DNA of 64,000 nucleotides, from the NCBI GenBank assembly GCA_944325735.1, contig CALVBI010000002.1, positions 62,001 through 126,000 on the forward strand. The letters are read 5' to 3'. Of the stretch, positions 1 through 64,000 are shown one piece after another (the stretch's first letter is position 1; each line of letters begins with the position of its first letter). The translations under genes and the position numbers were made by a program. This DNA comes from Candidatus Gastranaerophilales bacterium (GTDB taxonomy: Bacteria > Cyanobacteriota > Vampirovibrionia > Gastranaerophilales > Gastranaerophilaceae). The notes under the pieces are model-generated. The model worked only from the letters and a program-made list of their open reading frames with translations. It had not been told where the DNA came from and made no database searches.

Positions 1-1
1 T

Positions 2-235
2 TTTATAATCGCTCAAAATAAAACAAATATTTATTACTATGGAAAAGATTATTTTACTTTTTACTATGATGTAAATGCAGAAAAACTTTTGTTGTACCAT
101 TCTGCATATAGTTGTCAAACCAGTAGAGATATTTTGATTCAAAGATGTGGACTTTATGGGCATGATTCCGCATGTACTGCCTTAATTGCATGTAATGGTT
201 GGAAAATTCCAAAGGATTATCCTATTAGATTTTAA
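2..235 (+). CDS. Type IV pilin-like protein, C-terminal part (5' end outside window)
   Basis: The window opens inside a gene whose last 77 codons are visible. They align residue by residue with the C-terminus of the gene at 419-1093: both have a YYxGKDYFxFYYD stretch, a CGxYGxDSACTALI segment and an identical end (NGWKIPKDYPIRF). It is therefore a tandem paralogue of that pilin-like protein. The conserved cysteines probably form disulfides in the exported globular head. The N-terminal prepilin signal and any homopolymer leader lie outside the window. The two copies are similar enough at their 3' ends to recombine. Family assignment is firm only through the paralogue. Confidence 0.75.
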   Translation, partial: FIIAQNKTNIYYYGKDYFTFYYDVNAEKLLLYHSAYSCQTSRDILIQRCGLYGHDSACTALIACNGWKIPKDYPIRF

Positions 236-269
236 AAATTCTTTTGTATCTTTATAAAACTCCTTTTTA

Positions 270-298
270 TTGAAAAATAAATTCTAATTTGTTATAAT
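270..298 (+). promoter_or_regulatory. Sigma-70 type promoter upstream of the poly-G pilin leader
   Basis: TTGAAA at 270-275 and TATAAT at 293-298, spaced by 17 bases. It lies just upstream of a Shine-Dalgarno sequence (AGAAAGGAG) and the ATG at 322. The same TTGAAA/T-17-TATAAT/TAAAAT layout precedes the three other homopolymer-bearing pilin genes. Confidence 0.7.
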
Positions 299-321
299 AA
301 AAAATTAGAAAGGAGCAAGAT

Positions 322-418
322 ATGAAGAGATTTAAGAATATCGGGGGGGGGGGATTTAGAGCTTACCACACAAGGTTTTAAGGGTTGTCAAAAATATAAG
401 ATATGTTATAATAGTGAT
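322..418 (+). other. Out-of-frame N-terminal leader with an 11-G tract
   Basis: An ATG with a good Shine-Dalgarno sequence (AAAGGAG) begins MKRFKNI and then runs into eleven G (343-353). As sequenced, the frame stops at 379 after 19 codons. With ten G the frame stays open through the ATG at 419 into the pilin, giving a 256-residue product. With twelve G it stops at once at a TAG. The distance 322-1093 is 772 nt, one base more than a multiple of three. I read it as a contingency tract in the OFF register. An independent small ORF or a homopolymer sequencing error are the alternatives. Confidence 0.6.
385..412 (+). promoter_or_regulatory. Internal promoter giving a likely leaderless start at 419
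   Basis: TTGTCA at 385-390 and TATAAT at 407-412, 16 bases apart. The -10 box ends six bases before the ATG at 419, so transcription would begin at or next to the start codon. The block GGGTTGT...ATATGTTATAATAGTGAT recurs at the pilin gene at 40.4 kb. In the leader frame the block also encodes a conserved KICYNSD, so conservation could be coding instead. Confidence 0.5.
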
Positions 419-1093
419 ATGAAACATCACTATAAAAATAAAAAAGGATTTACTTTAGCAGAAGTATTAATAACATTAGGGATAATAGGTGTAGTTGCAG
501 CATTAACTATTCCTGCATTAATCTCTAATTATCGAAAGAGTGTAGTCGAAACTCGATTGAAAAGATCATATTCCGTTTTGGCAAATGCAATGCTTTTTGC
601 CGTGAAAGACAATGGTGAGTCAAGAAATTGGGCAAGTGTAAATGCAAAAACTTTTATTGAACAATATTTACAACCTTATATCCCTGGTAGTAAATATATC
701 TATGAAGGTCAACTAATGACTATGAATGTGTATGATGCTCATGGGTCAAAAATAAATTTTAATGCAGGAAATGCAAGTGGATTAAAACTTAAAACAGGAG
801 AACTAATAAGAGTAGTTGGAAATTTTGATCCCAATTCTTATCAAGGGATAGCTCAGTTCGGTTTTTTACTATCTCAAAATAAATCAGATAAATACTATTT
901 AGGAAAAGATTATTTTGCTTTTTATTATGATATTAATAAAGACAAACTTTTATCGTATTATTCTTATAACTGCAATACAAATAAAAGTACTCTTATCCAA
1001 CAATGTGGAATGTATGGACAAGATTCAGCATGTACTGCCTTAATTGTATGTAATGGTTGGAAAATTCCAAAGGATTATCCTATTAGGTTCTAA
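419..1093 (+). CDS. Type IV pilin-like (pseudopilin) protein
   Basis: A 224-residue protein with a class III prepilin signal: a short basic leader ending KKG, then FTLAEVLITLGIIGVVAAL, with Gly at -1, Phe at +1 and Glu at +5 as the prepilin peptidase and assembly machinery require. The hydrophobic segment (about residues 10-32) anchors it in the inner membrane and continues as the pilin helix. The C-terminal head has conserved cysteines and matches the truncated paralogue at 2-235. It can start here from an internal promoter, or from the ATG at 322 when the G tract is in register, which lengthens the leader from 10 to about 42 residues. The stop codon abuts the convergent nuclease gene. Function within a pilus or secretion pseudopilus is inferred. 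Confidence 0.85.
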   Translation: MKHHYKNKKGFTLAEVLITLGIIGVVAALTIPALISNYRKSVVETRLKRSYSVLANAMLFAVKDNGESRNWASVNAKTFIEQYLQPYIPGSKYIYEGQLMTMNVYDAHGSKINFNAGNASGLKLKTGELIRVVGNFDPNSYQGIAQFGFLLSQNKSDKYYLGKDYFAFYYDINKDKLLSYYSYNCNTNKSTLIQQCGMYGQDSACTALIVCNGWKIPKDYPIRF

Positions 1094-1723
1094 TTACAAA
1101 CATATTTTTTTATATTCACAAAAATTACATATATTTGTGTGCTCGATTTCTTCAGGGAATTGAGCATTTGTTATTTTGTCACAAATATCTGTTATTCTTC
1201 TTTCATATTCTTTTGCTTTTGCTGAATTAAAATCAATTATTGAATTTTGATTATTTTTTAAATCAATATAGATAAATTTTATATTATCTCCATACATTTT
1301 TGACGCGCATAAAAGATAGGTTATTGTTTGGTAGTCGTATTCCGGATTTTTAGGAATTGAACCGGTTTTGTAATCAAGTATGTAGTAGTTTTTCTCATCT
1401 TTCATTAGTGCGTCTAGTCGTCCGCTAATCCAGTAATTACCTACTTTGCAAGATAAATTGTATTCTGAGTTTACATAGGTTTTATTAAAAAATTCATTTT
1501 GTTTTAGAATTTCCCATAGTTTTAATTCTTCACTATAAAGGGCTTTTTCCATTTTAGAGATGTCATCTCCGCGTAAGTAATAATTCGCAAGAGCATGGAC
1601 TTTTTTACCTTTTTCAAATAAATTGCTTTTTTGTGGTACGGAAATTTTTTCTATGTATTTGAAATAATATTTTTTCGGGCAGGTTTCAAAAGTTTTTAGC
1701 ATATTTGGTGAAAAACTATTCAT
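1094..1723 (-). CDS. PD-(D/E)XK nuclease with Fe-S cysteines (AddB/RecB-like nuclease domain)
   Basis: A 209-residue nuclease of the PD-(D/E)XK superfamily found in RecB, AddB and Cas4. The catalytic signature is visible: His43, GRLDAL with Asp104, and ILDYKTG with Asp117 and Lys119. Cys15 and the C-terminal Cys199, Cys202 and Cys208 have the spacing of the AddB/Cas4 4Fe-4S cluster. The start overlaps the end of the helicase gene by eight bases, so the two are translationally coupled and probably form one helicase-nuclease complex acting on DNA ends. No cas genes are nearby, so Cas4 is unlikely. It is a stand-alone nuclease, unlike full-length AddB, where the domain is fused. Confidence 0.85.
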   Translation of the reverse strand: MNSFSPNMLKTFETCPKKYYFKYIEKISVPQKSNLFEKGKKVHALANYYLRGDDISKMEKALYSEELKLWEILKQNEFFNKTYVNSEYNLSCKVGNYWISGRLDALMKDEKNYYILDYKTGSIPKNPEYDYQTITYLLCASKMYGDNIKFIYIDLKNNQNSIIDFNSAKAKEYERRITDICDKITNAQFPEEIEHTNICNFCEYKKICL

Positions 1724-4700
1724 GGTATTCCTCCGTACAATCTAAAATTTCTGAAAAAATAAGGCTTGGTTCTTGTTCTATAATTTTTTCAAATGATTTT
1801 ATTTTTCTGCTGGTTGTGAAATATAAGTGTTTTTTAGCTCTAGTGATTGCCACATAGAGTAATCTTAAATTTTCTGATACCAGCTCTTGTTTCATATCAA
1901 ATTCTGTTTTTGCTTTGTAGTTTGGATTTAAGCGTTTTAAGTTTTCTGTAAAGTCAGAATTTTTTAATTTTATTTGTTCAAAGTCAAGTGTAAGATTTTT
2001 TTCTGACATTTCAGGGATAAAGACATAATCAAATTCATCTCCTTTGGATTTATGGAGTGTCATTATTTGTACTTTCCCTGCTAGAAATTCTTTATCGCTT
2101 TCATCTTCTTCAGAGAAGAATTTAAACCCGCTCAATGATGGTTTTTTAGCAAGTTCTCCTAATCTTTCAATAAGGGTTGAAAAATCTTTGTAATTCAAAC
2201 TCAATCGTTTTATCAGAGTTGAAATTAAATATACATTAGATTTTTCTATTTCTGAGGTAAAGTAATGAAGACCTATTTTAATAGCGAGTTCTTCAGGTGC
2301 GAGATGTGGGAATGAAAGCCAGTAGCTTAAATCCCAATAAAATTGTCCGAGATGAATATTTTCGATGTAATCAGGATTTATTTGAATAAAAGGATTCTCA
2401 TATTTTCTTATTTCAAGTCCGAGTCTTTGTTTATAGAACCCCATTTCTGCAAGAATTTCGTAGTTATCAGCTATTACATTATTATCAAATGGGTGGAGTA
2501 TCATTTGCATTATTGCAAAAATTGTTCTGAAAATTGATTTTTGTTCGAGACTTTCACTTCTTGTTATACTTTTTAATCCGCTGTTGTTAATGAAATTTAT
2601 CCATTGAGCTACTTGATAATTACTTCTTAAAAGAATGCCTATTGTGCATTTAGGGTCTTTTTTTAGTGCAGATTTGATTTCTCTTAAGATATAGTTTCTT
2701 TCTTCAAGTGGTTTTTCAAATATAGTTGCGTGTAGAGCATTTTCAGAAATTGGATTTCGACCTTCGACAGGCTGCATAAATATTTCAAAGAATGCTTTTT
2801 TTGTTTCATTTTGAGTGTCTGCCCATTTAACTAAATTATTAGCAAGAGTCCATACATCTTTGGTGCAGCGTTGAGAACAATTCATACTTACGTTATTACT
2901 ATTTTGTATAAAATTTCTGAAACCTTCCACATCAGCGTTTGAAAAAGTTGTTGTAATAGCTTGGTTTATGTCTCCGCATCTGATTAAATTTTTATGTTTT
3001 GCACTTAAAAGATTAATTAGTCTTTGTTGAATTGAAGATGAATCTTGAGCTTCGTCTTCGATAATATATTCGCAGATTTTTTGGTAATATTCTCTAATAT
3101 CAGCGTTATCTTCCAATAGTTTAACTGATGATATCAGCATATCATCATAGTCGATTAAGTTTGCTTCTTTTAAAATTCTTTGATATTCGTCAAAAAATAT
3201 TTTAAATTTTTCGAGCTTTTTATCCATTGAATTGTTAAATTCACATTCTCCAATTTTAAATACGGAAATTCCTCTGTCAAATTCATCTGTTTCTGTTTTT
3301 TTAAGTTTTAATTTTGTGGAAATTTCTCTTATAATTCGTGATCTTTGAGTATCATCACAAATTTCAAAGTCTGAGGATAGCCCTAGTCTTTCAAAGTTCC
3401 CGTTTTCTTTTAATATTCTTAAAGCAAGGCCATGAATTGTACTGATATTTGGTAGTTGTGAAGAATTCTGTCTGATATTTTTAATTCGGTCTCTGAAGTT
3501 TCTTGCTGCACTTTCCATGTATGTCATAACAAAAATGTTTTCAGGATTAACACCTTTATCAAGCAGTTTAATTATTAAAGCAAGTAAAATAGTTGTTTTT
3601 CCTGCTCCAGGGACTGCAGAGATTGCCATTTTACCATTTTTATAGTCAAGTACTGGCTTTTGGTCGTCTCGAGGGATTATTGTGAATGTTTTTTTAGTTT
3701 GGTCTTCGTCTTTTAATATTTGTTCTTGTATTTTAATGTATTCTTCTATACCGCCAAAATTTTCTATACCGTTTCCGTCAAACAGGCTTGAATATGTGTA
3801 AATATGCTCTGTTGCACATAGGGTTAGTTTTCTTAAAATTCTTGCAGTTTTTTCTTTTGATAATTCAATGTTGTCATCAATTGTGAATTCATCTTTTGCC
3901 CAGCCTCTTTGGAATACCCAAGCATTGTATAAAGGACCTGTATCACTTTTAATCCATTCATCACTTGAAATATCAAGCCATAGTTGATATTTTGTTTTGA
4001 TTTGATTGTCTATGATTTTTTGAGGGGTTGAAATTATCAGATCATTTGGTGAAATTTCTAATGTAGAATATGGATTTTCCGCAATTATTGAATTTTCAAT
4101 TTGATTGATAATTTCATTTTGTCTGTTTGGAAAATCTTTCCCGAATATATTTTCAAAATCTTGCAGTTGTTTTATAAAGAAATTGAATTTATTTAATTCA
4201 ATAGGTTTTATATTTTGTAATTGTGCAAGTTCAAAATAAATATCGTAAACTTTTTCTGATAATTTTGTATTATTGTTTTCTGTTAAATTTTTTATAATTT
4301 CAAGAAATTTTTTGTATTTGTTTGAGTATTCTTCTAAGTTAAATTCATGTTCAATTAATATCCCGTTATTTTCAAAGTTTGCAAGAATATCTCTGCAATA
4401 TTTGACAGGTATTCCTAAAAATTCAGAAAGGACTACACGCAAATCAAATTCACTTAGTTTAATACCATTAACTATTTTTAAAATAGTCAGAACAGATTTT
4501 ACAAGTCGATTTTGTATAAGTTTTTCACTCCCTGATAGGAACATTAGATTTGTATGGATATTTTCTTTTAGAGAAAATTTCAGCATATCATCAATTACAG
4601 GTGTGATTATAGATATTTCTGATGGAAGAACATTTTTGCTAAAGAGCTCTTTAATATTTTTGATAGCAGAATCTATCATTGATGCTCTTTTTGATGGAGA

Positions 4701-5585
4701 TTGAAGAGAAAAATTCTCAAGAGGAACAATTTGGTCATTTGTAATATTTGCGAATAAAGTGTCTGCATCTTTACTCATAATATTTTCAGATGTAAGTTTT
4801 TGAGCTTTTTCCTTAAATAATTCTTCAAATTTCCAGACTGCAGTTCTATCTGCGCTTAAATATCCAGCTCGGCTTGCCCCCTTTTCATCAAAAGCAATGA
4901 ATGCTTCTTTTAGCTGAGGTGCAATGTGCGTAATAAAGTCAAAACAAACAGGAGTTATTTCATCTCCGTCATCTAAAATTAAGTATTTAATATTTTTAAA
5001 ATAGTCTGAATTTTTATAAATATAATTAAATACTAGAGTTTGTCTAAGGTAGTCAAAATCTCTCAGAGCAAGAGTTTTTGAAAGTAATTTTTTTAAAGCC
5101 TTTTTAGCATCTTCAGAAAAACTTTCTCCAAGAATTCTTGAACGCCATTCAACTTCTTCATCTGTCAAATTGTTTTGAACAATAAGAGAATATCTTCTAA
5201 ATATTTGGTGAAGAAGTGATTTCTTTGAATTGTAACCTTTAAATGGGATTTCTTTCAAAATATCTTTTAAAAGAAATTGCGAGACTTCAAGTCCTGCTAA
5301 ATTTGGTAAAATTGTTGGCTTATCAAACGGGTTAATATTTTCGAGAAAAGCCCAATTATCGTTAATAGTGTTATATACTAGTGAAAAAAATGAATGTACT
5401 TGTAGTTTTTCAATAGAATCTATTTCAAGTTTTTCAAAAGTTTTATTTATGAAGTTTTGTTTAAGGTTTGAATTTTGAACAAGTACTAAAATTTCAGAAG
5501 ATTTAACACCTGAATTTAATAAATTGGTATAAGCATTTATCAGAAAATCCGTTTTATTCGTGGATAAATCACCTGAAATTAACAT
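1716..5585 (-). CDS. UvrD/AddA-type superfamily I DNA helicase with a long N-terminal region
   Basis: A 1289-residue helicase. The C-terminal half has the UvrD/Rep motifs in order: Walker A (AVPGAGKTT, about residue 658), DEAQDSS (about 843), GDINQAI (about 872), LHKSKGDEFDYVF (about 1175) and YVAITRAKKHLYF (about 1242). The first 640 residues begin LISGDLSTNKTDFL, which looks like a degenerate P-loop, and resemble an inactive AddB-like helicase half. One polypeptide may thus carry both helicase halves, with the nuclease supplied by the overlapping downstream gene. The likely role is end resection for recombinational repair. The start has a weak upstream AGGAG (minus strand). The functional assignment to AddAB is an inference. 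Confidence 0.85.
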   Translation of the reverse strand: MLISGDLSTNKTDFLINAYTNLLNSGVKSSEILVLVQNSNLKQNFINKTFEKLEIDSIEKLQVHSFFSLVYNTINDNWAFLENINPFDKPTILPNLAGLEVSQFLLKDILKEIPFKGYNSKKSLLHQIFRRYSLIVQNNLTDEEVEWRSRILGESFSEDAKKALKKLLSKTLALRDFDYLRQTLVFNYIYKNSDYFKNIKYLILDDGDEITPVCFDFITHIAPQLKEAFIAFDEKGASRAGYLSADRTAVWKFEELFKEKAQKLTSENIMSKDADTLFANITNDQIVPLENFSLQSPSKRASMIDSAIKNIKELFSKNVLPSEISIITPVIDDMLKFSLKENIHTNLMFLSGSEKLIQNRLVKSVLTILKIVNGIKLSEFDLRVVLSEFLGIPVKYCRDILANFENNGILIEHEFNLEEYSNKYKKFLEIIKNLTENNNTKLSEKVYDIYFELAQLQNIKPIELNKFNFFIKQLQDFENIFGKDFPNRQNEIINQIENSIIAENPYSTLEISPNDLIISTPQKIIDNQIKTKYQLWLDISSDEWIKSDTGPLYNAWVFQRGWAKDEFTIDDNIELSKEKTARILRKLTLCATEHIYTYSSLFDGNGIENFGGIEEYIKIQEQILKDEDQTKKTFTIIPRDDQKPVLDYKNGKMAISAVPGAGKTTILLALIIKLLDKGVNPENIFVMTYMESAARNFRDRIKNIRQNSSQLPNISTIHGLALRILKENGNFERLGLSSDFEICDDTQRSRIIREISTKLKLKKTETDEFDRGISVFKIGECEFNNSMDKKLEKFKIFFDEYQRILKEANLIDYDDMLISSVKLLEDNADIREYYQKICEYIIEDEAQDSSSIQQRLINLLSAKHKNLIRCGDINQAITTTFSNADVEGFRNFIQNSNNVSMNCSQRCTKDVWTLANNLVKWADTQNETKKAFFEIFMQPVEGRNPISENALHATIFEKPLEERNYILREIKSALKKDPKCTIGILLRSNYQVAQWINFINNSGLKSITRSESLEQKSIFRTIFAIMQMILHPFDNNVIADNYEILAEMGFYKQRLGLEIRKYENPFIQINPDYIENIHLGQFYWDLSYWLSFPHLAPEELAIKIGLHYFTSEIEKSNVYLISTLIKRLSLNYKDFSTLIERLGELAKKPSLSGFKFFSEEDESDKEFLAGKVQIMTLHKSKGDEFDYVFIPEMSEKNLTLDFEQIKLKNSDFTENLKRLNPNYKAKTEFDMKQELVSENLRLLYVAITRAKKHLYFTTSRKIKSFEKIIEQEPSLIFSEILDCTEEYHE

Positions 5586-5655
5586 TCATACTCCTTTAAA
5601 AATAATTGTACCATGAACAATAAAAAAATAATTTTGTCCTCATCCTTCTGAACTA

Positions 5656-5684
5656 TTGCATTTTTTTGCGCATTAGTCTATTAT
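5656..5684 (+). promoter_or_regulatory. Promoter for the winged-helix gene
   Basis: TTGCAT at 5656-5661 and TATTAT at 5679-5684, spaced by 17 bases, in the divergent region between the helicase gene and the small winged-helix gene. Confidence 0.5.
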
Positions 5685-5734
5685 ATAACCATAAACGGAG
5701 AGAAGGTATTACAACAAACGCATGGAGGTTAGTT

Positions 5735-5941
5735 ATGCAAGAATTACAAGAACAAATTGGACAATCTGCAGGTCAAATTTACAATTATTTGAACAGCAAT
5801 GGAGAATCTACATTCTCAAAAATGAAAAAAGAATTAGATCTTAAAGGTAATTTTGCAGATTTAGGTCTTGGTTGGTTAGCTAGAGAAGACAAAGTTGAAA
5901 TTTCTAAAAAAGGTGCTTCAGTTAGCGTAAGACTTAAATAG
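5735..5941 (+). CDS. Small winged helix-turn-helix protein (DUF2582-like)
   Basis: A 68-residue protein starting MQELQEQIG. The start is set by a GGAGG seven bases upstream. The pattern of an N-terminal helix (IGQSAGQIYNYLNSNG), a recognition-helix-like segment (STFSKMKKELDL) and a final GLGWLAREDKVEISKKG wing matches the short winged-helix DUF2582 family, which occurs alone or as repeats in many anaerobes. DNA binding is likely; targets are unknown. It has its own promoter and terminator, so it is monocistronic. Confidence 0.7.
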   Translation: MQELQEQIGQSAGQIYNYLNSNGESTFSKMKKELDLKGNFADLGLGWLAREDKVEISKKGASVSVRLK

Positions 5942-5962
5942 TTTTTGTAAAAAAGACATTAT

Positions 5963-5995
5963 AAAAAAGCCACTCTAATGAGGGTGGCTTTTTTA
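5963..5995 (+). terminator. Intrinsic terminator
   Basis: GCCACTC and GAGGGTGGC pair around a TAAT loop, flanked by an A-run and a T-run. It ends the winged-helix gene. Confidence 0.85.
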
Positions 5996-6091
5996 TTGTT
6001 AATAAAATTAATAATTAAATTTATTTTTAGCAATTATTTAAATCAAAGATTTTTATTAAAATTATAGGGGATTTATAAAGAGGAATTTATA

Positions 6092-7126
6092 ATGGGGATT
6101 GAAAAGCTAACAAAAGTTTTGCCTAAATTTACAAAAATGAAAGAAGCGGAGTTATCTGGATTTAGTAAAAACAAATTAGTAAAAATTTTTGATCCGGAAA
6201 AGTCTATATCGAAACCTGCTAAAGCTCGAAATAAACCAAAGATATCTGCTACTAAGACTCTGTCACCGCAGGAACAAATTAATATGATGGTAAATTCTCA
6301 AGTAAAGCGAACAAAAGGTTTATTAGTTGAAGATTTTGTTGCTAAAAAACAGAAGCTTATTAATGAATTATCAAAGGTTTGTGATAAAAGTGTTATTGCA
6401 AGAATTGAAAAGGCTGATAATCCTGAGCAGCTTGCAAAAATTCTTGCAGAACAAGAGTATATGCCTATTGGTAAATATGCTAAATATATTATTGACGGTA
6501 AGTTTGTTAAAAAATCAAATCCAGACCAGGTTGTAAAACCTCTTTCTCTTGAAATGGAACAAATTCAATATCAGCAAAGAATAATCAAAGGAAATTTTAC
6601 ACTTGCAAGGGAAAAGGCAATGCATGTACCTTCAAAAAATCCTAAAGTTATTGCGATAGAAAATATTCTAAAAGAGCAATATGGCTGTAAGTTTGTTTCA
6701 TTAAAAGACAATGAAGAACTTGCAAGAAAAGTTTTAAAAGCCTATGAGATTGCTACAAAAAATGGGGTAAAAACGCCTAAAAATGTTATTGCCTCTGATT
6801 TTATGGTCGCAGAAGGAGAAAACTTTTTTAATGGCACAATATTATTAAATAGAAATCAACATACTTTATGTGAAGGTTTTATGTCAACAAGTAGTGATTT
6901 TCATGTCCCTTTACATGAAATATTGCATAATACGCATCCAAAGCTTGTTTCTTTTTCTTGGAAGAAAATCCCGTCCGAGTTAATGGGGGTAAAAAATGAG
7001 TTGTCTATATATTCTAAAAATGCCCAAACACATGAAACATTTACTGAGTTAAATACCAAAAGGCTAATTGACGGATTAAATTCCCAAGAACAGGCATTGT
7101 TTGATTATTTGAATATATTTGCATAA
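6092..7126 (+). CDS. Uncharacterised protein with an HEILH zinc-protease motif
   Basis: A 344-residue protein of unrecognised family. An AGAGG sits ten bases before the ATG. There is no signal peptide or membrane segment. The N-terminal 70 residues are basic and low-complexity, followed by helical, lysine-rich sequence. At about residues 275-279 the sequence VPLHEILHNTHP carries the HExxH zinc-binding core of metallopeptidases (zincins). The third ligand is not obvious; glutamates or histidines about 20-45 residues downstream (HETFTELN) are candidates. It is monocistronic. A peptidase or effector-like role is a guess; it could equally be a non-catalytic zinc-binding protein. Confidence 0.6.
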   Translation: MGIEKLTKVLPKFTKMKEAELSGFSKNKLVKIFDPEKSISKPAKARNKPKISATKTLSPQEQINMMVNSQVKRTKGLLVEDFVAKKQKLINELSKVCDKSVIARIEKADNPEQLAKILAEQEYMPIGKYAKYIIDGKFVKKSNPDQVVKPLSLEMEQIQYQQRIIKGNFTLAREKAMHVPSKNPKVIAIENILKEQYGCKFVSLKDNEELARKVLKAYEIATKNGVKTPKNVIASDFMVAEGENFFNGTILLNRNQHTLCEGFMSTSSDFHVPLHEILHNTHPKLVSFSWKKIPSELMGVKNELSIYSKNAQTHETFTELNTKRLIDGLNSQEQALFDYLNIFA

Positions 7127-7146
7127 TTTGCAATATAAATAAAAAG

Positions 7147-7170
7147 AGCTTCTAAAAATTTTAGAAGCTT
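7147..7170 (+). terminator. Hairpin after the HExxH gene
   Basis: AGCTTCTAAAA and TTTTAGAAGCT form a perfect stem 20 bases after the stop codon, with A residues 5' and a short T-rich 3' flank. Confidence 0.6.
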
Positions 7171-7174
7171 TCGA

Positions 7175-7404
7175 AATCTTTTATGATTCCTCGTGTAAAA
7201 GGTTAGTAGGTAGAAAGTGTAGTAGGTAGTAGTGTAAAATTTATTAATTCGCTTATAGCGTTATTTATTTCTTACATATTAATAAAGTATTTAAAAAGTA
7301 TATAATTGCTCTATACTAAAAATATTTTAACAAAACTTTACATTTATAGGTTTATCTTTAATTTATACTGAATATTATTAATGAAATATAAATGGAGTAA
7401 TCAA
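7175..7404. other. Non-coding gap before coaD
   Basis: About 230 AT-rich bases. Between 7200 and 7236 the 10-mer TAGTAGGTAG occurs twice, 16 bases apart. No gene, RNA or clear promoter was recognised. Confidence 0.4.
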
Positions 7405-7884
7405 ATGAAAATTGCAATTTATCCTGGTAGTTTTGATCCAGTAACAAAAGGTCATTTAGATATTTTACATACAGCAGCCGAAATATTTGATAAAGTTATA
7501 ATTGCAGTTGCAAGGAATCCTGAAAAACAAGGCTTTTTACCAGTAGATGTAAGGGTTAAGTTGATAAAAGAAAGTGTAAAAGATTTACCAAATGTAGAAG
7601 TTGATTTTTTTGAGGGATTAACAATAAATTACGCTCGTCAAAAGGGTGCAACAGTTTTGATAAGGGGATTGCGAGCTGTATCCGATTTTGAGTACGAAAT
7701 GCAGTTATCCCAAGCAAATAGTGCATTAGCAAGTGAAGTAAAGACAGTATTTTTGACTACAAAACCAAAATATAACTTTATATCCTCAAGTACAATTAAG
7801 GAAATTTACTTGAATAAAGGTGATATTTCAAAGTTTGTACCAGAACCTGTGAATGAATATTTGCAAAATACTTCTAAATGTTAA
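7405..7884 (+). CDS. coaD: Phosphopantetheine adenylyltransferase
   Basis: Transfers AMP from ATP to 4'-phosphopantetheine, the penultimate step of coenzyme A synthesis. The 159-residue length is typical of CoaD. It shows the nucleotidyltransferase signature YPGSFDPVTKGH (the T/HxGH motif, His17), RGLRAVSDFEYE, and ISSSTIKE near the C-terminus. I chose the ATG at 7405, preceded by GGAG, over an in-frame ATG at 7381 that would add eight residues not found in the family. The following coiled-coil gene has its own promoter. Confidence 0.95.
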   Translation: MKIAIYPGSFDPVTKGHLDILHTAAEIFDKVIIAVARNPEKQGFLPVDVRVKLIKESVKDLPNVEVDFFEGLTINYARQKGATVLIRGLRAVSDFEYEMQLSQANSALASEVKTVFLTTKPKYNFISSSTIKEIYLNKGDISKFVPEPVNEYLQNTSKC

Positions 7885-7913
7885 AATATTTAGCTTTTTC
7901 TATGATAAATTAT

Positions 7914-7942
7914 TTGACAATTAATATACGCTTATGTAGAAT
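7914..7942 (+). promoter_or_regulatory. Strong consensus promoter
   Basis: TTGACA at 7914-7919 and TAGAAT at 7937-7942 with a 17-base spacer, 27 bases before the start of the coiled-coil gene. Confidence 0.75.
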
Positions 7943-7968
7943 GTAATTAGAGTAAGAAAGGTATATGT

Positions 7969-8583
7969 GTGACAGCAATGCAACAGAATAATGGTGTATA
8001 TGATTTATTAAAAATGTTAGAAATTTCTTTGGAGGAAGGTTTCCCTATTATCCCACGTAAATTTACGGTTGTTAAAACAAAAGAAATTGAAACATTAATT
8101 GATAGAATTTATGCTTCTCTTCCATTAGAAGTACAGGAAGCAAGAGCATTTTTGAGACGTAGAGAAGAACTTCAAGTTGAAGCTCAACAAAAAGCTGAAA
8201 AGATTGTTCAAGATGCTCAAGCAGAAGCTGATAGAAAATTGTCAGAAGCTGATTTTATAAAAGCTCTTGAAAGAGAAGGTATTAGAATTAGAACTCAAGT
8301 TCAGCAAGAATGTGAAGAAATTAAGCGCAAAGCAATGGAAGAAGCTGATAATATTAGAGCTCAAGCTGTTGAAGAAGCAATGAAAACTAAAGAAGGCGCA
8401 GAGTTATATGCTGAACAAGTGTTAACAAATTTAGAGAAAAATTTGGCTCAACAACAACAAATTGTTAAAAATGGTCAAGTATATATGGAAAAATTGCGTA
8501 CAGATTCATTTGGAAGTTACGATATTCCAACATCTTACTCAGCAGATAGAGCTCAGACAAATTCTGATTTCGTAATTAAATAA
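7969..8583 (+). CDS. Coiled-coil protein, DivIVA/Cdv3-like
   Basis: A 204-residue cytoplasmic protein. Residues 1-60 form a short globular part containing GFPIIPRKFTVVK. Residues 60-170 are a long charged coiled coil rich in Ala, Glu and Gln, similar to ATP synthase b subunits and DivIVA. Cyanobacteria have a DivIVA-like division protein (Cdv3) of this style, to my recollection next to coaD, which suggests a role in cell division or shape. That identification rests on architecture and position only. The start is GTG at 7969 (AGAAAGG seven bases upstream); ATG 7978 is possible. Confidence 0.6.
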   Translation: MTAMQQNNGVYDLLKMLEISLEEGFPIIPRKFTVVKTKEIETLIDRIYASLPLEVQEARAFLRRREELQVEAQQKAEKIVQDAQAEADRKLSEADFIKALEREGIRIRTQVQQECEEIKRKAMEEADNIRAQAVEEAMKTKEGAELYAEQVLTNLEKNLAQQQQIVKNGQVYMEKLRTDSFGSYDIPTSYSADRAQTNSDFVIK

Positions 8584-8607
8584 ATATAAATATTAATCAT
8601 AAACATA

Positions 8608-8638
8608 AATCAGTCGGCTAGTTAAACCGACTGATTTT
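8608..8638 (+). terminator. Intrinsic terminator
   Basis: AAATCAGTCGG pairs with CCGACTGATTT around a nine-base loop. It terminates the coiled-coil gene. Confidence 0.8.
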
Positions 8639-8721
8639 GTTATAATTGCTTATAGTTTTTTAACATATTGTTTGCAATTTATTTTGTTTGGTTTATTATG
8701 ATAACATAAGCCGATTTAATT

Positions 8722-8750
8722 AGAATGTGAGTTGTATCACATTCTTTTTT
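8722..8750 (+). terminator. Terminator-like hairpin in the rpmG leader
   Basis: AGAATGTGA pairs with TCACATTCT around a six-base loop and is followed by six T. It stands 47 bases before rpmG and after an earlier terminator (8608-8638). It could therefore be an attenuator of the rpmG-secE-nusG unit. A weak promoter-like TATGAT lies at 8697-8702. Confidence 0.6.
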
Positions 8751-8796
8751 AAAGAGGATTTAATTACTCAACAAATAAGTAAAAAGGAAAATAAAA

Positions 8797-8964
8797 ATGG
8801 GTATCAAAGGAAAAAATGACAGAATGGTAGTTCTAGCATGTGAAGACTGCAAAGAAAGAAACTACACAACTACTAAAAACAAAAAAAATATTAAAGAAAG
8901 ATTAGAATTGAGCAAATATTGCCCAACATGTAAAAAACATACTAATCACAAAGAAACAAAATAG
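8797..8964 (+). CDS. rpmG: Ribosomal protein bL33
   Basis: A 55-residue basic protein of the 50S subunit. It has the bL33 zinc-ribbon pattern with Cys15, Cys18, Cys42 and Cys45 (ACEDC and YCPTC), so it is the zinc-binding (C+) type. An AAGGA lies upstream of the ATG. The order rpmG, tRNA-Trp, secE, nusG, rplK, rplA is a classic conserved bacterial arrangement, which supports the call. Confidence 0.97.
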
Positions 8965-9050
8965 TAATGAACTGTAATCGGAGGTCAGGAAGCTAAGTTT
9001 CTTGAAAAATTCTTGTCTTCTTGTCTTCCGTAAGCCGTTCTTCTTGGTGG

Positions 9051-9123
9051 GCGTCCTTAGTTCAGTTGGTAGAACGTCGGTCTCCAAAACCGGATGTCGA
9101 GGGTTCGAGTCCTTCAGGGCGCG
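9051..9123 (+). tRNA. trnW: tRNA-Trp (CCA)
   Basis: A 73-nt cloverleaf. The acceptor GCGTCCT pairs with AGGGCGC, the discriminator is G, and the anticodon stem-loop CGGTCTCCAAAACCG carries CCA. The T-loop is TTCGAGT. The 3' CCA is not encoded. It lies between rpmG and secE, as in many bacteria, and is probably processed from their transcript. Confidence 0.95.
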
Positions 9124-9153
9124 ATTTTAATTAAAACGTAAGGAAACAAAAAT

Positions 9154-9378
9154 ATGATAGGTGCAGAAAACCAAACACCGGCATGGTTAGAAAAATCAAC
9201 AAATTCAATAAGAACATACTTCAGAGGTGTAAGAACTGAATGGGGTAAAATCAGTTGGCCTGAACGTCGTCAGGTTATAGCTGAAACTGTTTTTGTTGTG
9301 GCTATTGTTTTTGTTTTTACCGTTGCAGTTTATTTAATGGATATAATTTTTAAAGGTTTACTCGGACTAATAAAATAG
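9154..9378 (+). CDS. secE: Preprotein translocase subunit SecE
   Basis: A 74-residue single-span inner-membrane protein that clamps SecY in the translocon. The amphipathic segment (RTEWGKISWPERRQVIAET, residues 28-46) followed by one hydrophobic helix (residues 47-70) is the SecE signature. The size matches the short form found outside enterobacteria. It is preceded by AAGGA and followed closely by nusG. Confidence 0.96.
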   Translation: MIGAENQTPAWLEKSTNSIRTYFRGVRTEWGKISWPERRQVIAETVFVVAIVFVFTVAVYLMDIIFKGLLGLIK

Positions 9379-9407
9379 TTCCTGTATACAAGATTAAAAG
9401 GTGGCTT

Positions 9408-10034
9408 ATGACTGAAAAAGAAAAATCTATGAAAGAGCAGTTAGACGAAGACAAAGCCCAAGAAGCTTTGGAAGCGCAAGCTGAAAATGAAGCTAAAGAA
9501 GCTAAGAAAAACCAAAAACGCTGGTATATAGTTCATACATATTCAGGTTATGAAAATAAAGTAAAAGTTAACCTTGAAAAACGTATTGAATACATGAATA
9601 TGGGAGATAAAATCTTTAGAATTGAAGTTCCTCAAAAAACTGTTACCCAAATGAAAGGTGGTAAAAAACAAGAACGTGAAGAAAAGATTTTCCCAGGATA
9701 TGTTCTAGTTGAAATGATTATGGATGAAGACAGCTGGTATGTAGTAAGACACACATCAGGTGTTACAAAATTCGTAGGATCAGCTAAAAAACCTATCCCT
9801 GCACGTGACAGTGAAATTAAAAAGATTATTAACCGCTCATCTTCAACTTCTCAAAAAATTGAACTTGATGTTAAAGCTGGTGATAAAGTTAGAATTACAT
9901 CTGGACCATTCGCAGACTTTATCGCTGATATTATTGAAGTTTATCCAGATAAATCAAAACTTCGTGCAAATGTTTCAATCTTCGGACGTGAAACTCCTGT
10001 TGAATTAGAATATAAACAAATTAACAAGCTGTAA
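9408..10034 (+). CDS. nusG: Transcription termination/antitermination factor NusG
   Basis: A 208-residue NusG, which binds RNA polymerase and couples it to Rho or the ribosome. An acidic extension of about 37 residues precedes the NGN domain (WYIVHTYSGYENKV through GYVLVEM and WYVVRHTSGVTKFVG). The KOW domain is near the end (AGDKVRITSGPFADF). AAGGTGG precedes the ATG. It is co-transcribed with secE and probably with the ribosomal genes downstream. Confidence 0.97.
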   Translation: MTEKEKSMKEQLDEDKAQEALEAQAENEAKEAKKNQKRWYIVHTYSGYENKVKVNLEKRIEYMNMGDKIFRIEVPQKTVTQMKGGKKQEREEKIFPGYVLVEMIMDEDSWYVVRHTSGVTKFVGSAKKPIPARDSEIKKIINRSSSTSQKIELDVKAGDKVRITSGPFADFIADIIEVYPDKSKLRANVSIFGRETPVELEYKQINKL

Positions 10035-10104
10035 TCAAAACTTGTTAAAGATGTCTACGTGCGTAGCACGAATATAAGCAAATTAACAAATTATAATAAT
10101 TAGT

Positions 10105-10172
10105 ACAAAAGATGTGGAAGGACCCTCCCCTAGAAAAGAGTAAAGGCGCGGAGACCGTTAGTACCACAAAAG
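10105..10172 (+). promoter_or_regulatory. Structured leader of rplK, candidate L1 operator
   Basis: The leader contains GATGTGGAAGGAC (10111-10123) and CCGTTAGTACCAC (10155-10167). Their outer GTGG and CCAC can pair around internal unpaired purines. Nearly the same two blocks flank a short hairpin in front of rplA. L1 is known to repress its own operon by binding an mRNA mimic of its rRNA site, so these are plausible operators. No structure prediction was run. Confidence 0.45.
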
Positions 10173-10181
10173 GAGAAAAAA

Positions 10182-10610
10182 ATGGCTAAAAAAGTAGTAG
10201 GAAAAATCAAGCTTCAAATCGAAGCAGGAAAAGCAAATCCATCACCACCAGTTGGTCCTGCATTAGGTCAACATGGTGTTAACATCATGGATTTCTGTAA
10301 GCAATTCAATGCTAAAACAGAATCACAAGCTGGATATATTATTCCGGTAGTAATTGATGTATACGAAGATAGAAGTTTTTCATTCATCGTAAAATCACCA
10401 CCGGCACCTGTACTTATTAAGAAAGCATTAAACCTTCCAAAAGGTTCAGCAGTTCCTAATAAAGACAAAGTTGGTGAAATTACTCAAGCACAACTTGAAG
10501 AAATCGCTAAAATTAAAATGAATGACTTAAATGCAACAACTATGGAAGCTGCAGTAAACATGATTAAAGGTTCTTGCAGAGCTATGGGTGTTACAGTTAA
10601 AGAAGGTTAG
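10182..10610 (+). CDS. rplK: Ribosomal protein uL11
   Basis: A 142-residue 50S protein of the GTPase-associated centre. The N-terminal signature is intact ([20 protein letters not shown], then [16 protein letters not shown]). The C-terminal rRNA-binding domain ends with [14 protein letters not shown] perfect AAGGAG precedes the ATG. It is followed by rplA after 46 bases that hold a second copy of the operator-like blocks. Confidence 0.98.
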
Positions 10611-10651
10611 ATGGAAGGACGAAATGTCCGTTATTACCACGAAAGGAATTT
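10610..10651 (+). promoter_or_regulatory. Second operator-like hairpin before rplA
   Basis: GATGGAAGGAC, a GAAAT loop, then GTCCGTTATTACCAC. GGAC/GTCC form an inner stem and TGG/CCA an outer stem around AA and GTTATTA. It matches the element before rplK and ends just before the rplA Shine-Dalgarno sequence. Confidence 0.45.
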
Positions 10652-10656
10652 AAAAA

Positions 10657-11382
10657 ATGTCAAAATTAACTAAAAAACAAAAGAAAATGCAGGAAATGTT
10701 GGAAGGTTTTACTCAACCAGCTACTGCAGTAGATACAATTAAAAAATTAAAAGAAATTTCAAAAGAAGTTTCAAAATTTAACGAAACAGTAGAATGCCAC
10801 ATGAGATTAGGTATTGATGTTCGTCAAGCAGACCAACAAATCAGATCAACAGTTGTATTACCTGCAGGTCTAGGTAAAACTGTTAAAGTTTGTGTAATCG
10901 CAAAAGGACCTAAAGCTACAGAAGCTAAAGAAGCTGGAGCTGATTACGCAGGAGCTGAAGAAATTATTGATAAAATTTCAGGCGGCTGGTTTGATTTCGA
11001 TACATTAATTGCAACTCCTGATTGTATGGGTATGTTGGGTAAATTAGGTCGTGTTTTAGGACCTAAAGGTTTAATGCCAAACCCAAAAACTGGAACAGTT
11101 ACAATGGATGTAGCTAAAGCTGTTAAAGATGCTAAAGCTGGTAAAGTTGAATACAGAGCTGACAAACAAGGTATGATTCACTGCCCTGTTGGTAAAATTG
11201 AATTCAGCGAAGAAGACTTGCTTAAAAACTACGCAACTCTTGCAGATGCAGTATTGAGAGCAAAACCAGCTTCTGCAAAAGGTACATTTGTTAAATCAGT
11301 ATACCTTTCAACAACAATGGGACCTGGTATCAAATTAGATCCTAAAAACTTTGCAGCAGAAGTTAAAGAATTAATGGCGTAA
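10657..11382 (+). CDS. rplA: Ribosomal protein uL1
   Basis: A 241-residue protein of the L1 stalk, which moves with the E-site tRNA and usually autoregulates its operon. Typical segments are present: [40 protein letters not shown], and the C-terminal [11 protein letters not shown]. Length and end agree with the family. AAAGGA precedes the ATG. It is the last gene of this unit, before a strong terminator. Confidence 0.98.
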
Positions 11383-11400
11383 GCTATTTAAAAATATAAA

Positions 11401-11431
11401 AAAGCTCCTCTTTTTTAGAGGGGCTTTTTTA
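11401..11431 (+). terminator. Intrinsic terminator after rplA
   Basis: AAAGCTCCTC pairs with GAGGGGCTTT around a T-rich loop, followed by six T. Confidence 0.9.
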
Positions 11432-11476
11432 TTATGTAGAGATTATAATGTTTGTGTATTAATGTAAGCAAGAGTA

Positions 11477-11505
11477 TTGTATTTGGATTATATTTTGCTT
11501 ATAAT
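11477..11505 (+). promoter_or_regulatory. Promoter of kdsA, leaderless architecture
   Basis: TTGTAT at 11477-11482, a 17-base spacer and TATAAT at 11500-11505. Six bases (TTAGTT) separate the -10 box from the ATG at 11512, and there is no Shine-Dalgarno sequence. Confidence 0.65.
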
Positions 11506-11511
11506 TTAGTT

Positions 11512-12333
11512 ATGGATATGAAAACTATTAAATTGAGAGACTTTGAAATAGGCGATGATAAACTTACAATTATCGCAGGGCCTTGTGCTGCAGAAAGTCA
11601 AGAAATTCTTGATGAGACTGCAAAAGGTTTGAAAGAAATTACTAAAAAATTAGGTATTAATTTTATATTTAAATCATCTTTTGATAAAGCTAACAGATCA
11701 TCTATATATTCTTATAGAGGACCAGGGCTTGATAAAGGTTTAGAAATGCTTCAGTCTGTAAAAGATAAATTTGATATTCCTATTGTGACTGATATTCATA
11801 CACCTGATCAGGCTGAACCTGTAAGTAAAGTAGTTGATATGTTACAAATACCTGCTTTTTTGTGTCGTCAAACAGATTTACTGGTTGCTGCTGCTAAAAC
11901 TGATAAAATTGTTAATATCAAAAAAGGACAATTTTTAGCTCCTGAGCAGATGGGACAGTTAGTTAAAAAAGTTGAAGATAGCGGAAATAATAATATCTTA
12001 TTAACAGATAGAGGCTGTTCTTTTGGCTATAATAATTTAGTTGTTGACTTTAGAGCGATCCCAATTATGCAGACATTTGGCTATCCTGTTGTATTTGACG
12101 CTACTCATAGTGTTCAATTACCTGGTGCTCAAGGAACTTGTTCCGGTGGTGACAGAAGATTTGTCCCAACTCTTGCTAAAGCTGCTGTGGCTGCTGGTGC
12201 AAATGCTTTATTTTTTGAGGTTCACCCAGATCCTGATAAGGCAAAATGTGACGGACCTAATATGCTTTATCTTAAAGATGCAGAAAATGTATTTAGAATT
12301 TGCAAAGAAATTTTTGAACTTGTAAGAAAATAG
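11512..12333 (+). CDS. kdsA: 3-deoxy-8-phosphooctulonate (KDO-8-P) synthase
   Basis: Condenses phosphoenolpyruvate with arabinose 5-phosphate to form KDO 8-phosphate for the lipopolysaccharide core, so the cell has an LPS outer membrane. The 273-residue protein shows IIAGPCAAES, FKSSFDKANRSS, LCRQTDLLVAAA, LLTDRGCSFGY and the metal-site region FDATHSVQLPG. The start is the ATG directly downstream of a -10 box. A longer frame from 11452 would put the promoter inside the gene. It is followed after 12 bases by the MBL hydrolase. Confidence 0.95.
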   Translation: MDMKTIKLRDFEIGDDKLTIIAGPCAAESQEILDETAKGLKEITKKLGINFIFKSSFDKANRSSIYSYRGPGLDKGLEMLQSVKDKFDIPIVTDIHTPDQAEPVSKVVDMLQIPAFLCRQTDLLVAAAKTDKIVNIKKGQFLAPEQMGQLVKKVEDSGNNNILLTDRGCSFGYNNLVVDFRAIPIMQTFGYPVVFDATHSVQLPGAQGTCSGGDRRFVPTLAKAAVAAGANALFFEVHPDPDKAKCDGPNMLYLKDAENVFRICKEIFELVRK

Positions 12334-12345
12334 AGTTGTAGTCGA

Positions 12346-12969
12346 ATGGGAATTAAAATAAAACAATTTATAGCAGGTCAGTTAGAAAATAATATGTATC
12401 TTGTCATGGATGAAGATACTAAAAAAGCTGTATTAATTGATGCTACAGAGTTAATCCCAGAAATTACAGATACAGTTAAACAATTAGGTGCAGATGTTCA
12501 ATATATTTTGCTGACTCATGGTCATTTTGACCATATTATGGGACTTAATGCATTGAAAAAAGAATTGAATGCTGAGGCTTTAATTTGCAAAGATGATCTT
12601 GTAATTTCTGATAATATCAATGAGTTTACAAGACTTTTTAATTGGCCAGATAGTGTTCCGCCTGTTTATGAAAAATATATTAAAGACGGTGATATTATCA
12701 CTGTTGGAAATATGAATATAAAAGTTATTCATACTCCAGGTCATACAGAGGGTGGGGTATGTTATTTAATTGAAGATAATTTATTCTCTGGTGATACTTT
12801 GTTTAGAGGAAGTGTTGGGAGAACTGATTTATTCGGTGGTAATTTTTCAAAACTTTCTGACAGTATTAAAAATAAATTGTTTAAACTTGATACTGATATT
12901 AAAGTATTTCCGGGGCATGGTCCTATGACTACTATAGGATACGAAAAAAAATATAATGAAATATTATAA
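12346..12969 (+). CDS. Metallo-beta-lactamase fold hydrolase (glyoxalase II-like)
   Basis: A 207-residue cytoplasmic hydrolase. The MBL metal ligands are all visible: THGHFDH (His58, His60, Asp62, His63), PGHTEGG (His133), SGDTLF (Asp150) and GHGPMTT (His191). This short glyoxalase II-like class acts on thioesters or related compounds; the actual substrate cannot be told from sequence. It lies 12 bases after kdsA and 32 bases before pheS, so the three probably share an operon. The ATG lacks an obvious Shine-Dalgarno sequence. Confidence 0.85.
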   Translation: MGIKIKQFIAGQLENNMYLVMDEDTKKAVLIDATELIPEITDTVKQLGADVQYILLTHGHFDHIMGLNALKKELNAEALICKDDLVISDNINEFTRLFNWPDSVPPVYEKYIKDGDIITVGNMNIKVIHTPGHTEGGVCYLIEDNLFSGDTLFRGSVGRTDLFGGNFSKLSDSIKNKLFKLDTDIKVFPGHGPMTTIGYEKKYNEIL

Positions 12970-13001
12970 AGTCATTAAATGACAATATGAGGACATAACA
13001 A

Positions 13002-14036
13002 ATGAAAGAACAATTAGAAAAAATATATGCTTGTGCAACAGAAGATTTATCAAAAGCTTCATCAATTTCTGATATTGAAGAAATTAGAGGTAAATATTTA
13101 AGTCGTAAGGGAGAGTTTAACGAGATTAAGAAAAATCTTAAAAACCTTTCTGATGAAGATAAAAGAGTTGTTGGAGCATTAGCAAATGAAATTACTCAAA
13201 AATTGGAAAATGCTCTAAAGGATAAGCACAATGAATTTTATAAAAAAGAATTAAATGAAAAGTTGATGAAAGAAAGAATTGATGTTACTTTGCCAGGTAA
13301 GTTCACTCCTCAAGGAAGAGTTCATCTTCTGACATCTACTACAAATGAAATTGTTCAAATTTTCCAAAGTTTGGGATTTTCTGTTGTTCCTCAGGAAAAT
13401 TCTCCAGAAGTAGAAACTGAATATTATAACTTTGATGCATTAAATGTTCCAAAAGATCACCCTGCACGTGATGTTCAGGATACTTTCTATACCGAAATTG
13501 CTAAAAATGTTGTATTAAGAAGTCAGACTTCTGGTGCTCAAATTCATGCTATGGAAGGTAAAAATCCTCCTATCAGAGTTATTTCTCCCGGTAGAGTTTA
13601 TAGAAATGAAAATATTAATGCTCGTAAAAATAATTTATTCCACCAAATTGAAGGTTTGTATGTAGATAAAGATATAACTTTCGGTGATTTAAAAGGAGTT
13701 TTGAATGAATTTATTCGAGTATACTTTGGAACAAGCCGTCCTACAAGATTCAGAAGCAGCTTTTTCCCATTTACAGAACCATCAGCTGAAGTTGATGTTC
13801 AATGTATTATGTGTGAGGGTAAAGGATGCAGAACATGTTCAGGAACAGGCTGGTTAGAAATCCTTGGTTGTGGAATGGTTGATCCTAACGTATTAAAAGG
13901 TGTAGGAATTGATCCAGATGTATATTCTGGTTTTGCATTTGGTATGGGGGTAGAAAGACTTGCAATGTTAAAATATGCAGTTGATGATATTCGCCTATTC
14001 TTTAATAATGATGAAAGATTTTTAAAACAATTCTAA
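13002..14036 (+). CDS. pheS: Phenylalanine-tRNA ligase alpha subunit
   Basis: The catalytic alpha chain of the class II PheRS tetramer, 344 residues, a normal length. An N-terminal coiled coil (residues 1-85) binds tRNA. Class II motifs follow: HPARDVQDTFY, motif 2 (SPGRVYRNENINARKNNLFHQIEG) and motif 3 (FGMGVERLAML). A cysteine cluster (CIMCEGKGCRTC) in the insertion is typical. No pheT follows in this window. Its stop overlaps the stop of the convergent pilin gene by three bases. Confidence 0.97.
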   Translation: MKEQLEKIYACATEDLSKASSISDIEEIRGKYLSRKGEFNEIKKNLKNLSDEDKRVVGALANEITQKLENALKDKHNEFYKKELNEKLMKERIDVTLPGKFTPQGRVHLLTSTTNEIVQIFQSLGFSVVPQENSPEVETEYYNFDALNVPKDHPARDVQDTFYTEIAKNVVLRSQTSGAQIHAMEGKNPPIRVISPGRVYRNENINARKNNLFHQIEGLYVDKDITFGDLKGVLNEFIRVYFGTSRPTRFRSSFFPFTEPSAEVDVQCIMCEGKGCRTCSGTGWLEILGCGMVDPNVLKGVGIDPDVYSGFAFGMGVERLAMLKYAVDDIRLFFNNDERFLKQF

Positions 14037-14748
14037 TTTATGATTTCATAATTTAAAGTATTGCCAGTTATGGCATCATAGAAATCACCTTGGAATTGAA
14101 TAAATTTTTCAGGATTTATAATAAAAGAAAAAGTGTCCGCACCATATTGGTTCGGGCCTTTTTCTCCATTAGTGTCGAAAAATATTAATCCACATTGATT
14201 ACTATAATTATAAATTGGATTTCCATCTGCATCGGTTGTGCCGGAATCAAATTTAGACAGACAATTTCCTCCAACATTCCTTGTATTATATGACATAATT
14301 GCTATTGTTGCACCATCAATAAGTATTGCTTTTGCTTGTGCATGAGAAGTGTAAAAATTATAACTCTCGCCTGAATTTTTTTGAGGTTTTGTCCCTTTTG
14401 CCCAACATCCGTTTTTTGTTCCGCAGTTCTGTGTGACTTGTATATATTTTGTCAAATCGTTTAATACCTGCTCGCTTGAATTTTCAAAAATCACAGAATA
14501 GTCACTGTATCCTGATTCTGCTTTTAACGAATTAAAAGCATTTGATATTGTTGAAAATGTTTTTTTTGATTGTGTAATAAGTACCTGATCTCTATATTTC
14601 CCAACGAGCGCAGGCATTGTCATCGCAGCAACTATGCCAATAATTCCTAATGTGATTAGGACTTCTGCTAATGTAAAACCCTTTAACCCCTTAAAATAAG
14701 CGACCTTCGCGGGGGGGGGGCAACCCTTAACGCTTTGAAATCAATCAT
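14033..14748 (-). CDS. Type IV pilin-like protein with a 10-C tract, out of frame as sequenced
   Basis: From the ATG at 14748 (minus strand, AAGGAGG seven bases upstream) translation begins MIDFKALRVA and enters ten C (plus-strand G 14711-14720). As sequenced it stops after 21 codons. With eleven (or eight) C the frame opens through KGLKG|FTLAEVLITLGIIGIVA into a 238-residue pilin-like protein. Nine C also gives an early stop. The body has the family motif NGEKGPNQYGADTFSF and paired cysteines. No alternative start lies between tract and signal, so expression depends on tract length. Pilin identity is firm; the phase-variation reading is inferred, and a sequencing error in the homopolymer is possible. 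Confidence 0.75.
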
Positions 14749-14768
14749 TTTAGCCTCCTTTGTTTATT

Positions 14769-14797
14769 ATTATAAACTTTTATTTTAATTTTTTCAA
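14769..14797 (-). promoter_or_regulatory. Promoter of the poly-C pilin gene
   Basis: On the minus strand TTGAAA (14792-14797) and TATAAT (14769-14774) are 17 bases apart, just upstream of AAGGAGG and the ATG at 14748. Confidence 0.75.
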
Positions 14798-14801
14798 GTG
14801 T

Positions 14802-15860
14802 TTATTTTACGACTTTGTGAAGTCCGTGAGGTTTGTCAACATTTCTGCCTAAGTCAGTTGCTATTTCTAGTGCTAGTAATTGTGCAATCACAACTAAACA
14901 GAATGATTTTACTATTTCACTTTCACAATTTATGTCAATGCTAAATTTTGGATTAATTTTATCATTTGTGCAGCCTATTATGCAAAGAGGAGGATTATAA
15001 TCTTCTTCTATTTTGCATAAATTTTTTATTGCTGTGTAATTTAATTCATTTACTGAAATATGAATTAGAGCAGGTTTGTTGTTTAATATTGCAACATGTC
15101 CGTGCATAAATTCACCTAAAATATTAGAATATACATTAATATATGATGTTTCTTTTATTTTTAATGATGCTTCTTTTGCTATTGCATAAGATATTCCATC
15201 TGCTGTTATTACTATATTTTTATATTTAGATAGGAATTTAGCCATCTCTTTGATTTCAGGTTGTAATTCATATGTCTTTGAGATGAATGAAGATAATGTT
15301 TTTAACTCATTCAGATAAATTGAAATATCTTGACCTTTATGGGCTGCATATTTTAGTACAAGTAAAGTGCAGCAAAGCATTTGAGTTGTTAATGATTTTG
15401 TTGCCGCAATACTTTTTTCTTCTCCAGCACAACAATCAATTTTGAAATCAGATGCTTCCCAAATTGTAGAGCCTTTTTTGTTTGTAATACATAGAGTTTT
15501 CATCCCTAATTCTTTAGCTTTTTTTAAAGCCGAATTAGTATCAGATGTTTCTCCTGATTGGGTTATAAATACATATAGAATGTCATTGTCATGAGGTACT
15601 GCAGATTTTAGCAGGAACTCGCTTGAATAAATAGCTCTAGCTTCCATTCCTGCGATATTCCCGAATAAATCTGCTGCAAATCTTGCACAATGATAAGATG
15701 AACCGCTAGCTACGAAAACTATTTTTTGAACATCTGTAGGAATATCAAATAATATGTAATTATTATCATTCACATGAGTTCTTAGTAAGTTATCAAGAAC
15801 TTCTGCTTGTTCGAATATTTCAGTTTCCATGCTGGTTTTTTGTCTATCTTTGAAAAACAT
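14802..15860 (-). CDS. SIS-domain sugar isomerase, GlmS-like without glutaminase domain
   Basis: A 352-residue protein with two SIS domains as in the isomerase half of glucosamine-6-phosphate synthase. FVASGSSYHCARF and TQSGETSDT match GlmS sugar-phosphate binding loops, KSIAATKSLTTQ matches the second loop, and the C-terminus DKPHGLHKVVK parallels the GlmS tail. The N-terminal glutamine amidotransferase domain is absent, so it cannot use glutamine like GlmS. It may be a deaminase/isomerase of amino sugars or use ammonia. AGAGAGG precedes the ATG. It lies 24 bases after gatB on the same strand. Confidence 0.85.
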   Translation of the reverse strand: MFFKDRQKTSMETEIFEQAEVLDNLLRTHVNDNNYILFDIPTDVQKIVFVASGSSYHCARFAADLFGNIAGMEARAIYSSEFLLKSAVPHDNDILYVFITQSGETSDTNSALKKAKELGMKTLCITNKKGSTIWEASDFKIDCCAGEEKSIAATKSLTTQMLCCTLLVLKYAAHKGQDISIYLNELKTLSSFISKTYELQPEIKEMAKFLSKYKNIVITADGISYAIAKEASLKIKETSYINVYSNILGEFMHGHVAILNNKPALIHISVNELNYTAIKNLCKIEEDYNPPLCIIGCTNDKINPKFSIDINCESEIVKSFCLVVIAQLLALEIATDLGRNVDKPHGLHKVVK

Positions 15861-15884
15861 TTGACCTCTCTTGGCTAATTAATT

Positions 15885-17327
<1,443 letters not shown>

Positions 17328-17465
17328 TTTATTCCCTCTTTATAAATTTTCTTGTTTTTATAAAATTTGTTTGCTTTTATTTCAAAATAATTTTATAATT
17401 TCGATAGTTTGTCTACTTATTTATGGCACTATTTTATCATAAACAAAGATTTATAGCAAAGGGTA

Positions 17466-18233
17466 TTAGTAGTTCATTTGCCAGCTTTCTTCCATAATTC
17501 TAGCGGCACAACCGTCACCACTTACATTTTCAGGAGCATCATTTAATATTCCATCTCCTGCACACAATTCTTTATTGTTTCTCCAATAGTTGCTTCCAGA
17601 TGTATTTCCGGAAAATGCTTTTGCATAATCTCTACCATATAATGGGTATAAGTGGCCATTTTGTCCAACTATAAATTTAAATATATCGCGGCCATATTGA
17701 TTTGGTCTGCGTTCACTATTAACATCTATTAAAACTTCTGCACAAAGGTTGTTTATTGTACTGATATATTGGTGAGCTACAGGTATGCAACCTTTAGGTT
17801 CAACAAGATACATAACTCCATCTGGTGTCATGAATTTAAATCCGCTTGTTGAACGCCAATCTGAATTTGTTGTGAGAAATGTATCTCTTGGCTTAAGATA
17901 TTTAGATTTGATTGTTGGCATCATTGCTGTTCCGGTTTTAGCAATTTTTATTATACGAATTGATTTTCTCATTTCTTCTTCAAATTTATTATTCCAAGCA
18001 TTGTCTGAACTTGTACTATCAAATACGCCAGTGCAATCAATGTCCGTACATTCATATCTAAACATTATATTTTGCATTGCTTGCTCAAATTGGCTTAAAG
18101 ATTTTTCAAGCTGAGCAACATACTCTTTTTCGTGATAAAGAGCAACTACTCCCGGCATTGTAAGAGCAGCTACAACTCCTATTACAGTCATAGTTATCAT
18201 AACTTCAGCAAAGTTAAATGCTTTTCTTTTCAA
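17466..18233 (-). CDS. Type IV pilin-like protein without homopolymer leader
   Basis: A 255-residue pseudopilin. The leader is KRKA, then FNFAEVMITMTVIGVVAALTMPG. The -1 residue is Ala instead of the usual Gly, but Glu at +5 is kept. The body has paired cysteines, the family motif NSERRPNQYGRDIFKF, and a C-terminus CAARIMEESWQMNY similar to CFGKILNDNWEMTY of the pilins at 41 and 48 kb. I chose TTG at 18233, six bases after GGAG; a TTG at 18245 would add MEPG. Unlike its relatives it has no G/C tract and looks constitutively in frame. It sits between gatB and folP. Confidence 0.8.
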   Translation of the reverse strand: MKRKAFNFAEVMITMTVIGVVAALTMPGVVALYHEKEYVAQLEKSLSQFEQAMQNIMFRYECTDIDCTGVFDSTSSDNAWNNKFEEEMRKSIRIIKIAKTGTAMMPTIKSKYLKPRDTFLTTNSDWRSTSGFKFMTPDGVMYLVEPKGCIPVAHQYISTINNLCAEVLIDVNSERRPNQYGRDIFKFIVGQNGHLYPLYGRDYAKAFSGNTSGSNYWRNNKELCAGDGILNDAPENVSGDGCAARIMEESWQMNY

Positions 18234-18268
18234 ACCAGGCTCCAATCAAATTACATTTTTATTATAAA

Positions 18269-19396
18269 CTATTTTTTGAAATTTTCAAGTAATGTGATAA
18301 GTTTTCTATGTAATAGTACGTTGTGTACTCTTAAATAATCAACTCTATGTTCTATTGCTATTGAATTTATAGCAAGTGTGTAAATATCTTTTATGTCATT
18401 AGTTTCATTTTGCATTCCTAAAAGACTTTTTCTTGAAATCCCAAGCATTATTGGACAATTTAAAGATTGGAATTCTTCTATTCTTTTGATGATTTCAAAA
18501 TTATCTTTTTGTGATTTGCCAAAACCGATACCAGGATCGATTATAATATTTTCAATTCCTTTAGAATGAGCAAGTTCAATTTTTTGTTTGAGGTTAAGGT
18601 AAATATCTTCCATCAAGTCATTATATTGAGGAGAATCTTGCATATTTTCAGGGGTTCCTTTGGAATGTTGAATAATTATAGGAATATTATATTTTGCAAT
18701 TACATCAGCCATTTTATGGTCATAATCAAAACCTGATACATCATTTATAATATTAGCTCCTGCTTTTAGACATTCTTCTGCAACAATTGAACTTCTTGTA
18801 TCAATGCTTATTTTTGTTTTATCTTTTGCAAAATCTATAATAGGTAATAATTTTTCTAATTGTTTTTTATCTGATATTGGTGATGAATATGGCTTTGTTG
18901 ATTCAGCACCTATGTCAATAATATCTGCACCATCATTTATCATCTGTAAAAGATGTTCTTTTGCTTTTTCAAAATCGTTATATAGACCGCCATCAGAAAA
19001 AGAATTCTCTGTAATATTTAAAATTCCAACTAATTTTACTTTATGTTCAGAATTATTTTCTTTAAGTAGTAATTCCCCGAGTTCTTTTAGCTTGAATGGT
19101 TGAAATTTTAATTTTTCTGCAATTTTTTTAATTTGACTCTTACTTGCACCTAAAATGCAGTTAGACGTTTCAATTTTTCCTGTAATAACTTCTCTATGAG
19201 TCGCACAATCAGCTCCGACAGAAATTGCGGTTTGTTTTAATATATTTGCTTGGGCTGGAGTGAGTGAATATATTTTAATATTTTTATAATCAAATTTTTC
19301 AACAGCTTTGTGTATGTATGATTTATCAAATCCTACTTGTTTTAATTCGTTTTTTATATCACAGTTTTTTAATTCTCGTAAAATAAAATCGTGCAT
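18269..19396 (-). CDS. folP: Dihydropteroate synthase with N-terminal extension
   Basis: Joins p-aminobenzoate to 6-hydroxymethyl-dihydropterin diphosphate in folate synthesis. The TIM-barrel DHPS domain occupies about residues 118-375 with LVGILNITENSFSDGG, DIGAESTKPYSSP, NIINDVSGF, IDPGIGFGKS and a C-terminal RVHNV. The first 115 residues (with PAQANILKQTAISVGADCATHRE) form the extension known from many anaerobic and thermophilic DHPS enzymes, to about 400 residues. No other folate genes are adjacent. Confidence 0.95.
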   Translation of the reverse strand: MHDFILRELKNCDIKNELKQVGFDKSYIHKAVEKFDYKNIKIYSLTPAQANILKQTAISVGADCATHREVITGKIETSNCILGASKSQIKKIAEKLKFQPFKLKELGELLLKENNSEHKVKLVGILNITENSFSDGGLYNDFEKAKEHLLQMINDGADIIDIGAESTKPYSSPISDKKQLEKLLPIIDFAKDKTKISIDTRSSIVAEECLKAGANIINDVSGFDYDHKMADVIAKYNIPIIIQHSKGTPENMQDSPQYNDLMEDIYLNLKQKIELAHSKGIENIIIDPGIGFGKSQKDNFEIIKRIEEFQSLNCPIMLGISRKSLLGMQNETNDIKDIYTLAINSIAIEHRVDYLRVHNVLLHRKLITLLENFKK

Positions 19397-19441
19397 AAGC
19401 TTAGCTTAGCACGATTTTATATATTTAACAACTTAATTATT

Positions 19442-19924
19442 TTAGTTTGCGACTTTGCTTTCAATAGTTTCGCTTGTAACTTTTGCGATATCAGATACTC
19501 CGGATATTAGAGTAATGAATCCAAAACCATAACCTAATGCACCAGCTCCGGCTCTGAAAATTTTGCTTTCGACTAAAGGTTTTACGTATTTCATTGATTT
19601 GAATTTAGTACCCCAGTTTAAAATAGCATTTTTAGCCCATCTTGCGTTTTCTGCAACTTTTGCAAATAAACCTTTTGATTTTTTTGCAACATCAGTAGCT
19701 GTTCTGGTTGTTTCTGTTAAACCTTTCATCCCTTTAGATACTTTTGATGCAGAATCAAACATATCAAAGCCTGATTTAGCAGCTTTAGTTCTAGCAGCAG
19801 CTGTTGTTGCAGCTATAGCTCCGCCACCTGTTACAACTTTTTTTTCAGCATCTTTATTATCAGAGTTATTGTTGTTAGCAGGTTGTGATGTAAATGTTAT
19901 TCTTTCGTTTAAAGAAATAGCCAT
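19442..19924 (-). CDS. Uncharacterised small protein, Ala/Lys-rich
   Basis: A 160-residue protein of no recognised family, starting MAISLNERITFTSQPANNN. A low-complexity Asn/Asp stretch is followed by VVTGGGAIAATTAAARTKAAKSG, which could be a small-residue hydrophobic segment, then a helical region and a C-terminal GAGALGYGFGFITLISGV segment that may sit in a membrane. It lies two bases after the stop of 19927-20592 on the same strand, and the two share the GGG/AAT-type hydrophobic patch. They look like a two-gene operon of related lineage-specific proteins. Function unknown. Confidence 0.6.
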   Translation of the reverse strand: MAISLNERITFTSQPANNNNSDNKDAEKKVVTGGGAIAATTAAARTKAAKSGFDMFDSASKVSKGMKGLTETTRTATDVAKKSKGLFAKVAENARWAKNAILNWGTKFKSMKYVKPLVESKIFRAGAGALGYGFGFITLISGVSDIAKVTSETIESKVAN

Positions 19925-19926
19925 TA

Positions 19927-20592
19927 TTATTTATCTCCTGCTTCACTTTGTTCTTTTAATGTTGTAACGCCAGCAGCTACACCGCCTGATGCTCCTACAA
20001 AATTAACGGTAGCTTTTTCATAAGTTTCTTTTTTTACTCCGGTAATTTTGTTATAAACAAATTTTATACCTTTTTTTACTGTGTTATAAACAGCTTTAAT
20101 TCCGTTACCGACTGCTTTTGCAAATTTTACAATTGGACCGCCGACTTTTGTCTTTTCAAATTTATTAATTTGAGCTAGAGGCATTTTATAAGCTTCTGAT
20201 TTTTTGAAATTTTTGCTAATTGTTGCAAAAGTATCTTTAATAAATGTATTAGTCGCTTTTATTTGTTTTTTTATACCTTGTACAGGTGCAGATTTTCCAA
20301 TTTTAGAGAATGCTTGGATTGATTTTTTTGCACCCCAGCCTGTTGCCATTCCACCTAATAAACCTGTTGTTACTACTGCTCCGCCTTTAATGATTTTTTC
20401 CGCCGGTTTTGGTAGTTTGAATTCGTCATTTTCAAGAATTTCTTCTAAGTCTTCTTTTTGAGAAAGTAATTCTTGTCTTGATGCTTGGTATTTTTGTTCT
20501 TCAATTTCTTCAGGAGTTAATTGTCTTTTTTGTTGTCTAGCTCCGAATGTAAGACCATAATTGTTAGAAAGTTTAGGCTGTACTGATAACAT
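19927..20592 (-). CDS. Uncharacterised protein with N-terminal NNYGLTFGAR motif
   Basis: A 221-residue protein beginning MLSVQPKLSNNYGLTFGARQ. The start follows GGAG by six bases; an in-frame ATG upstream would add a few residues without a better site. A charged segment (residues 20-55) precedes GGAVVTTGLLGGMATGWGA, a possible membrane helix, then a Lys-rich region. An N-terminal FGA-type peptide followed by Gly/Ala-rich helices recalls other lineage-specific proteins, such as that at 60.9 kb. No function assigned. Downstream partner: 19442-19924. Confidence 0.6.
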   Translation of the reverse strand: MLSVQPKLSNNYGLTFGARQQKRQLTPEEIEEQKYQASRQELLSQKEDLEEILENDEFKLPKPAEKIIKGGAVVTTGLLGGMATGWGAKKSIQAFSKIGKSAPVQGIKKQIKATNTFIKDTFATISKNFKKSEAYKMPLAQINKFEKTKVGGPIVKFAKAVGNGIKAVYNTVKKGIKFVYNKITGVKKETYEKATVNFVGASGGVAAGVTTLKEQSEAGDK

Positions 20593-20729
20593 AATTTTCT
20601 CCATTAAAGTAATTTTCAAGATACCTAACAAGTGTAAAGAAATTTTTTTGCTGGTAAAATTAAATTTTGTTAATGTTTTGTTACATTCTTTTTCGCACTT
20701 TTACGGTAGATATTATCGCATATAAAGTT

Positions 20730-21656
20730 TTATTTGTAAACAAATTTACTACCTTGATGTGAAGACCTTTTAATAAATTCTCTATCGATTTTATTGAGGC
20801 AATCAAATTTTTTTCCTAACCATTGTGGAGCTATTAATTCAGAACTTAGTCCATTGCCTGCAAGTCTATGAATTGTTGTATTTGGTGGTAAATATTCAAG
20901 AAAATCACAAACGGTTTGAACATATTCATCTTCCCCCATAAAATCAATGCCACCATTTTCATAAATTTGAGCAAGTTTTGTGTTTTTTAGGGCACAGAGC
21001 ATGTGAATTTTTACCCCATCGACTCCAAGTTCTGCTAATTTTTGTGCTGTCTCCATTATTTCGTCATGAGTTTCCCAGAGTCCGAAAATTACATGAACAC
21101 AAACATTTATACCTGCAGATTTTGTTTTTTTATAAGCTCTTAAAAAACAATCGAAATCATGTCCACGATTGATTTTTTTTAATGTTTTATTGTGGATTGA
21201 TTGGAGACCATATTCAATCCAAGTATAGTAGTCATCTTTGTATGATGAAATGAGTTTAATTTTCTCATCATCAATGCAATCTGGTCTTGTACCTATTGAA
21301 ATCCCAACAATATCAGGATGATTGAGTGCTGAATTATATATTTTTTCAAGTTCTTGTACTGGTTTGTAAGTATTTGAATACGCTTGAAAATATGACATAA
21401 ATTTTTCAGCTTTAAACCTTTTTTTTAAATTTTCAGCTCCGACTGAAACTTGTTTTTCAATAGATAAAAGATTTGAATGTGCTTGAGAAAAACTTCCGCC
21501 TTCGTCACAGAATATACAACCGCCTGTAGATATTGCTCCATCTCTGTTCGGGCATGAAAAACCGGCATCAAGAGTAATTTTATATACCTTAACGCCGAAT
21601 TTATTTTTTAAATGAGCGCTGTATTGATTGTAGCGCTTATCAGTATTATTAAACAT
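20730..21656 (-). CDS. Radical SAM protein, TIGR01212/YhcC family
   Basis: A 308-residue radical S-adenosylmethionine protein. The N-terminus (RYNQYSAHLKNKFGVKVYKI) and cluster region CPNRDGAISTGGCIFC carry the atypical spacing of this family, where the three cysteines bind the 4Fe-4S cluster. Further family segments include YFQAYSNTY, GTRPDC, YGLQSIHNKT and GVKIHMLCALKNT. The family is widespread but its reaction is not established. It starts two bases after the stop of a small zinc-ribbon gene on the same strand. Confidence 0.88.
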   Translation of the reverse strand: MFNNTDKRYNQYSAHLKNKFGVKVYKITLDAGFSCPNRDGAISTGGCIFCDEGGSFSQAHSNLLSIEKQVSVGAENLKKRFKAEKFMSYFQAYSNTYKPVQELEKIYNSALNHPDIVGISIGTRPDCIDDEKIKLISSYKDDYYTWIEYGLQSIHNKTLKKINRGHDFDCFLRAYKKTKSAGINVCVHVIFGLWETHDEIMETAQKLAELGVDGVKIHMLCALKNTKLAQIYENGGIDFMGEDEYVQTVCDFLEYLPPNTTIHRLAGNGLSSELIAPQWLGKKFDCLNKIDREFIKRSSHQGSKFVYK

Positions 21657-21658
21657 AA

Positions 21659-21832
21659 TTATGAATTTTTATTTTCTTCTTCATCATAAATTGGATAAAC
21701 GTAATGTTCACCACAATTTGGGCATACAACTTCTTGTTGTTTTCCGTCTTCTAATTTAGCTACTTCAAATAATGTTTTGCAACCTGATTGTACGCATCTT
21801 ATTGCCCAACTTGGTCTTATCAATCTTGCCAT
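21659..21832 (-). CDS. Small zinc-ribbon protein (57 aa)
   Basis: Minus-strand gene too short for many callers. It begins MARLIRPSWAIRCVQSGCKT and contains a second pair VVCPNCGEHYVYP, so Cys13, Cys18, Cys37 and Cys40 could bind one zinc. The C-terminus is acidic. AGAGGAAAG precedes the ATG. It lies immediately upstream of the radical SAM gene and is probably co-transcribed with it. Role unknown; a rubredoxin-like or ribosome-associated zinc ribbon is possible. Confidence 0.7.
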   Translation of the reverse strand: MARLIRPSWAIRCVQSGCKTLFEVAKLEDGKQQEVVCPNCGEHYVYPIYDEEENKNS

Positions 21833-21980
21833 AAAACTTTCCTCTTAATAATTCTGTATTACAAGAATATTTTAGCATTCTAACTATTTTTGTGCAAGTC
21901 CGTAAAGATTGATTGACTGTTGAATTTATTATTTAACTCTGCGAGTTAGAATTTATTATGTTGTGAAAGGAAATTTTGAT

Positions 21981-22283
21981 ATGAAAAAATCTTTAATGTT
22001 TCTCTCAATATTAATTGTAAGTTTTATTGCAATTTTTGATGCTAAAGATAGAATTAAAGAATTAGATGAAGTCGCTGCAAATACCCCAGCTCAAGTTGAA
22101 ATGAACCAATCTATTCAAAAGCCTAATGCTCAAATCAAATATAATACAAATGATATAAAAAAGAATTTAATTCAAAATTCAGATAGTGCAAATCAAAAAA
22201 TTATGCAGGATAAGAAATTACTGCAAAATAATGTCAATAATGTTGATAAAAGACGTGATACAATTAGTAATCCTGTAAATTAA
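21981..22283 (+). CDS. Small exported or membrane-anchored protein
   Basis: A 100-residue protein with an N-terminal signal or anchor (KKSLMFLSILIVSFIAIF, residues 2-19) followed by an Asn/Gln/Lys-rich hydrophilic tail. The start ATG follows GAAAGG. There is no cysteine lipobox. No family recognised. Its stop overlaps the stop of the convergent gene by four bases. Confidence 0.6.
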   Translation: MKKSLMFLSILIVSFIAIFDAKDRIKELDEVAANTPAQVEMNQSIQKPNAQIKYNTNDIKKNLIQNSDSANQKIMQDKKLLQNNVNNVDKRRDTISNPVN

Positions 22284-23080
22284 ATTCCGTAAATCATTTC
22301 TCCAAAGAAATCGTCGTCTTTTTTGTTTTTATTTTGAGGTTTTTCAGGGATTGTTTTATCGAATTTTAAAGCTCCGCCTGTATTTTCTGTTTGTTTGTTT
22401 TCTATTGGTCTTATTGCTTTTGGAAAAAATCTTAGGGTGATATTTTGTGAAGCACTTGGGGCGATTATTGTTTTAGAATATAAGCTCATTTTTTTTAGCC
22501 ATTCGTTTGCTTCTACATAATTTTGTGCTGAAAAAATATTTTCATTATTGCCTAATTTAGTAGAGTAGTGATTGCTCCACATAACTATGTCATTTACAGT
22601 GTCAATTAATACAATTGATGTTTCTAATCTATATGGATAGATAGTGTCAAAATCTGATGATACTTCAAGAACTTCCCATAGGTTTCGTTTTGTTGAATTT
22701 TTATTTGTTGTGACATAACTTGAAATCAGTAAAACTGATTTGCATGAAAAATTTTGTCCGATTTTTTTCAATGATGCATAATCAATATTTTGTGATGTTT
22801 TAAATTTATTTAGAACATTTTGAGTTAAAGTTTTTTGTTCAGAATTTTGGTTTAATTTTAGTCTTACTTCATATAAATTTGGGGATTTAATTTTTCCATT
22901 AGAATTATTGAAATTTTTTATAATATCATTCGATATAATTTCTGACATTTCGTTGAAATTATAATAATTTTCTTTTGTAGATAATAAATCTGTAGGCAAT
23001 ACGAGTACATCAAAACTTACAGCTTTTGCCGGTGAAATAATTAATAGCATAACCAATAGAATTTTTATCAATAATTTCAT
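22280..23080 (-). CDS. Secreted protein of unknown function
   Basis: A 266-residue protein with a clear signal peptide (MKLLIKILLVMLLIISPAKA, cleavage after AKA). The mature part has an alternation of strands and helices (VLVLPTDLLST, SVLLISSYVTT, IVLIDTVNDIVMWSNHYS) like periplasmic proteins that form a curli-assembly or TolB-like alpha/beta domain, and a charged Lys/Asp tail. Function unknown. The start is the ATG lying six bases after a perfect TATAAT, without a Shine-Dalgarno sequence. The divergent cdd promoter shares the 70-base spacer. Confidence 0.65.
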   Translation of the reverse strand: MKLLIKILLVMLLIISPAKAVSFDVLVLPTDLLSTKENYYNFNEMSEIISNDIIKNFNNSNGKIKSPNLYEVRLKLNQNSEQKTLTQNVLNKFKTSQNIDYASLKKIGQNFSCKSVLLISSYVTTNKNSTKRNLWEVLEVSSDFDTIYPYRLETSIVLIDTVNDIVMWSNHYSTKLGNNENIFSAQNYVEANEWLKKMSLYSKTIIAPSASQNITLRFFPKAIRPIENKQTENTGGALKFDKTIPEKPQNKNKKDDDFFGEMIYGI

Positions 23081-23086
23081 AATTCT

Positions 23087-23092
23087 ATTATA
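23087..23092 (-). promoter_or_regulatory. -10 box (TATAAT) six bases before ATG, leaderless type
   Basis: Minus strand: TATAAT, AGAATT, ATG. The same AGAATT spacer precedes map at 38.3 kb. No clear -35 box is visible. Confidence 0.5.
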
Positions 23093-23138
23093 GCATAATA
23101 TCATTTGATTATAGGATTATATTTTTTATTTTATATTA

Positions 23139-23144
23139 TAAAAT
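23139..23144 (+). promoter_or_regulatory. -10 box (TAAAAT) six bases before the cdd ATG
   Basis: TAAAAT, TTGAGT, ATG, with no Shine-Dalgarno sequence. Divergent from the leaderless-type promoter at 23087-23092. Confidence 0.45.
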
Positions 23145-23150
23145 TTGAGT

Positions 23151-23534
23151 ATGAATTACGAAGAAATGATAAAATTGGCAGAAAAAGCCTCAGAAAATGC
23201 ATATGTTCCATACTCAAAATTCCCTGTAGGAGCTTGTGTGCTTACTGATAGTGGAAAAGTTTATACAGGCTGCAATTTTGAAAATTCAAGTTTCGGTCTT
23301 ACAATTTGTGCGGAAAGAAATGCTGTTGGCTCTGCGATAGCAGATGGTGAAAAAAAAGTTAGAGCTGTTGCGATATTCTCTCCAAAAATGGATAATTGTA
23401 CTCCTTGTGGAGCTTGCAGACAAGTTTTAAATGAATTCAAGTCTCAAGAAGGTTTGGATGTAATAACTAAAGTCGCAGATGATATAAAAGTTTGTTCTAT
23501 AGAAGAACTTTTGCCTGAATCTTTCACGTTATAA
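23151..23534 (+). CDS. cdd: Cytidine deaminase
   Basis: Deaminates cytidine and deoxycytidine to (deoxy)uridine in pyrimidine salvage. The 127 residues match the short tetrameric class. Zinc ligands are Cys53 in TICAERNAV (with Glu55 as proton shuttle), Cys86 and Cys89 in CTPCGACRQ. GCNFENSSFG forms the substrate loop. The ATG at 23151 is chosen; a TTG two codons upstream is unlikely. Confidence 0.95.
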   Translation: MNYEEMIKLAEKASENAYVPYSKFPVGACVLTDSGKVYTGCNFENSSFGLTICAERNAVGSAIADGEKKVRAVAIFSPKMDNCTPCGACRQVLNEFKSQEGLDVITKVADDIKVCSIEELLPESFTL

Positions 23535-23569
23535 ATATGTATTTATTTGAATTAATTACAAGATATATA

Positions 23570-23755
23570 ATGGGGAAAAAATATAAAAAAGCTTCCTCTT
23601 TTGATCCTTTTGCTCAAGATGATATCGAAAATTCAGATAACTGTGAGCATATATTTTTACCTATTGATAGTTCAGGAGAAGTTCTTGCTTGTTCAAAATG
23701 TGGTCTTGTTGTAAACAAAAAAGATCTCAAAGATGTAAATATATTTAAGAGGTAA
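23570..23755 (+). CDS. Small zinc-ribbon-like protein
   Basis: A 61-residue protein (MGKKYKKAS...) with CEHIFLP and CSKCG, resembling half of a zinc ribbon: Cys/His and CxxC about 17 residues apart. A longer reading from ATG 23537, three bases after the cdd stop, would add 11 mostly hydrophobic residues. Neither start has a good Shine-Dalgarno sequence. It is probably translated with cdd. The stop faces the convergent ctpA gene. Function unknown. Confidence 0.55.
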   Translation: MGKKYKKASSFDPFAQDDIENSDNCEHIFLPIDSSGEVLACSKCGLVVNKKDLKDVNIFKR

Positions 23756-23756
23756 A

Positions 23757-25010
23757 TTATTTTTTGCTAATTAGCATTTTTGATAAGATATTTTTTGCAG
23801 CTTGTAATTGAGCATCATTATTTGTTTTTACATCTTTAATGCTAAATTCTACTTTTATATCAGGTGTAATTCCTTTTTTATTAATATCTGTTCCTTTTGG
23901 AGTTAAATATTTGGCAATGGTCAGATTTAGACCAGTTTCATTTGGCATTGGAATAATTTTTTGGACCATTCCTTTTCCGTAAGTTTTAGTTCCAAGCAAT
24001 TTTGCTTTGTTATAATCTTTTAGAGCTCCTGATAAAATCTCACTTGCACTTGCAGAATTTCCATCAACTAAAACTATGGTTGGTTTTTTAACCCCAAATT
24101 CTGTATCTTGAGCATTAATATCATATTTGTAACCGTTTCTGCCTACGATACTTACAATATTACTGCCTTCAGGTAGAAACAAGTTTGCGATAAATATTGC
24201 ATTCGGTAAAAGTCCACCGGTGTTACCGCGTAAGTCTAGAATTAAACCTTTTGTGTCTTTTGTTTTTTCAAGTGCTTCTAAAAATTCATTAGGAGTTGTT
24301 GATCCTATAAAACTTGTAATTTGGATATAGCCTATATTTTTGTCTACAATGGCACTTTTTACAGTTTTAATTTTTATTTCTTTTCGCATTACACGTTTGA
24401 TTAACTTATCTTTATTTCTTAGAATTGTGATATTTACAAAGCTGTTTTCTGGACCTCTGACTAAGTTTGCAACTTCTGATAGTGTTAGTCCGTTTACTTC
24501 TTTGCCATCAATTGCAAGGATTATATCATCCGGTAATAAGTTTGCAAATTGTGCAGGAGTTCCGTCCATAACGTTTACGATATGAATTTTTCCTGCAATT
24601 GATGTGATATTTACTCCAATACCTGTTATTTTAGAATTTATAGAATTATTTTGATCCAAGTATTCAGTTTTTGACATATACCTTGAATATGGATCATTCA
24701 AACTAGCAAGCATTGTGTCAATGGCAACTTTTGCATCATCGTCGTTTTTGATTTTCCCGTGATAATGTTCTTTCCAGCGTCCCCATGCTTGATTATTTAA
24801 GTTTTCATCGTAATAATTATCACGAATTATTTTCCAGCTGTTATCAAATAGTTTTTGGGAAGAAATATGATCGTGATCTATCATTTCAGGCATTTCTGAC
24901 ACTTCAACTTTATTCACATTCATAAAAATGCTGTTAAGCGTAAATAGCGTTAATATTAAAAGTATAAATATGATTGCCTGACTTTTCTTCATACGAATAT
25001 TTAACATCAA
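23757..25010 (-). CDS. ctpA: Carboxy-terminal processing protease (S41, CtpA/Prc)
   Basis: A 417-residue periplasmic serine protease. An N-terminal membrane anchor (residues 10-30) precedes a helical region with DPYSRYMS, a PDZ domain (about residues 125-210, GIGVNITS through NGLTLSEVANLVRGPENS), and the S41 catalytic domain. The latter has DLRGNTGG, the nucleophile in DGNSASASEI and the general-base lysine in GTKTYGKGMVQ. It trims C-termini of exported proteins. The minus-strand start region contains a TATAAA nine bases before the ATG. Confidence 0.95.
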   Translation of the reverse strand: MMLNIRMKKSQAIIFILLILTLFTLNSIFMNVNKVEVSEMPEMIDHDHISSQKLFDNSWKIIRDNYYDENLNNQAWGRWKEHYHGKIKNDDDAKVAIDTMLASLNDPYSRYMSKTEYLDQNNSINSKITGIGVNITSIAGKIHIVNVMDGTPAQFANLLPDDIILAIDGKEVNGLTLSEVANLVRGPENSFVNITILRNKDKLIKRVMRKEIKIKTVKSAIVDKNIGYIQITSFIGSTTPNEFLEALEKTKDTKGLILDLRGNTGGLLPNAIFIANLFLPEGSNIVSIVGRNGYKYDINAQDTEFGVKKPTIVLVDGNSASASEILSGALKDYNKAKLLGTKTYGKGMVQKIIPMPNETGLNLTIAKYLTPKGTDINKKGITPDIKVEFSIKDVKTNNDAQLQAAKNILSKMLISKK

Positions 25011-25081
25011 GAATTTTTTATAATCAATATACTTTTTAAGTAGTATATTAGATTAATTCCTGATATTTTCAAATAAGATTT

Positions 25082-25771
25082 TTATAAATCTTCAAATCCA
25101 GGAGAGGTTGAAGGAAGGTTTTTGTATCCTTCGTTGGACATTACTGTCTTTTTAATATATTTATTTGAATATCCGCCTCTTTCGAATAGCTTTTTCAAAG
25201 TATTTTCTCTTACAACAAGAGGATGTAATTCATCATTACTTTCCGGGTACATTTTTACAATTTCGTACCAGACAGATGCTTCCATTGTCCAAGCGTAAGT
25301 TTCTTCTGCTAGAGAGTTAAATTCATCTTGGTGTAAAGCTTCATGAGATAATAATGCTGCAAGTGCTCCTGGAGGTGCATCTTTATGGCGTGGATTTATA
25401 TAAATGAAAAGTTGTTTATTTTTCTTCCAGCCAAGTGCATCAAATTTCTCATAATCTGGATTGATCGTTGCAAGATCTCTGAATTCTATTTTTACCGGAC
25501 GACCAGATAAATTGTTTCCTAAAATAGCATTTCTGGAAAATTCGCCGTTTGTTCCTTTAAGCATATCAAGTGCAACATAAAATACTTCTTCTTTCCCTAC
25601 AGCTTTATATATTGGAGTGATTTGCTTAATGTATTCTGAAGAATATTTTGCAGGGTATGTTTTGGGTAATTCTATCAATTCTTCATTTTTCTTTGCAGAA
25701 AATGCCGGTAATTGAAATGATAAAATTACTGTTGTTATTAATAAAATCTTTTGTAATTTTTTACTATCCAC
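25082..25771 (-). CDS. Secreted protein with an HEALH zinc-protease motif
   Basis: A 229-residue exported protein starting with GTG (GGAG upstream). The signal peptide ends at PAFSA (about residue 26). The mature protein contains ALLSHEALHQDEFNSLAEE, an HExxH core with a downstream EE that could provide the third zinc ligand, as in gluzincin-like minimal peptidases. A periplasmic metallopeptidase is likely but the family is not recognised. It is followed 70 bases later by ctpA on the same strand, so both may act in envelope protein turnover. Confidence 0.65.
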   Translation of the reverse strand: MDSKKLQKILLITTVILSFQLPAFSAKKNEELIELPKTYPAKYSSEYIKQITPIYKAVGKEEVFYVALDMLKGTNGEFSRNAILGNNLSGRPVKIEFRDLATINPDYEKFDALGWKKNKQLFIYINPRHKDAPPGALAALLSHEALHQDEFNSLAEETYAWTMEASVWYEIVKMYPESNDELHPLVVRENTLKKLFERGGYSNKYIKKTVMSNEGYKNLPSTSPGFEDL

Positions 25772-25853
25772 TAATCTTCTCCTATAATACTAATAAAACT
25801 ACAAATGTAGTAACTATTTAATATTATAATTATATTAATTCCATCGTCAAATT

Positions 25854-27428
25854 TTATTTTATTTTTCTATTTAAAGAAGCAAGTTCTTTGTATATAATTT
25901 TGTATTCAGTATCACCTGAAATACTTTCAGCTTCTTTAATATATTCAAGTGCTGTTTTGTAATCTTCTTTTGCTTTATAGATTTCACTCATTTTTGCGTA
26001 GTATGATGCGTTGCTAACATCATACATAATTGCTCGTTTCATACATTCTATAGCTTCGTCAAAATCTTTTTCTTTAAATCTTACTAATGCTAAATAATAA
26101 TATCCTTCAGCAAAATTCATATCTAAAGAAATAGCTTCTTGGGCGTAAGCTTTCGCGTTATCATAATCTTCCATATTAAAACAAGCTTTTGCACCAATAG
26201 TGTATGCAGAAATGTAGTTGTCATTTTTACTCAAAACTTTTTTTACAATTTCTAAGGCATCATTGTATTTTTTTTCAGCGATAAAAATTTCTGCAAGCTG
26301 ACATTGATAATTTAAACTTTCTGGATTTTGAGATATAACTTTTGAAATAGCATTTTGTGCTTTTTCATACATAGAAAGTTCTCTATATACTTTAGATATT
26401 GCAACCAATGTAAAGTTATCTTCAGGATTTGTTTTTAAATTATTTTCTAGTTCAATTTGTGCTCCTAGAAAATCTTTTTTCTCAAATTTTAATAAAGCAT
26501 TTAGAACATGAGCTAATTCATATTCAGGGTTATGTTCTAAGATATAGTCAATTTCTTTTTGAGCTTTATCAAAGTTTTTTTGTTCGAAATACAAATATGC
26601 GAGAGAATATCTGTAACCTGAATTTTCAGGAGCCATACATATTGCTTGTAAATATGCTTGAATAGCTTCTTTGAACCAACCGTTATAAAAATAGGCATTT
26701 CCTAAATTATAGAAATAACGTGGATTTTGTTTGTTTAATGATGATGCTTTTGAAAAATATTTTATAGCATCGATGAATTTCATATCTTCAAGAGCAAACA
26801 GGCCTAAATAATTCAATATTTCAGGGTTTTCTGATGTTTTTGAGAACGTATTAAAAATATTTTTTGATTTTTCAAATTCATTTTCGTCAAAATATATTTT
26901 TCCTAATAATACTAGCGCATTCTCATTTTCCGGATTAATATTTAATGCTTTTTCAAGATTTTCTTTAGCGTTTTCTGATTTATTATTTTCATAATACGCT
27001 TTTGCTATGGCATATAAAACTTTATCGTTTAAAAGTTCCGAAGTTTCAAACGATTTAATTTTTTCTAAATCATTTTTTAATGATGAAATATTAATTAATT
27101 CAATTAAATTTTCAGCACTTTGTTGGATATTAAATAATTTTTCAGCAATAAAATATGCGTTTTTATAATCTTTAGAATATAGGTAAATTTTTTCAAGAAT
27201 TTTTAAAGATTCAATATGCTCTCCGTTTTTTAAAAGAACTTTTTCAAGATATTGAACTGCTCTTGGAAAATTGTTTAGTAGAAAATATAATTCTCCAAGT
27301 TGGAATAAAATTTCTATATTGTCATTTTCTGCTTCTAGTGCTTTGTAAAGCATTTCAATAGCTTGTTTGTAACATTTTTGTGACTTTAAATCAAATGCTT
27401 GTTTTATATATTCTAAAGTTTCTTGCAT
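25854..27428 (-). CDS. Tetratricopeptide repeat protein
   Basis: A 524-residue cytoplasmic protein built almost entirely of TPR units of 34 residues (about 14). Canonical positions recur: W/L-G-Y-A-P, e.g. ALVLLGKIYFDENEFEKSK, YFYNLGNAYFYNGWFKEAI, AEGYYYLALVRFKEKDFDEAI. TPR superhelices scaffold protein complexes. There is no signal peptide. It starts ten bases after the DivIC-like gene ends, so a role in envelope assembly or pilus/division complexes is possible but unproven. Confidence 0.85.
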   Translation of the reverse strand: MQETLEYIKQAFDLKSQKCYKQAIEMLYKALEAENDNIEILFQLGELYFLLNNFPRAVQYLEKVLLKNGEHIESLKILEKIYLYSKDYKNAYFIAEKLFNIQQSAENLIELINISSLKNDLEKIKSFETSELLNDKVLYAIAKAYYENNKSENAKENLEKALNINPENENALVLLGKIYFDENEFEKSKNIFNTFSKTSENPEILNYLGLFALEDMKFIDAIKYFSKASSLNKQNPRYFYNLGNAYFYNGWFKEAIQAYLQAICMAPENSGYRYSLAYLYFEQKNFDKAQKEIDYILEHNPEYELAHVLNALLKFEKKDFLGAQIELENNLKTNPEDNFTLVAISKVYRELSMYEKAQNAISKVISQNPESLNYQCQLAEIFIAEKKYNDALEIVKKVLSKNDNYISAYTIGAKACFNMEDYDNAKAYAQEAISLDMNFAEGYYYLALVRFKEKDFDEAIECMKRAIMYDVSNASYYAKMSEIYKAKEDYKTALEYIKEAESISGDTEYKIIYKELASLNRKIK

Positions 27429-27438
27429 TTAAGCTCCG

Positions 27439-27849
27439 TTATTTCTTCTTTTTATTTTGTTTTTTGTGTTTAATTTTTTTCTTTTTAGAATTGTTTTGCT
27501 GTTGATTATTATTTATGAGAATTAATACTTCATCTTCGCCTGCCATTTTTAAGTTGTTTCTTGCAATCCCTTCCAAGCTAGACATAGATGAAAACATTTT
27601 TATATCTTGTTTTAATTCTTGATTTTGATTTTCAGCTTCATCTCGAATTTTTGTGAGTGTAGAAATTTTTGCACGGTATGAGATTGTTTTAGAGATATTT
27701 AAAATAGCCCCAAAACCAATTTGAATAAGGCATAATAATAGAACAAGCGTTAAAAAAGAATAATAAAAGCCTGTTTTATTGTTAGATTTTACGGGAGCAG
27801 GTCTGGTAACTTCTTCCGTAGAGTTTTCCTGTTCAATATTTTCAGCCAT
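27439..27849 (-). CDS. Septum formation initiator family (FtsB/DivIC-like)
   Basis: A 136-residue bitopic membrane protein. An acidic cytoplasmic N-terminus (1-28), one membrane helix (about 29-52), then a short coiled coil (KISTLTKIRDEAENQNQELKQ) and SMSSLEGIARNNLKMAGEDEVLI, which matches the end of FtsB/DivIC domains. The C-terminus is an unusual poly-Lys/Asn tail. FtsB/DivIC works with FtsL and FtsQ in the divisome; an FtsL-like gene is at 32.1 kb. GAGGATCT precedes the ATG. Confidence 0.75.
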   Translation of the reverse strand: MAENIEQENSTEEVTRPAPVKSNNKTGFYYSFLTLVLLLCLIQIGFGAILNISKTISYRAKISTLTKIRDEAENQNQELKQDIKMFSSMSSLEGIARNNLKMAGEDEVLILINNNQQQNNSKKKKIKHKKQNKKKK

Positions 27850-27910
27850 AGATCCTCACAAAAAAATTATAATCTAAATAAACTATTAAAACAATAAAGT
27901 TTGTATAAAT

Positions 27911-28813
27911 TTACAATTTAAAAGTTGCAGAAAAGTTTAATTGAGTTTTATTTTCTCCAGTATCTACGTAATATGTTTGTTTTGCACCTGCTTCAAGTAA
28001 CATTCTATCCCTATCTTTTTTTCCGAATGGGTTTAATGAAAATATTAGTTCTGTAGAACGTCTGTTTCTTGTGATATCCGCAGATAATTTATTTTTCAAG
28101 GATATATAGCTGTTAAGTTTTAATTCTGGAGTAACAGATATAGTATTGTAATCTTGTGCGTAAGTTGTATTTAATGACTTTTTGAAAGAAGAACTAACCG
28201 CAAATTTATCTTTTTCGTATCTAGTAAATAATCCGGTTTCAGATTCCAGCATTGCAATGTTGTCTACTTCATTTTCATATAGTGCACCTATTGTAAAATC
28301 TCCTTTTGTACTAGATGAAATTACTGATTTTGGAGCGATATTATATTCTGTATTTGTGTGTTTTGAAATCTGATTAGCTCTAGTGTGGCTCGCTAAATCA
28401 AGACCTTTTGATGCTGTTATTTTTTGCGGAACTTTTAAGTTTATAACAAAATTATCATTATCATCTTTTAGATATATTGTATCTCTGTCTTCAATGTATT
28501 CCGCGTATCCTTTTAAAACGGTAGCCCCTAATACGATATTTTCATCATTTTCTTCAGACATATCAAGCATAACTGTTTCTTCTTCCTCATTATTTTTTGA
28601 AGTTGTCGTTTTTTCTTCTATATAATTATTATTTTCTTCTATTTCAGAATTATTTAATGGCCTTTCTGGGACATTGTCATCTGGAATTGTGTATATAAAA
28701 ATATTAGGAAGAGCATTTTCTCCGCCTGAAGTTGGAAGCATTTTTTTATTAATTGAAAATGCAGGAATTTGAATAACCATTAAAGATAAAAAAAATAATA
28801 AAAACTTCCTCAT
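27911..28813 (-). CDS. Putative outer-membrane protein
   Basis: A 300-residue exported protein with a signal peptide (RKFLLFFLSLMVIQIPAFS). A disordered acidic segment (residues 50-95) is followed by many alternating strands and ends QLNFSATFKL, a hydrophobic terminal strand of the type seen in beta-barrel outer-membrane proteins. The family is unknown. The ATG stands exactly six bases after TAAAAT (28820-28825, minus strand) with no Shine-Dalgarno sequence. Confidence 0.6.
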   Translation of the reverse strand: MRKFLLFFLSLMVIQIPAFSINKKMLPTSGGENALPNIFIYTIPDDNVPERPLNNSEIEENNNYIEEKTTTSKNNEEEETVMLDMSEENDENIVLGATVLKGYAEYIEDRDTIYLKDDNDNFVINLKVPQKITASKGLDLASHTRANQISKHTNTEYNIAPKSVISSSTKGDFTIGALYENEVDNIAMLESETGLFTRYEKDKFAVSSSFKKSLNTTYAQDYNTISVTPELKLNSYISLKNKLSADITRNRRSTELIFSLNPFGKKDRDRMLLEAGAKQTYYVDTGENKTQLNFSATFKL

Positions 28814-28819
28814 ATAAAT

Positions 28820-28825
28820 ATTTTA
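28820..28825 (-). promoter_or_regulatory. -10 box (TAAAAT) six bases before ATG
   Basis: Minus strand TAAAAT, ATTTAT, ATG; leaderless architecture as at kdsA, map and others. Confidence 0.4.
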
Positions 28826-28949
28826 AAACTTTATAAATCTTAGTCAAATTATGAACAATTTTTATTAGTATATTGTGTGATTACTTGAAATCAATTTGTG
28901 CTCGTGGTATTTTTTTTATGCTGATTTATAAATAAGAAAGAAGGAAAAA

Positions 28950-30419
28950 ATGACAGAAGTTAGAGTCAGAATTGCTCCGTCACCAAGCGGAAATTTGCAC
29001 ATCGGAACAGCAAGAACTGCATTATTCAACTATTTATTTGCAAAGAAAAATAACGGTAAATTCGTTTTAAGAATTGAAGATACTGATGCAGAACGTACAA
29101 GTCAGGCTTATATTGATAATATTTTTGACAGCTTAAAAGCTTTAGGTTTGAATTGGGATGAAGGTCCTGATGTAGGTGGTCCTTATGGTCCTTACACTCA
29201 ATCAGAAAGATTTGATATTTATCCAAAATATGTACAAATGCTTTTAGACAAAGGTTTTGCTTATGAATGCTATTGTACTCCTGAAGAATTGGATGCTGAG
29301 AAAAAAGAAGCAGCTGATAACAAAAAACCTTATGTTTATACTAAAAAATGCTTAAATTTAACTGAAGAAGAAAAAGCAAAATTAAAAGCAGAAGGTAGAA
29401 AACCTGCTATCAGATTTAATATTGAAAAAGCTCAAAAAGCTTTCCATGAAACATCAATGTTGACTTTTGATGATATGGTAAAAGGCGAATTGCATGTAGA
29501 TACAAATCTTTTAGGCGATTTCGTAATTATGAAATCTAACGGAACTCCTACTTACAATTTCGCAGTTGTAATTGATGATATGTTGATGAAAATTTCTCAC
29601 GTAATTAGAGGAGAAGACCATATTTCAAATACATTCAAACAAATTTTGATATTTGAAGCGTTAGGTGCAGAAGTTCCAAAATTCGGTCACTTAGGTATGA
29701 TTTTAGCTCCTGATAGAAGCAAATTGTCAAAACGCCACGGTGCCACTGCAGTATCAGAATTCGTTGAAAAAGGGTATTTGACTGATGCTTTAATTAACTT
29801 TGTAGCATTATTAGGCTGGGCTCCATCTGACGGTCAAGAAATTAAAACAGTTGATGAAATTGCTCAAGATTTCAGAATTAATGAAATTTCTTCTTCAAAT
29901 TCAATTTTTGAATATGATAAATTAAATTGGATGAACAGTCATTATATAAAAATGCTTTCTATTCCGGAATTAAAAGAAAGATTAAAACCATATTTGACAA
30001 AATATAACTTGAATGAATTAACAGATGCTCAATATACTCGTATGGTAGAAATTACATATGAACCATTGACATTATTGTCAGATATTACAGATGCTGTTAC
30101 ATATTTCTTTGGTGAAGATGTAGAGTTTGATGAAAAAGCAAAAGAAACTCTATCTACTGAAGTTTCTCAAGATGTTCTAAAAACATTTATGGAACAAGCA
30201 AAAGATTGGGAATGGACTGAAGAAAATCTTCACGAAAAATTAGAAGCATTCAGAGCATTTTATAAAGAAAAAGGTGTTAAACCAAAAGTTACAATGTGGG
30301 CTATCAGAGCTGCTGTAACAGGTAGAACTTGTGGTGCTGATATGACTGCAATCCTTGCAATTATCGGTAAAGACAAAACATTTAATCGTGTAAAAAATGC
30401 TATGAAACAAACAGTATAG
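28950..30419 (+). CDS. gltX: Glutamate-tRNA ligase
   Basis: A class I synthetase charging tRNA-Glu, and probably tRNA-Gln given gatB at 15.9 kb. It has 489 residues. The HIGH-type motif is PSPSGNLHIGTART, with RIEDTDAERT, the KMSKS-type motif LSKRHGA and the anticodon-binding C-terminal domain. AAGAAAGGA precedes the ATG. Confidence 0.98.
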   Translation: MTEVRVRIAPSPSGNLHIGTARTALFNYLFAKKNNGKFVLRIEDTDAERTSQAYIDNIFDSLKALGLNWDEGPDVGGPYGPYTQSERFDIYPKYVQMLLDKGFAYECYCTPEELDAEKKEAADNKKPYVYTKKCLNLTEEEKAKLKAEGRKPAIRFNIEKAQKAFHETSMLTFDDMVKGELHVDTNLLGDFVIMKSNGTPTYNFAVVIDDMLMKISHVIRGEDHISNTFKQILIFEALGAEVPKFGHLGMILAPDRSKLSKRHGATAVSEFVEKGYLTDALINFVALLGWAPSDGQEIKTVDEIAQDFRINEISSSNSIFEYDKLNWMNSHYIKMLSIPELKERLKPYLTKYNLNELTDAQYTRMVEITYEPLTLLSDITDAVTYFFGEDVEFDEKAKETLSTEVSQDVLKTFMEQAKDWEWTEENLHEKLEAFRAFYKEKGVKPKVTMWAIRAAVTGRTCGADMTAILAIIGKDKTFNRVKNAMKQTV

Positions 30420-30443
30420 TTTTTGATAAAAAACAATTAGTAT

Positions 30444-30480
30444 AAAACGAGTTTGACTAAAAAGTCAGACTCGTTTTTAT
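30444..30480 (+). terminator. Intrinsic terminator after gltX
   Basis: ACGAGTTTGACT and AGTCAGACTCGT pair around an A loop, followed by TTTTTAT. Confidence 0.88.
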
Positions 30481-30588
30481 TTTTTAATAAATATTAATAA
30501 TTCCCAGATAATTTTTAAAGTTATTTTTAATTCTGTCGTAAATATTTATATATATGTATTGTTTTCTTATAATTTGGGGATAAAGCTA

Positions 30589-30798
30589 ATGGTTGATATT
30601 TACATTACTTCAGATGAGATAAAAAAATATATTTTTATGATCGTTTTGTTTAATGCAATTTTCCCGAAAGTGTTAGAACAAAGCGGAATGATGATTACAA
30701 TTGAAGATGCAGAAGATTCTACAAATGTTCATAGAATGTGCTATGACAATTTTATTGCCAGATATGATATGTATGGATTAAATCAAATAGCAGAATAA
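30589..30798 (+). CDS. Small uncharacterised protein
   Basis: A 69-residue protein (MVDIYITSDEIKKYIF...). GGGG lies upstream of the ATG; an in-frame upstream start at 30559 lacks a site. It is acidic, with one moderately hydrophobic segment (FMIVLFNAIFPKVL). No family recognised. It is convergent with the AbrB-like gene. Confidence 0.5.
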   Translation: MVDIYITSDEIKKYIFMIVLFNAIFPKVLEQSGMMITIEDAEDSTNVHRMCYDNFIARYDMYGLNQIAE

Positions 30799-30805
30799 AA
30801 TAAAA

Positions 30806-30970
30806 TTAAATATCGGAGCGTTTTTTATCACTTTTTGTGATAATTAATTTTCCTGCTTCAATAGTATATTCAACTAAATCTGTTTCAGGGTTCACTTTTA
30901 ACAATTCAAGAATTGTTTTATTTACGGTAAGTGCCCAGCCGTTGCCGTTTCTAATAAACTTTCTATACAT
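30806..30970 (-). CDS. AbrB/MazE-type small DNA-binding protein
   Basis: A 54-residue minus-strand gene. RKFIRNGNGWALTVNKTILE followed by LLKVNPETDLVEY and GKLIITKS has the swapped-hairpin AbrB/MazE pattern (SxRGNS-ALxLPK-type start, GD-VE-like turn, final I-strand). An AAGG precedes the ATG. No toxin gene is adjacent: the only neighbour, 30589-30798, is convergent. It is more likely a small transition-state-type regulator than half of a toxin-antitoxin pair, but either is possible. Confidence 0.7.
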   Translation of the reverse strand: MYRKFIRNGNGWALTVNKTILELLKVNPETDLVEYTIEAGKLIITKSDKKRSDI

Positions 30971-30999
30971 ATTACAACCTTAAAATATATACATTTAAC

Positions 31000-31029
31000 T
31001 TGACAATATCATATTGTATGTGGTACTAT
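31000..31029 (+). promoter_or_regulatory. Promoter upstream of rsmH terminator
   Basis: TTGACA at 31000-31005 and TACTAT at 31024-31029, spacer 18. Transcription would start near 31036 and meet the terminator at 31089-31116. Confidence 0.6.
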
Positions 31030-31035
31030 TTTTCT

Positions 31036-31116
31036 AATATTACGATGTATCTAATAAAATAAGATACATTATATTGCTTCTTTAACCTGAGCAGGCACCC
31101 CACGTCTGCTCTTTTT
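31036..31116 (+). ncRNA. Candidate small RNA or attenuated leader upstream of rsmH
   Basis: The predicted transcript of about 80 nt contains a hairpin TGTATCT...AGATACA (about 31045-31068), an unpaired linker and an intrinsic terminator. There is no ORF with a ribosome site. It is either a stand-alone small RNA or an attenuator leader for rsmH. The actinobacterial mraW RNA motif also precedes this gene, but no similarity is claimed. Confidence 0.4.
31089..31116 (+). terminator. Intrinsic terminator 17 bases before rsmH
   Basis: GAGCAGGC pairs with GTCTGCTC (one G-T wobble) around ACCCCAC, followed by five T. Confidence 0.8.
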
Positions 31117-31132
31117 ATGTTACAATTTTGGT

Positions 31133-32068
31133 ATGGAAGAATTTACACATTATACGGTAATGAAAAATGAGGCTGTCGATGCGCTTCAGTGTGAGAATGG
31201 AAAGATTTATGTTGATTGTACATTAGGCGGTGGCGGTCATAGCGGATTAATTTTGAGCAGAATTCAACCTGATGGAAGATTAATCGCTTTTGATGTTGAT
31301 GATGATGCTATTCGAGCTGCTTCTGAAAGATTAAAGGATTATCAAAATTTAACAATTGTAAAAGATTCTTATGTAAATATTAAAAAAGTTTTACATAATC
31401 TTGGGATTGAAAAAATTACAGGCGGAGTTCTTTTTGATCTTGGAGCATCATACCATCAATTCCATAAAGGGGAAAGGGGGTTTTCGTTCTCTAAAGAAGC
31501 TCCTCTGGATATGAGATTTAATCAAGATGCAGATTTCTCAGCTTATGATGTTGTGAATTCATACAGTGAAGATGATCTTGTGAGAATTTTTTCTGAATAT
31601 GGAGAGGAAAGATTTTCAAAAAGAATTGCAAAAAAAATTGTAGAACAAAGAAAGCTGAAAAAGCTTGAAACAACGGTAGAATTGGCTGATTTAATAGTGA
31701 ATTGTACTCCTCACGTAAAGTCTACGATTCACCCTGCAACCCGCGTATTCCAAGCAATTCGAATAGAAGTTAATCAAGAGTTAACAAATGTAAAAAATAC
31801 TCTGAATGATGTGTTGGATTTGTTGGACTTTGGTGCTATAATAAGTGTAATAAGTTTTCACTCTTTAGAGGATAGAATAGTGAAACACTTATTTAAATAT
31901 CACTCGCAGAGGTGCCATTGTGATAAGTCTCAAATGATATGTCATTGTCCGCCTCCAATATTAGAACTGGTAAATAAAAAACCGATAATAGCGAGCGATG
32001 AGGAGATAAAAATAAATCCTCCTTCAAGAAGTGCCAAACTCAGAATAGCTAGATGTATCAGGCACTAG
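31133..32068 (+). CDS. rsmH: 16S rRNA (cytosine-N4)-methyltransferase
   Basis: Methylates N4 of C1402 in 16S rRNA; it traditionally heads the division and cell-wall (dcw) cluster. The 311 residues show DCTLGGGGHS (SAM site), FDLGASYHQFHKGERGFSF, DMRFNQD, HPATRVFQAIRIEVNQEL and ISFHSLEDRIVKH, all family signatures. In the FDLGxSS motif the usual final Ser is Tyr. A TACAAT ends six bases before the ATG and there is no Shine-Dalgarno sequence. An FtsL-like gene follows. Confidence 0.97.
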   Translation: MEEFTHYTVMKNEAVDALQCENGKIYVDCTLGGGGHSGLILSRIQPDGRLIAFDVDDDAIRAASERLKDYQNLTIVKDSYVNIKKVLHNLGIEKITGGVLFDLGASYHQFHKGERGFSFSKEAPLDMRFNQDADFSAYDVVNSYSEDDLVRIFSEYGEERFSKRIAKKIVEQRKLKKLETTVELADLIVNCTPHVKSTIHPATRVFQAIRIEVNQELTNVKNTLNDVLDLLDFGAIISVISFHSLEDRIVKHLFKYHSQRCHCDKSQMICHCPPPILELVNKKPIIASDEEIKINPPSRSAKLRIARCIRH

Positions 32069-32095
32069 GGTGAGGTTAGAACCTGGGGTAGAAAA

Positions 32096-32566
32096 TTGAA
32101 TACAGCAAGAGTAAGAACATCAGAATTAGTAGTATCGGAAGAAAATTATTATAGTAAATCATATGTAAATAATCCGATAAGAGAAGACAATCAAGTAATT
32201 GAAGGTTATTTTCAAAAGGAGATTTCACAAAAAGCTATGGCTATCAGAAAAGTTAATAAAACATTATGTGGATTATTAGGAATTGCCGTAATTGTAGCTT
32301 TTATCGGTTATTATTTTGCGATGTCTAATGAACTTACTTTGAATAAACTTAGCCGTCAGATTACTACTTTGAATGATGAAAATGCTGAATTACAAAACCA
32401 GTTAGATCGTTTAAAATCATTTAATAATGTAGATAGCAAGATGATGCAGTATAACATGCTTCAAAAAGCTGCTAAAGTAATTGAAGTTCAAGCTGTTCAT
32501 TCACCTGTTACAGTTGATAAAAAACCGGAAAAAACAGCTGCATTTAACTGGGCTATTGGTTATTAA
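32096..32566 (+). CDS. FtsL-like cell division protein
   Basis: A 156-residue bitopic protein: a cytoplasmic tail of about 63 residues, a membrane helix (about 64-82, CGLLGIAVIVAFIGYYFA) and a periplasmic coiled coil (LNKLSRQITTLNDENAELQNQLDRL). Position directly after rsmH is where ftsL normally lies. Sequence conservation in FtsL is low, so the call rests on topology and context. The start is TTG at 32096, after GGGG. Confidence 0.65.
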   Translation: MNTARVRTSELVVSEENYYSKSYVNNPIREDNQVIEGYFQKEISQKAMAIRKVNKTLCGLLGIAVIVAFIGYYFAMSNELTLNKLSRQITTLNDENAELQNQLDRLKSFNNVDSKMMQYNMLQKAAKVIEVQAVHSPVTVDKKPEKTAAFNWAIGY

Positions 32567-32569
32567 TTT

Positions 32570-32959
32570 ATGGAAAATATAATACTCTATGCCATCCCGT
32601 TTATTTTATTTTTTGTCTTAGTTTCAATTCAGTTAATTTCAACAAAACCGAACGGCAGAGTTATTAAAAAATATGGAAAACCGATAAAATACTTTTCAAA
32701 CAAAAAGTGCTTTAATACTGTTCCTATGCGAGGTACATCTGTTGGGATGTATATTTATTCTGATTTTATAATTCTATTAGATGGCGGAAAAGAATATTTT
32801 TTAGATAAAGAATTTAAAAATTTTAAATTGTATGGAAGTATTCTGATAAAAATATTTGAAATAGATATTGAAAATGGGAAAACGCTTCAAATAAACATAA
32901 ATCAGAAGCAGGAGAATGTATTAAAAGAATTTTTTCGAATAGAAAATGAAAATCTATAA
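32570..32959 (+). CDS. Membrane protein of unknown function
   Basis: A 129-residue protein with one N-terminal membrane helix (IILYAIPFILFFVLVSIQLI) and a cytoplasmic beta-rich domain (GMYIYSDFIILLDGGKEYFL) resembling small PH-like folds. It starts three bases after the ftsL-like stop, so it is probably part of that operon. No peptidoglycan synthase follows, so the dcw cluster is broken here. Confidence 0.6.
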   Translation: MENIILYAIPFILFFVLVSIQLISTKPNGRVIKKYGKPIKYFSNKKCFNTVPMRGTSVGMYIYSDFIILLDGGKEYFLDKEFKNFKLYGSILIKIFEIDIENGKTLQININQKQENVLKEFFRIENENL

Positions 32960-33070
32960 CTAAAGAATGAATTATCCCATACTAAAGTATGAATTTTTGT
33001 AAAATTTATTAAAGTTTTTTCTGTATCGTGCCGTAAATAATTATGAAGGCATGTATGTAAGGAAAATTTC

Positions 33071-34324
33071 ATGAAAAACGAAGAGAATAAAAATGGTGTG
33101 TCCCTCTTTTCACAATCTGATTATTTGATAGGACAAGATCCTATTGAAGAGATTTTTGCACTTAATTTAGGAGATTTTATTGCTGAAAATCTTATTTCAG
33201 AAGATTTGGCAAGAAAAATCGGTAATAGTGTAAAAGATAAAAAATCAGGTTTGATAAATCAATTAAAAGAATTGATTTCTATATATTCTTTACAAAATAC
33301 GTTATGTGTTTTGAGTTTTGATAAATCAGAAGAGCAGGCTATTTATACATCTATTGCTCATTCTGTAAAACAAATGTTAGAAATTCAGGCATGTCATATT
33401 TATCTTGAAAAAAATAATGAATTAGATCTTGTAGGTACAACATCAGGTAGTATTGAAAATTTTCAAATAGATGAAAGTACGCCGGCAGGTAAAGCATTTT
33501 TGGCTAAAGAATCTGTATTTGATAAAGATGTAACAGTTATTCCAATGCATTGTAATATAAAGTCTACTGGTGTAATTATCTTAGAAAATTCAGAACAAAT
33601 TAATCGTGAATATATTGATCTTGTAGAGAGTATTGCGATTCTATTTGCAACATCAATGACTTTACAACATACTATCGATGAAACTAATAAATTAATTGAT
33701 GATGAGAAGTCATCTGCTTCAGATTTGCAACATATGAGAGCTGAATTGACTGCATTAATTGGTGATCTTTGTGATTATCAACAAAGTTTTGTTGAAAATC
33801 TTGCAAATGCTGTGGATACAAAAGGCGGATATAAAGTTTCTCATTCTAAAAATACAGCAAAACTAGCAAGACAACTGTGCAAACAATTAGGATTAAATGA
33901 AAAAACAACTGATTTGATATATTATGCAGGTCTATTGCAAAATATCGGAAAAATTGCACTTCCGGAAAAAATCTTTGCTACAAATGGTAAATTATCTGCA
34001 GAAGAATTGCAAAAAATTCAGGAACATTCAAATATTGGGGTTCATTTATTAATGAATATCAATTTCTTGTCAGAAGTTGTCCCATATATAACTTATCAAA
34101 AGGAAAGATATGACGGAACAGGATCTCCTGAGGGGTTAAAAGGTCAATCAATTCCGTTTGGTTCAAGAATAATTGCAGTAGCAGATGCTTATTCTGCAAT
34201 GACATCTGACAGACCATATAGAAAAGCAATGTCGGTTGATAAAGCATTAGAAATAATGCAGTCTGAAGCCGGGGCAAAATGGGATCCTGTAGTTATTAAT
34301 GCATTAGCAGACTCAGTAAAATAA
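33071..34324 (+). CDS. GAF plus degenerate HD-GYP domain protein
   Basis: A 417-residue cytoplasmic protein. Residues about 80-205 look like a GAF sensor. Residues 250-415 align with the HD-GYP fold (KVSHSKNTAKLA, LLQNIGKIALPEKIF, EHSNIGVHLL, KERYDGTGSPEGLKGQSIPFGSRIIAVADAYSAMTSDRPYR). The catalytic HD doublet is QN, the HH of the HHE motif is YQ and GYP is GSP. So c-di-GMP hydrolysis is unlikely, and the domain may be a sensor or scaffold. It follows an ATG with AAGGAAA and is monocistronic. Confidence 0.8.
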   Translation: MKNEENKNGVSLFSQSDYLIGQDPIEEIFALNLGDFIAENLISEDLARKIGNSVKDKKSGLINQLKELISIYSLQNTLCVLSFDKSEEQAIYTSIAHSVKQMLEIQACHIYLEKNNELDLVGTTSGSIENFQIDESTPAGKAFLAKESVFDKDVTVIPMHCNIKSTGVIILENSEQINREYIDLVESIAILFATSMTLQHTIDETNKLIDDEKSSASDLQHMRAELTALIGDLCDYQQSFVENLANAVDTKGGYKVSHSKNTAKLARQLCKQLGLNEKTTDLIYYAGLLQNIGKIALPEKIFATNGKLSAEELQKIQEHSNIGVHLLMNINFLSEVVPYITYQKERYDGTGSPEGLKGQSIPFGSRIIAVADAYSAMTSDRPYRKAMSVDKALEIMQSEAGAKWDPVVINALADSVK

Positions 34325-34345
34325 TCAACCATTTTATATATTGAA

Positions 34346-34380
34346 AGAGCCGTCAAAAATAATTTGGCGGCTCTGTTGTA
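34346..34380 (+). terminator. Hairpin terminator after the HD-GYP-like gene
   Basis: AGAGCCGTC and GGCGGCTCT pair around an A/T loop, with a short T-rich tail. Confidence 0.6.
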
Positions 34381-34386
34381 TATAAA

Positions 34387-34680
34387 TTATTTTATAATAC
34401 TGAATGCAACAATGTTATGAATTCCAATATTTAGCCAATCGTATTTGAAACAGACGTAATCATTGCAATCGCAATTATCGCCATCACAAGTACAATAGTC
34501 TGAAAGTCTGCAAACTAAAGCATTTTCTAACGTAATAAAGTCATCATGGCATTCTTCGCATTTGCCTTCAGGTAAAAATAGTTCTCCATCAATTTTTAAA
34601 TGACCTGTGAATATTGTAATTTTGTTAGTTCCGCTTTCATCAATAATCTTTGCAATTGATTTAATTAGATGTTTTGTCAT
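34387..34680 (-). CDS. Small cysteine-rich protein of unknown function
   Basis: A 97-residue protein with eight cysteines in clusters (KCEECHDD, RLSDYCTCDGDNCDCNDYVCF), suggesting metal binding. The N-terminal half (IKSIAKIIDESGTNKITIFTG) looks like an alpha/beta unit. There is no signal peptide. GGAG precedes the ATG. No family recognised. Confidence 0.55.
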   Translation of the reverse strand: MTKHLIKSIAKIIDESGTNKITIFTGHLKIDGELFLPEGKCEECHDDFITLENALVCRLSDYCTCDGDNCDCNDYVCFKYDWLNIGIHNIVAFSIIK

Positions 34681-34816
34681 AATAAATCTCCTATGTAATA
34701 ATTGTCAATTGCAGTATAGGAAAATTTATCATAAATATAATCAGTCAGTGTAGCTAATCATAATTCTGTATTTTCTTAAAAATCTAATTTATCAAAGTTA
34801 CAAAAGATAAAGAATT

Positions 34817-34845
34817 TTGTTTTTTTAATATGTTTGTGTTACAAT
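34817..34845 (+). promoter_or_regulatory. Promoter of gyrB
   Basis: TTGTTT at 34817-34822 and TACAAT at 34840-34845 with 17 bases between, about 45 bases before the ATG and its GGGGAG. Confidence 0.6.
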
Positions 34846-34871
34846 ATTTGCAAGGGAATTAGTCTAATTAA

Positions 34872-37433
<2,562 letters not shown>

Positions 37434-37480
37434 AGTGCAGTTTTTTAATAGTAACTTTAAGTATTGATGAATTTTTATAT

Positions 37481-37507
37481 AAAAAGCCCTTTATGGGGCT
37501 TTTTATT
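37481..37507 (+). terminator. Intrinsic terminator after gyrB
   Basis: AAAAAGCCCT pairs with GGGGCTTTTT around TTAT. Confidence 0.88.
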
Positions 37508-37568
37508 TGAACAATTTTTTTGCTTGTTGTAATATTATTACATAAGTTATACGAAAGAGAGATTTAAA

Positions 37569-38228
37569 ATGACAAAAAAAGAATTAATTTTTTTAGGACC
37601 ACCGGCTTGTGGTAAAGGAACACAAACAAACAAATTAGCAGAATATTTACATTTTCCACACATTGATACAGGTTCTCTTTTAAGAGCTGAAATCAAAGGT
37701 GAAACAGAAGCAGGGAAAGAAGCTAAGGCTTATATTGACAAAGGTCAATTAGTTCCTGTTGAATTAGTTACAAGAATTATCAAAAACAGATTATCTCAAG
37801 ATGATTGCAAAAACGGCTATATTTTAGATGGCTTCCCAAGAAGCGTTGAACAAGCTGCAGAACTTGAAAAGATGAATGCTGAAATTGATAATGGTATTGA
37901 TACTAAATTTATTGCAGTATACTTTGATATCGATACAAGTATTCTTGTTGAAAGAATTGTAAATCGCCGTTCTTGCCCTGTTTGTGGCGAAATTTATAAT
38001 CTTGAATTTAAACCACCAAAAGTTGCAGGTCATTGTGACAAAGATGGTGCTGAACTTACTCAACGTAAAGATGATACAAGAGAAGTTGCTCAATCAAGAT
38101 TTGATACTTACAATAAAGAAACAGCTCCTTTAGTAGAATATTATACAAATAAAGGAGTTCTAAAATCTATCGATGCAAACGGATCAATTGATGAAGTTTG
38201 GGAAAGATTGTTACAAGTAATTAAATAA
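37569..38228 (+). CDS. adk: Adenylate kinase
   Basis: Interconverts ATP plus AMP with two ADP. The 219-residue long form: P-loop GPPACGKGT, AMP site IDTGSLLR and DGFPRSVEQA, and a LID domain with a zinc knuckle (CPVCG then CDKDGAEL). AGAAAGAG (weak) precedes the ATG. It is followed by map, a frequent pairing in ribosomal operons, although here it stands outside one. Confidence 0.97.
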   Translation: MTKKELIFLGPPACGKGTQTNKLAEYLHFPHIDTGSLLRAEIKGETEAGKEAKAYIDKGQLVPVELVTRIIKNRLSQDDCKNGYILDGFPRSVEQAAELEKMNAEIDNGIDTKFIAVYFDIDTSILVERIVNRRSCPVCGEIYNLEFKPPKVAGHCDKDGAELTQRKDDTREVAQSRFDTYNKETAPLVEYYTNKGVLKSIDANGSIDEVWERLLQVIK

Positions 38229-38313
38229 AAAAAGAAAGGTGCGATAGTTTATAAATTATAAAGAGGGACAATTAGTTTTAAATTCTAAAAGTCCCTCTGC
38301 ATATAAATTATTG

Positions 38314-38319
38314 TAAAAT
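38314..38319 (+). promoter_or_regulatory. -10 box (TAAAAT) six bases before the map ATG
   Basis: TAAAAT, AGAATT, ATG. No Shine-Dalgarno sequence is present, so a leaderless message is likely. Confidence 0.45.
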
Positions 38320-38325
38320 AGAATT

Positions 38326-39078
38326 ATGATTCATAAAAAGTCTCGTGATGAAATAAAAAGAATGCGTCATGCTGGGCATATCGTTGCTCTTGTTCATCAA
38401 AAAATGAGAGAAGTGATTGAACCTGGTATAAGTACAAAAGAATTAGATAGTATTGCTCATGATATTATTCGTAAAGAAAGAGCAATTCCTACATTTCTTG
38501 GCTATCATGGTTTCCCTGGATGTATTTGTGCATCAATTAATGAACAGGTAGTACATGGTATTCCTAATGAAAATGTAAAAGTAAAAGAGGGTGATATCAT
38601 AAGTATTGATGTAGGAGCTACTTATGCAGGAATGGTTGGTGATGGTGCTTGGACTTATCCTGTAGGAAAAGTCAGTGAAGAATGTCAAAGACTTTTAAAA
38701 ACGACAGAAGAAGCTCTTTTTGCTGGTATTGCACAGATGAAAGCTGGAAATGTTTTAGATGATGTATCTGGAGCAGTTGAGGCTGTTGCATTGAGAGAAA
38801 AATTAGGTATTGTTCGTCAATATGGCGGTCATGGTGTAGGTCATGAAATGCATGAAGATCCATTTTTATTTAACTATAAAGTTGGTGATAGAACTTTATT
38901 AAAATCAGGTTACGCAATAGCAATTGAGCCTATGTTGAATTTAGGCGGAGACGAAGTTGTTGTGGCTGATGATGAATGGACAGTTAGCACAAGTGATAAT
39001 ATGCCTTCAGCTCATTTTGAGCATACAGTGCTTGTGACAGATGATGAACCTTTAATAATTACGCAATTACTAGCGTAA
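38326..39078 (+). CDS. map: Methionine aminopeptidase, type I
   Basis: Removes initiator methionine. The 250-residue protein has the metal ligands in SIDVGATYAGMVGDGAW (two Asp), GGHGVGHEMHEDP (His), AIEPM (Glu) and HFEHTVLV (Glu). FLGYHGFPGCICASINEQVVHGIP is the typical front segment. Its ATG follows a -10 box by six bases. The following gene starts 12 bases after its stop. Confidence 0.97.
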   Translation: MIHKKSRDEIKRMRHAGHIVALVHQKMREVIEPGISTKELDSIAHDIIRKERAIPTFLGYHGFPGCICASINEQVVHGIPNENVKVKEGDIISIDVGATYAGMVGDGAWTYPVGKVSEECQRLLKTTEEALFAGIAQMKAGNVLDDVSGAVEAVALREKLGIVRQYGGHGVGHEMHEDPFLFNYKVGDRTLLKSGYAIAIEPMLNLGGDEVVVADDEWTVSTSDNMPSAHFEHTVLVTDDEPLIITQLLA

Positions 39079-39090
39079 GGAGAATTATTT

Positions 39091-39714
39091 ATGAATTATT
39101 ATGTGGGCTTATCACTTGCAGCATCATCAGGTATGGACAGTGGGCTTGCAATTTTAGATGAAGAAAATAACTTAATTCTTGTGGATAAATTATACACAAT
39201 GAATGATGTTATGTTCTTTTTCGACAATTATCCGTCATTAAAATACTCAAAAATTTGTGTATCTCTTGTATGGGATAGGACAATGCTTAACGGTAAATGG
39301 AGGATATTAGGGAAACCTTACCAAATGGTTGCAACTAATCCTCTTATTCCGAATAGAGAAGGCTGGACTCAAAGATATTCTACAAGAGGCTGTGAGTATT
39401 TTAAATCATTAATAGAAAAAGGTGTCGAAATTAATAGGTTTGAACTTTATTTAACAAGACAAAGCTTGCATTTGAATTCTTGTTATAAAGAAAGATCTCC
39501 TGCTGATTGTAAGTTTTTACAGCAAACTTTGAGAAATGAATGGCATATTGATTTGCCTTTGAATATGATGCCAATGTCACAATTAGAGGCAATTGTCGGT
39601 GCAATTTTGGCAAAGGAAAATGCTAAAAATCCACAGAATATAAAAGTATTATCTCATTTTAGAGATGCGAGTGTAATTGATGTAATTAGTAACCCTAAAA
39701 TGCTTGTAGTGTAA
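39091..39714 (+). CDS. Predicted RNase H-like nuclease (DUF429-like)
   Basis: A 207-residue protein with an RNase H-fold beginning (YYVGLSLAASSGMDSGLAIL) and two further acidic/strand segments (KICVSLVWDRTM and SQLEAIVGAILAKE), as in DUF429 predicted nucleases. Catalytic acids cannot be placed with certainty, since the first-strand Asp is replaced by Ser/Ala. AAGGAG precedes the ATG. It is co-directional with map. Confidence 0.5.
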   Translation: MNYYVGLSLAASSGMDSGLAILDEENNLILVDKLYTMNDVMFFFDNYPSLKYSKICVSLVWDRTMLNGKWRILGKPYQMVATNPLIPNREGWTQRYSTRGCEYFKSLIEKGVEINRFELYLTRQSLHLNSCYKERSPADCKFLQQTLRNEWHIDLPLNMMPMSQLEAIVGAILAKENAKNPQNIKVLSHFRDASVIDVISNPKMLVV

Positions 39715-40236
39715 TTATTCTCTACTACTTAGCAGGCCTAATGCAAGACCAATTGCAGCACCTAAGCCTAAGCCCCAATAAAGTTTTGTCTTTTTAACAC
39801 TTCTGAATGCTTCGTTACAAGTATTTTCCATTAAGCTTGGTTGCTTTTTAAAGGTGTCAAAATTATTAGCGAAATTGTCTTTTAGATTTTTTACAGCTGT
39901 TTTGTCTGTAATTTTTTTATCAAGCTCAATGCATTTTTGAGTAATAGCACTTACATCTTCTGTTAATCCCATTTCTTGTAAAATCATTTTACTTTCAGTG
40001 GAGACTGATTTTTTATCTACTTCTTTTGCAATTTTTGCAAGAGTTGCGATTTGTGATTGAGTTTGATTTTTAGTAATATCGAAAGCTCTTTGTATAAATA
40101 TATCTTTAGAAACCGGTAAATAGTATGCATTCATACCAATAAGTGCTCCTGCCATTGTTGCTCCGATTTTTCTTTTACGAGCAGCAGAAGGATTTGGTTG
40201 GTAATATGTCATTGAAGGTGTAATTTGTGTACTCAT
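39715..40236 (-). CDS. Uncharacterised membrane-associated protein
   Basis: A 173-residue protein. Two hydrophobic segments (IGATMAGALIGMNAYYLPV near residue 25 and LYWGLGLGAAIGLALGLL at the C-terminus) enclose a helical, charged middle. The N-terminus (STQITPSMTYYQPNPSAARKRK) is proline- and basic-rich. No family recognised. It converges with the DUF429-like gene and is divergent from the pilin at 40.4 kb. Confidence 0.5.
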   Translation of the reverse strand: MSTQITPSMTYYQPNPSAARKRKIGATMAGALIGMNAYYLPVSKDIFIQRAFDITKNQTQSQIATLAKIAKEVDKKSVSTESKMILQEMGLTEDVSAITQKCIELDKKITDKTAVKNLKDNFANNFDTFKKQPSLMENTCNEAFRSVKKTKLYWGLGLGAAIGLALGLLSSRE

Positions 40237-40302
40237 ATGCGCGCCTTAAAATTTTTTATCTAGTATATTAATGATCCTAAAAAAAAAATTTGCTATTTAA
40301 GA

Positions 40303-40331
40303 TTGAAAATTATGTAAAAATTTGTTATAAT
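40303..40331 (+). promoter_or_regulatory. Promoter upstream of a poly-G pilin leader
   Basis: TTGAAA at 40303-40308 and TATAAT at 40326-40331, spacer 17. AGAAAGGAG and the ATG at 40362 follow. Confidence 0.75.
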
Positions 40332-40361
40332 AAAAAAAAGATATTAAGAAAGGAGCTATAT

Positions 40362-40492
40362 ATGAAAAGATTTGAGAAAGTCGGGGGGGGGGCGTTTTAA
40401 AGCTCATTAAGTCTGTATTTTGGGGTTGTGAATTAGAAAAAATATGTTATAATAGTGATGTAAATTATCAACATTCTAAAGAGGGTTCTATC
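40362..40492 (+). other. Out-of-frame N-terminal leader with a 10-G tract
   Basis: ATG with AAGGAG, then MKRFEKV and ten G (40383-40392). As sequenced it stops after 12 codons; nine G also stops early. Eleven G leaves 43 codons open into the pilin, giving a 261-residue product. The distance 40362-41146 is 785 nt, one short of a multiple of three. The leader resembles those at 322 (MKRFKNI) and 47273 (MSRIKNF). Confidence 0.65.
40426..40453 (+). promoter_or_regulatory. Internal promoter between the G tract and the pilin
   Basis: TTGTGA (40426-40431), 16 bases, TATAAT (40448-40453), matching the block at 385-412. Here it is followed by AGAGGG and a GTG start at 40493. Confidence 0.5.
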
Positions 40493-41146
40493 GTGAAACA
40501 GGGTTTTACTTTAGCAGAAGTATTGGTTACTTTGGGAATAATTGGAGTTGTATCCGCAATGACAGTTCCTACTTTGATGCAGAATTATCAAAGAAAATCT
40601 TATGTTACTCAATTGCATAAGGTTTATAATCAATTATCTCAGGCTTTATTGATGTATCAAAATGATAAAAATGCAGTAAATTTGACTGAAGCAGGTATGA
40701 CTTCTTTAAATTCGATTTCTGCATTTCTTAAACAATACTTTAAAGTTATTCAAGATTGTGGGACAGAACAGACTCCTTGTTTTGCTAATTCATATAAAAA
40801 TATGTTAGGAGGAAATTCTGGATTTGGTTGTGAGAATGGTTGTATGGTATTAGCAAATGGTGCTGCAATAGGATATACATCTTTATATCCATATACTAAT
40901 GCTATAATTCAATTTAGTATTGATATAAATGGAGCACAAGGCCCAAATGTGTTTGGTAGAGATGCTTTTGCAATGACATTATATAAAAATGGTGTTTTAG
41001 ATGATTATAATTCAGGTAGTAATGGAGTTGTGCCTTTAACACAAGAGCAAAGAGAGCAATCATTCCAAGATGCTTGTATGAGTGATACTCGTTGGCATGG
41101 TTGTTTTGGTAAAATATTAAATGATAATTGGGAAATGACATATTAG
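40493..41146 (+). CDS. Type IV pilin-like protein
   Basis: A 217-residue pseudopilin. Signal MKQG, then FTLAEVLVTLGIIGVVSAMTVP; Glu at +5. The head carries INGAQGPNVFGRDAFAM, a CGTEQTPCF cysteine pair, and ends CFGKILNDNWEMTY. It is a close paralogue of the gene at 47.3 kb, sharing QNYQRKSYVTQLHKVYN. The GTG at 40493 follows AGAGGG, so it can be made independently of the G tract; from ATG 40362 a longer leader results if the tract is in register. The stop overlaps the convergent tmk gene by four bases. Confidence 0.87.
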   Translation: MKQGFTLAEVLVTLGIIGVVSAMTVPTLMQNYQRKSYVTQLHKVYNQLSQALLMYQNDKNAVNLTEAGMTSLNSISAFLKQYFKVIQDCGTEQTPCFANSYKNMLGGNSGFGCENGCMVLANGAAIGYTSLYPYTNAIIQFSIDINGAQGPNVFGRDAFAMTLYKNGVLDDYNSGSNGVVPLTQEQREQSFQDACMSDTRWHGCFGKILNDNWEMTY

Positions 41147-41763
41147 AGATTTTTCAATTTTTCATTAATAATTTCTATTACTTTATTATGGATATCTTCA
41201 ATAGATTTAGTCGCATCAAGAACCTTAATTCTTTGAGGTTCTTGTTTGGCAAGTTCAAGATAGCCTTTGCGAACTCTGTTATGAAAATCTATTCCGGCAC
41301 TTTCCATTCTGTCTTTTTCTTTACCTACTCGTTTCATAGATGTTTCTACATCTATGTCAAATACAAAAGTTAGATCAGGTTTTTTCCCATTTGTTGCTAT
41401 ATCATTTAATTTGTTAATTCTTTCGATATCAAGTCCTCTTCCATAACCTTGATAGGCTACAGTAGAATCTATGTGTCTGTCACAAAGTACAATTTTACCT
41501 TGTGAAACTGCAGGATTTACGATTATATCAATATTTTGGGCTCTATCTGCTAAAAATAGAAAAGATTCGCATCTATCTGATACTGGTCCATCATAATTTA
41601 ATAAAATTTCTCTTACTTTTTCTCCAAGTCCCTTACCACCAGGTTCTCTTGTAAGCAATACATCTTTTCTGTTATTTTTTAAATATTCTGCTAATAGTTC
41701 CATTTGTGTGGTTTTTCCACACCCGTCAGCTCCCTCAAATGTTATAAATAATCCTTTTTCCAT
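41143..41763 (-). CDS. tmk: Thymidylate kinase
   Basis: Phosphorylates dTMP to dTDP. A 206-residue protein with P-loop FEGADGCGKTTQ, LTREPGG, the DRH motif in CDRHIDSTVAYQGYGR and a LID-like basic segment. AGAGG precedes the ATG. It shares its last bases with the convergent pilin gene. Confidence 0.97.
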   Translation of the reverse strand: MEKGLFITFEGADGCGKTTQMELLAEYLKNNRKDVLLTREPGGKGLGEKVREILLNYDGPVSDRCESFLFLADRAQNIDIIVNPAVSQGKIVLCDRHIDSTVAYQGYGRGLDIERINKLNDIATNGKKPDLTFVFDIDVETSMKRVGKEKDRMESAGIDFHNRVRKGYLELAKQEPQRIKVLDATKSIEDIHNKVIEIINEKLKNL

Positions 41764-41852
41764 TTTTAACCTCTTTATTTAATTATATCAAAAAAATCGT
41801 ATTTGTGTTTTATCACATATTATGCTAAAATTCACCTAAGAGGAGAGATTAT

Positions 41853-43067
41853 ATGGATACTAAAATCACTAAACTTAATAATAATATAGAATTTGCATAT
41901 AAAAGAAATCCTGATACTCCAAGGGTTGCTTTTTATCTTAATTTTTCATTAAATAAGCCGTCACTTATGCCTGGTGTTTATTCTTTAATGGTAAGATTGT
42001 TTATGCAAGGGACTAAATCTCGTACAGCTCAACAGTTATCAGAAGAATTGGATAAATATGCAATTGATTTTTCTGCGGAATTAAAATTGGATTATATTAA
42101 ATTCAAGTTTGTTTGTTTGAATGAAGATTTTGAAAAAGCTCTTGAAATATTTACAGATATTGTTAAAAATACAACTTTTGACGAATTTGAAAAAGAACGT
42201 ACAAAACTTCAAGGTGAAATAGTTGCAGAATTAGATTCTCCTCGTGCAAAAATTATTGATAGTTATTATAAAAATATTTATGAGGGGTATAATTACGGGT
42301 TTACAAATACTGTAATTCTTGAAAATTTACCTAACATAAAAAAAGAAGATGTAATTAATGCTTATAATGAAATTGTTGCAAATAGCAAAAAAGTTTGTGC
42401 ATTTGTTGGTGATTTAGATTTTGATTATGTTGATAATCTATTGCAAAAGCATTTCGGAGATATTAAAGAATCTACTGAAGAATTGCCAGAATTGCCAAGA
42501 CCAATCCTTAAAGAAATGAAAAATGTAGAAGTAAATCAAGATGATTTAAACCAAGCACATATATTAAAAGGTTGGACAGTATCTTCTGCAGATAGTGATG
42601 ATTTCGCTGCTATTTCTTTATTGAATATTATTTTAGGAGCGAGTGGGTTATCTTCAAGATTATTCTTGGAATTGAGAGATAAAAAAGGATTGGCATATGT
42701 TGTAAGAAGTGCTTATGATGTTGCAAGACTTTCTGCAAATTTCTCTATTTATATTGCGACAGAACCTAATAATATTGAAACTTCTTTAAAAGGTTTTGAA
42801 GAAGAAATTCAAAAGATAAAAACAGTTCTTGTAAGTGAAGAAGAATTAGAAAACGCAAAAAATAATATATTTGGAAAATGGGCTTTTATAAGCGAAACTA
42901 ATTCTCAACAGGCACATTGGCTTGCTCATTACGGAGTAATGGGATTTGGTTATGATTTTCACAAGAAAGCTGTTGAAAAAATAAAAAAGATTACTCCACA
43001 AGATATTATAAATTGTGCTAATAAATACTTTAATGACACCTATGTATTAACTGTCTTAAAGCCGTAA
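41853..43067 (+). CDS. M16 family peptidase-like protein lacking the HxxEH motif
   Basis: A 404-residue protein with both halves of the M16 (processing peptidase/insulinase) fold. The C-terminal half has LFLELRDKKGLAYVVRSAYD, a common M16 signature. At the usual zinc site (HFLEHxxFxGT) it reads LMVRLFMQGT, so His and Glu ligands are absent. It is probably the non-catalytic partner of an M16 pair or a pseudoenzyme. There is no signal peptide. GGAGAG precedes the ATG. No catalytic M16 gene is adjacent in this window. Confidence 0.85.
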   Translation: MDTKITKLNNNIEFAYKRNPDTPRVAFYLNFSLNKPSLMPGVYSLMVRLFMQGTKSRTAQQLSEELDKYAIDFSAELKLDYIKFKFVCLNEDFEKALEIFTDIVKNTTFDEFEKERTKLQGEIVAELDSPRAKIIDSYYKNIYEGYNYGFTNTVILENLPNIKKEDVINAYNEIVANSKKVCAFVGDLDFDYVDNLLQKHFGDIKESTEELPELPRPILKEMKNVEVNQDDLNQAHILKGWTVSSADSDDFAAISLLNIILGASGLSSRLFLELRDKKGLAYVVRSAYDVARLSANFSIYIATEPNNIETSLKGFEEEIQKIKTVLVSEEELENAKNNIFGKWAFISETNSQQAHWLAHYGVMGFGYDFHKKAVEKIKKITPQDIINCANKYFNDTYVLTVLKP

Positions 43068-43086
43068 CCAAATTAGCCAATAGATA

Positions 43087-43121
43087 TGCTCTTGAATATC
43101 ATAAATAATATTCAAGAGGCA
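43087..43121 (+). terminator. Hairpin after the M16-like gene
   Basis: TGCTCTTGAATAT pairs with ATATTCAAGAGGCA around a short loop, directly before the MotB-like gene. The T-run is poor, so it may be an RNA-stability hairpin. Confidence 0.45.
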
Positions 43122-43126
43122 TATTT

Positions 43127-43714
43127 GTGTTGAAAAATTTATATTTATTCCTATTGATTTTAATATTATTTTTTTGCACCGGTTTTTCAAATCCCGTTGT
43201 AGATATTTCTTTATCTTATCAGCCAAATGTTGATAGGTTAGATAAGATGTTTAGAGAATATTTGCCTGTAAAAAAAGATGATATTATTTTTACTAAGGTT
43301 CCAAGAGGTTTAATTGTCAGTATCAATGAAGATTGTTTTTTTAATGAGGGTGAAGCTCGAATTAAAGAAAGTTCTTTATGTTTATTAGATATAATAATTT
43401 TATTGTTAAAACAATTGCCAAATTACTGTGTTGTTGAAAATCATACAGAGGAAAATAGTTATGATGATGAAAATTGGGAATTATCTTTAGAAAGATCTGA
43501 TAATATTGTTGAATATATGATTACATATGGCGCGTTACCATCTTCACAGTTATTTGCATTAGGGTATGGACAATATATGCCATTCAGAGGAAATGTTGAA
43601 CCTACTGAAGGGTTAGATAGTATTGATAAAGAAAGTCTTAAATATAGTTATAATAATAAAAAGATAAACAATCGTGTTGATTTTGTAATTCTTGAATATG
43701 AAGCTAGGCGATAA
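43127..43714 (+). CDS. Secreted OmpA/MotB-like peptidoglycan-binding domain protein
   Basis: A 195-residue protein starting with TTG, with an N-terminal signal or anchor (KNLYLFLLILILFFCTGF; a Cys in it could also be a lipobox). The rest is an OmpA/MotB C-terminal domain: CFFNEGEARIKESSLCLLDII, NHTEENSYDDENWELSLERS, LGYGQYMPF, NNRVDFVILE. These residues bind diaminopimelate in peptidoglycan. It converges on fliA and lacks the MotB proton-channel helix signature, so a stator-accessory or envelope anchor role is guessed. Confidence 0.75.
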   Translation: MLKNLYLFLLILILFFCTGFSNPVVDISLSYQPNVDRLDKMFREYLPVKKDDIIFTKVPRGLIVSINEDCFFNEGEARIKESSLCLLDIIILLLKQLPNYCVVENHTEENSYDDENWELSLERSDNIVEYMITYGALPSSQLFALGYGQYMPFRGNVEPTEGLDSIDKESLKYSYNNKKINNRVDFVILEYEARR

Positions 43715-44531
43715 TACTTTTTTGTAATCTTGTAGTCCTATTTTCACTTAGTATATTTTTCAATTTCATAATCGCTTGAGCGTGTAGTTGGCATACTCGA
43801 GATTCAGACATATTAATTGTTTGTCCGATTTCTTTTAGAGTCATATTTTCTTGATAGTATAAGACCATTATAATTCTTTCTCTTTCAGGCAGTCTTCTTA
43901 GAGCTTTTTCTAATTCTTGTTTAACATTTTGTTCTTCTGCCTGTTCTTGAGGATTTAATTTATTTGTATCTTGGATTGTATCAATGATTTCAACGCTGTC
44001 ATCTGTGGAGCCTTTTTTGTCGTATAAAGATGTCATTGTTGTATCTTCTGATAGGATTTGTGTAACTTTTTCTGGATCCATATCTAAGAAATTAGCAACT
44101 TCACTTGTGGTTGGCATACGACCAAGCTCTTGTTTAAGATGTTCTTGAGCATTTTTAATATCTTTTATTTTCTTTCTTACGCTTCTTGGTAAAAAGTCTT
44201 GAGATCGAATTCTATCTAATATGGAGCCTCTTATTCTGATAAGTGCGTAAGTTTCAAATCTTGTATTTTTTTGTGGAGAATATCTTTCAATTGCATTTAT
44301 AAGACCTTCTACACCGTAACCTGCGATATCTTCAATTGAAATAGTTGAAGGTAATGTAACTTTTACCCTGCCTACAACATATCTGATTAGATAAATATAT
44401 TGCACAATTAAAGTATCACGGGCGGTTTTGTTTGTTTTATCACGCAGATATTCTTGCCATAAATTTGCAAGTTCTTCCTCCGTAAGTCTTTTTATATTAT
44501 TGTATGATGTAAAATCAAAACTTTGGCTCAT
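43704..44531 (-). CDS. fliA: Flagellar RNA polymerase sigma factor FliA (sigma-28)
   Basis: A 275-residue FliA/WhiG-type sigma factor. Region 2 (YLIRYVVGRVKVTLPSTISIEDI, GVEGLINAIERYSPQKNTRFETYALIRIRGSILD), region 3 (LPRSVRKKIKDIKNAQEHLKQELGRMPT) and region 4 with helix-turn-helix (MTLKEIGQTINMSESRVCQL). The RGSILD and LPRS segments are diagnostic. I chose the ATG at 44531 after GGGAAG; a TTG four codons upstream is possible. It should control flagellar genes such as those at 48-50.5 kb. Confidence 0.93.
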   Translation of the reverse strand: MSQSFDFTSYNNIKRLTEEELANLWQEYLRDKTNKTARDTLIVQYIYLIRYVVGRVKVTLPSTISIEDIAGYGVEGLINAIERYSPQKNTRFETYALIRIRGSILDRIRSQDFLPRSVRKKIKDIKNAQEHLKQELGRMPTTSEVANFLDMDPEKVTQILSEDTTMTSLYDKKGSTDDSVEIIDTIQDTNKLNPQEQAEEQNVKQELEKALRRLPERERIIMVLYYQENMTLKEIGQTINMSESRVCQLHAQAIMKLKNILSENRTTRLQKSIIA

Positions 44532-44655
44532 TAAACTTCCCAAATATTGTTCAAATATCTTACATATCTATTCTATACAATATAAGTTTGTCTACATCAT
44601 TTAAAAAGAGGAATTGTTTTTAAAATAGTAAAGTTTGTGATGGAATTACCATGCT

Positions 44656-46026
44656 CTAATTTTGTTGTTTTGCTTGTTCAGGATCTTCTGATTCTGATTT
44701 TTGCTCTGTTTTAACAATTTCTAGTTTGGTAATTCTTGCACCATCTACTTCTTTTACGACAAATATAAGATTATTTAATTCAACTTTATCATTAACTTCT
44801 GCAAGACGACCTAAAAGTTTTACTACAAGTCCGCCAATTGTGTCGATATCGTCATCATCAATTTCTTTTTCATTAATTTGAAAGTATTCTGCAAATTCAT
44901 CTAATCTCATCATTGCATTTGCTATGTATGTATTAGGAGCAACTTCTACGATATCTTCTTCTTGTTCTTCTTCTTCATCAAATTCATCTTGTACATCACC
45001 GAAAATTTCTTCAATTACATCTTCCAATGTAACAAGACCTGATGTGCCTCCAAATTCATCAACTACAATTGCCATTTGACCTTTGCGTTTTTTGAATTCT
45101 AAAACTAAGTTGTCCATTGTAATTGTTTCTGGAACTAGTAATACATCTCTTAAAATATTAGAAATAGGACAAGTTTGATCTTTTATAGATAAAGAGTATA
45201 AATCTTTAACGTGAACTAAACCTATTATATGGTCGATATCTTCATCATATACAGGGTATCTGGTATATTGATTTTCTGCAGCTAATTTGTTTAATTCTTC
45301 CATAGACATGTCACTTGGTATACATACCATATCAGTTCTAGGAACCATAACTTGTTTAGCTGTTAAGTCAGAAAATTTGAATACGTTATGTAACATATCT
45401 TTTTCTGTTTCATTTAATACACCACCGTCATAGCTTGCATTTACAAGCATATCTAATTCTTCTGTTGAATGAACTAATGAACCTTTATGTGAGTGTGGAA
45501 TGTTCATTAGTTTTAATACAAAATTTCCAAAACCGTTAAGTAACCAAATGAAAGGATTAAATATAAAAGTTAAAACTTGCATTGGACGAGCAACCCATAG
45601 AGCTGTTTTTTCTGTGTATTCTAGGGCAATTGATTTTGGGATTAGTTCTCCTAATACAACGTGGAAAAATGTAATCAATGCAAATGCTATTGATACAGAC
45701 ATTGTGTGAGTTGCGATATTTTGGCTGATTCCTGGTAAAAAGGCAAAAATTGGTTCAATAATATGTGCTAAAGTGCCTTCACCAACCCAACCTAGACCGA
45801 TACTTGATATTGTAACACCAAGTTGTACTGCTGCGATGAATTTGTCTAAGTCTTTTAGTGCTTCTAAAGCTATTGATGCATTGTAATTGCCTTCGTTTAC
45901 TAATTGTTCAATTCTTGTTTTTCTAACTTTTACCATTGCGAATTCTGATGCAACGAAAAAACCGTTTGAAAATAGTAAAAACGCTATTACAAACAAATTG
46001 AATATTGTATTACCCGAACCATCCAT
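44656..46026 (-). CDS. CNNM/CorC-type membrane protein with CBS domains
   Basis: A 456-residue inner-membrane protein: a four-helix CNNM (DUF21) domain (residues 1-190), two CBS domains (about 205-330, VMVPRTDMVCIPSDMS and GLVHVKDLYSL, then KGQMAIVVDEFGGTSGLVTLEDVIEEIFG) and a C-terminal CorC/HlyC domain (residues 365-440). Family members handle Mg2+ efflux or regulate ion transport. The acidic linker DEFDEEEEQEED is notable. Confidence 0.9.
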   Translation of the reverse strand: MDGSGNTIFNLFVIAFLLFSNGFFVASEFAMVKVRKTRIEQLVNEGNYNASIALEALKDLDKFIAAVQLGVTISSIGLGWVGEGTLAHIIEPIFAFLPGISQNIATHTMSVSIAFALITFFHVVLGELIPKSIALEYTEKTALWVARPMQVLTFIFNPFIWLLNGFGNFVLKLMNIPHSHKGSLVHSTEELDMLVNASYDGGVLNETEKDMLHNVFKFSDLTAKQVMVPRTDMVCIPSDMSMEELNKLAAENQYTRYPVYDEDIDHIIGLVHVKDLYSLSIKDQTCPISNILRDVLLVPETITMDNLVLEFKKRKGQMAIVVDEFGGTSGLVTLEDVIEEIFGDVQDEFDEEEEQEEDIVEVAPNTYIANAMMRLDEFAEYFQINEKEIDDDDIDTIGGLVVKLLGRLAEVNDKVELNNLIFVVKEVDGARITKLEIVKTEQKSESEDPEQAKQQN

Positions 46027-46093
46027 TATATATTTTTTCCTTCTTACTTCTGTTTTAGTGTAATTATAATATTTTTTATAAAAAAATGCAATC

Positions 46094-46912
46094 TTATTCT
46101 TGTGATTTAGGCATTTCTACTTCTTTAAGCTCTGTATAAATCATTGGAGAAAAGCCTTTTGTTGTAGAAACTGTAATAATTTTATATACAGGAGGTGTAC
46201 TTAGCAAAGTTGGAGATGTAATATGATATACTCCATTTCGCATAACCTCATCATTTATATGAAGATGACCTGCAATTATTGATATTACATTATCGTGTTT
46301 ATCTAAAATATCTAAATATTTATCTTTTTGATAAACAGTATGAGTTGGTCTTTCTTTTGTCATAACAATAGGAAAGTGTTGAAAAATAATTACAGGATCG
46401 TTTTTGTATTTTTTTAATTGTTTATCTAACCAACTTAAGGTATTTTCTTTATAAAATCCGTTAGAACCAGGTATTACTTCTTTTGCCCCATCAAGTACAA
46501 TAAAGACAAATCCATTTTGTTTGAAAACGTAATTTGGCTTTTTATATTTATAAAAATAATTGTAATCTTTTATAATCTCAAAATAATGAGCTTTAGATAA
46601 TCCATTTTGTTTAAAAACGTCGTGATTTCCTATTACAATGTAATATGGAACATTTAATTTATTTATTATTTTTACAAAATCAGGGAGGTATTGCTCTTTA
46701 GGGGAGTCTAAGTTATCGCCTGTAAAAACTACAAAAGAAATGTCTTTTTCTTTGTTTATGCTATTTACAGTTTCTTGTAAAACATCTGTTCTGTATTCAT
46801 TTTTTGCAATAAAATGAGAGTCTGTTATTTGAACAAACTTTATTACATTTGCGAATACTGTATTTTGTAATAATAATATAGAAAGTATAGTTAAAATTAT
46901 ATTTTTTTTCAT
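46094..46912 (-). CDS. Secreted calcineurin-like metallophosphoesterase
   Basis: A 272-residue exported phosphoesterase. The signal peptide ends at NTVFA. All motifs of the two-metal site are present: ITDSH (DxH), TGDNLD, IGNHDV (GNHD), FQHFP and AGHLH (GHxH). This class includes Icc-like and 3',5'-cyclic nucleotide or sugar-phosphate esterases; the substrate is unknown. ATG 46912 is preferred over the in-frame GTG two codons upstream. Confidence 0.87.
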   Translation of the reverse strand: MKKNIILTILSILLLQNTVFANVIKFVQITDSHFIAKNEYRTDVLQETVNSINKEKDISFVVFTGDNLDSPKEQYLPDFVKIINKLNVPYYIVIGNHDVFKQNGLSKAHYFEIIKDYNYFYKYKKPNYVFKQNGFVFIVLDGAKEVIPGSNGFYKENTLSWLDKQLKKYKNDPVIIFQHFPIVMTKERPTHTVYQKDKYLDILDKHDNVISIIAGHLHINDEVMRNGVYHITSPTLLSTPPVYKIITVSTTKGFSPMIYTELKEVEMPKSQE

Positions 46913-46972
46913 TAGCACTTAGCCCTCTGGACAAATTATATCATAAATTATATTATATACAAAGGAGAAAAT

Positions 46973-47218
46973 ATGAGATTAGATAAGTTTTTAAAAGTTT
47001 CAAGATTAATAAAAAGAAGAACTGTTGCAAACGAAGTATCAGATATGGGCAGAGTGTATGTAAATGGAAATTCTGCAAAACCTTCAAAACAGATTAAAGA
47101 GGGTGATGAGATTAAAATAGAGTATGCAAATAGAACTGTAATTGCAAAAGTATTGAAAGTCCCAGCAAATAATGTAAGCATTCAAGAAGCACCTTCTTTG
47201 TATGAGATAGTTGAATAA
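46973..47218 (+). CDS. rqcP: S4-domain ribosome quality-control protein RqcP
   Basis: An 81-residue protein that is one S4 RNA-binding domain: RLDKFLKVSRLIKRRTVANE followed by GRVYVNGNSAKPSKQIKEGDEI. It is very close in pattern to RqcP (YabO) of Bacillus, which binds obstructed 50S subunits and drives RqcH-dependent C-terminal alanine tailing. AAAGGAG precedes the ATG. The pilin at 47.3 kb follows. Confidence 0.9.
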   Translation: MRLDKFLKVSRLIKRRTVANEVSDMGRVYVNGNSAKPSKQIKEGDEIKIEYANRTVIAKVLKVPANNVSIQEAPSLYEIVE

Positions 47219-47239
47219 ATTTCTAAAATATGTTAAAAT
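47211..47239 (+). promoter_or_regulatory. Promoter of the 47.3-kb pilin
   Basis: TTGAAT at 47211-47216 (overlapping the rqcP stop) and TAAAAT at 47234-47239, spacer 17. Confidence 0.65.
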
Positions 47240-47272
47240 TAAAATGTTTATAAATAAAGAAAGGAGCTATTT

Positions 47273-48012
47273 ATGTCAAGAATTAAGAATTTCGGGGGGG
47301 GGGCAATTTAGCAGCTCCATATAAAGGTTTTACCCTCGCAGAAGTGTTAGTAACTTTGGGTATTATTGGTGTTGTATCAGCAATGACCGTACCTACGTTG
47401 GTGCAAAATTATCAAAGAAAATCATATGTAACTCAGTTGCACAAGGTTTATAATGAATTATCGCAGGCTGTTATCCAGTATCAAACTGATAGAAATGCTG
47501 TAAATTTAACAGAAGCAGGGCTGAATTCTGTGGATGCTTTATCAAGATTTTTTAAAAACTATTTCAAAGTAGTCCAAGATTGTGGGAATGATAGTACGCC
47601 TTGTTTCGCGGATTCTTATAAAAAAATATCAGGGACAGATACGTTATTTTATTGCAATAATAATTGTATGGTTTTGGCAAGTGGTGCATCTATTGGAACT
47701 CTTAATGAAAATAAAGATGGAAATACTGAAATAATTACGCAAATTGTAGTTGATGTAAATGGTAAAAATGGCCCAAACATATTTGGTCGAGATGCTTTTT
47801 CTTTATTTTTATATAAAAATGGAGTTATTGATGATTTAACTGTTGCAGATCCTTCTGATGATGAAAATTATGATTGGGCTGCTGTTCCTGCACCATTATC
47901 TAAAGAACAAAGAGAAGAAAATTTTAATTATGGTTGTATAAGTTCTAATGGCGGTCATTATCATGGTTGTTTTGGAAAAATATTAAATGATAATTGGGAA
48001 ATGACATATTAA
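47273..48012 (+). CDS. Type IV pilin-like protein with a 10-G tract, out of frame as sequenced
   Basis: From ATG 47273 (AAAGGAG upstream) the sequence reads MSRIKNF, then ten G (47294-47303), and stops after 12 codons. With eleven (or eight) G it reads NLAAPYKG|FTLAEVLVTLGIIGVVSAM without a break, giving a 246-residue protein. Nine G also stops. No usable start lies between tract and signal, so this is the cleanest ON/OFF case. The head has VNGKNGPNIFGRDAFSLF, a CGNDSTPCF pair and the end CFGKILNDNWEMTY. It is a paralogue of 40493-41146. A rescue start downstream (GTG 47344) would remove the signal. Confidence 0.8.
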
Positions 48013-48133
48013 TATTGACTTTTCTCAAAAAATCATTAATTTCATGACACATCTAGTACAAATGGATGATTTTATACAAAATAATTGATTATATTTTGAG
48101 ATTGTCCGATTGTGTTAGAAAAAAGAGGTAGTC

Positions 48134-48829
48134 ATGATAATTAACGGCGGAATCAGGTACTGTGAAAAAGGATTAACAACATCACTTCGAGCTATGCATG
48201 TTCAAAGTGAGTTAATCGGTATGTATAATGAAAATGTTACAGGATTTGATAAAATTGGTTATCAAAGAAAAGACCCTGTTGTGTCTTCATTTACTGAATA
48301 TATTGGAATTCATGGGCTATCTCAGACTGTAGATGATAAAGTCGGTCGTATTGCGATGTCTGATAATCCTTTAGATTTAGCATTAGCTAATAAAGGTTAT
48401 TTTCAGACTCAAAGCGCTGAAGGTATAAAACTTACAAGAGATGGTAGATTCAAAATTGATAAAGAAGGGAATTTATTAACCCTTGAAGATGCAAATGTTC
48501 TATCAAGTGCAGGTGTACCGATAAAGTTGCATGTTGTACCTGAAAAAATTGAAGATATTAAAGTAAATTCAAAAGGGCTTGTGAGTGTCTTCAATAAAAA
48601 TACAAACAAACTTGAAAGTGTGGCATTTTTAGGAATTGTAGATTCAAATGGTATTGTGGTAATGGATCCTCAAGTAAAGCAAGGATATAATGAATATTCA
48701 AACGTGGCTTTACAAAATGAGTTTATTTCAATGATGCCGGTTATTAGAAATTTTGAAGCAAACAGACAAATTTTTATGATACAAAATCAGAATTTGCAAA
48801 AAGTAATTTCTCAGTTAGGACAAGCATAG
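48134..48829 (+). CDS. flgF: Flagellar basal-body rod protein, FlgF-like
   Basis: A 231-residue rod/hook family protein. The N-terminal rod signature is divergent (SELIGMYNENVTGFDKIGYQRKD, for the usual NNLANVNTxGYK). The middle has PLDLALANKGYFQTQ and KLTRDGRFKIDKEGNL, and the C-terminus MMPVIRNFEANRQIFMIQNQNLQKVISQLG is typical of FlgF/FlgG. It heads a four-gene rod cluster. AGAGGTAG precedes the ATG. FlgF versus FlgG is judged by order and divergence only. Confidence 0.78.
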   Translation: MIINGGIRYCEKGLTTSLRAMHVQSELIGMYNENVTGFDKIGYQRKDPVVSSFTEYIGIHGLSQTVDDKVGRIAMSDNPLDLALANKGYFQTQSAEGIKLTRDGRFKIDKEGNLLTLEDANVLSSAGVPIKLHVVPEKIEDIKVNSKGLVSVFNKNTNKLESVAFLGIVDSNGIVVMDPQVKQGYNEYSNVALQNEFISMMPVIRNFEANRQIFMIQNQNLQKVISQLGQA

Positions 48830-48844
48830 TAAAGGAATAGTATT

Positions 48845-49558
48845 ATGTATAGTATGCAAGGTATAGTAAGAAAAAGTGTAAATAACGTAACTACACAATT
48901 TGAAAAATTGGGTTACGTTGCAAACAGTCTTGCTAATATGAATACAAGAGGATATAAATCTGTAAGTTTTGAGCAGATGCTTAATGAAGAAGGTTACTTG
49001 ACTGGAGCTATTAGAACTGATTACAAACAAGGTTCTATTCAGATTACAAGTAATCCTTATGATGTTGCAATTAATGGTACAGGATTTATTCCCGTAGTAT
49101 CTCCAGAGGGCGAAGTTGCATATACAAGAGATGGTCAATTTATGCAAGGGAAAGATGGATATCTAGTAACGACAGACGGCTGGATTGTTGGAGAAGGTAT
49201 TCAAATTCCAACTAATTGTTATAAATTTGAGATTAAACCTAATGGGGAAGTATATTCTTATGATGGAAAAAATACTCAGCCTAAAAAATTGGGCACAATT
49301 CCATTAGTGAGATTCCCTTCTCAAGAAAATTTAGAACAAGCAGGCATGAATAAATTAGTTCCTACAGAAGATTCTGGCGAACCTCAATTGGTAAAAGAAC
49401 ATGATTGTTTCTGTCAAAACAATTTAGAAAATTCTAATACCAATATTTATTCTTCAACTTCAGATATGTTGCGTTTGAATGCATCATTGCTGGCAAGTAC
49501 ACGTATGATGAAAGTTGTAGATGATATGTATAATAAAGCAATTAATATCAGAGAGTAA
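48845..49558 (+). CDS. flgG: Flagellar basal-body rod protein, FlgG-like
   Basis: A 237-residue distal-rod protein: VANSLANMNTRGYKSVSFEQ (rod signature), NPYDVAINGTGFIPVVS, YTRDGQFMQGKDGYLVTTDG, and C-terminal LRLNASLLASTRMMKVVDDMYNKAINI. The latter is shortened relative to FlgG. It lies 15 bases after the flgF-like gene; AAAGGAA precedes the ATG. FlgF and FlgG labels could be swapped. Confidence 0.75.
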   Translation: MYSMQGIVRKSVNNVTTQFEKLGYVANSLANMNTRGYKSVSFEQMLNEEGYLTGAIRTDYKQGSIQITSNPYDVAINGTGFIPVVSPEGEVAYTRDGQFMQGKDGYLVTTDGWIVGEGIQIPTNCYKFEIKPNGEVYSYDGKNTQPKKLGTIPLVRFPSQENLEQAGMNKLVPTEDSGEPQLVKEHDCFCQNNLENSNTNIYSSTSDMLRLNASLLASTRMMKVVDDMYNKAINIRE

Positions 49559-49602
49559 TAAAGTAATTAATTAAACAATAAACAATAAAAGAAAGGACGA
49601 AA

Positions 49603-49950
49603 ATGTTCACATCACTCGACAATATGGGTAAAGTTACATTAATGATGGACTTGATAACGCAAAGACAAAGGGCGTTAGGCTCAAACCTTGCGAATATTGA
49701 TACCCCTGGGTATGTTCGTCGTGACATAAATTTCGGTGATTATTTAGGCTCAATGAACAGTCCTTTAGAAACAAAATTATCAGAAAAATTAGGGCCTTCA
49801 GGTGTAATAGAAGAACGTCAATATGAAGAAATTGATCCAGCAAATGAGTTGATGGAATTACAACAAAATTCTCTTCTTTATACTATGGCAACAAGAAGAA
49901 TGTCTAATATAATTACTGAGATGAAAACAGTTATCAATGTCGGCAAATAG
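49603..49950 (+). CDS. flgB: Flagellar basal-body rod protein FlgB
   Basis: A 115-residue proximal-rod protein with RQRALGSNLANIDTPGYVRRDINF (FlgB signature) and a C-terminal MELQQNSLLYTMATRRMSNIITEMKTVIN helix. It is slightly shorter than the usual 130 residues. GAAAGGACG precedes the ATG. flgC follows after 147 bases. Confidence 0.92.
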   Translation: MFTSLDNMGKVTLMMDLITQRQRALGSNLANIDTPGYVRRDINFGDYLGSMNSPLETKLSEKLGPSGVIEERQYEEIDPANELMELQQNSLLYTMATRRMSNIITEMKTVINVGK

Positions 49951-50097
49951 GAATGTAGCCGTTCCATCCGCCAAATGATTAAGGCAAAACTAAATAAAAA
50001 CAATCGTTAGAAAAGGTAAAAACGGAAGCAAACGAGAGTGAGCGACTGACAAAAATATTTAAAATTAACGCATAACCGTTAGAAAGGGTATAAAAAA

Positions 50098-50541
50098 ATG
50101 AGTATAATGGAATCAATGAATATCGGAGCAAATGCTTTAAAAGCTCATGGCTTAAGGCTTGATATTCATGCTAAAAACGTAGCGAACGTTGATACTCCAA
50201 ATTATGTAAGAAAAATCCCTATTTTGAATGCGACTGAGGATATATCTTTTCATGGATTAATGAATTCGATGAAAGAAGATGTATTCGGAGTAGGAACTCT
50301 TCCTTATTTGCAAGGTGGCGTTGTATTTAACGGTTGTGTTGAAGATCCTACATTAGGTGATAAGATTTATCGTCCCGGACACCCAGATGCTGATGCAAAT
50401 GGTTATATTAGAGCTTCAAATGTAAATCCTGCTGTGGATATGGCAGATGCTATTTTGGCTCAAAGAGCATATGAAGCAAACTTAGCTCTTATTAATATTA
50501 CAAAATCAATGGCTCAAAAGGCAACAGAAATCGGTAGATAA
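50098..50541 (+). CDS. flgC: Flagellar basal-body rod protein FlgC
   Basis: A 147-residue proximal-rod protein: NIGANALKAHGLRLDIHAKNVANVDTPNYVRK, then YRPGHPDADANGYIRASNVNPAVDMADAILAQRAYEANL, the FlgC signature. AGAAAGGG precedes the ATG. No fliE follows, unlike most flgBC clusters; a glycosyltransferase gene comes next. A near-repeat of its ribosome-site region (CGTTAGAAARGGTA) lies about 70 bases upstream. Confidence 0.93.
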   Translation: MSIMESMNIGANALKAHGLRLDIHAKNVANVDTPNYVRKIPILNATEDISFHGLMNSMKEDVFGVGTLPYLQGGVVFNGCVEDPTLGDKIYRPGHPDADANGYIRASNVNPAVDMADAILAQRAYEANLALINITKSMAQKATEIGR

Positions 50542-50562
50542 TATTATTTTTATTTTATTTTT

Positions 50563-50683
50563 GTCATTCTGAGGGCATTAGCCCGAAAGAATCCAGCCTA
50601 TAGGAAATAAAATTTAAAAGCTGGATTGCTTCACGTTCGTTCGCAATGACAAATTGTCATTCTGAACTTGTTTCAGAATCTAT
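50563..50683. repeat. Palindromic intergenic repeat (MITE-like)
   Basis: GTCATT at 50563 and AATGAC near 50652 form terminal inverted repeats. Inside, AAGAATCCAGC and GCTGGATTGCTT are inverted, and ACGTTCGTTCGCAATGAC closes it. A second partial unit (TTGTCATTCTGAACTTGTTTCAGAATC) follows. This GTCATTCTGA...GAATC element style is known as a dispersed small repeat in diverse bacteria. It fills the flgC-glycosyltransferase gap. Confidence 0.7.
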
Positions 50684-50698
50684 ATTTATGTTTTATGT

Positions 50699-50704
50699 TA
50701 TAAT
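50699..50704 (+). promoter_or_regulatory. -10 box (TATAAT) six bases before ATG
   Basis: TATAAT, CAATTT, ATG at 50711; no Shine-Dalgarno sequence. The -10 lies just outside the palindromic repeat. Confidence 0.45.
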
Positions 50705-50710
50705 CAATTT

Positions 50711-51670
50711 ATGACAAAGTTATCTATTATAATTCCGATTTATAATGTTGAAAAATATATTCCGCAATGTCTGGATAGTATTTTAAATCAGTCATTTAAA
50801 GATTTAGAAGTTATATGTGTAAACGATGGATCATCAGATGATTCTTTATCTGTTTTGCAAAGTTATAAGGCAAAAGATGACCGTGTTTTAATTATCGATA
50901 AAAAAAATGAAGGTTCAGGTGTCGCAAGAAATACAGCCTTAGCTATTGCAAAAGGTGATTATGTTTATTTTGTGGACGGCGATGATTGGTTAGAAGATGG
51001 TGCCTTAGAAAAAATTGTAGCGAAAGCAGATGAGTTAAATACTGATATATTAATCTTTAGCGGGCTTTCATATTACAACGGTAAAGGGCAAAATGGGGCT
51101 TACAGTAAAAATAAATTGCCTCAAAAATATTTTGATAAAGTCTTTTCTTCTAAAGATATTAAAAAAGATATTTTTAAATTTCCATCTACAGCTTGGACAA
51201 AATTGTATAAAAGAGATTTTTTGATAAGAAATAATATAAAATTCCAAAATATAAAAGTCGGACAAGATCAACTTCCGTTTTTCCATTCAATGATAAAAGC
51301 AGAAAGAATTGCAATTTTACCTGAAAATTTATATTGTTATAGAAAAAATAGAAAAGGTGCTGTAACATCAGTTAAAAAGAAAAAGAATTTTTCACCGATA
51401 TATGTTTTCTATGGAATAGAAGAAATGTTAAAATCAGAAAATCTGTTAGATGATTACAAAACTATTTTTGTAAATAGATATTTTTCAAAAGCAACATCTT
51501 GGCTCGGTAAATTTCAAGATGATTTGAAACACGAATATTACCTTGAATATACAAAACTTTTAGACCATGTAAAAACAGAATACCCATTTGGTTGGTGGAC
51601 TAAATTTAATCCGAAAGAAAACGACGGTTATTGGAATTTAAAAATTAAACAATTTATTGCAAAGATATAA
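50711..51670 (+). CDS. Family 2 glycosyltransferase
   Basis: A 319-residue GT-A fold glycosyltransferase: LSIIIPIYNVEKYIPQCLDSIL, CVNDGSSDDS, KNEGSGVARNTALAIAKGDYVYFVDGDDW (DxD motif). The C-terminal part (VGQDQLPFFHSMIKAER) is like CPS/LPS glycosyltransferases. Being next to rod genes it might glycosylate flagellar or surface polymers; this is only suggested by position. Confidence 0.88.
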   Translation: MTKLSIIIPIYNVEKYIPQCLDSILNQSFKDLEVICVNDGSSDDSLSVLQSYKAKDDRVLIIDKKNEGSGVARNTALAIAKGDYVYFVDGDDWLEDGALEKIVAKADELNTDILIFSGLSYYNGKGQNGAYSKNKLPQKYFDKVFSSKDIKKDIFKFPSTAWTKLYKRDFLIRNNIKFQNIKVGQDQLPFFHSMIKAERIAILPENLYCYRKNRKGAVTSVKKKKNFSPIYVFYGIEEMLKSENLLDDYKTIFVNRYFSKATSWLGKFQDDLKHEYYLEYTKLLDHVKTEYPFGWWTKFNPKENDGYWNLKIKQFIAKI

Positions 51671-51790
51671 GTTTTTTATGTCATAAGGTTCTAATTTGAG
51701 CTTTTTAGCTACAGTGCAAAGACATTATATAGCGAACTCATATCACTTATGAAACAATCTATTCACGAATACTGCAATATGAGAATTGCG

Positions 51791-52438
51791 TTACGCAGAA
51801 ATCTTCTTTAACTTTTCTGTTATCTTAGTTTTAACGTCATTATCTTTTATTTTAACTAATACCTTTTTATATAAAATTGATGCTTTATCAAAGTCTTGTT
51901 TTTCATAGTATAAATCTGCTAAATTTAGTATACTAATTAAATTATTTGGATATCTGTTAACCAAATCATTTAAAATATCAAATGCTTCATTTTGTTTATT
52001 AGTTCTTAATTTTATGATAGCTAAATTATTAAGTAATAATATTTTTAATGATTTATCTATAGCACTACTACAATTTGGCAGGCAATTCATAATAACCTGT
52101 TCAGCTTCATCAAATTGTTGCTCTTTAATTAACAGAGTTGATTCTTGAATACCTAATAATAAGCTAAGTTTTTTGTTATATTTTCTTGTTTTTGCTGAAT
52201 TTATACAAACTCGAGCTTCTTTATATTTTTCCTGTTTTATATATAAAGTAGCTAAATTAAGATAAGCAAATCCAATTGAAACGGCTGATTTGTTTTTGTC
52301 AATAATTGCTAGGTACTTTTTTTCTAAATTATCCATATTAGTATTGCATAACTGAAATTCGTGATATTTAATTTTTATAAATATAATTAAAAATATAATA
52401 ACACTTGTTAAAAAAAGCGGTAAAATAATACTTTGCAT
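51791..52438 (-). CDS. Membrane-anchored TPR protein
   Basis: A 215-residue protein with one N-terminal membrane helix (SIILPLFLTSVIIFLIIFIKI) followed by five or so TPR-like repeats (AYLNLATLYIKQEKYKEARV, LILNNLAIIKLRTNKQNEAF, ILNLADLYYEKQDFDKASIL). It probably scaffolds a protein complex at the inner membrane. GGATGAG precedes the ATG. No closer family recognised. Confidence 0.75.
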   Translation of the reverse strand: MQSIILPLFLTSVIIFLIIFIKIKYHEFQLCNTNMDNLEKKYLAIIDKNKSAVSIGFAYLNLATLYIKQEKYKEARVCINSAKTRKYNKKLSLLLGIQESTLLIKEQQFDEAEQVIMNCLPNCSSAIDKSLKILLLNNLAIIKLRTNKQNEAFDILNDLVNRYPNNLISILNLADLYYEKQDFDKASILYKKVLVKIKDNDVKTKITEKLKKISA

Positions 52439-52538
52439 AACTCATCCTTAAAATTGACGTTGGGGCTGTTTTGTTGCGCTTCGCGTCCTATTTCATACAA
52501 CTATAAATAATTGAGGCAAAATGCGTCATTATTTTTTA

Positions 52539-52622
52539 TGGTGTCGACGGGGGGACTTGAACCCCCACAGCTCTCGCCACATGCACCTCAAGCATGCGTG
52601 TCTACCATTCCACCACATCGAC
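52539..52622 (-). tRNA. trnL: tRNA-Leu (GAG)
   Basis: An 84-nt class II tRNA. The acceptor GTCGATG pairs with CGTCGAC, the discriminator is A, and CCA is encoded. The anticodon loop CTTGAGG has GAG. A short variable arm and T-arm GGGGG-TTCAAGT-CCCCC are present. The 5' dozen bases recur at the edges of the tandem repeats upstream. Confidence 0.95.
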
Positions 52623-52623
52623 A

Positions 52624-53110
52624 CAAAAAATATTAAATTTTCACGGAACATGTTATATCATTTGAGGTGGATGTGCTTCGCACCCTCTCCTCCAATGTGA
52701 CATTTAGTCACATTTTCGTCGGCAGAGTACCACATCGACATAAACCTTGATTTAATTTTCACGGAACATGTTATATCATTTGTGGTGGATGTGCTTCGCA
52801 CCCTCTCCTCTAATGTGACATTTAGTCACATTCTCGTCGGCAGAGTACCACATCGACATAAACCTTGATTAAATTTTCACAGAACAGTTAAATCATATGC
52901 TTTGGATGTGCTTCGCACCCTCTCCTCTAATGTGACATTTAGTCACATTTTCGTTGGCAGAGTACCACATCGACATAAACCTTGATTTAATTTTCACAGA
53001 ACAGTTAAATCATATGCTTTGGATGAGTTTTGCACATTTTTTTACAATATGCCATTTAGTCATATTCCATTCGGTAGAGCACCTCATCAACATAAGCCTT
53101 GATTTAATTT
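52624..53110. repeat. Four tandem units of about 117 bp upstream of tRNA-Leu
   Basis: Units of 117-118 bp end at 52740, 52858, 52975 and 53092 in CATCGACA or its variant. Each contains GGATGTGCTTCGCACC, the perfect hairpin AATGTGACATTTAGTCACATT (decayed in the last copy) and CGGCAGAGTACCACATCGACA. Its last dozen bases equal the 5' end of the tRNA-Leu (minus strand). Divergence increases away from the tRNA. It holds no ORF of its own. Confidence 0.85.
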
Positions 53111-53163
53111 TCAATTTGTATAATCATACTATCATAAATAACTCGGATTGCAAAGGTGTTTTT

Positions 53164-53511
53164 ATGGATAAGAATGATTTAATTAAGCGTTGTCTTAAAT
53201 TTCAAGATGCTGTAGAAACTTATCCTTTCAAAGATAAGACTTACGATGAGTATGCTGTTTTAAGGCATAAAACTAATGGCAAATGGTTTGGTTTAGTTTT
53301 TTATTTGAATAACCGTTTATGTATTAATTTAAAATGTAATCCTGTGGATTCGGCTATTTTAAGAGATGAATATAAATTTATTACACCTGCTTGGCATATG
53401 AATAAAACTCATTGGATTATGGTTGATGTGAATAAATCGCCTAAGGATTTACTAGATGCCTTGATTAAAGAAAGTTTTGAATTGACTGCAAATAAGCGAA
53501 AATCCAAATAA
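53164..53511 (+). CDS. MmcQ/YjbR family protein
   Basis: A 115-residue protein of the MmcQ/YjbR (CyaY-like fold) family: LKFQDAVETYPFKDKTYDEYAV, GKWFGLVFYLNNRLCINLKCNP, ITPAWHMNKTHWIMVDV. Members may bind DNA or phosphate ligands; the biochemical role is unsettled. ATG 53164 follows AAAGGTG; a longer reading through the repeats is spurious. Confidence 0.85.
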   Translation: MDKNDLIKRCLKFQDAVETYPFKDKTYDEYAVLRHKTNGKWFGLVFYLNNRLCINLKCNPVDSAILRDEYKFITPAWHMNKTHWIMVDVNKSPKDLLDALIKESFELTANKRKSK

Positions 53512-53532
53512 TTCTCATCTCATCTGGCATTC

Positions 53533-53560
53533 TTGAAATCAGTTTTTTACATGCAATAAT
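53533..53560 (+). promoter_or_regulatory. Promoter of uvrA, leaderless type
   Basis: TTGAAA at 53533-53538, 16 bases, AATAAT at 53555-53560, then ATTGGT and the ATG at 53567. There is no Shine-Dalgarno sequence. Confidence 0.45.
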
Positions 53561-53566
53561 ATTGGT

Positions 53567-56404
53567 ATGTTAGATACAATTACCGTAAAGGGAGCTAAAG
53601 AGCATAATTTAAAAGATGTTTCGCTAGAATTGCCGAAAAATGAATTAATCGTTTTTACGGGAGTTTCTGGGTCTGGAAAATCTTCTCTTGCTTTTGATAC
53701 GATTTTTGCAGAAGGTCAAAGGCGTTATATAGAAAGTTTGTCTACTTATGCAAGACAATTTCTCGGACAAATGGATAAGCCAAATGTAGATTATATTGAC
53801 GGGCTTTCTCCTGCAATTTCTATTGACCAAAAGTCTACCAGCAACAACCCTCGATCCACTGTTGGAACTGTTACTGAAATTTATGATTATTTAAGACTTT
53901 TATATGCTCGTGTTGGGACTCCTTATTGTCCTGTGTGCGGTGAAAAGATTAAACCTCAAACTATTGATGAAATTGTATCTAGTATAATGAAATTGGGTGA
54001 AGGAACAAAGATTCAAATTCTAGCTCCGATTGCAAGAGGTAAAAAAGGTGAGTTTTCATCAACATTTGAAGAACTAAGACAAGAAGGCTTTGTTCGTGTA
54101 AAAGTTGATGGTGAAATTTTTAACCTTGATGAGGATGAAATATCTTTAGCAAAGACTAAAAAACATGATATTTATGTGGTTGTAGATAGAATTGTAGTAA
54201 AAGAATCTGCACAATCAAGAATTGCTGATAGTGTTCAAATTGCGTTAAAAAAAGCTGATGGAATTGCAGTTGTAGATGTAATCGGTGATAAAGAAATTAT
54301 TTATAGTGAAAAATTAGCTTGTCCTAAGTGTAATTTGAGCTTTGAAGAACTAGCTCCAAGAATATTTTCTTTTAACGCTCCTTACGGTGCTTGCGAAAGA
54401 TGTTCAGGGCTTGGTGCTGATTTTGTAATTGACCCTAATTTAATTGTGCCTGACAGAAAAAAATCACTTAAAGATGGTGCTATTTATCCTTGGTCAAAGA
54501 CTTCTACATCTTATTATGAAGATGTTTTAAAATCAGTTTGTCATCATTTTAATATTGATATGGATAAGCCATTTGAAGAATTGTCTGAAAAAGAGCAAAA
54601 AACAATTCTTTATGGCAGTGATGATATTGTAAAATTTACGGTAATGCGTTTTGGAACTCATCGTTATGAAACAAAATACAGAAAATTTGACGGTGTAATT
54701 CCGTTTTTGGAAAAACGATATAATGAATCTAACGGTGAATATTGGCGTGAAGAAATTGAAAAATATATGACAACTACTCCTTGTCCGGCATGTCATGGTG
54801 CAAGACTTAAACCTTTCCCGCTTGCTGTAAGGATAAAAGATAAAAATATTTATGAATTCACATTAATGCCAATTGATGAGGCATTGGATTTTGTGTCTGA
54901 TTTATATTTGGAATTGAATGAATTCCAAATGCATATCGCAAAACAAATTTTAGATGAAATAAGAGCTCGTTTAAGATTTTTGAAAGATGTTGGTCTAAGC
55001 TATCTTGACTTAGCTCGTCGTGCAGGGACATTATCAGGTGGAGAAGCTCAGCGAATAAGATTAGCAACCCAAATAGGCAGCGGTCTTTCAGGTGTTTTGT
55101 ATGTACTTGATGAACCATCAATTGGACTGCATCAAAGAGATAATGACAGGTTGATTAAAACACTTATAAAATTGCGAAATCTTGGGAACACTTTGATTGT
55201 AGTTGAACATGATGAAGATACAATAAGAAATGCTGACTATATTGTAGATATCGGGCCTAAGGCAGGCGTGAACGGTGGAAAAGTTATAGGCTGCGGATCT
55301 GTCCAAGATATTATAAATGCAAAAGGCTCAATTACAGGAAAATATTTGAGCGGAGAAAAATTTATCCCAATTCCTGAAAAAGTTAGAGAAGGTAACGGAA
55401 ATTTTCTACACGTTAAAAATGCTCATATTAATAATTTAAAAAATATTGATGTAGATATTCCGCTAGGCAAAATAGTATGTCTTACAGGCGTTTCAGGCTC
55501 TGGAAAATCTTCTTTAATGCAGGATTTGATATATGAATATGCAGTTCATAAGTTAAGAGGTAACAAGCCAAAACCTCAAGGGGTTGATGAAATTACTGGA
55601 TTTGAAAATATTGATAAAATTATTGCAATTGATCAATCTCCGATTGGTAGAACTCCAAGGTCAAATCCTGCAACATATACTGATTTATTTACACACATTA
55701 GAGATTTGTATTCAAAAACAAATGAAGCAAAACTTCGCGGTTATAAGCCAGGCAGGTTCAGTTTTAATGTAAAAGGCGGAAGATGTGAGGCTTGCAAAGG
55801 TGATGGTGTTATAAAAATCGAGATGAATTTCTTATCCGATGTATATGTAAAATGTGATGTATGCAAGGGTAAACGTTATAATCGTGAAACTTTAGAAGTG
55901 AAATATAAAGGAAAAACGATTTCTGATGTATTAGATATGAGTGTAAAAGAAGCTCTTGAATTTTTTGACAGTATTCCGTCTATCAAAAATAAACTGCAAA
56001 CTTTGAATGATGTCGGGCTTGATTATATGAAACTTGGGCAAAGTGCGACAACTCTTTCAGGTGGGGAAGCTCAAAGGATTAAACTTGCAGCAGAGCTGAA
56101 TAAACGTTCTACTGGTAAAACTCTTTACTTGCTTGATGAACCTTCAGTGGGGCTTCATTGGTATGATTTGGATAAACTCATAAAAATCTTGCAACAACTG
56201 GCTGATCAAGGAAATACAATTTTAGTTATTGAGCATAATCTTGATTTTATTAAAGTTGCAGATCATATAATTGATTTAGGCCCTGAAGGTGGTATTGGCG
56301 GTGGTGAAGTGATTGCACAAGGTACACCTTTAGAAGTTTCTAAATGCAAAAAGTCATATACAGGTCAATATTTAAAACCTATTTTGGAAAATTCTGCAAA
56401 ATAA
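53567..56404 (+). CDS. uvrA: Excinuclease ABC subunit A
   Basis: The damage-recognition ATPase of nucleotide excision repair, 945 residues. Two ABC modules: Walker [12 protein letters not shown] (about residue 30) and [11 protein letters not shown] (about 640), signature [12 protein letters not shown] (about 490) and [12 protein letters not shown] (about 830), each with a LLDEPSxGLH Walker B. Zinc modules CPKCN...CERC and CEACKGDG...CDVCKG are intact. uvrB and uvrC are not in the window. Confidence 0.98.
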
Positions 56405-56437
56405 TAAATAATAAACAATAAAGAAAGTTGGTCTAAA

Positions 56438-57073
56438 ATGCGTAAAATATTTTTATATACTATATTGATTTTATGTATGATTACTCAGCCTGTTTGGGCG
56501 AAAGCAATTGCAGTTCAAGCATTGGATGATTTTTCTACCGAAAATCCTTCTTCAACTATGCGCATAAAAGTTCTTGAAGATGTTGTGATTAATGAAGATA
56601 CAACTCTTAATTCTGGCTGTGTAGTAGAGGGTAAAATAGTTGATGTTGTAAGTCCCAAAAGATTAAAAAGAAATGCTTCTTTTACTTTTGTTCCATTGAA
56701 TTATACAGATTTGAGCGGAAAGACATATGATGTAAAAGGTTATTATCCAGCTAAGTACACAACAAAATTAAATAAAGGAGAATTAGCCAAAACTGCAGCT
56801 CTTGGAGTCGGTAGCTTTTTTGTAAAAGGTCTTTCTTTAGGTTACAGTGCCATAGAAGGTGCTGTAAAAAATGAAAAGGATAATCGTTTTAAATCAAGTG
56901 TAAATTCTGTGTATGAAGATTCACCATTTTCATATGTAGAAAAAGGTGGAGAAATTGTAATTCAAAAAGAGCAAAATTTCTTTCTTAATTTCAAAGTAAA
57001 AGATGATGTTGAAAATGAAGAAAATTTGCCAAATTATAATTATGTAGAACTTGATTCTAAAACTGAAAATTAA
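56438..57073 (+). CDS. Secreted protein, paralogue of 57155-57787
   Basis: A 211-residue exported protein (signal peptide to PVWAKA). The mature start AVQALDDFSTENPSSTMRIKVLEDV is shared with the next gene, as is the G-VxGxIxDVxxxxxxFVP core and the YDVKGYYPAKY segment. A central small-residue stretch (AALGVGSFFVKGLSLGYSAI) may contact membrane. Beta-rich, family unknown. AAAGAAAG precedes the ATG. The neighbour has its own promoter. Confidence 0.65.
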   Translation: MRKIFLYTILILCMITQPVWAKAIAVQALDDFSTENPSSTMRIKVLEDVVINEDTTLNSGCVVEGKIVDVVSPKRLKRNASFTFVPLNYTDLSGKTYDVKGYYPAKYTTKLNKGELAKTAALGVGSFFVKGLSLGYSAIEGAVKNEKDNRFKSSVNSVYEDSPFSYVEKGGEIVIQKEQNFFLNFKVKDDVENEENLPNYNYVELDSKTEN

Positions 57074-57098
57074 CTTATATAACCTGTATATAAGAGAA

Positions 57099-57127
57099 TT
57101 GACGGAAATTTAAAAATATGTTATTAT
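57099..57127 (+). promoter_or_regulatory. Promoter of the second secreted paralogue
   Basis: TTGACG at 57099-57104 and TATTAT at 57122-57127, spacer 17, ahead of ATGGAGA and the ATG at 57155. Confidence 0.6.
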
Positions 57128-57154
57128 CCTCTTATAACAAATGGAGATATATTA

Positions 57155-57787
57155 ATGAAAAAGATATTATTTGGAATTGCATTATTAATGGGTTTAACTA
57201 CAGTTCCTGCATTAGCTAAAACTGCGCCAGTGCAAACTTTGCAAGATTTTTCTATAGCAAAACCTTCTCAAACTTTGCTTGTTAAAGTTTTATCAAATAT
57301 TCAATTAAATAAAGATGTGATGTTGCATGAAGGTTATTATGTTCTTGGTCAAATAATGGATGTTTCAAATTCTACATTTGTTTTTGTCCCTATAAAATAT
57401 CAAAATTTCCACAATGAAGTTTATGATATAAATGGAAATTATCCTGCAAAATTTGTAGAGATGATTGATTCTTCGAGTAAAACGCCTGCTCAAGGTATAA
57501 TTCCAAAAGATTCAAAGTTTTTACTTGATTTTGTAATTGTGGAAGAAGCTCCAAATAACGAAATTGGTGCAAAGTATCAAAATGTTCAAACTCCGGAAAG
57601 TGGTATTTCTTCATTAGTAAATAAGTCAGAACCTGTAATTTATGATGGTTCTATCCCTCAAACTATGAAAGAATTTCCGGGAATAAAATTGAATTCTTTT
57701 GATAATGGTAGTAATTTTAATATTCCTAAAAAATTAATTATTCCTGTAGAGAAAAAAGATAATAATATAAATTCTTTAAAACAATAA
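57155..57787 (+). CDS. Secreted protein, paralogue of 56438-57073
   Basis: A 210-residue exported protein with a signal peptide (KKILFGIALLMGLTTVPALA). The mature N-terminus (APVQTLQDFSIAKPSQTLLVKVLSNIQLNKDVMLHEG) parallels the preceding gene, and FVFVPIKYQNFHNEVYDINGNYPAKF matches its core. The C-terminal third diverges. A tandem duplication is likely. Localisation is periplasm or outer membrane; function unknown. Confidence 0.65.
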   Translation: MKKILFGIALLMGLTTVPALAKTAPVQTLQDFSIAKPSQTLLVKVLSNIQLNKDVMLHEGYYVLGQIMDVSNSTFVFVPIKYQNFHNEVYDINGNYPAKFVEMIDSSSKTPAQGIIPKDSKFLLDFVIVEEAPNNEIGAKYQNVQTPESGISSLVNKSEPVIYDGSIPQTMKEFPGIKLNSFDNGSNFNIPKKLIIPVEKKDNNINSLKQ

Positions 57788-57810
57788 TTTTTAAAGAATT
57801 TCTTAAATAT

Positions 57811-57847
57811 AAAAAAAGACCGATATTATAATATCGGTCTTTTTTAT
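57811..57847. terminator. Bidirectional intrinsic terminator
   Basis: AAAAGACCGATATT and AATATCGGTCTTTT pair with A and T runs on both sides. It serves the secreted protein gene and the convergent tsf. Confidence 0.9.
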
Positions 57848-57864
57848 TAAAATAAAATTTGTTA

Positions 57865-58728
57865 TTAACCTTTAATTTGGCTCATAACTTCATCTGCGAA
57901 GTTTTCTTGACGTTTTTCTAAACCTTCACCAAGCATATATCTTGTGAATGCTTTAACTGTTAATTTACCTTCAATAAGTTGTCCTACAGTTACGTCAGGA
58001 TTTTTGATGAATGGTTGTTCTAACAATACTTTTGCAGATAAAAGTTTGTTTACACGACCTTCAACAATTTTAGCTCTGATTTGTTCAGGTTTCTTTTGAA
58101 GATCTTCTTTACCCATTTCGATTTCTGTTTCATGGTCTATAACAGATTGAGGAATTTCATCTCTTGAAATAAATTCAGGAGCAGATGATGCTATATGTAA
58201 GCAAATATCATTCATTAATTCTTCGTCTTTTTTATCTGTTTGGATTAATACACCAATTTTGCCGTTGTGGATATAAGATGCTGTATTGCCTTCATAACGA
58301 ACAAATCTTCTGAATGTAATTTTTTCTCCGATAGAAGCGATTTTTTCTTTAATTACTTCAGAAATAACTTTACCGCATTTTTCACATGTTGAAGATAAAA
58401 GAGCATCGTTGTCTGCAGGATTTGTTTTTGCAACAACTTCTGCTAAGCTGTTTGTTAATTCTTTAAATTCTTCATTTTTTGCAACGAAGTCTGTTTCACA
58501 GTTAACTTCAACCATAGCACCGCAATCAGCTTGGATAGAAGAAGCTACTAACCCTTCAGCAGCAATTCTTCCCATTTTTTTATCCGCAGAAGCAATACCT
58601 TTTTGGCGAAGAACTTCCATTGCTTTTTCCATATCTCCGTCAGTTTCAACAAGTGCTTTTTTAGCATCCATCATACCTGCACCTGTTTTGTCACGGAGTT
58701 CTTTTACCATTTGAGCTGTAATGTTCAT
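57865..58728 (-). CDS. tsf: Translation elongation factor Ts
   Basis: Guanine nucleotide exchange factor for EF-Tu, 287 residues. The N-terminal UBA-like domain has VKELRDKTGAGMMDAKKAL and EVLRQKGIASADKK; the core has VEVNCETDFVAKNEEF and HIASSAPEFISRDE. GGAG lies upstream. It is co-transcribed with rpsB, separated by a strong hairpin. Confidence 0.97.
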   Translation of the reverse strand: MNITAQMVKELRDKTGAGMMDAKKALVETDGDMEKAMEVLRQKGIASADKKMGRIAAEGLVASSIQADCGAMVEVNCETDFVAKNEEFKELTNSLAEVVAKTNPADNDALLSSTCEKCGKVISEVIKEKIASIGEKITFRRFVRYEGNTASYIHNGKIGVLIQTDKKDEELMNDICLHIASSAPEFISRDEIPQSVIDHETEIEMGKEDLQKKPEQIRAKIVEGRVNKLLSAKVLLEQPFIKNPDVTVGQLIEGKLTVKAFTRYMLGEGLEKRQENFADEVMSQIKG

Positions 58729-58752
58729 TATAATTTCTCTCCTTTTTTATAG

Positions 58753-58792
58753 TGAAAGAGAGAATGGGCGATATATTTCCCACTCTCTTTCA
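58753..58792 (-). promoter_or_regulatory. Hairpin between rpsB and tsf
   Basis: TGAAAGAGAG and CTCTCTTTCA pair with TGGG/CCCA inside (TT bulge). No proper U-run follows, so partial termination or RNA processing setting the rpsB:tsf ratio is more likely than full termination. Confidence 0.5.
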
Positions 58793-58804
58793 TTAAAGTT
58801 GTAA

Positions 58805-59578
58805 TTATTCTGCAACTGTTTCTGCAGCTTCTGCTGTAACGCCTGCATCTTCTGGTTTAATGCTTTCTAATTTTTTAGCGTTAGCATTAGCTTCTCTTAA
58901 TTGTTTTCCTTCTAAAATAGCATCAGCTAATTTTGAAGTGATTAATTTAATAGATCTGATTGCATCATCATTACCAGGGATAATGTAGTTGATGCCATCT
59001 GGGTCTGCATTTGTATCAGCTAAACAAATAACAGGGATGTTTAATTTGTTAGCTTCTTGGATTGCGATATCTTCTTTTTTCTGGTCTACAACGAAGATTA
59101 AATCAGGTAATCCTCTCATTTCTTTGATACCGCCTAAAGTTTTGCTTAATTTACCTAATTCTCTGTTTAATTTAGCGATTTCTTTTTTAGGTAATTTTTC
59201 AGCGTGGCCAGAGTTCATGAAATCTTCTAATTCTCTTAATTTATTAACACGACCTCTGATAGTTTCGAAGTTAGTAAGCATACCGCCTAACCATCTTCTG
59301 TTGATATAATAAGCTCCTGATCTAAGAGCTTCTTCTGCAACAACTTCTGCAGCTTGTTTTTTTGTTCCAACGAATAAGATATTTTTATTTTTAGCAGCGA
59401 AATCTCTAACAACAGCATATGCTTCATCAAGCAAATCTGTAGTTTTACGCAAATCTAAAACATAAATACCGTTTCTTGCTCCGTAAATATACGGTTTCAT
59501 TTTAGGGTTCCATCTTTGAGTTTGGTGTCCGAAGTGAACGCCTGCTTCTAAAAGTTCAATCATAGATGCTACTGGCAT
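58805..59578 (-). CDS. rpsB: Ribosomal protein uS2
   Basis: A 257-residue 30S protein. [57 protein letters not shown] and [22 protein letters not shown] are family signatures. An Ala/Glu-rich C-terminal tail is present. AAGGAG precedes the ATG. A leader of about 95 nt (from a TATAAT at 59681-59686) could carry the S2 autoregulatory site; none was resolved. Confidence 0.98.
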
Positions 59579-59737
59579 CGGTTTTCTCCTTTTTTGTTTA
59601 ACTTATTGTACTACGGGCTATACTGTCTCATTTTTATATTCATAAAAACTAGGGCAAAACCTATCAGACTAGTGTAACCAATTATATGATAATACAAACA
59701 TGCCTTTATGCAAATTTATTATTGCGTTTTATTACAT

Positions 59738-59775
59738 AAAAAAAACGGACTTTCTATAAAATAGATTGTCCGGTA
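59738..59775 (-). terminator. Intrinsic terminator after cobO
   Basis: Minus strand CGGAC and GTCCG pair around an AT-rich loop (TCTATTTTATAGA), followed by eight T. Confidence 0.7.
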
Positions 59776-59829
59776 TTTCATTTTCTGAAACAAAAAGGAT
59801 TTACATTAACTTATATTGTGTTTTAAAAT

Positions 59830-60363
59830 CTAGTATTCAATGCCTTGTCTTGCCATAACTCCTGTATCAAAGTAATGTTTGATAGGTTTCATTTCAGTAA
59901 CAAGATGAGCCATTGCTTTTAATTCAGGATGAGCATATCTGCCGGTTAATACAATTTCAAGGTTTTCAGGTTTGTGCAATAATGCTTCTTTTACATCTGA
60001 AACTTTAATCATATTCATTGCCGTACAAATGTTAATTTCATCTAAAATGATTAATTGGTATTTTCCTGAATTGATAGCTTCTTTAGCAAATTCCCAACCT
60101 TTTTTAGCTTCTTTAAAATCTTCCATACAAACGTTATGTGAATAACATACTCTATCCATTCCAAATTGTACAACATCTAAGTTAGGAAGAAATTTTGAAG
60201 AAGAAACAATTTCTCCATAAGATGTAGCGCTATCGCCTTTTGTGAATTGAATAATAAGTACCTTCCAGCCGTGTCCTAAAGCTCTTAGAGCTAATCCTAG
60301 AGATGCTGTAGTTTTTCCTTTTCCATCTCCTGTGTAAATTTGAATATAACCATGTTCTAACAC
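59830..60363 (-). CDS. cobO: Cob(I)alamin adenosyltransferase (CobA/CobO/BtuR)
   Basis: Transfers adenosyl from ATP to reduced corrinoids to make coenzyme B12. A 177-residue CobO-type protein: YTGDGKGKTTASLGLALRALGHG (P-loop), LIIQFTKGD, LIILDEIN, VLTGRYAHPEL. The start is GTG at 60363 after GGAGG. No other B12 genes are adjacent and no cobalamin riboswitch was seen upstream, which fits salvage of external corrinoids. Confidence 0.95.
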   Translation of the reverse strand: MLEHGYIQIYTGDGKGKTTASLGLALRALGHGWKVLIIQFTKGDSATSYGEIVSSSKFLPNLDVVQFGMDRVCYSHNVCMEDFKEAKKGWEFAKEAINSGKYQLIILDEINICTAMNMIKVSDVKEALLHKPENLEIVLTGRYAHPELKAMAHLVTEMKPIKHYFDTGVMARQGIEY

Positions 60364-60900
60364 GACTCACTACCTCCAAATAAAACTGATAAGTTCCTCT
60401 ATCCTTATTTTAACGAATTTTTCTCACTATTTAATCGTTCTAAAGTTGGATAAATATATCGAGCAGAAGATGGATAAATGTATCTATCCCCGCTCCCAAG
60501 ATTTGTATATTCATCATAGAACTTAATTAAAAAAAATAAATAACTTTAAGTGTATCCATGCCAATCTTTTTACAATTAATTTTTCGTAAAATCTACTAAT
60601 TGACAGTTTGACTATTTCTTTAGGATTTTGTTTTTTCTTTAAAAAATTTACATAATTTTTGTAAAGTATTTGTTAAAAATACTTGCGCATCTTGAAGAAT
60701 GTCTTGTAGTAAGAGTTCATGTGCTAGTTTAATTTATTAATATTATTAATATTACATTTTGAATTTTTAAATAAAAATATGGGTATATTAAAAATAGGTC
60801 GAAAAATAATATTAACAAATGTAACAAAAAATACTATTAGTGAAATTTGAAGAATTTCAAAGCGTTTACATGTTTAAGAGTATAAAAAAGAGAAGAGCAT
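60364..60900. other. AT-rich intergenic region (537 bp)
   Basis: No gene or RNA was recognised. At 60448-60460 and 60472-60484 the 13-mer GGATAAATRTATC occurs twice, 24 bases apart, a possible operator for cobO. The right half is very AT-rich with several weak -10-like boxes before the coiled-coil gene. Confidence 0.4.
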
Positions 60901-62097
60901 ATGAGTGTAAACAAACCAGGATTACCAAAACTGAATATGCAACAAAACACTCTCGGCAGTGCGTCTTTTAAAACAAGCACTGCTAGTAAGCTTGCAACTT
61001 CTACACGTACTGGTTTTGGCGTGATGGCTCAACGTACAAAAGTCGGTACTGGAGCGATATTTAATGTAAAAGCTTATAACAGTGATTCTATAAGTGCTCA
61101 AAGACATGCTCTTAATGATAATAGGACTGTAATAAGAAATAATAATATAATAGGTACGCCAGTAGCTCATAATTGTTCAGGCAATAATGCAATGAATAAA
61201 TATGCTATGGCTTTACAGGCAGCAAGTTTAGTAACTCAAGCATTAGGTTCGTTGACTTCTGCAAAATCTTCAGGAACGGCAGCTGCAAAAGTTGCATCAG
61301 CTGTAACTTCAGGATCGGCAAATGTTATAAATGATTTAGCTACTGCAAAAAATTCATCTGAAATACAAAAAGGTTTGGCAAAACTAGAAACTGAAATGAA
61401 AGATTATGAAACTAAGATGGCTAAAGCAGAAGAGACAATACAGTCAGAAACTAAGCTCAAGTCTGAAAATGAAGCAAAATTGAAAGATACTGAAACTCAA
61501 ATTCAAGGAGAAAAACAAAATATTACAAAACAAGAAGGAACTATTACAAAACTTCAAAGTTCAATTCAAACAGATAAAATGACTCTAAGTACATTAAAAT
61601 CACAATTAGCTACTGCTGGAGATTTGGCTAAGGTATCAATTCAAACTCAAATTTCAGAACTAGAAGCTAAAATTGCGCAAGAAGAAAAGCAGCTTGACGA
61701 TGCTCAAGCATCAAAAGAGGCTTCTCAAAAGAAATTAGATGAACTTGGAAAAACTAAAGAAAATTTAACAAATCAAATTGCAACTAATGAGAAAAATATC
61801 AAAAATGCAGAAGCTGAAAAGAATTCTGCATCTGCAAAAAAAGATTCTTTGGGGGATGCAAAAATTAAATATACTAAAAAACTGACAGAAACTCAAAATA
61901 AAGAATCAAAAGAGATGTCAAAACTATTTAGCGAAATTGCTAATTATGCAAAAGAATTTAGAGAAACAACAGATACAAATAAGAAAAATAAGTTATCAGA
62001 AAAATATACAGAAAAAGCTAAAGAATATAATGAATTAGTTAGAAATTCTGCATCAACAAGTTACACAGAAGTTGGTATAGATTTGAATAATTTATAA
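60901..62097 (+). CDS. Long coiled-coil protein of unknown function
   Basis: A 398-residue protein. The N-terminus (LPKLNMQQNTLGSASFKTS) is Ser/Thr-rich with no signal peptide. Residues 85-150 are Ala/Ser/Thr-rich (AMALQAASLVTQALGSLTSAKSSG). Residues 155-385 are a continuous coiled coil with heptads and little else (KLETEMKDYETKMAKAEETI, QISELEAKIAQEEKQLDD). It could be a structural or secreted filament protein; no family recognised. It has a terminator of its own downstream. Confidence 0.6.
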   Translation: MSVNKPGLPKLNMQQNTLGSASFKTSTASKLATSTRTGFGVMAQRTKVGTGAIFNVKAYNSDSISAQRHALNDNRTVIRNNNIIGTPVAHNCSGNNAMNKYAMALQAASLVTQALGSLTSAKSSGTAAAKVASAVTSGSANVINDLATAKNSSEIQKGLAKLETEMKDYETKMAKAEETIQSETKLKSENEAKLKDTETQIQGEKQNITKQEGTITKLQSSIQTDKMTLSTLKSQLATAGDLAKVSIQTQISELEAKIAQEEKQLDDAQASKEASQKKLDELGKTKENLTNQIATNEKNIKNAEAEKNSASAKKDSLGDAKIKYTKKLTETQNKESKEMSKLFSEIANYAKEFRETTDTNKKNKLSEKYTEKAKEYNELVRNSASTSYTEVGIDLNNL

Positions 62098-62115
62098 CAT
62101 ATTGTTACAAACAAC

Positions 62116-62144
62116 TTTACTTTTATGTATCTGTAATTTATAAT
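62116..62144 (+). promoter_or_regulatory. Promoter of the rimP-nusA unit
   Basis: TTTACT at 62116-62121 and TATAAT at 62139-62144, spacer 17. The start near 62151 lies only about 20 bases before a terminator hairpin. Confidence 0.6.
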
Positions 62145-62168
62145 AAATTCATCGACAGTATTGTCATT

Positions 62169-62200
62169 CAAAAAAGAACGGGAATCCCCGTTCTTTTTTA
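62169..62200 (+). terminator. Intrinsic terminator inside the rimP-nusA leader
   Basis: AGAACGGG pairs with CCCGTTCT around AATC and is followed by six T. It may end the coiled-coil gene, or act as an attenuator, since a promoter lies between that gene and the hairpin. Confidence 0.85.
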
Positions 62201-62236
62201 TCTAATAGGGTTTAAAGAAAGGGTAAGGTTTATTTT

Positions 62237-62719
62237 ATGAAACAGGAAATTAACAGACATGATGTCTTGGAAAAAATTACACCGTTGATCGAAAATACAG
62301 CCATGCGTTTCGGTTATATTCCTATTGAAATAGAATTTGTTAAAGAAAATCACAGATGGTTTTTGAGAATTTACTTGTATTCGAAAGAAAAAGATGTGAC
62401 GTTGGATGATTGTGAAAATGTTACAAGAAGTTTGTCTGATTTTCTTGATGAACTAATACCTGTAAAATATTATTTAGAGGTTTCTTCTCCGGGATTGGAA
62501 AGAAAGTTTAAATCAGAAAAAGAATTTATAATTTTTAATGGACGAAGAATTAGTTTAAAACTTAAAGAACCTTTAGAAGGTGAATCAGAAAAGATTTTTA
62601 AAGGTGAAATTCTAGATTATGATGAAAAAGAAGGATTAAAGTTTTTTAGATTTGATGATGGGAAAGAGTTACAAATCCCAAAATCTAATATTCAATCAGC
62701 TAAATTATATATTGATTAA
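62237..62719 (+). CDS. rimP: Ribosome maturation factor RimP
   Basis: A 160-residue 30S assembly factor. MRFGYIPIEIEFVKENHRWFLRIYL, VTLDDCENVTRSLSDFLDE and YLEVSSPGLERKF are the family signature, followed by the SH3-like C-terminal domain. AGAAAGGG lies upstream. rimP-nusA is a highly conserved pair. Confidence 0.95.
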   Translation: MKQEINRHDVLEKITPLIENTAMRFGYIPIEIEFVKENHRWFLRIYLYSKEKDVTLDDCENVTRSLSDFLDELIPVKYYLEVSSPGLERKFKSEKEFIIFNGRRISLKLKEPLEGESEKIFKGEILDYDEKEGLKFFRFDDGKELQIPKSNIQSAKLYID

Positions 62720-62753
62720 TAATAAAATTATTAAAATATGAAAGGATAACATT

Positions 62754-63989
62754 ATGATTAAAATCGGAACAGCATTATTTGAAGCTTGTGAAGAATTAGA
62801 AAGAGAAAGAGGAATTGCTAAAGATGTCTTAATAGCATCTCTTTGCGATGCAATGGTTGCTGCTTATAAAAAACATATGCATATTAAAGAAGCAACAAAT
62901 ATCGAAGCAATTTTAGATGAACAATCTGGTGAAATCGGTGTATTTAGAACAAAACTGGTAGTAGATGATGTTGAAGATCCAGATACTCAAATTGCACTTT
63001 CAGATGCACAAGAAATTGTAGAAGATGTTGAAGTAGGTGACGAAATTAAAATAGAAGTTACCCCAGAACAATTCGGACGTATTGCTGCTCAATCTGCAAA
63101 ACAAGTTATCACTCAAAGAATTAGAGAAGCTGAAAGAAATCTTGTATTGCAAGAATTTATGGATAAAAAAGGTACACTTACTACAGGTATTATCCAAAGA
63201 GTTGAAAATCGTAATGTAATAGTAAACATTGGTAAAACTGATGCTATTATGCCTCAGAAAGAACAAATCCCAGGTGAATACTATAAACCAGGTAACAGAA
63301 TCAGAGTTTTTGTACTTAATGTTAAAGAAACAACAAGATTACCTCAAGTAATTGTATCTCATGCTCATGCTGAGATTGTAAGAGAATTGTTTGAATTAGA
63401 AGTTCCGGAAATTGAAGATGGAATTGTTGAAATTAAATCAATTTCTCGTGAGGCAGGTTATAGAACAAAAATCGCAGTTTGGTCAAATGATCCTGAAGTT
63501 GATTCTGTAGGAGCTTGTATTGGACCTCGTGGAAGCAGAATTCAAACAATTGTTTCAGAATTAAAAAATGAAAAAATTGATATCGTAAGATATTCAGAAG
63601 ATCCAGTAGAATATATTGTAAATGCTCTATCTCCAGCAAGAGTAGTTTCTGTTGATATTTTAGCAGATGACGAATATGCTCATGATGCAATGGTTGTAGT
63701 GCCAGATGATCAATTAAGTCTAGCAATTGGTCGTGAAGGTCAAAACGTAAGATTAGCTCATAAACTAACAGGTTGGAAAATAGATATTAAGAGCGTTTCT
63801 CAAATGGAAAAAGCTGAAGCTCAAAATATCAGCAACTATGAAGAACCGGAAGAAGATAATTACGATGATTCAGAAGAAGAAGTTGATGAATTGCAACAAG
63901 AAATTGAAGAAGAAATGAATCAACAAGCTCTAGATGAAGAAGATTTCCATGAAGATGTAGCAGAAGAATCATCTGAAGTTGAAGAGTAA
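62754..63989 (+). CDS. nusA: Transcription factor NusA
   Basis: Controls pausing, termination and antitermination by RNA polymerase. The 411 residues contain the N-terminal polymerase-binding domain (1-125), an S1 domain (about 135-200, GIIQRVENRNVIVNIGKTDAIMP) and two KH domains (GYRTKIAVWSND, GACIGPRGSRIQTIVSEL, LAIGREGQNVRLAHKLTGWKIDI). The tail of about 60 residues is very acidic; the E. coli-type C-terminal repeats are absent. AAAGGA precedes the ATG. The gene is complete just before the window ends. Confidence 0.97.
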   Translation: MIKIGTALFEACEELERERGIAKDVLIASLCDAMVAAYKKHMHIKEATNIEAILDEQSGEIGVFRTKLVVDDVEDPDTQIALSDAQEIVEDVEVGDEIKIEVTPEQFGRIAAQSAKQVITQRIREAERNLVLQEFMDKKGTLTTGIIQRVENRNVIVNIGKTDAIMPQKEQIPGEYYKPGNRIRVFVLNVKETTRLPQVIVSHAHAEIVRELFELEVPEIEDGIVEIKSISREAGYRTKIAVWSNDPEVDSVGACIGPRGSRIQTIVSELKNEKIDIVRYSEDPVEYIVNALSPARVVSVDILADDEYAHDAMVVVPDDQLSLAIGREGQNVRLAHKLTGWKIDIKSVSQMEKAEAQNISNYEEPEEDNYDDSEEEVDELQQEIEEEMNQQALDEEDFHEDVAEESSEVEE

Positions 63990-64000
63990 TTTCAATAAAA

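Follow-up and report, generated by a model that had tools for sequence, protein, structure and literature searches.

What is left for an HD-GYP domain to do once the residues that mark its active site have been replaced? The question is raised by a gene at positions 33071-34324 (+ strand) of the window, by which we mean the whole stretch of 64,000 nucleotides analysed here, taken from contig CALVBI010000002.1 of a Candidatus Gastranaerophilales bacterium. The preliminary description of this locus proposed a GAF domain followed by an HD-GYP domain with all key catalytic residues replaced, and a receptor for c-di-GMP or another ligand rather than an enzyme.

Domain order and structure model

The called open reading frame is uninterrupted and encodes a soluble protein of 417 amino acids in which an N-terminal helical segment, a GAF fold, a stalk helix and a putatively dead HD-GYP domain follow one another. 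The identity of the last domain, as first described, was confirmed: the Pfam profile HD_5 (PF13487) matches residues 250-408 (33818-34294, + strand) with an E-value of 3.7e-44 and 150.9 bits against a cut-off of 27.2, over profile positions 9-170 of 170, and VIA-align matches the fold to that of DvhD at Z 18.4 and to that of PA4781 at Z 16.7. The HDOD profile also exceeds its cut-off (28.7 bits against 22.9), but its best stretch spans only profile positions 97-138 of 196, and HD_5 is by far the stronger match. The GAF domain is well founded as a fold but weak by sequence: many GAF structures match the model over residues ~75-205 (33293-33685, + strand) at Z 12-16, with a maximum of 16.1, whereas the Pfam GAF profile reaches 14.4 bits, below its cut-off of 22.4. 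A stalk helix at residues 216-252 (33716-33826, + strand), assigned by DSSP of the model, joins the GAF fold to the HD-GYP domain. Because the highest 19-residue Kyte-Doolittle mean is 1.28, no membrane helix is predicted; a dCache domain is absent among the Pfam matches of the protein, and a PHROGs search gave no match.

The AlphaFold2 model, computed from the window protein and 62 related sequences, has a mean pLDDT of 73.6 and consists of helices in residues 1-77, the GAF fold, the long stalk helix and the helices of the HD-GYP domain. Residues 1-54 lie below a pLDDT of 50, confidence in the HD-GYP part is modest (about 57-60 at residues 301-350 and 44 at 351-360), and the same domain modelled alone came out poorer, with a mean of 64.4. 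The top row of VIA-align, which is a re-examination of Foldseek's list and cannot prove that a part lacks a known fold, was c-di-GMP-bound DvhD (9rbz_C), with 187 residues aligned at 30% identity. We regard this match as unspecific, because Foldseek places PmGH first and DvhD second, and because the best solved relative by sequence is V-cGAP3 (E 6.5e-30), deposited as a 3'3'-cGAMP phosphodiesterase, followed by DvhD (E 1.6e-27).

The N-terminal helical segment (residues ~20-80; 33128-33310, + strand) is modelled at low confidence and is conserved, with F29, L31, N32, G34, F36 and Y72 among the columns that are invariant in 31 aligned rows. When eight genomes were searched with a 66-residue query over this segment, each of the seven that bear an ortholog returned a single strong match, and the eighth (G057), which has no ortholog, returned no convincing one. 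Within these eight genomes the segment was seen only in the window protein's family, to which it appears to be private.

Metal-site residues in the window protein and its relatives

The metal site is best read against PmGH of Persephonella marina (PDB 4MCW), which, like the window protein, combines GAF and HD-GYP domains but, unlike it, is active as a phosphodiesterase, with a tri-iron site in which none of the eight metal ligands is missing (PMC4159591). The PmGH ligands are E185, H189, H221, D222, H250, H276, H277 and D305, with D308 and K225 nearby (PMC4159591). In the alignment their equivalents are Y254, H258, Q290, N291, H319, Q343, K344 and D372, and those of D308 and K225 are S375 and K294. 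Three of the eight ligands are thus kept (H258, H319 and D372), four are lost outright, and one shows the change of E185 to Y254, which has been tied to a binuclear Y/F subfamily (PMC4159591). The motif readings given in the preliminary description stood with small corrections. The HD dyad is indeed replaced by Q290-N291 (33938-33943, + strand) in LLQNIGKI, and the tyrosine of GYP by S352 (34124-34126, + strand) in GTGSP; the HHE motif is also replaced, but it corresponds to Q343-K344-E345 (34097-34105, + strand) in YQKER, so that the tyrosine of the YQKE originally given precedes the motif. The replacement of all key residues holds for the HD dyad, the HHE histidines and the GYP tyrosine but not for H258, H319, D372, K294 and E345, and the loss of the D308 equivalent had been missed.

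How much weight do these losses carry? Alanine at H221, D222, H276 or H277 essentially abolished the activity of PmGH, whereas Y285A did not much reduce it (PMC4159591). Because that mutant stays largely active, loss of the GYP tyrosine alone would not decide against activity; the combined loss of the dyad and both histidines should be decisive, since the corresponding PmGH mutants are essentially inactive.

Relatives were compared in sets of 118 and 167 rows of distinct sequences, some of whose loci derive from the same genomes. One locus with the gene in two frames (L059) and two cut at contig ends (L156 and L157) were left out of both sets, and a contig-end fragment (L060) was never part of them. 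Among the 167 rows, the dyad position reads QN in 137, HN in nine, GS in eight and other letters in 13, and HD in none; an intact HHE occurs in no row, and the GYP tyrosine in four (two rows of family f14 and two of genus g34). H258, H319 and D372 are retained in 163, 147 and 155 rows, D372 being N, G or Q in the other 12, and the number of PmGH ligands kept never exceeds five of eight, a value reached in nine rows. The strength of the HD_5 match, together with the absence of the dyad and of an intact HHE from every row, argues that the loss is not a matter of chance. That the window protein is not an active phosphodiesterase, as had been suggested, is therefore well supported at the level of sequence, five of its eight metal ligands being different and the equivalents of D222 and D308 being lost in 167 of 167 relatives. 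Annotation based on domains could mistake it for such an enzyme.

The neighbour families f9 and f15, which lie outside the order, are also degenerate, with G-S or similar letters at the dyad. By parsimony, the loss of the metal site would therefore be older than the order and predate its split from these families, although the differing letters allow separate losses. Two distant full-length homologs of family f14 (L192 and L279, in genomes G063 and G074) have SQ at the HD position and QHE at HHE, keep the GYP tyrosine and show further losses, with S, G and Q at the sites of H258, H319 and D372, a pattern that resembles DvhD. Because both sit on very long branches of the tree, we claim no order of losses. 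In a domain tree of 40 rows, the 13 rows of the window protein's family and L192 fell into one starred clade; a weak group around it further includes, among others, two GGDEF-HD-GYP proteins from the same genome. A tandem pair of HD_5 matches in a single frame of 483 amino acids, as in HD-[HD-GYP] proteins, was observed in genome G079 (contig C5, 205711-206700).

The gene itself is widely kept. An intact ortholog was found in 53 of 57 genomes of the order; in the remaining four the gene lies in two frames (G055), is a contig-end fragment (G043) or is absent (G035 and G053), and a 58th genome, of another order, has no ortholog. The G055 copy (L059, contig C61) is split over two reading frames in a single draft genome. 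In a second sample, which overlaps with the first, all 98 genomes of the order match at E ≤7.7e-132; beyond it, the matches of f9 (10 of 10 genomes) and f15 (three of four) have E ≤1.2e-82, and two of four genomes of f14 carry a distant full-length homolog. Across a phylum-wide sample of 194, the 85 that match at E ≤1e-70 all come from the window's own family. The dN/dS ratio between the window gene and seven relatives is 0.07-0.17 in seven of seven pairs, and by this measure the gene is under purifying selection among close relatives.

We also considered, and rejected, the idea that a lysine migrating between positions 344 and 352 replaces the metal. In 118 rows, K or R at the two positions looked mutually exclusive, occupying 344 only in 85, 352 only in 16, both in two and neither in 15 (Fisher p 1.5e-9), and a test of dependent evolution yielded p 0.012, rank 3 among 60 control sites. 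Once further genomes had been added, 31 of the 167 rows were without K or R at 343, 344 or 352, and the test on 165 rows yielded p 0.03, rank 13 among 77 control sites; the idea was dropped because the larger sample did not rise above these background sites. D372 is lost only in rows without such a lysine: 10 of 165, and also the two f14 rows outside the test. Tested on the tree without a control series, this association had p 0.08 for K344 and p 0.04 for any lysine.

Ligand-contact residues and genomic setting

If catalysis has been lost, what has been kept? DvhD of Desulfovibrio vulgaris (PDB 9RBZ and 9RC0) has SQ at HD and MN at HH, does not hydrolyse c-di-GMP and binds it through a PAS/HD-GYP fragment at ~99 nM (PMC13090378). 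Its canonical contacts are Y652, L577, M646, E668, Y621, K582, R650 and Y523, and its bridging contacts are K520, P567 and R569 (PMC13090378); counted on the printed sequence, Y621 is the GYP tyrosine. In the same order, the window protein has Y383, L308, M377, E399, S352, L313, R381 and Y254 at the canonical site and K251, P298 and K300 at the bridging site. It is thus identical to DvhD at six of eight canonical positions, the exceptions being S352 for Y621 and L313 for K582, and at two of three bridging positions. R381, Y383 and R384 (34211-34222, + strand) correspond to R650, Y652 and R653 of DvhD, and the first and last of these to R314 and K317 of PmGH; E399 (34265-34267, + strand) is the equivalent of E668, which reads the second guanine.

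Several of these residues are close to invariant among the 167 rows: R384 is R in all of them and R381 in 165, the position of E399 holds E or D in all, and Y383 is Y in 147. Nine positions of the DvhD site (the eight contacts and the adjacent R653) are more conserved than random sets from the domain in 118 rows (P = 0.02, with phylogeny ignored). All 13 family rows examined have E at the position of the guanine-reading glutamate, as against three of 24 HD-GYP domains from outside the family in related genomes (Fisher 1.6e-7; 13 of 13 against 8 of 24 when D is also counted, 6.8e-5), figures that come from related rows and are not true probabilities. When the 11 contacts are taken together, likeness to DvhD is scarcely greater in the family (mean of 6.2 identical residues in 13 rows) than in the 24 other domains (5.6). 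The GYP-tyrosine site is freely variable, with E, S, T, K and V among its residues, and its entropy in 118 rows exceeds that of 98% of domain positions; the tyrosine touches a phosphate in PmGH and in DvhD. As judged from these alignments, the catalytic motifs have been lost from a conserved gene that keeps most of the contact residues.

Does the organism have a ligand to offer? Its genome holds five HD_5 matches, the window protein's own included. One of them (C1:222) joins a GGDEF to an HD-GYP domain in which HD, HHE and GYP are all intact, and another (C1:116) is a GAF-HD-GYP protein with HD and HHE intact and GYY for GYP. There are also two PilZ matches and seven GGDEF matches, for which motif patterns gave GGEEF three times, GGEEM once and GGDEI once and left two unmatched; EAL had no match in the genome. 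The search for active HD-GYP and GGDEF proteins that had been proposed for this genome thus turned up seven GGDEF proteins as well as apparently intact HD-GYP proteins, and these, with the PilZ matches, make it likely that the organism has a c-di-GMP pool and that enzymes other than the window protein clear it. The substrate-helix motif, recognised in three of the seven GGDEF proteins, is ND in all three; its D is presumably the aspartate of a report on GGDEF substrate preference that is taken up below.

Many close relatives have rsmH and a short gene ahead of it, the latter without a Pfam match and called ftsL-like from its position only, and gyrB behind it. Most other members of the order, and the neighbour families, do not share this setting, and because no operon partner is conserved across the order we infer none; no adhesin-control neighbour was recognised around the window gene. 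The gene is followed by a terminator-like hairpin at 34346-34374 (+ strand), with 12 pairs and then GTTGTATATA; the region has two terminator-like sites as against a mean of 0.6 in shuffles. Directly after it, on the opposite strand (34387-34680) and convergent with the HD-GYP gene, lies a gene for a cysteine-rich protein of 97 amino acids that has no match in Pfam, NCBIfam or PDB. Of 115 evaluable loci, among which some genomes appear twice, 54 have a homolog of it within 1 kb downstream of the HD-GYP gene and convergent with it, and three have one at another place in the locus, two of these convergent just past 1 kb; the protein is matched in 77 of 117 genomes of the order.

Switch, scaffold or residual enzyme

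We put at about even chances the reading that the window protein is a metal-free, non-hydrolytic cytosolic switch for a cyclic dinucleotide (c-di-GMP) like DvhD, in the form of a soluble GAF-containing dimer. It is supported by the kept contacts, the precedent of DvhD, the place of DvhD at the top of VIA-align and the GGDEF/PilZ context, whereas the loss of the GYP tyrosine at a site free to vary, and L313 at the position of DvhD K582, weaken the case for c-di-GMP binding. The earlier proposal of a receptor for c-di-GMP or another ligand is accordingly plausible as regards the base contacts and the precedent but suffers from the absence of the tyrosine that contacts phosphate. We infer that c-di-GMP, or a molecule closely related to it, would be held without a metal by R381, R384, Y383, M377, L308, Y254 and E399 of the domain; that, as in DvhD, binding may shift the stalk helices within a dimer; and that the GAF domain and the private N-terminal segment might relay the state to a partner, the c-di-GMP pool being set by the GGDEF proteins and apparently intact HD-GYP enzymes of the genome. 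More tentatively, the family could be a near-universal c-di-GMP receptor of the whole order that arose by an ancient, vertically inherited conversion of an HD-GYP enzyme, reads guanine by its Arg/Arg/Tyr/Glu set without a metal or GYP tyrosine, and signals through its private N-terminal segment.

The main rival to the cyclic-dinucleotide switch is a scaffold without a ligand: nucleotide binding would have been lost, and the HD-GYP domain would serve to dimerise or to bind proteins while the GAF domain acts as sensor, or it would regulate an active GGDEF or HD-GYP partner by contact, as proposed for the degenerate NosR. Degenerate HD-GYP proteins have been proposed to work through other c-di-GMP enzymes (PMC12570481, PMC4212101), and the freely varying tyrosine site, the leucine at the position of DvhD K582 and the conserved stretches outside the contacts (LNEKT, INFLSEV and the N-terminal segment) would all suit such a role; a pure scaffold has, however, no obvious need of the near-invariant R381, R384 and E399, and we consider it possible but doubtful. 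The altered phosphate side, where the Tyr and Lys contacts are gone, could also suit 3'3'-cGAMP, pGpG or another nucleotide, and DvhD itself binds 3'3'-cGAMP at ~501 nM (PMC13090378). This alternative seems unlikely to us, since E399 and the Arg pair fit the reading of guanine, and since the recognised GGDEF substrate helices carry ND whereas a changed substrate preference goes with serine at the substrate-helix aspartate (PMC12943098). A slow hydrolase with a single metal on H258, H319 and D372 would explain why these residues are so often retained and why nine rows reach five ligands, but it has against it the lack of a D222 equivalent in every row, the near-complete inactivity of the PmGH alanine mutants (PMC4159591) and the rows in which D372 itself has changed, so that we regard it as very improbable. 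As for a decaying pseudogene or a sequencing artefact, the single two-frame copy among 57 genomes of the order is outweighed by the open frame in 53 of them, by the low dN/dS and by a loss of this type in families outside the order, which together refute it.

Dead HD-GYP domains are already known, and a receptor with bound c-di-GMP is known for DvhD. Like DvhD, the window protein has lost the HD and HH metal ligands, keeps the guanine-reading Glu and the Arg, Tyr, Met and Leu contacts, and has a stalk helix and a sensor domain ahead of the HD-GYP domain. DvhD differs in that it keeps the GYP tyrosine, has PAS in place of GAF and, encoded in an adhesin-control (Lap-like) operon, sits in the membrane with its dCache domain in the periplasm, whereas the window protein has its private N-terminal segment and no predicted membrane helix. 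Bd1817 of Bdellovibrio (PDB 3TM8) also has an HD-GYP fold without the GYP tyrosine and does not hydrolyse c-di-GMP, but its HD diad, which the window protein lacks, is discussed as metal-binding (PMC4159591). A broken HD dyad is likewise found in NosR of Burkholderia pseudomallei (HG-GTP), predicted to be inactive, and in two Vibrio cholerae proteins, VC1087 and VCA0895, that showed no activity when assayed (PMC12570481, PMC4212101); NosR carries a receiver domain, and the window protein a GAF fold, spread across an order. Leptospira LIC_10122 and Streptomyces hdgB are further dead or predicted-dead examples. Few studied dead HD-GYP domains were found in the literature, DvhD (2026) being the sole one among them with a c-di-GMP complex, and in the open-licence literature of PubMed Central no paper was found for Gastranaerophilales with c-di-GMP or for Melainabacteria with HD-GYP. 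If the reading as a switch is true, the window protein would be a second case of a degenerate HD-GYP receptor, one that lacks even the GYP tyrosine and is conserved across an order of gut bacteria. Its family makes it testable which residues of the HD-GYP domain serve catalysis and which serve recognition.
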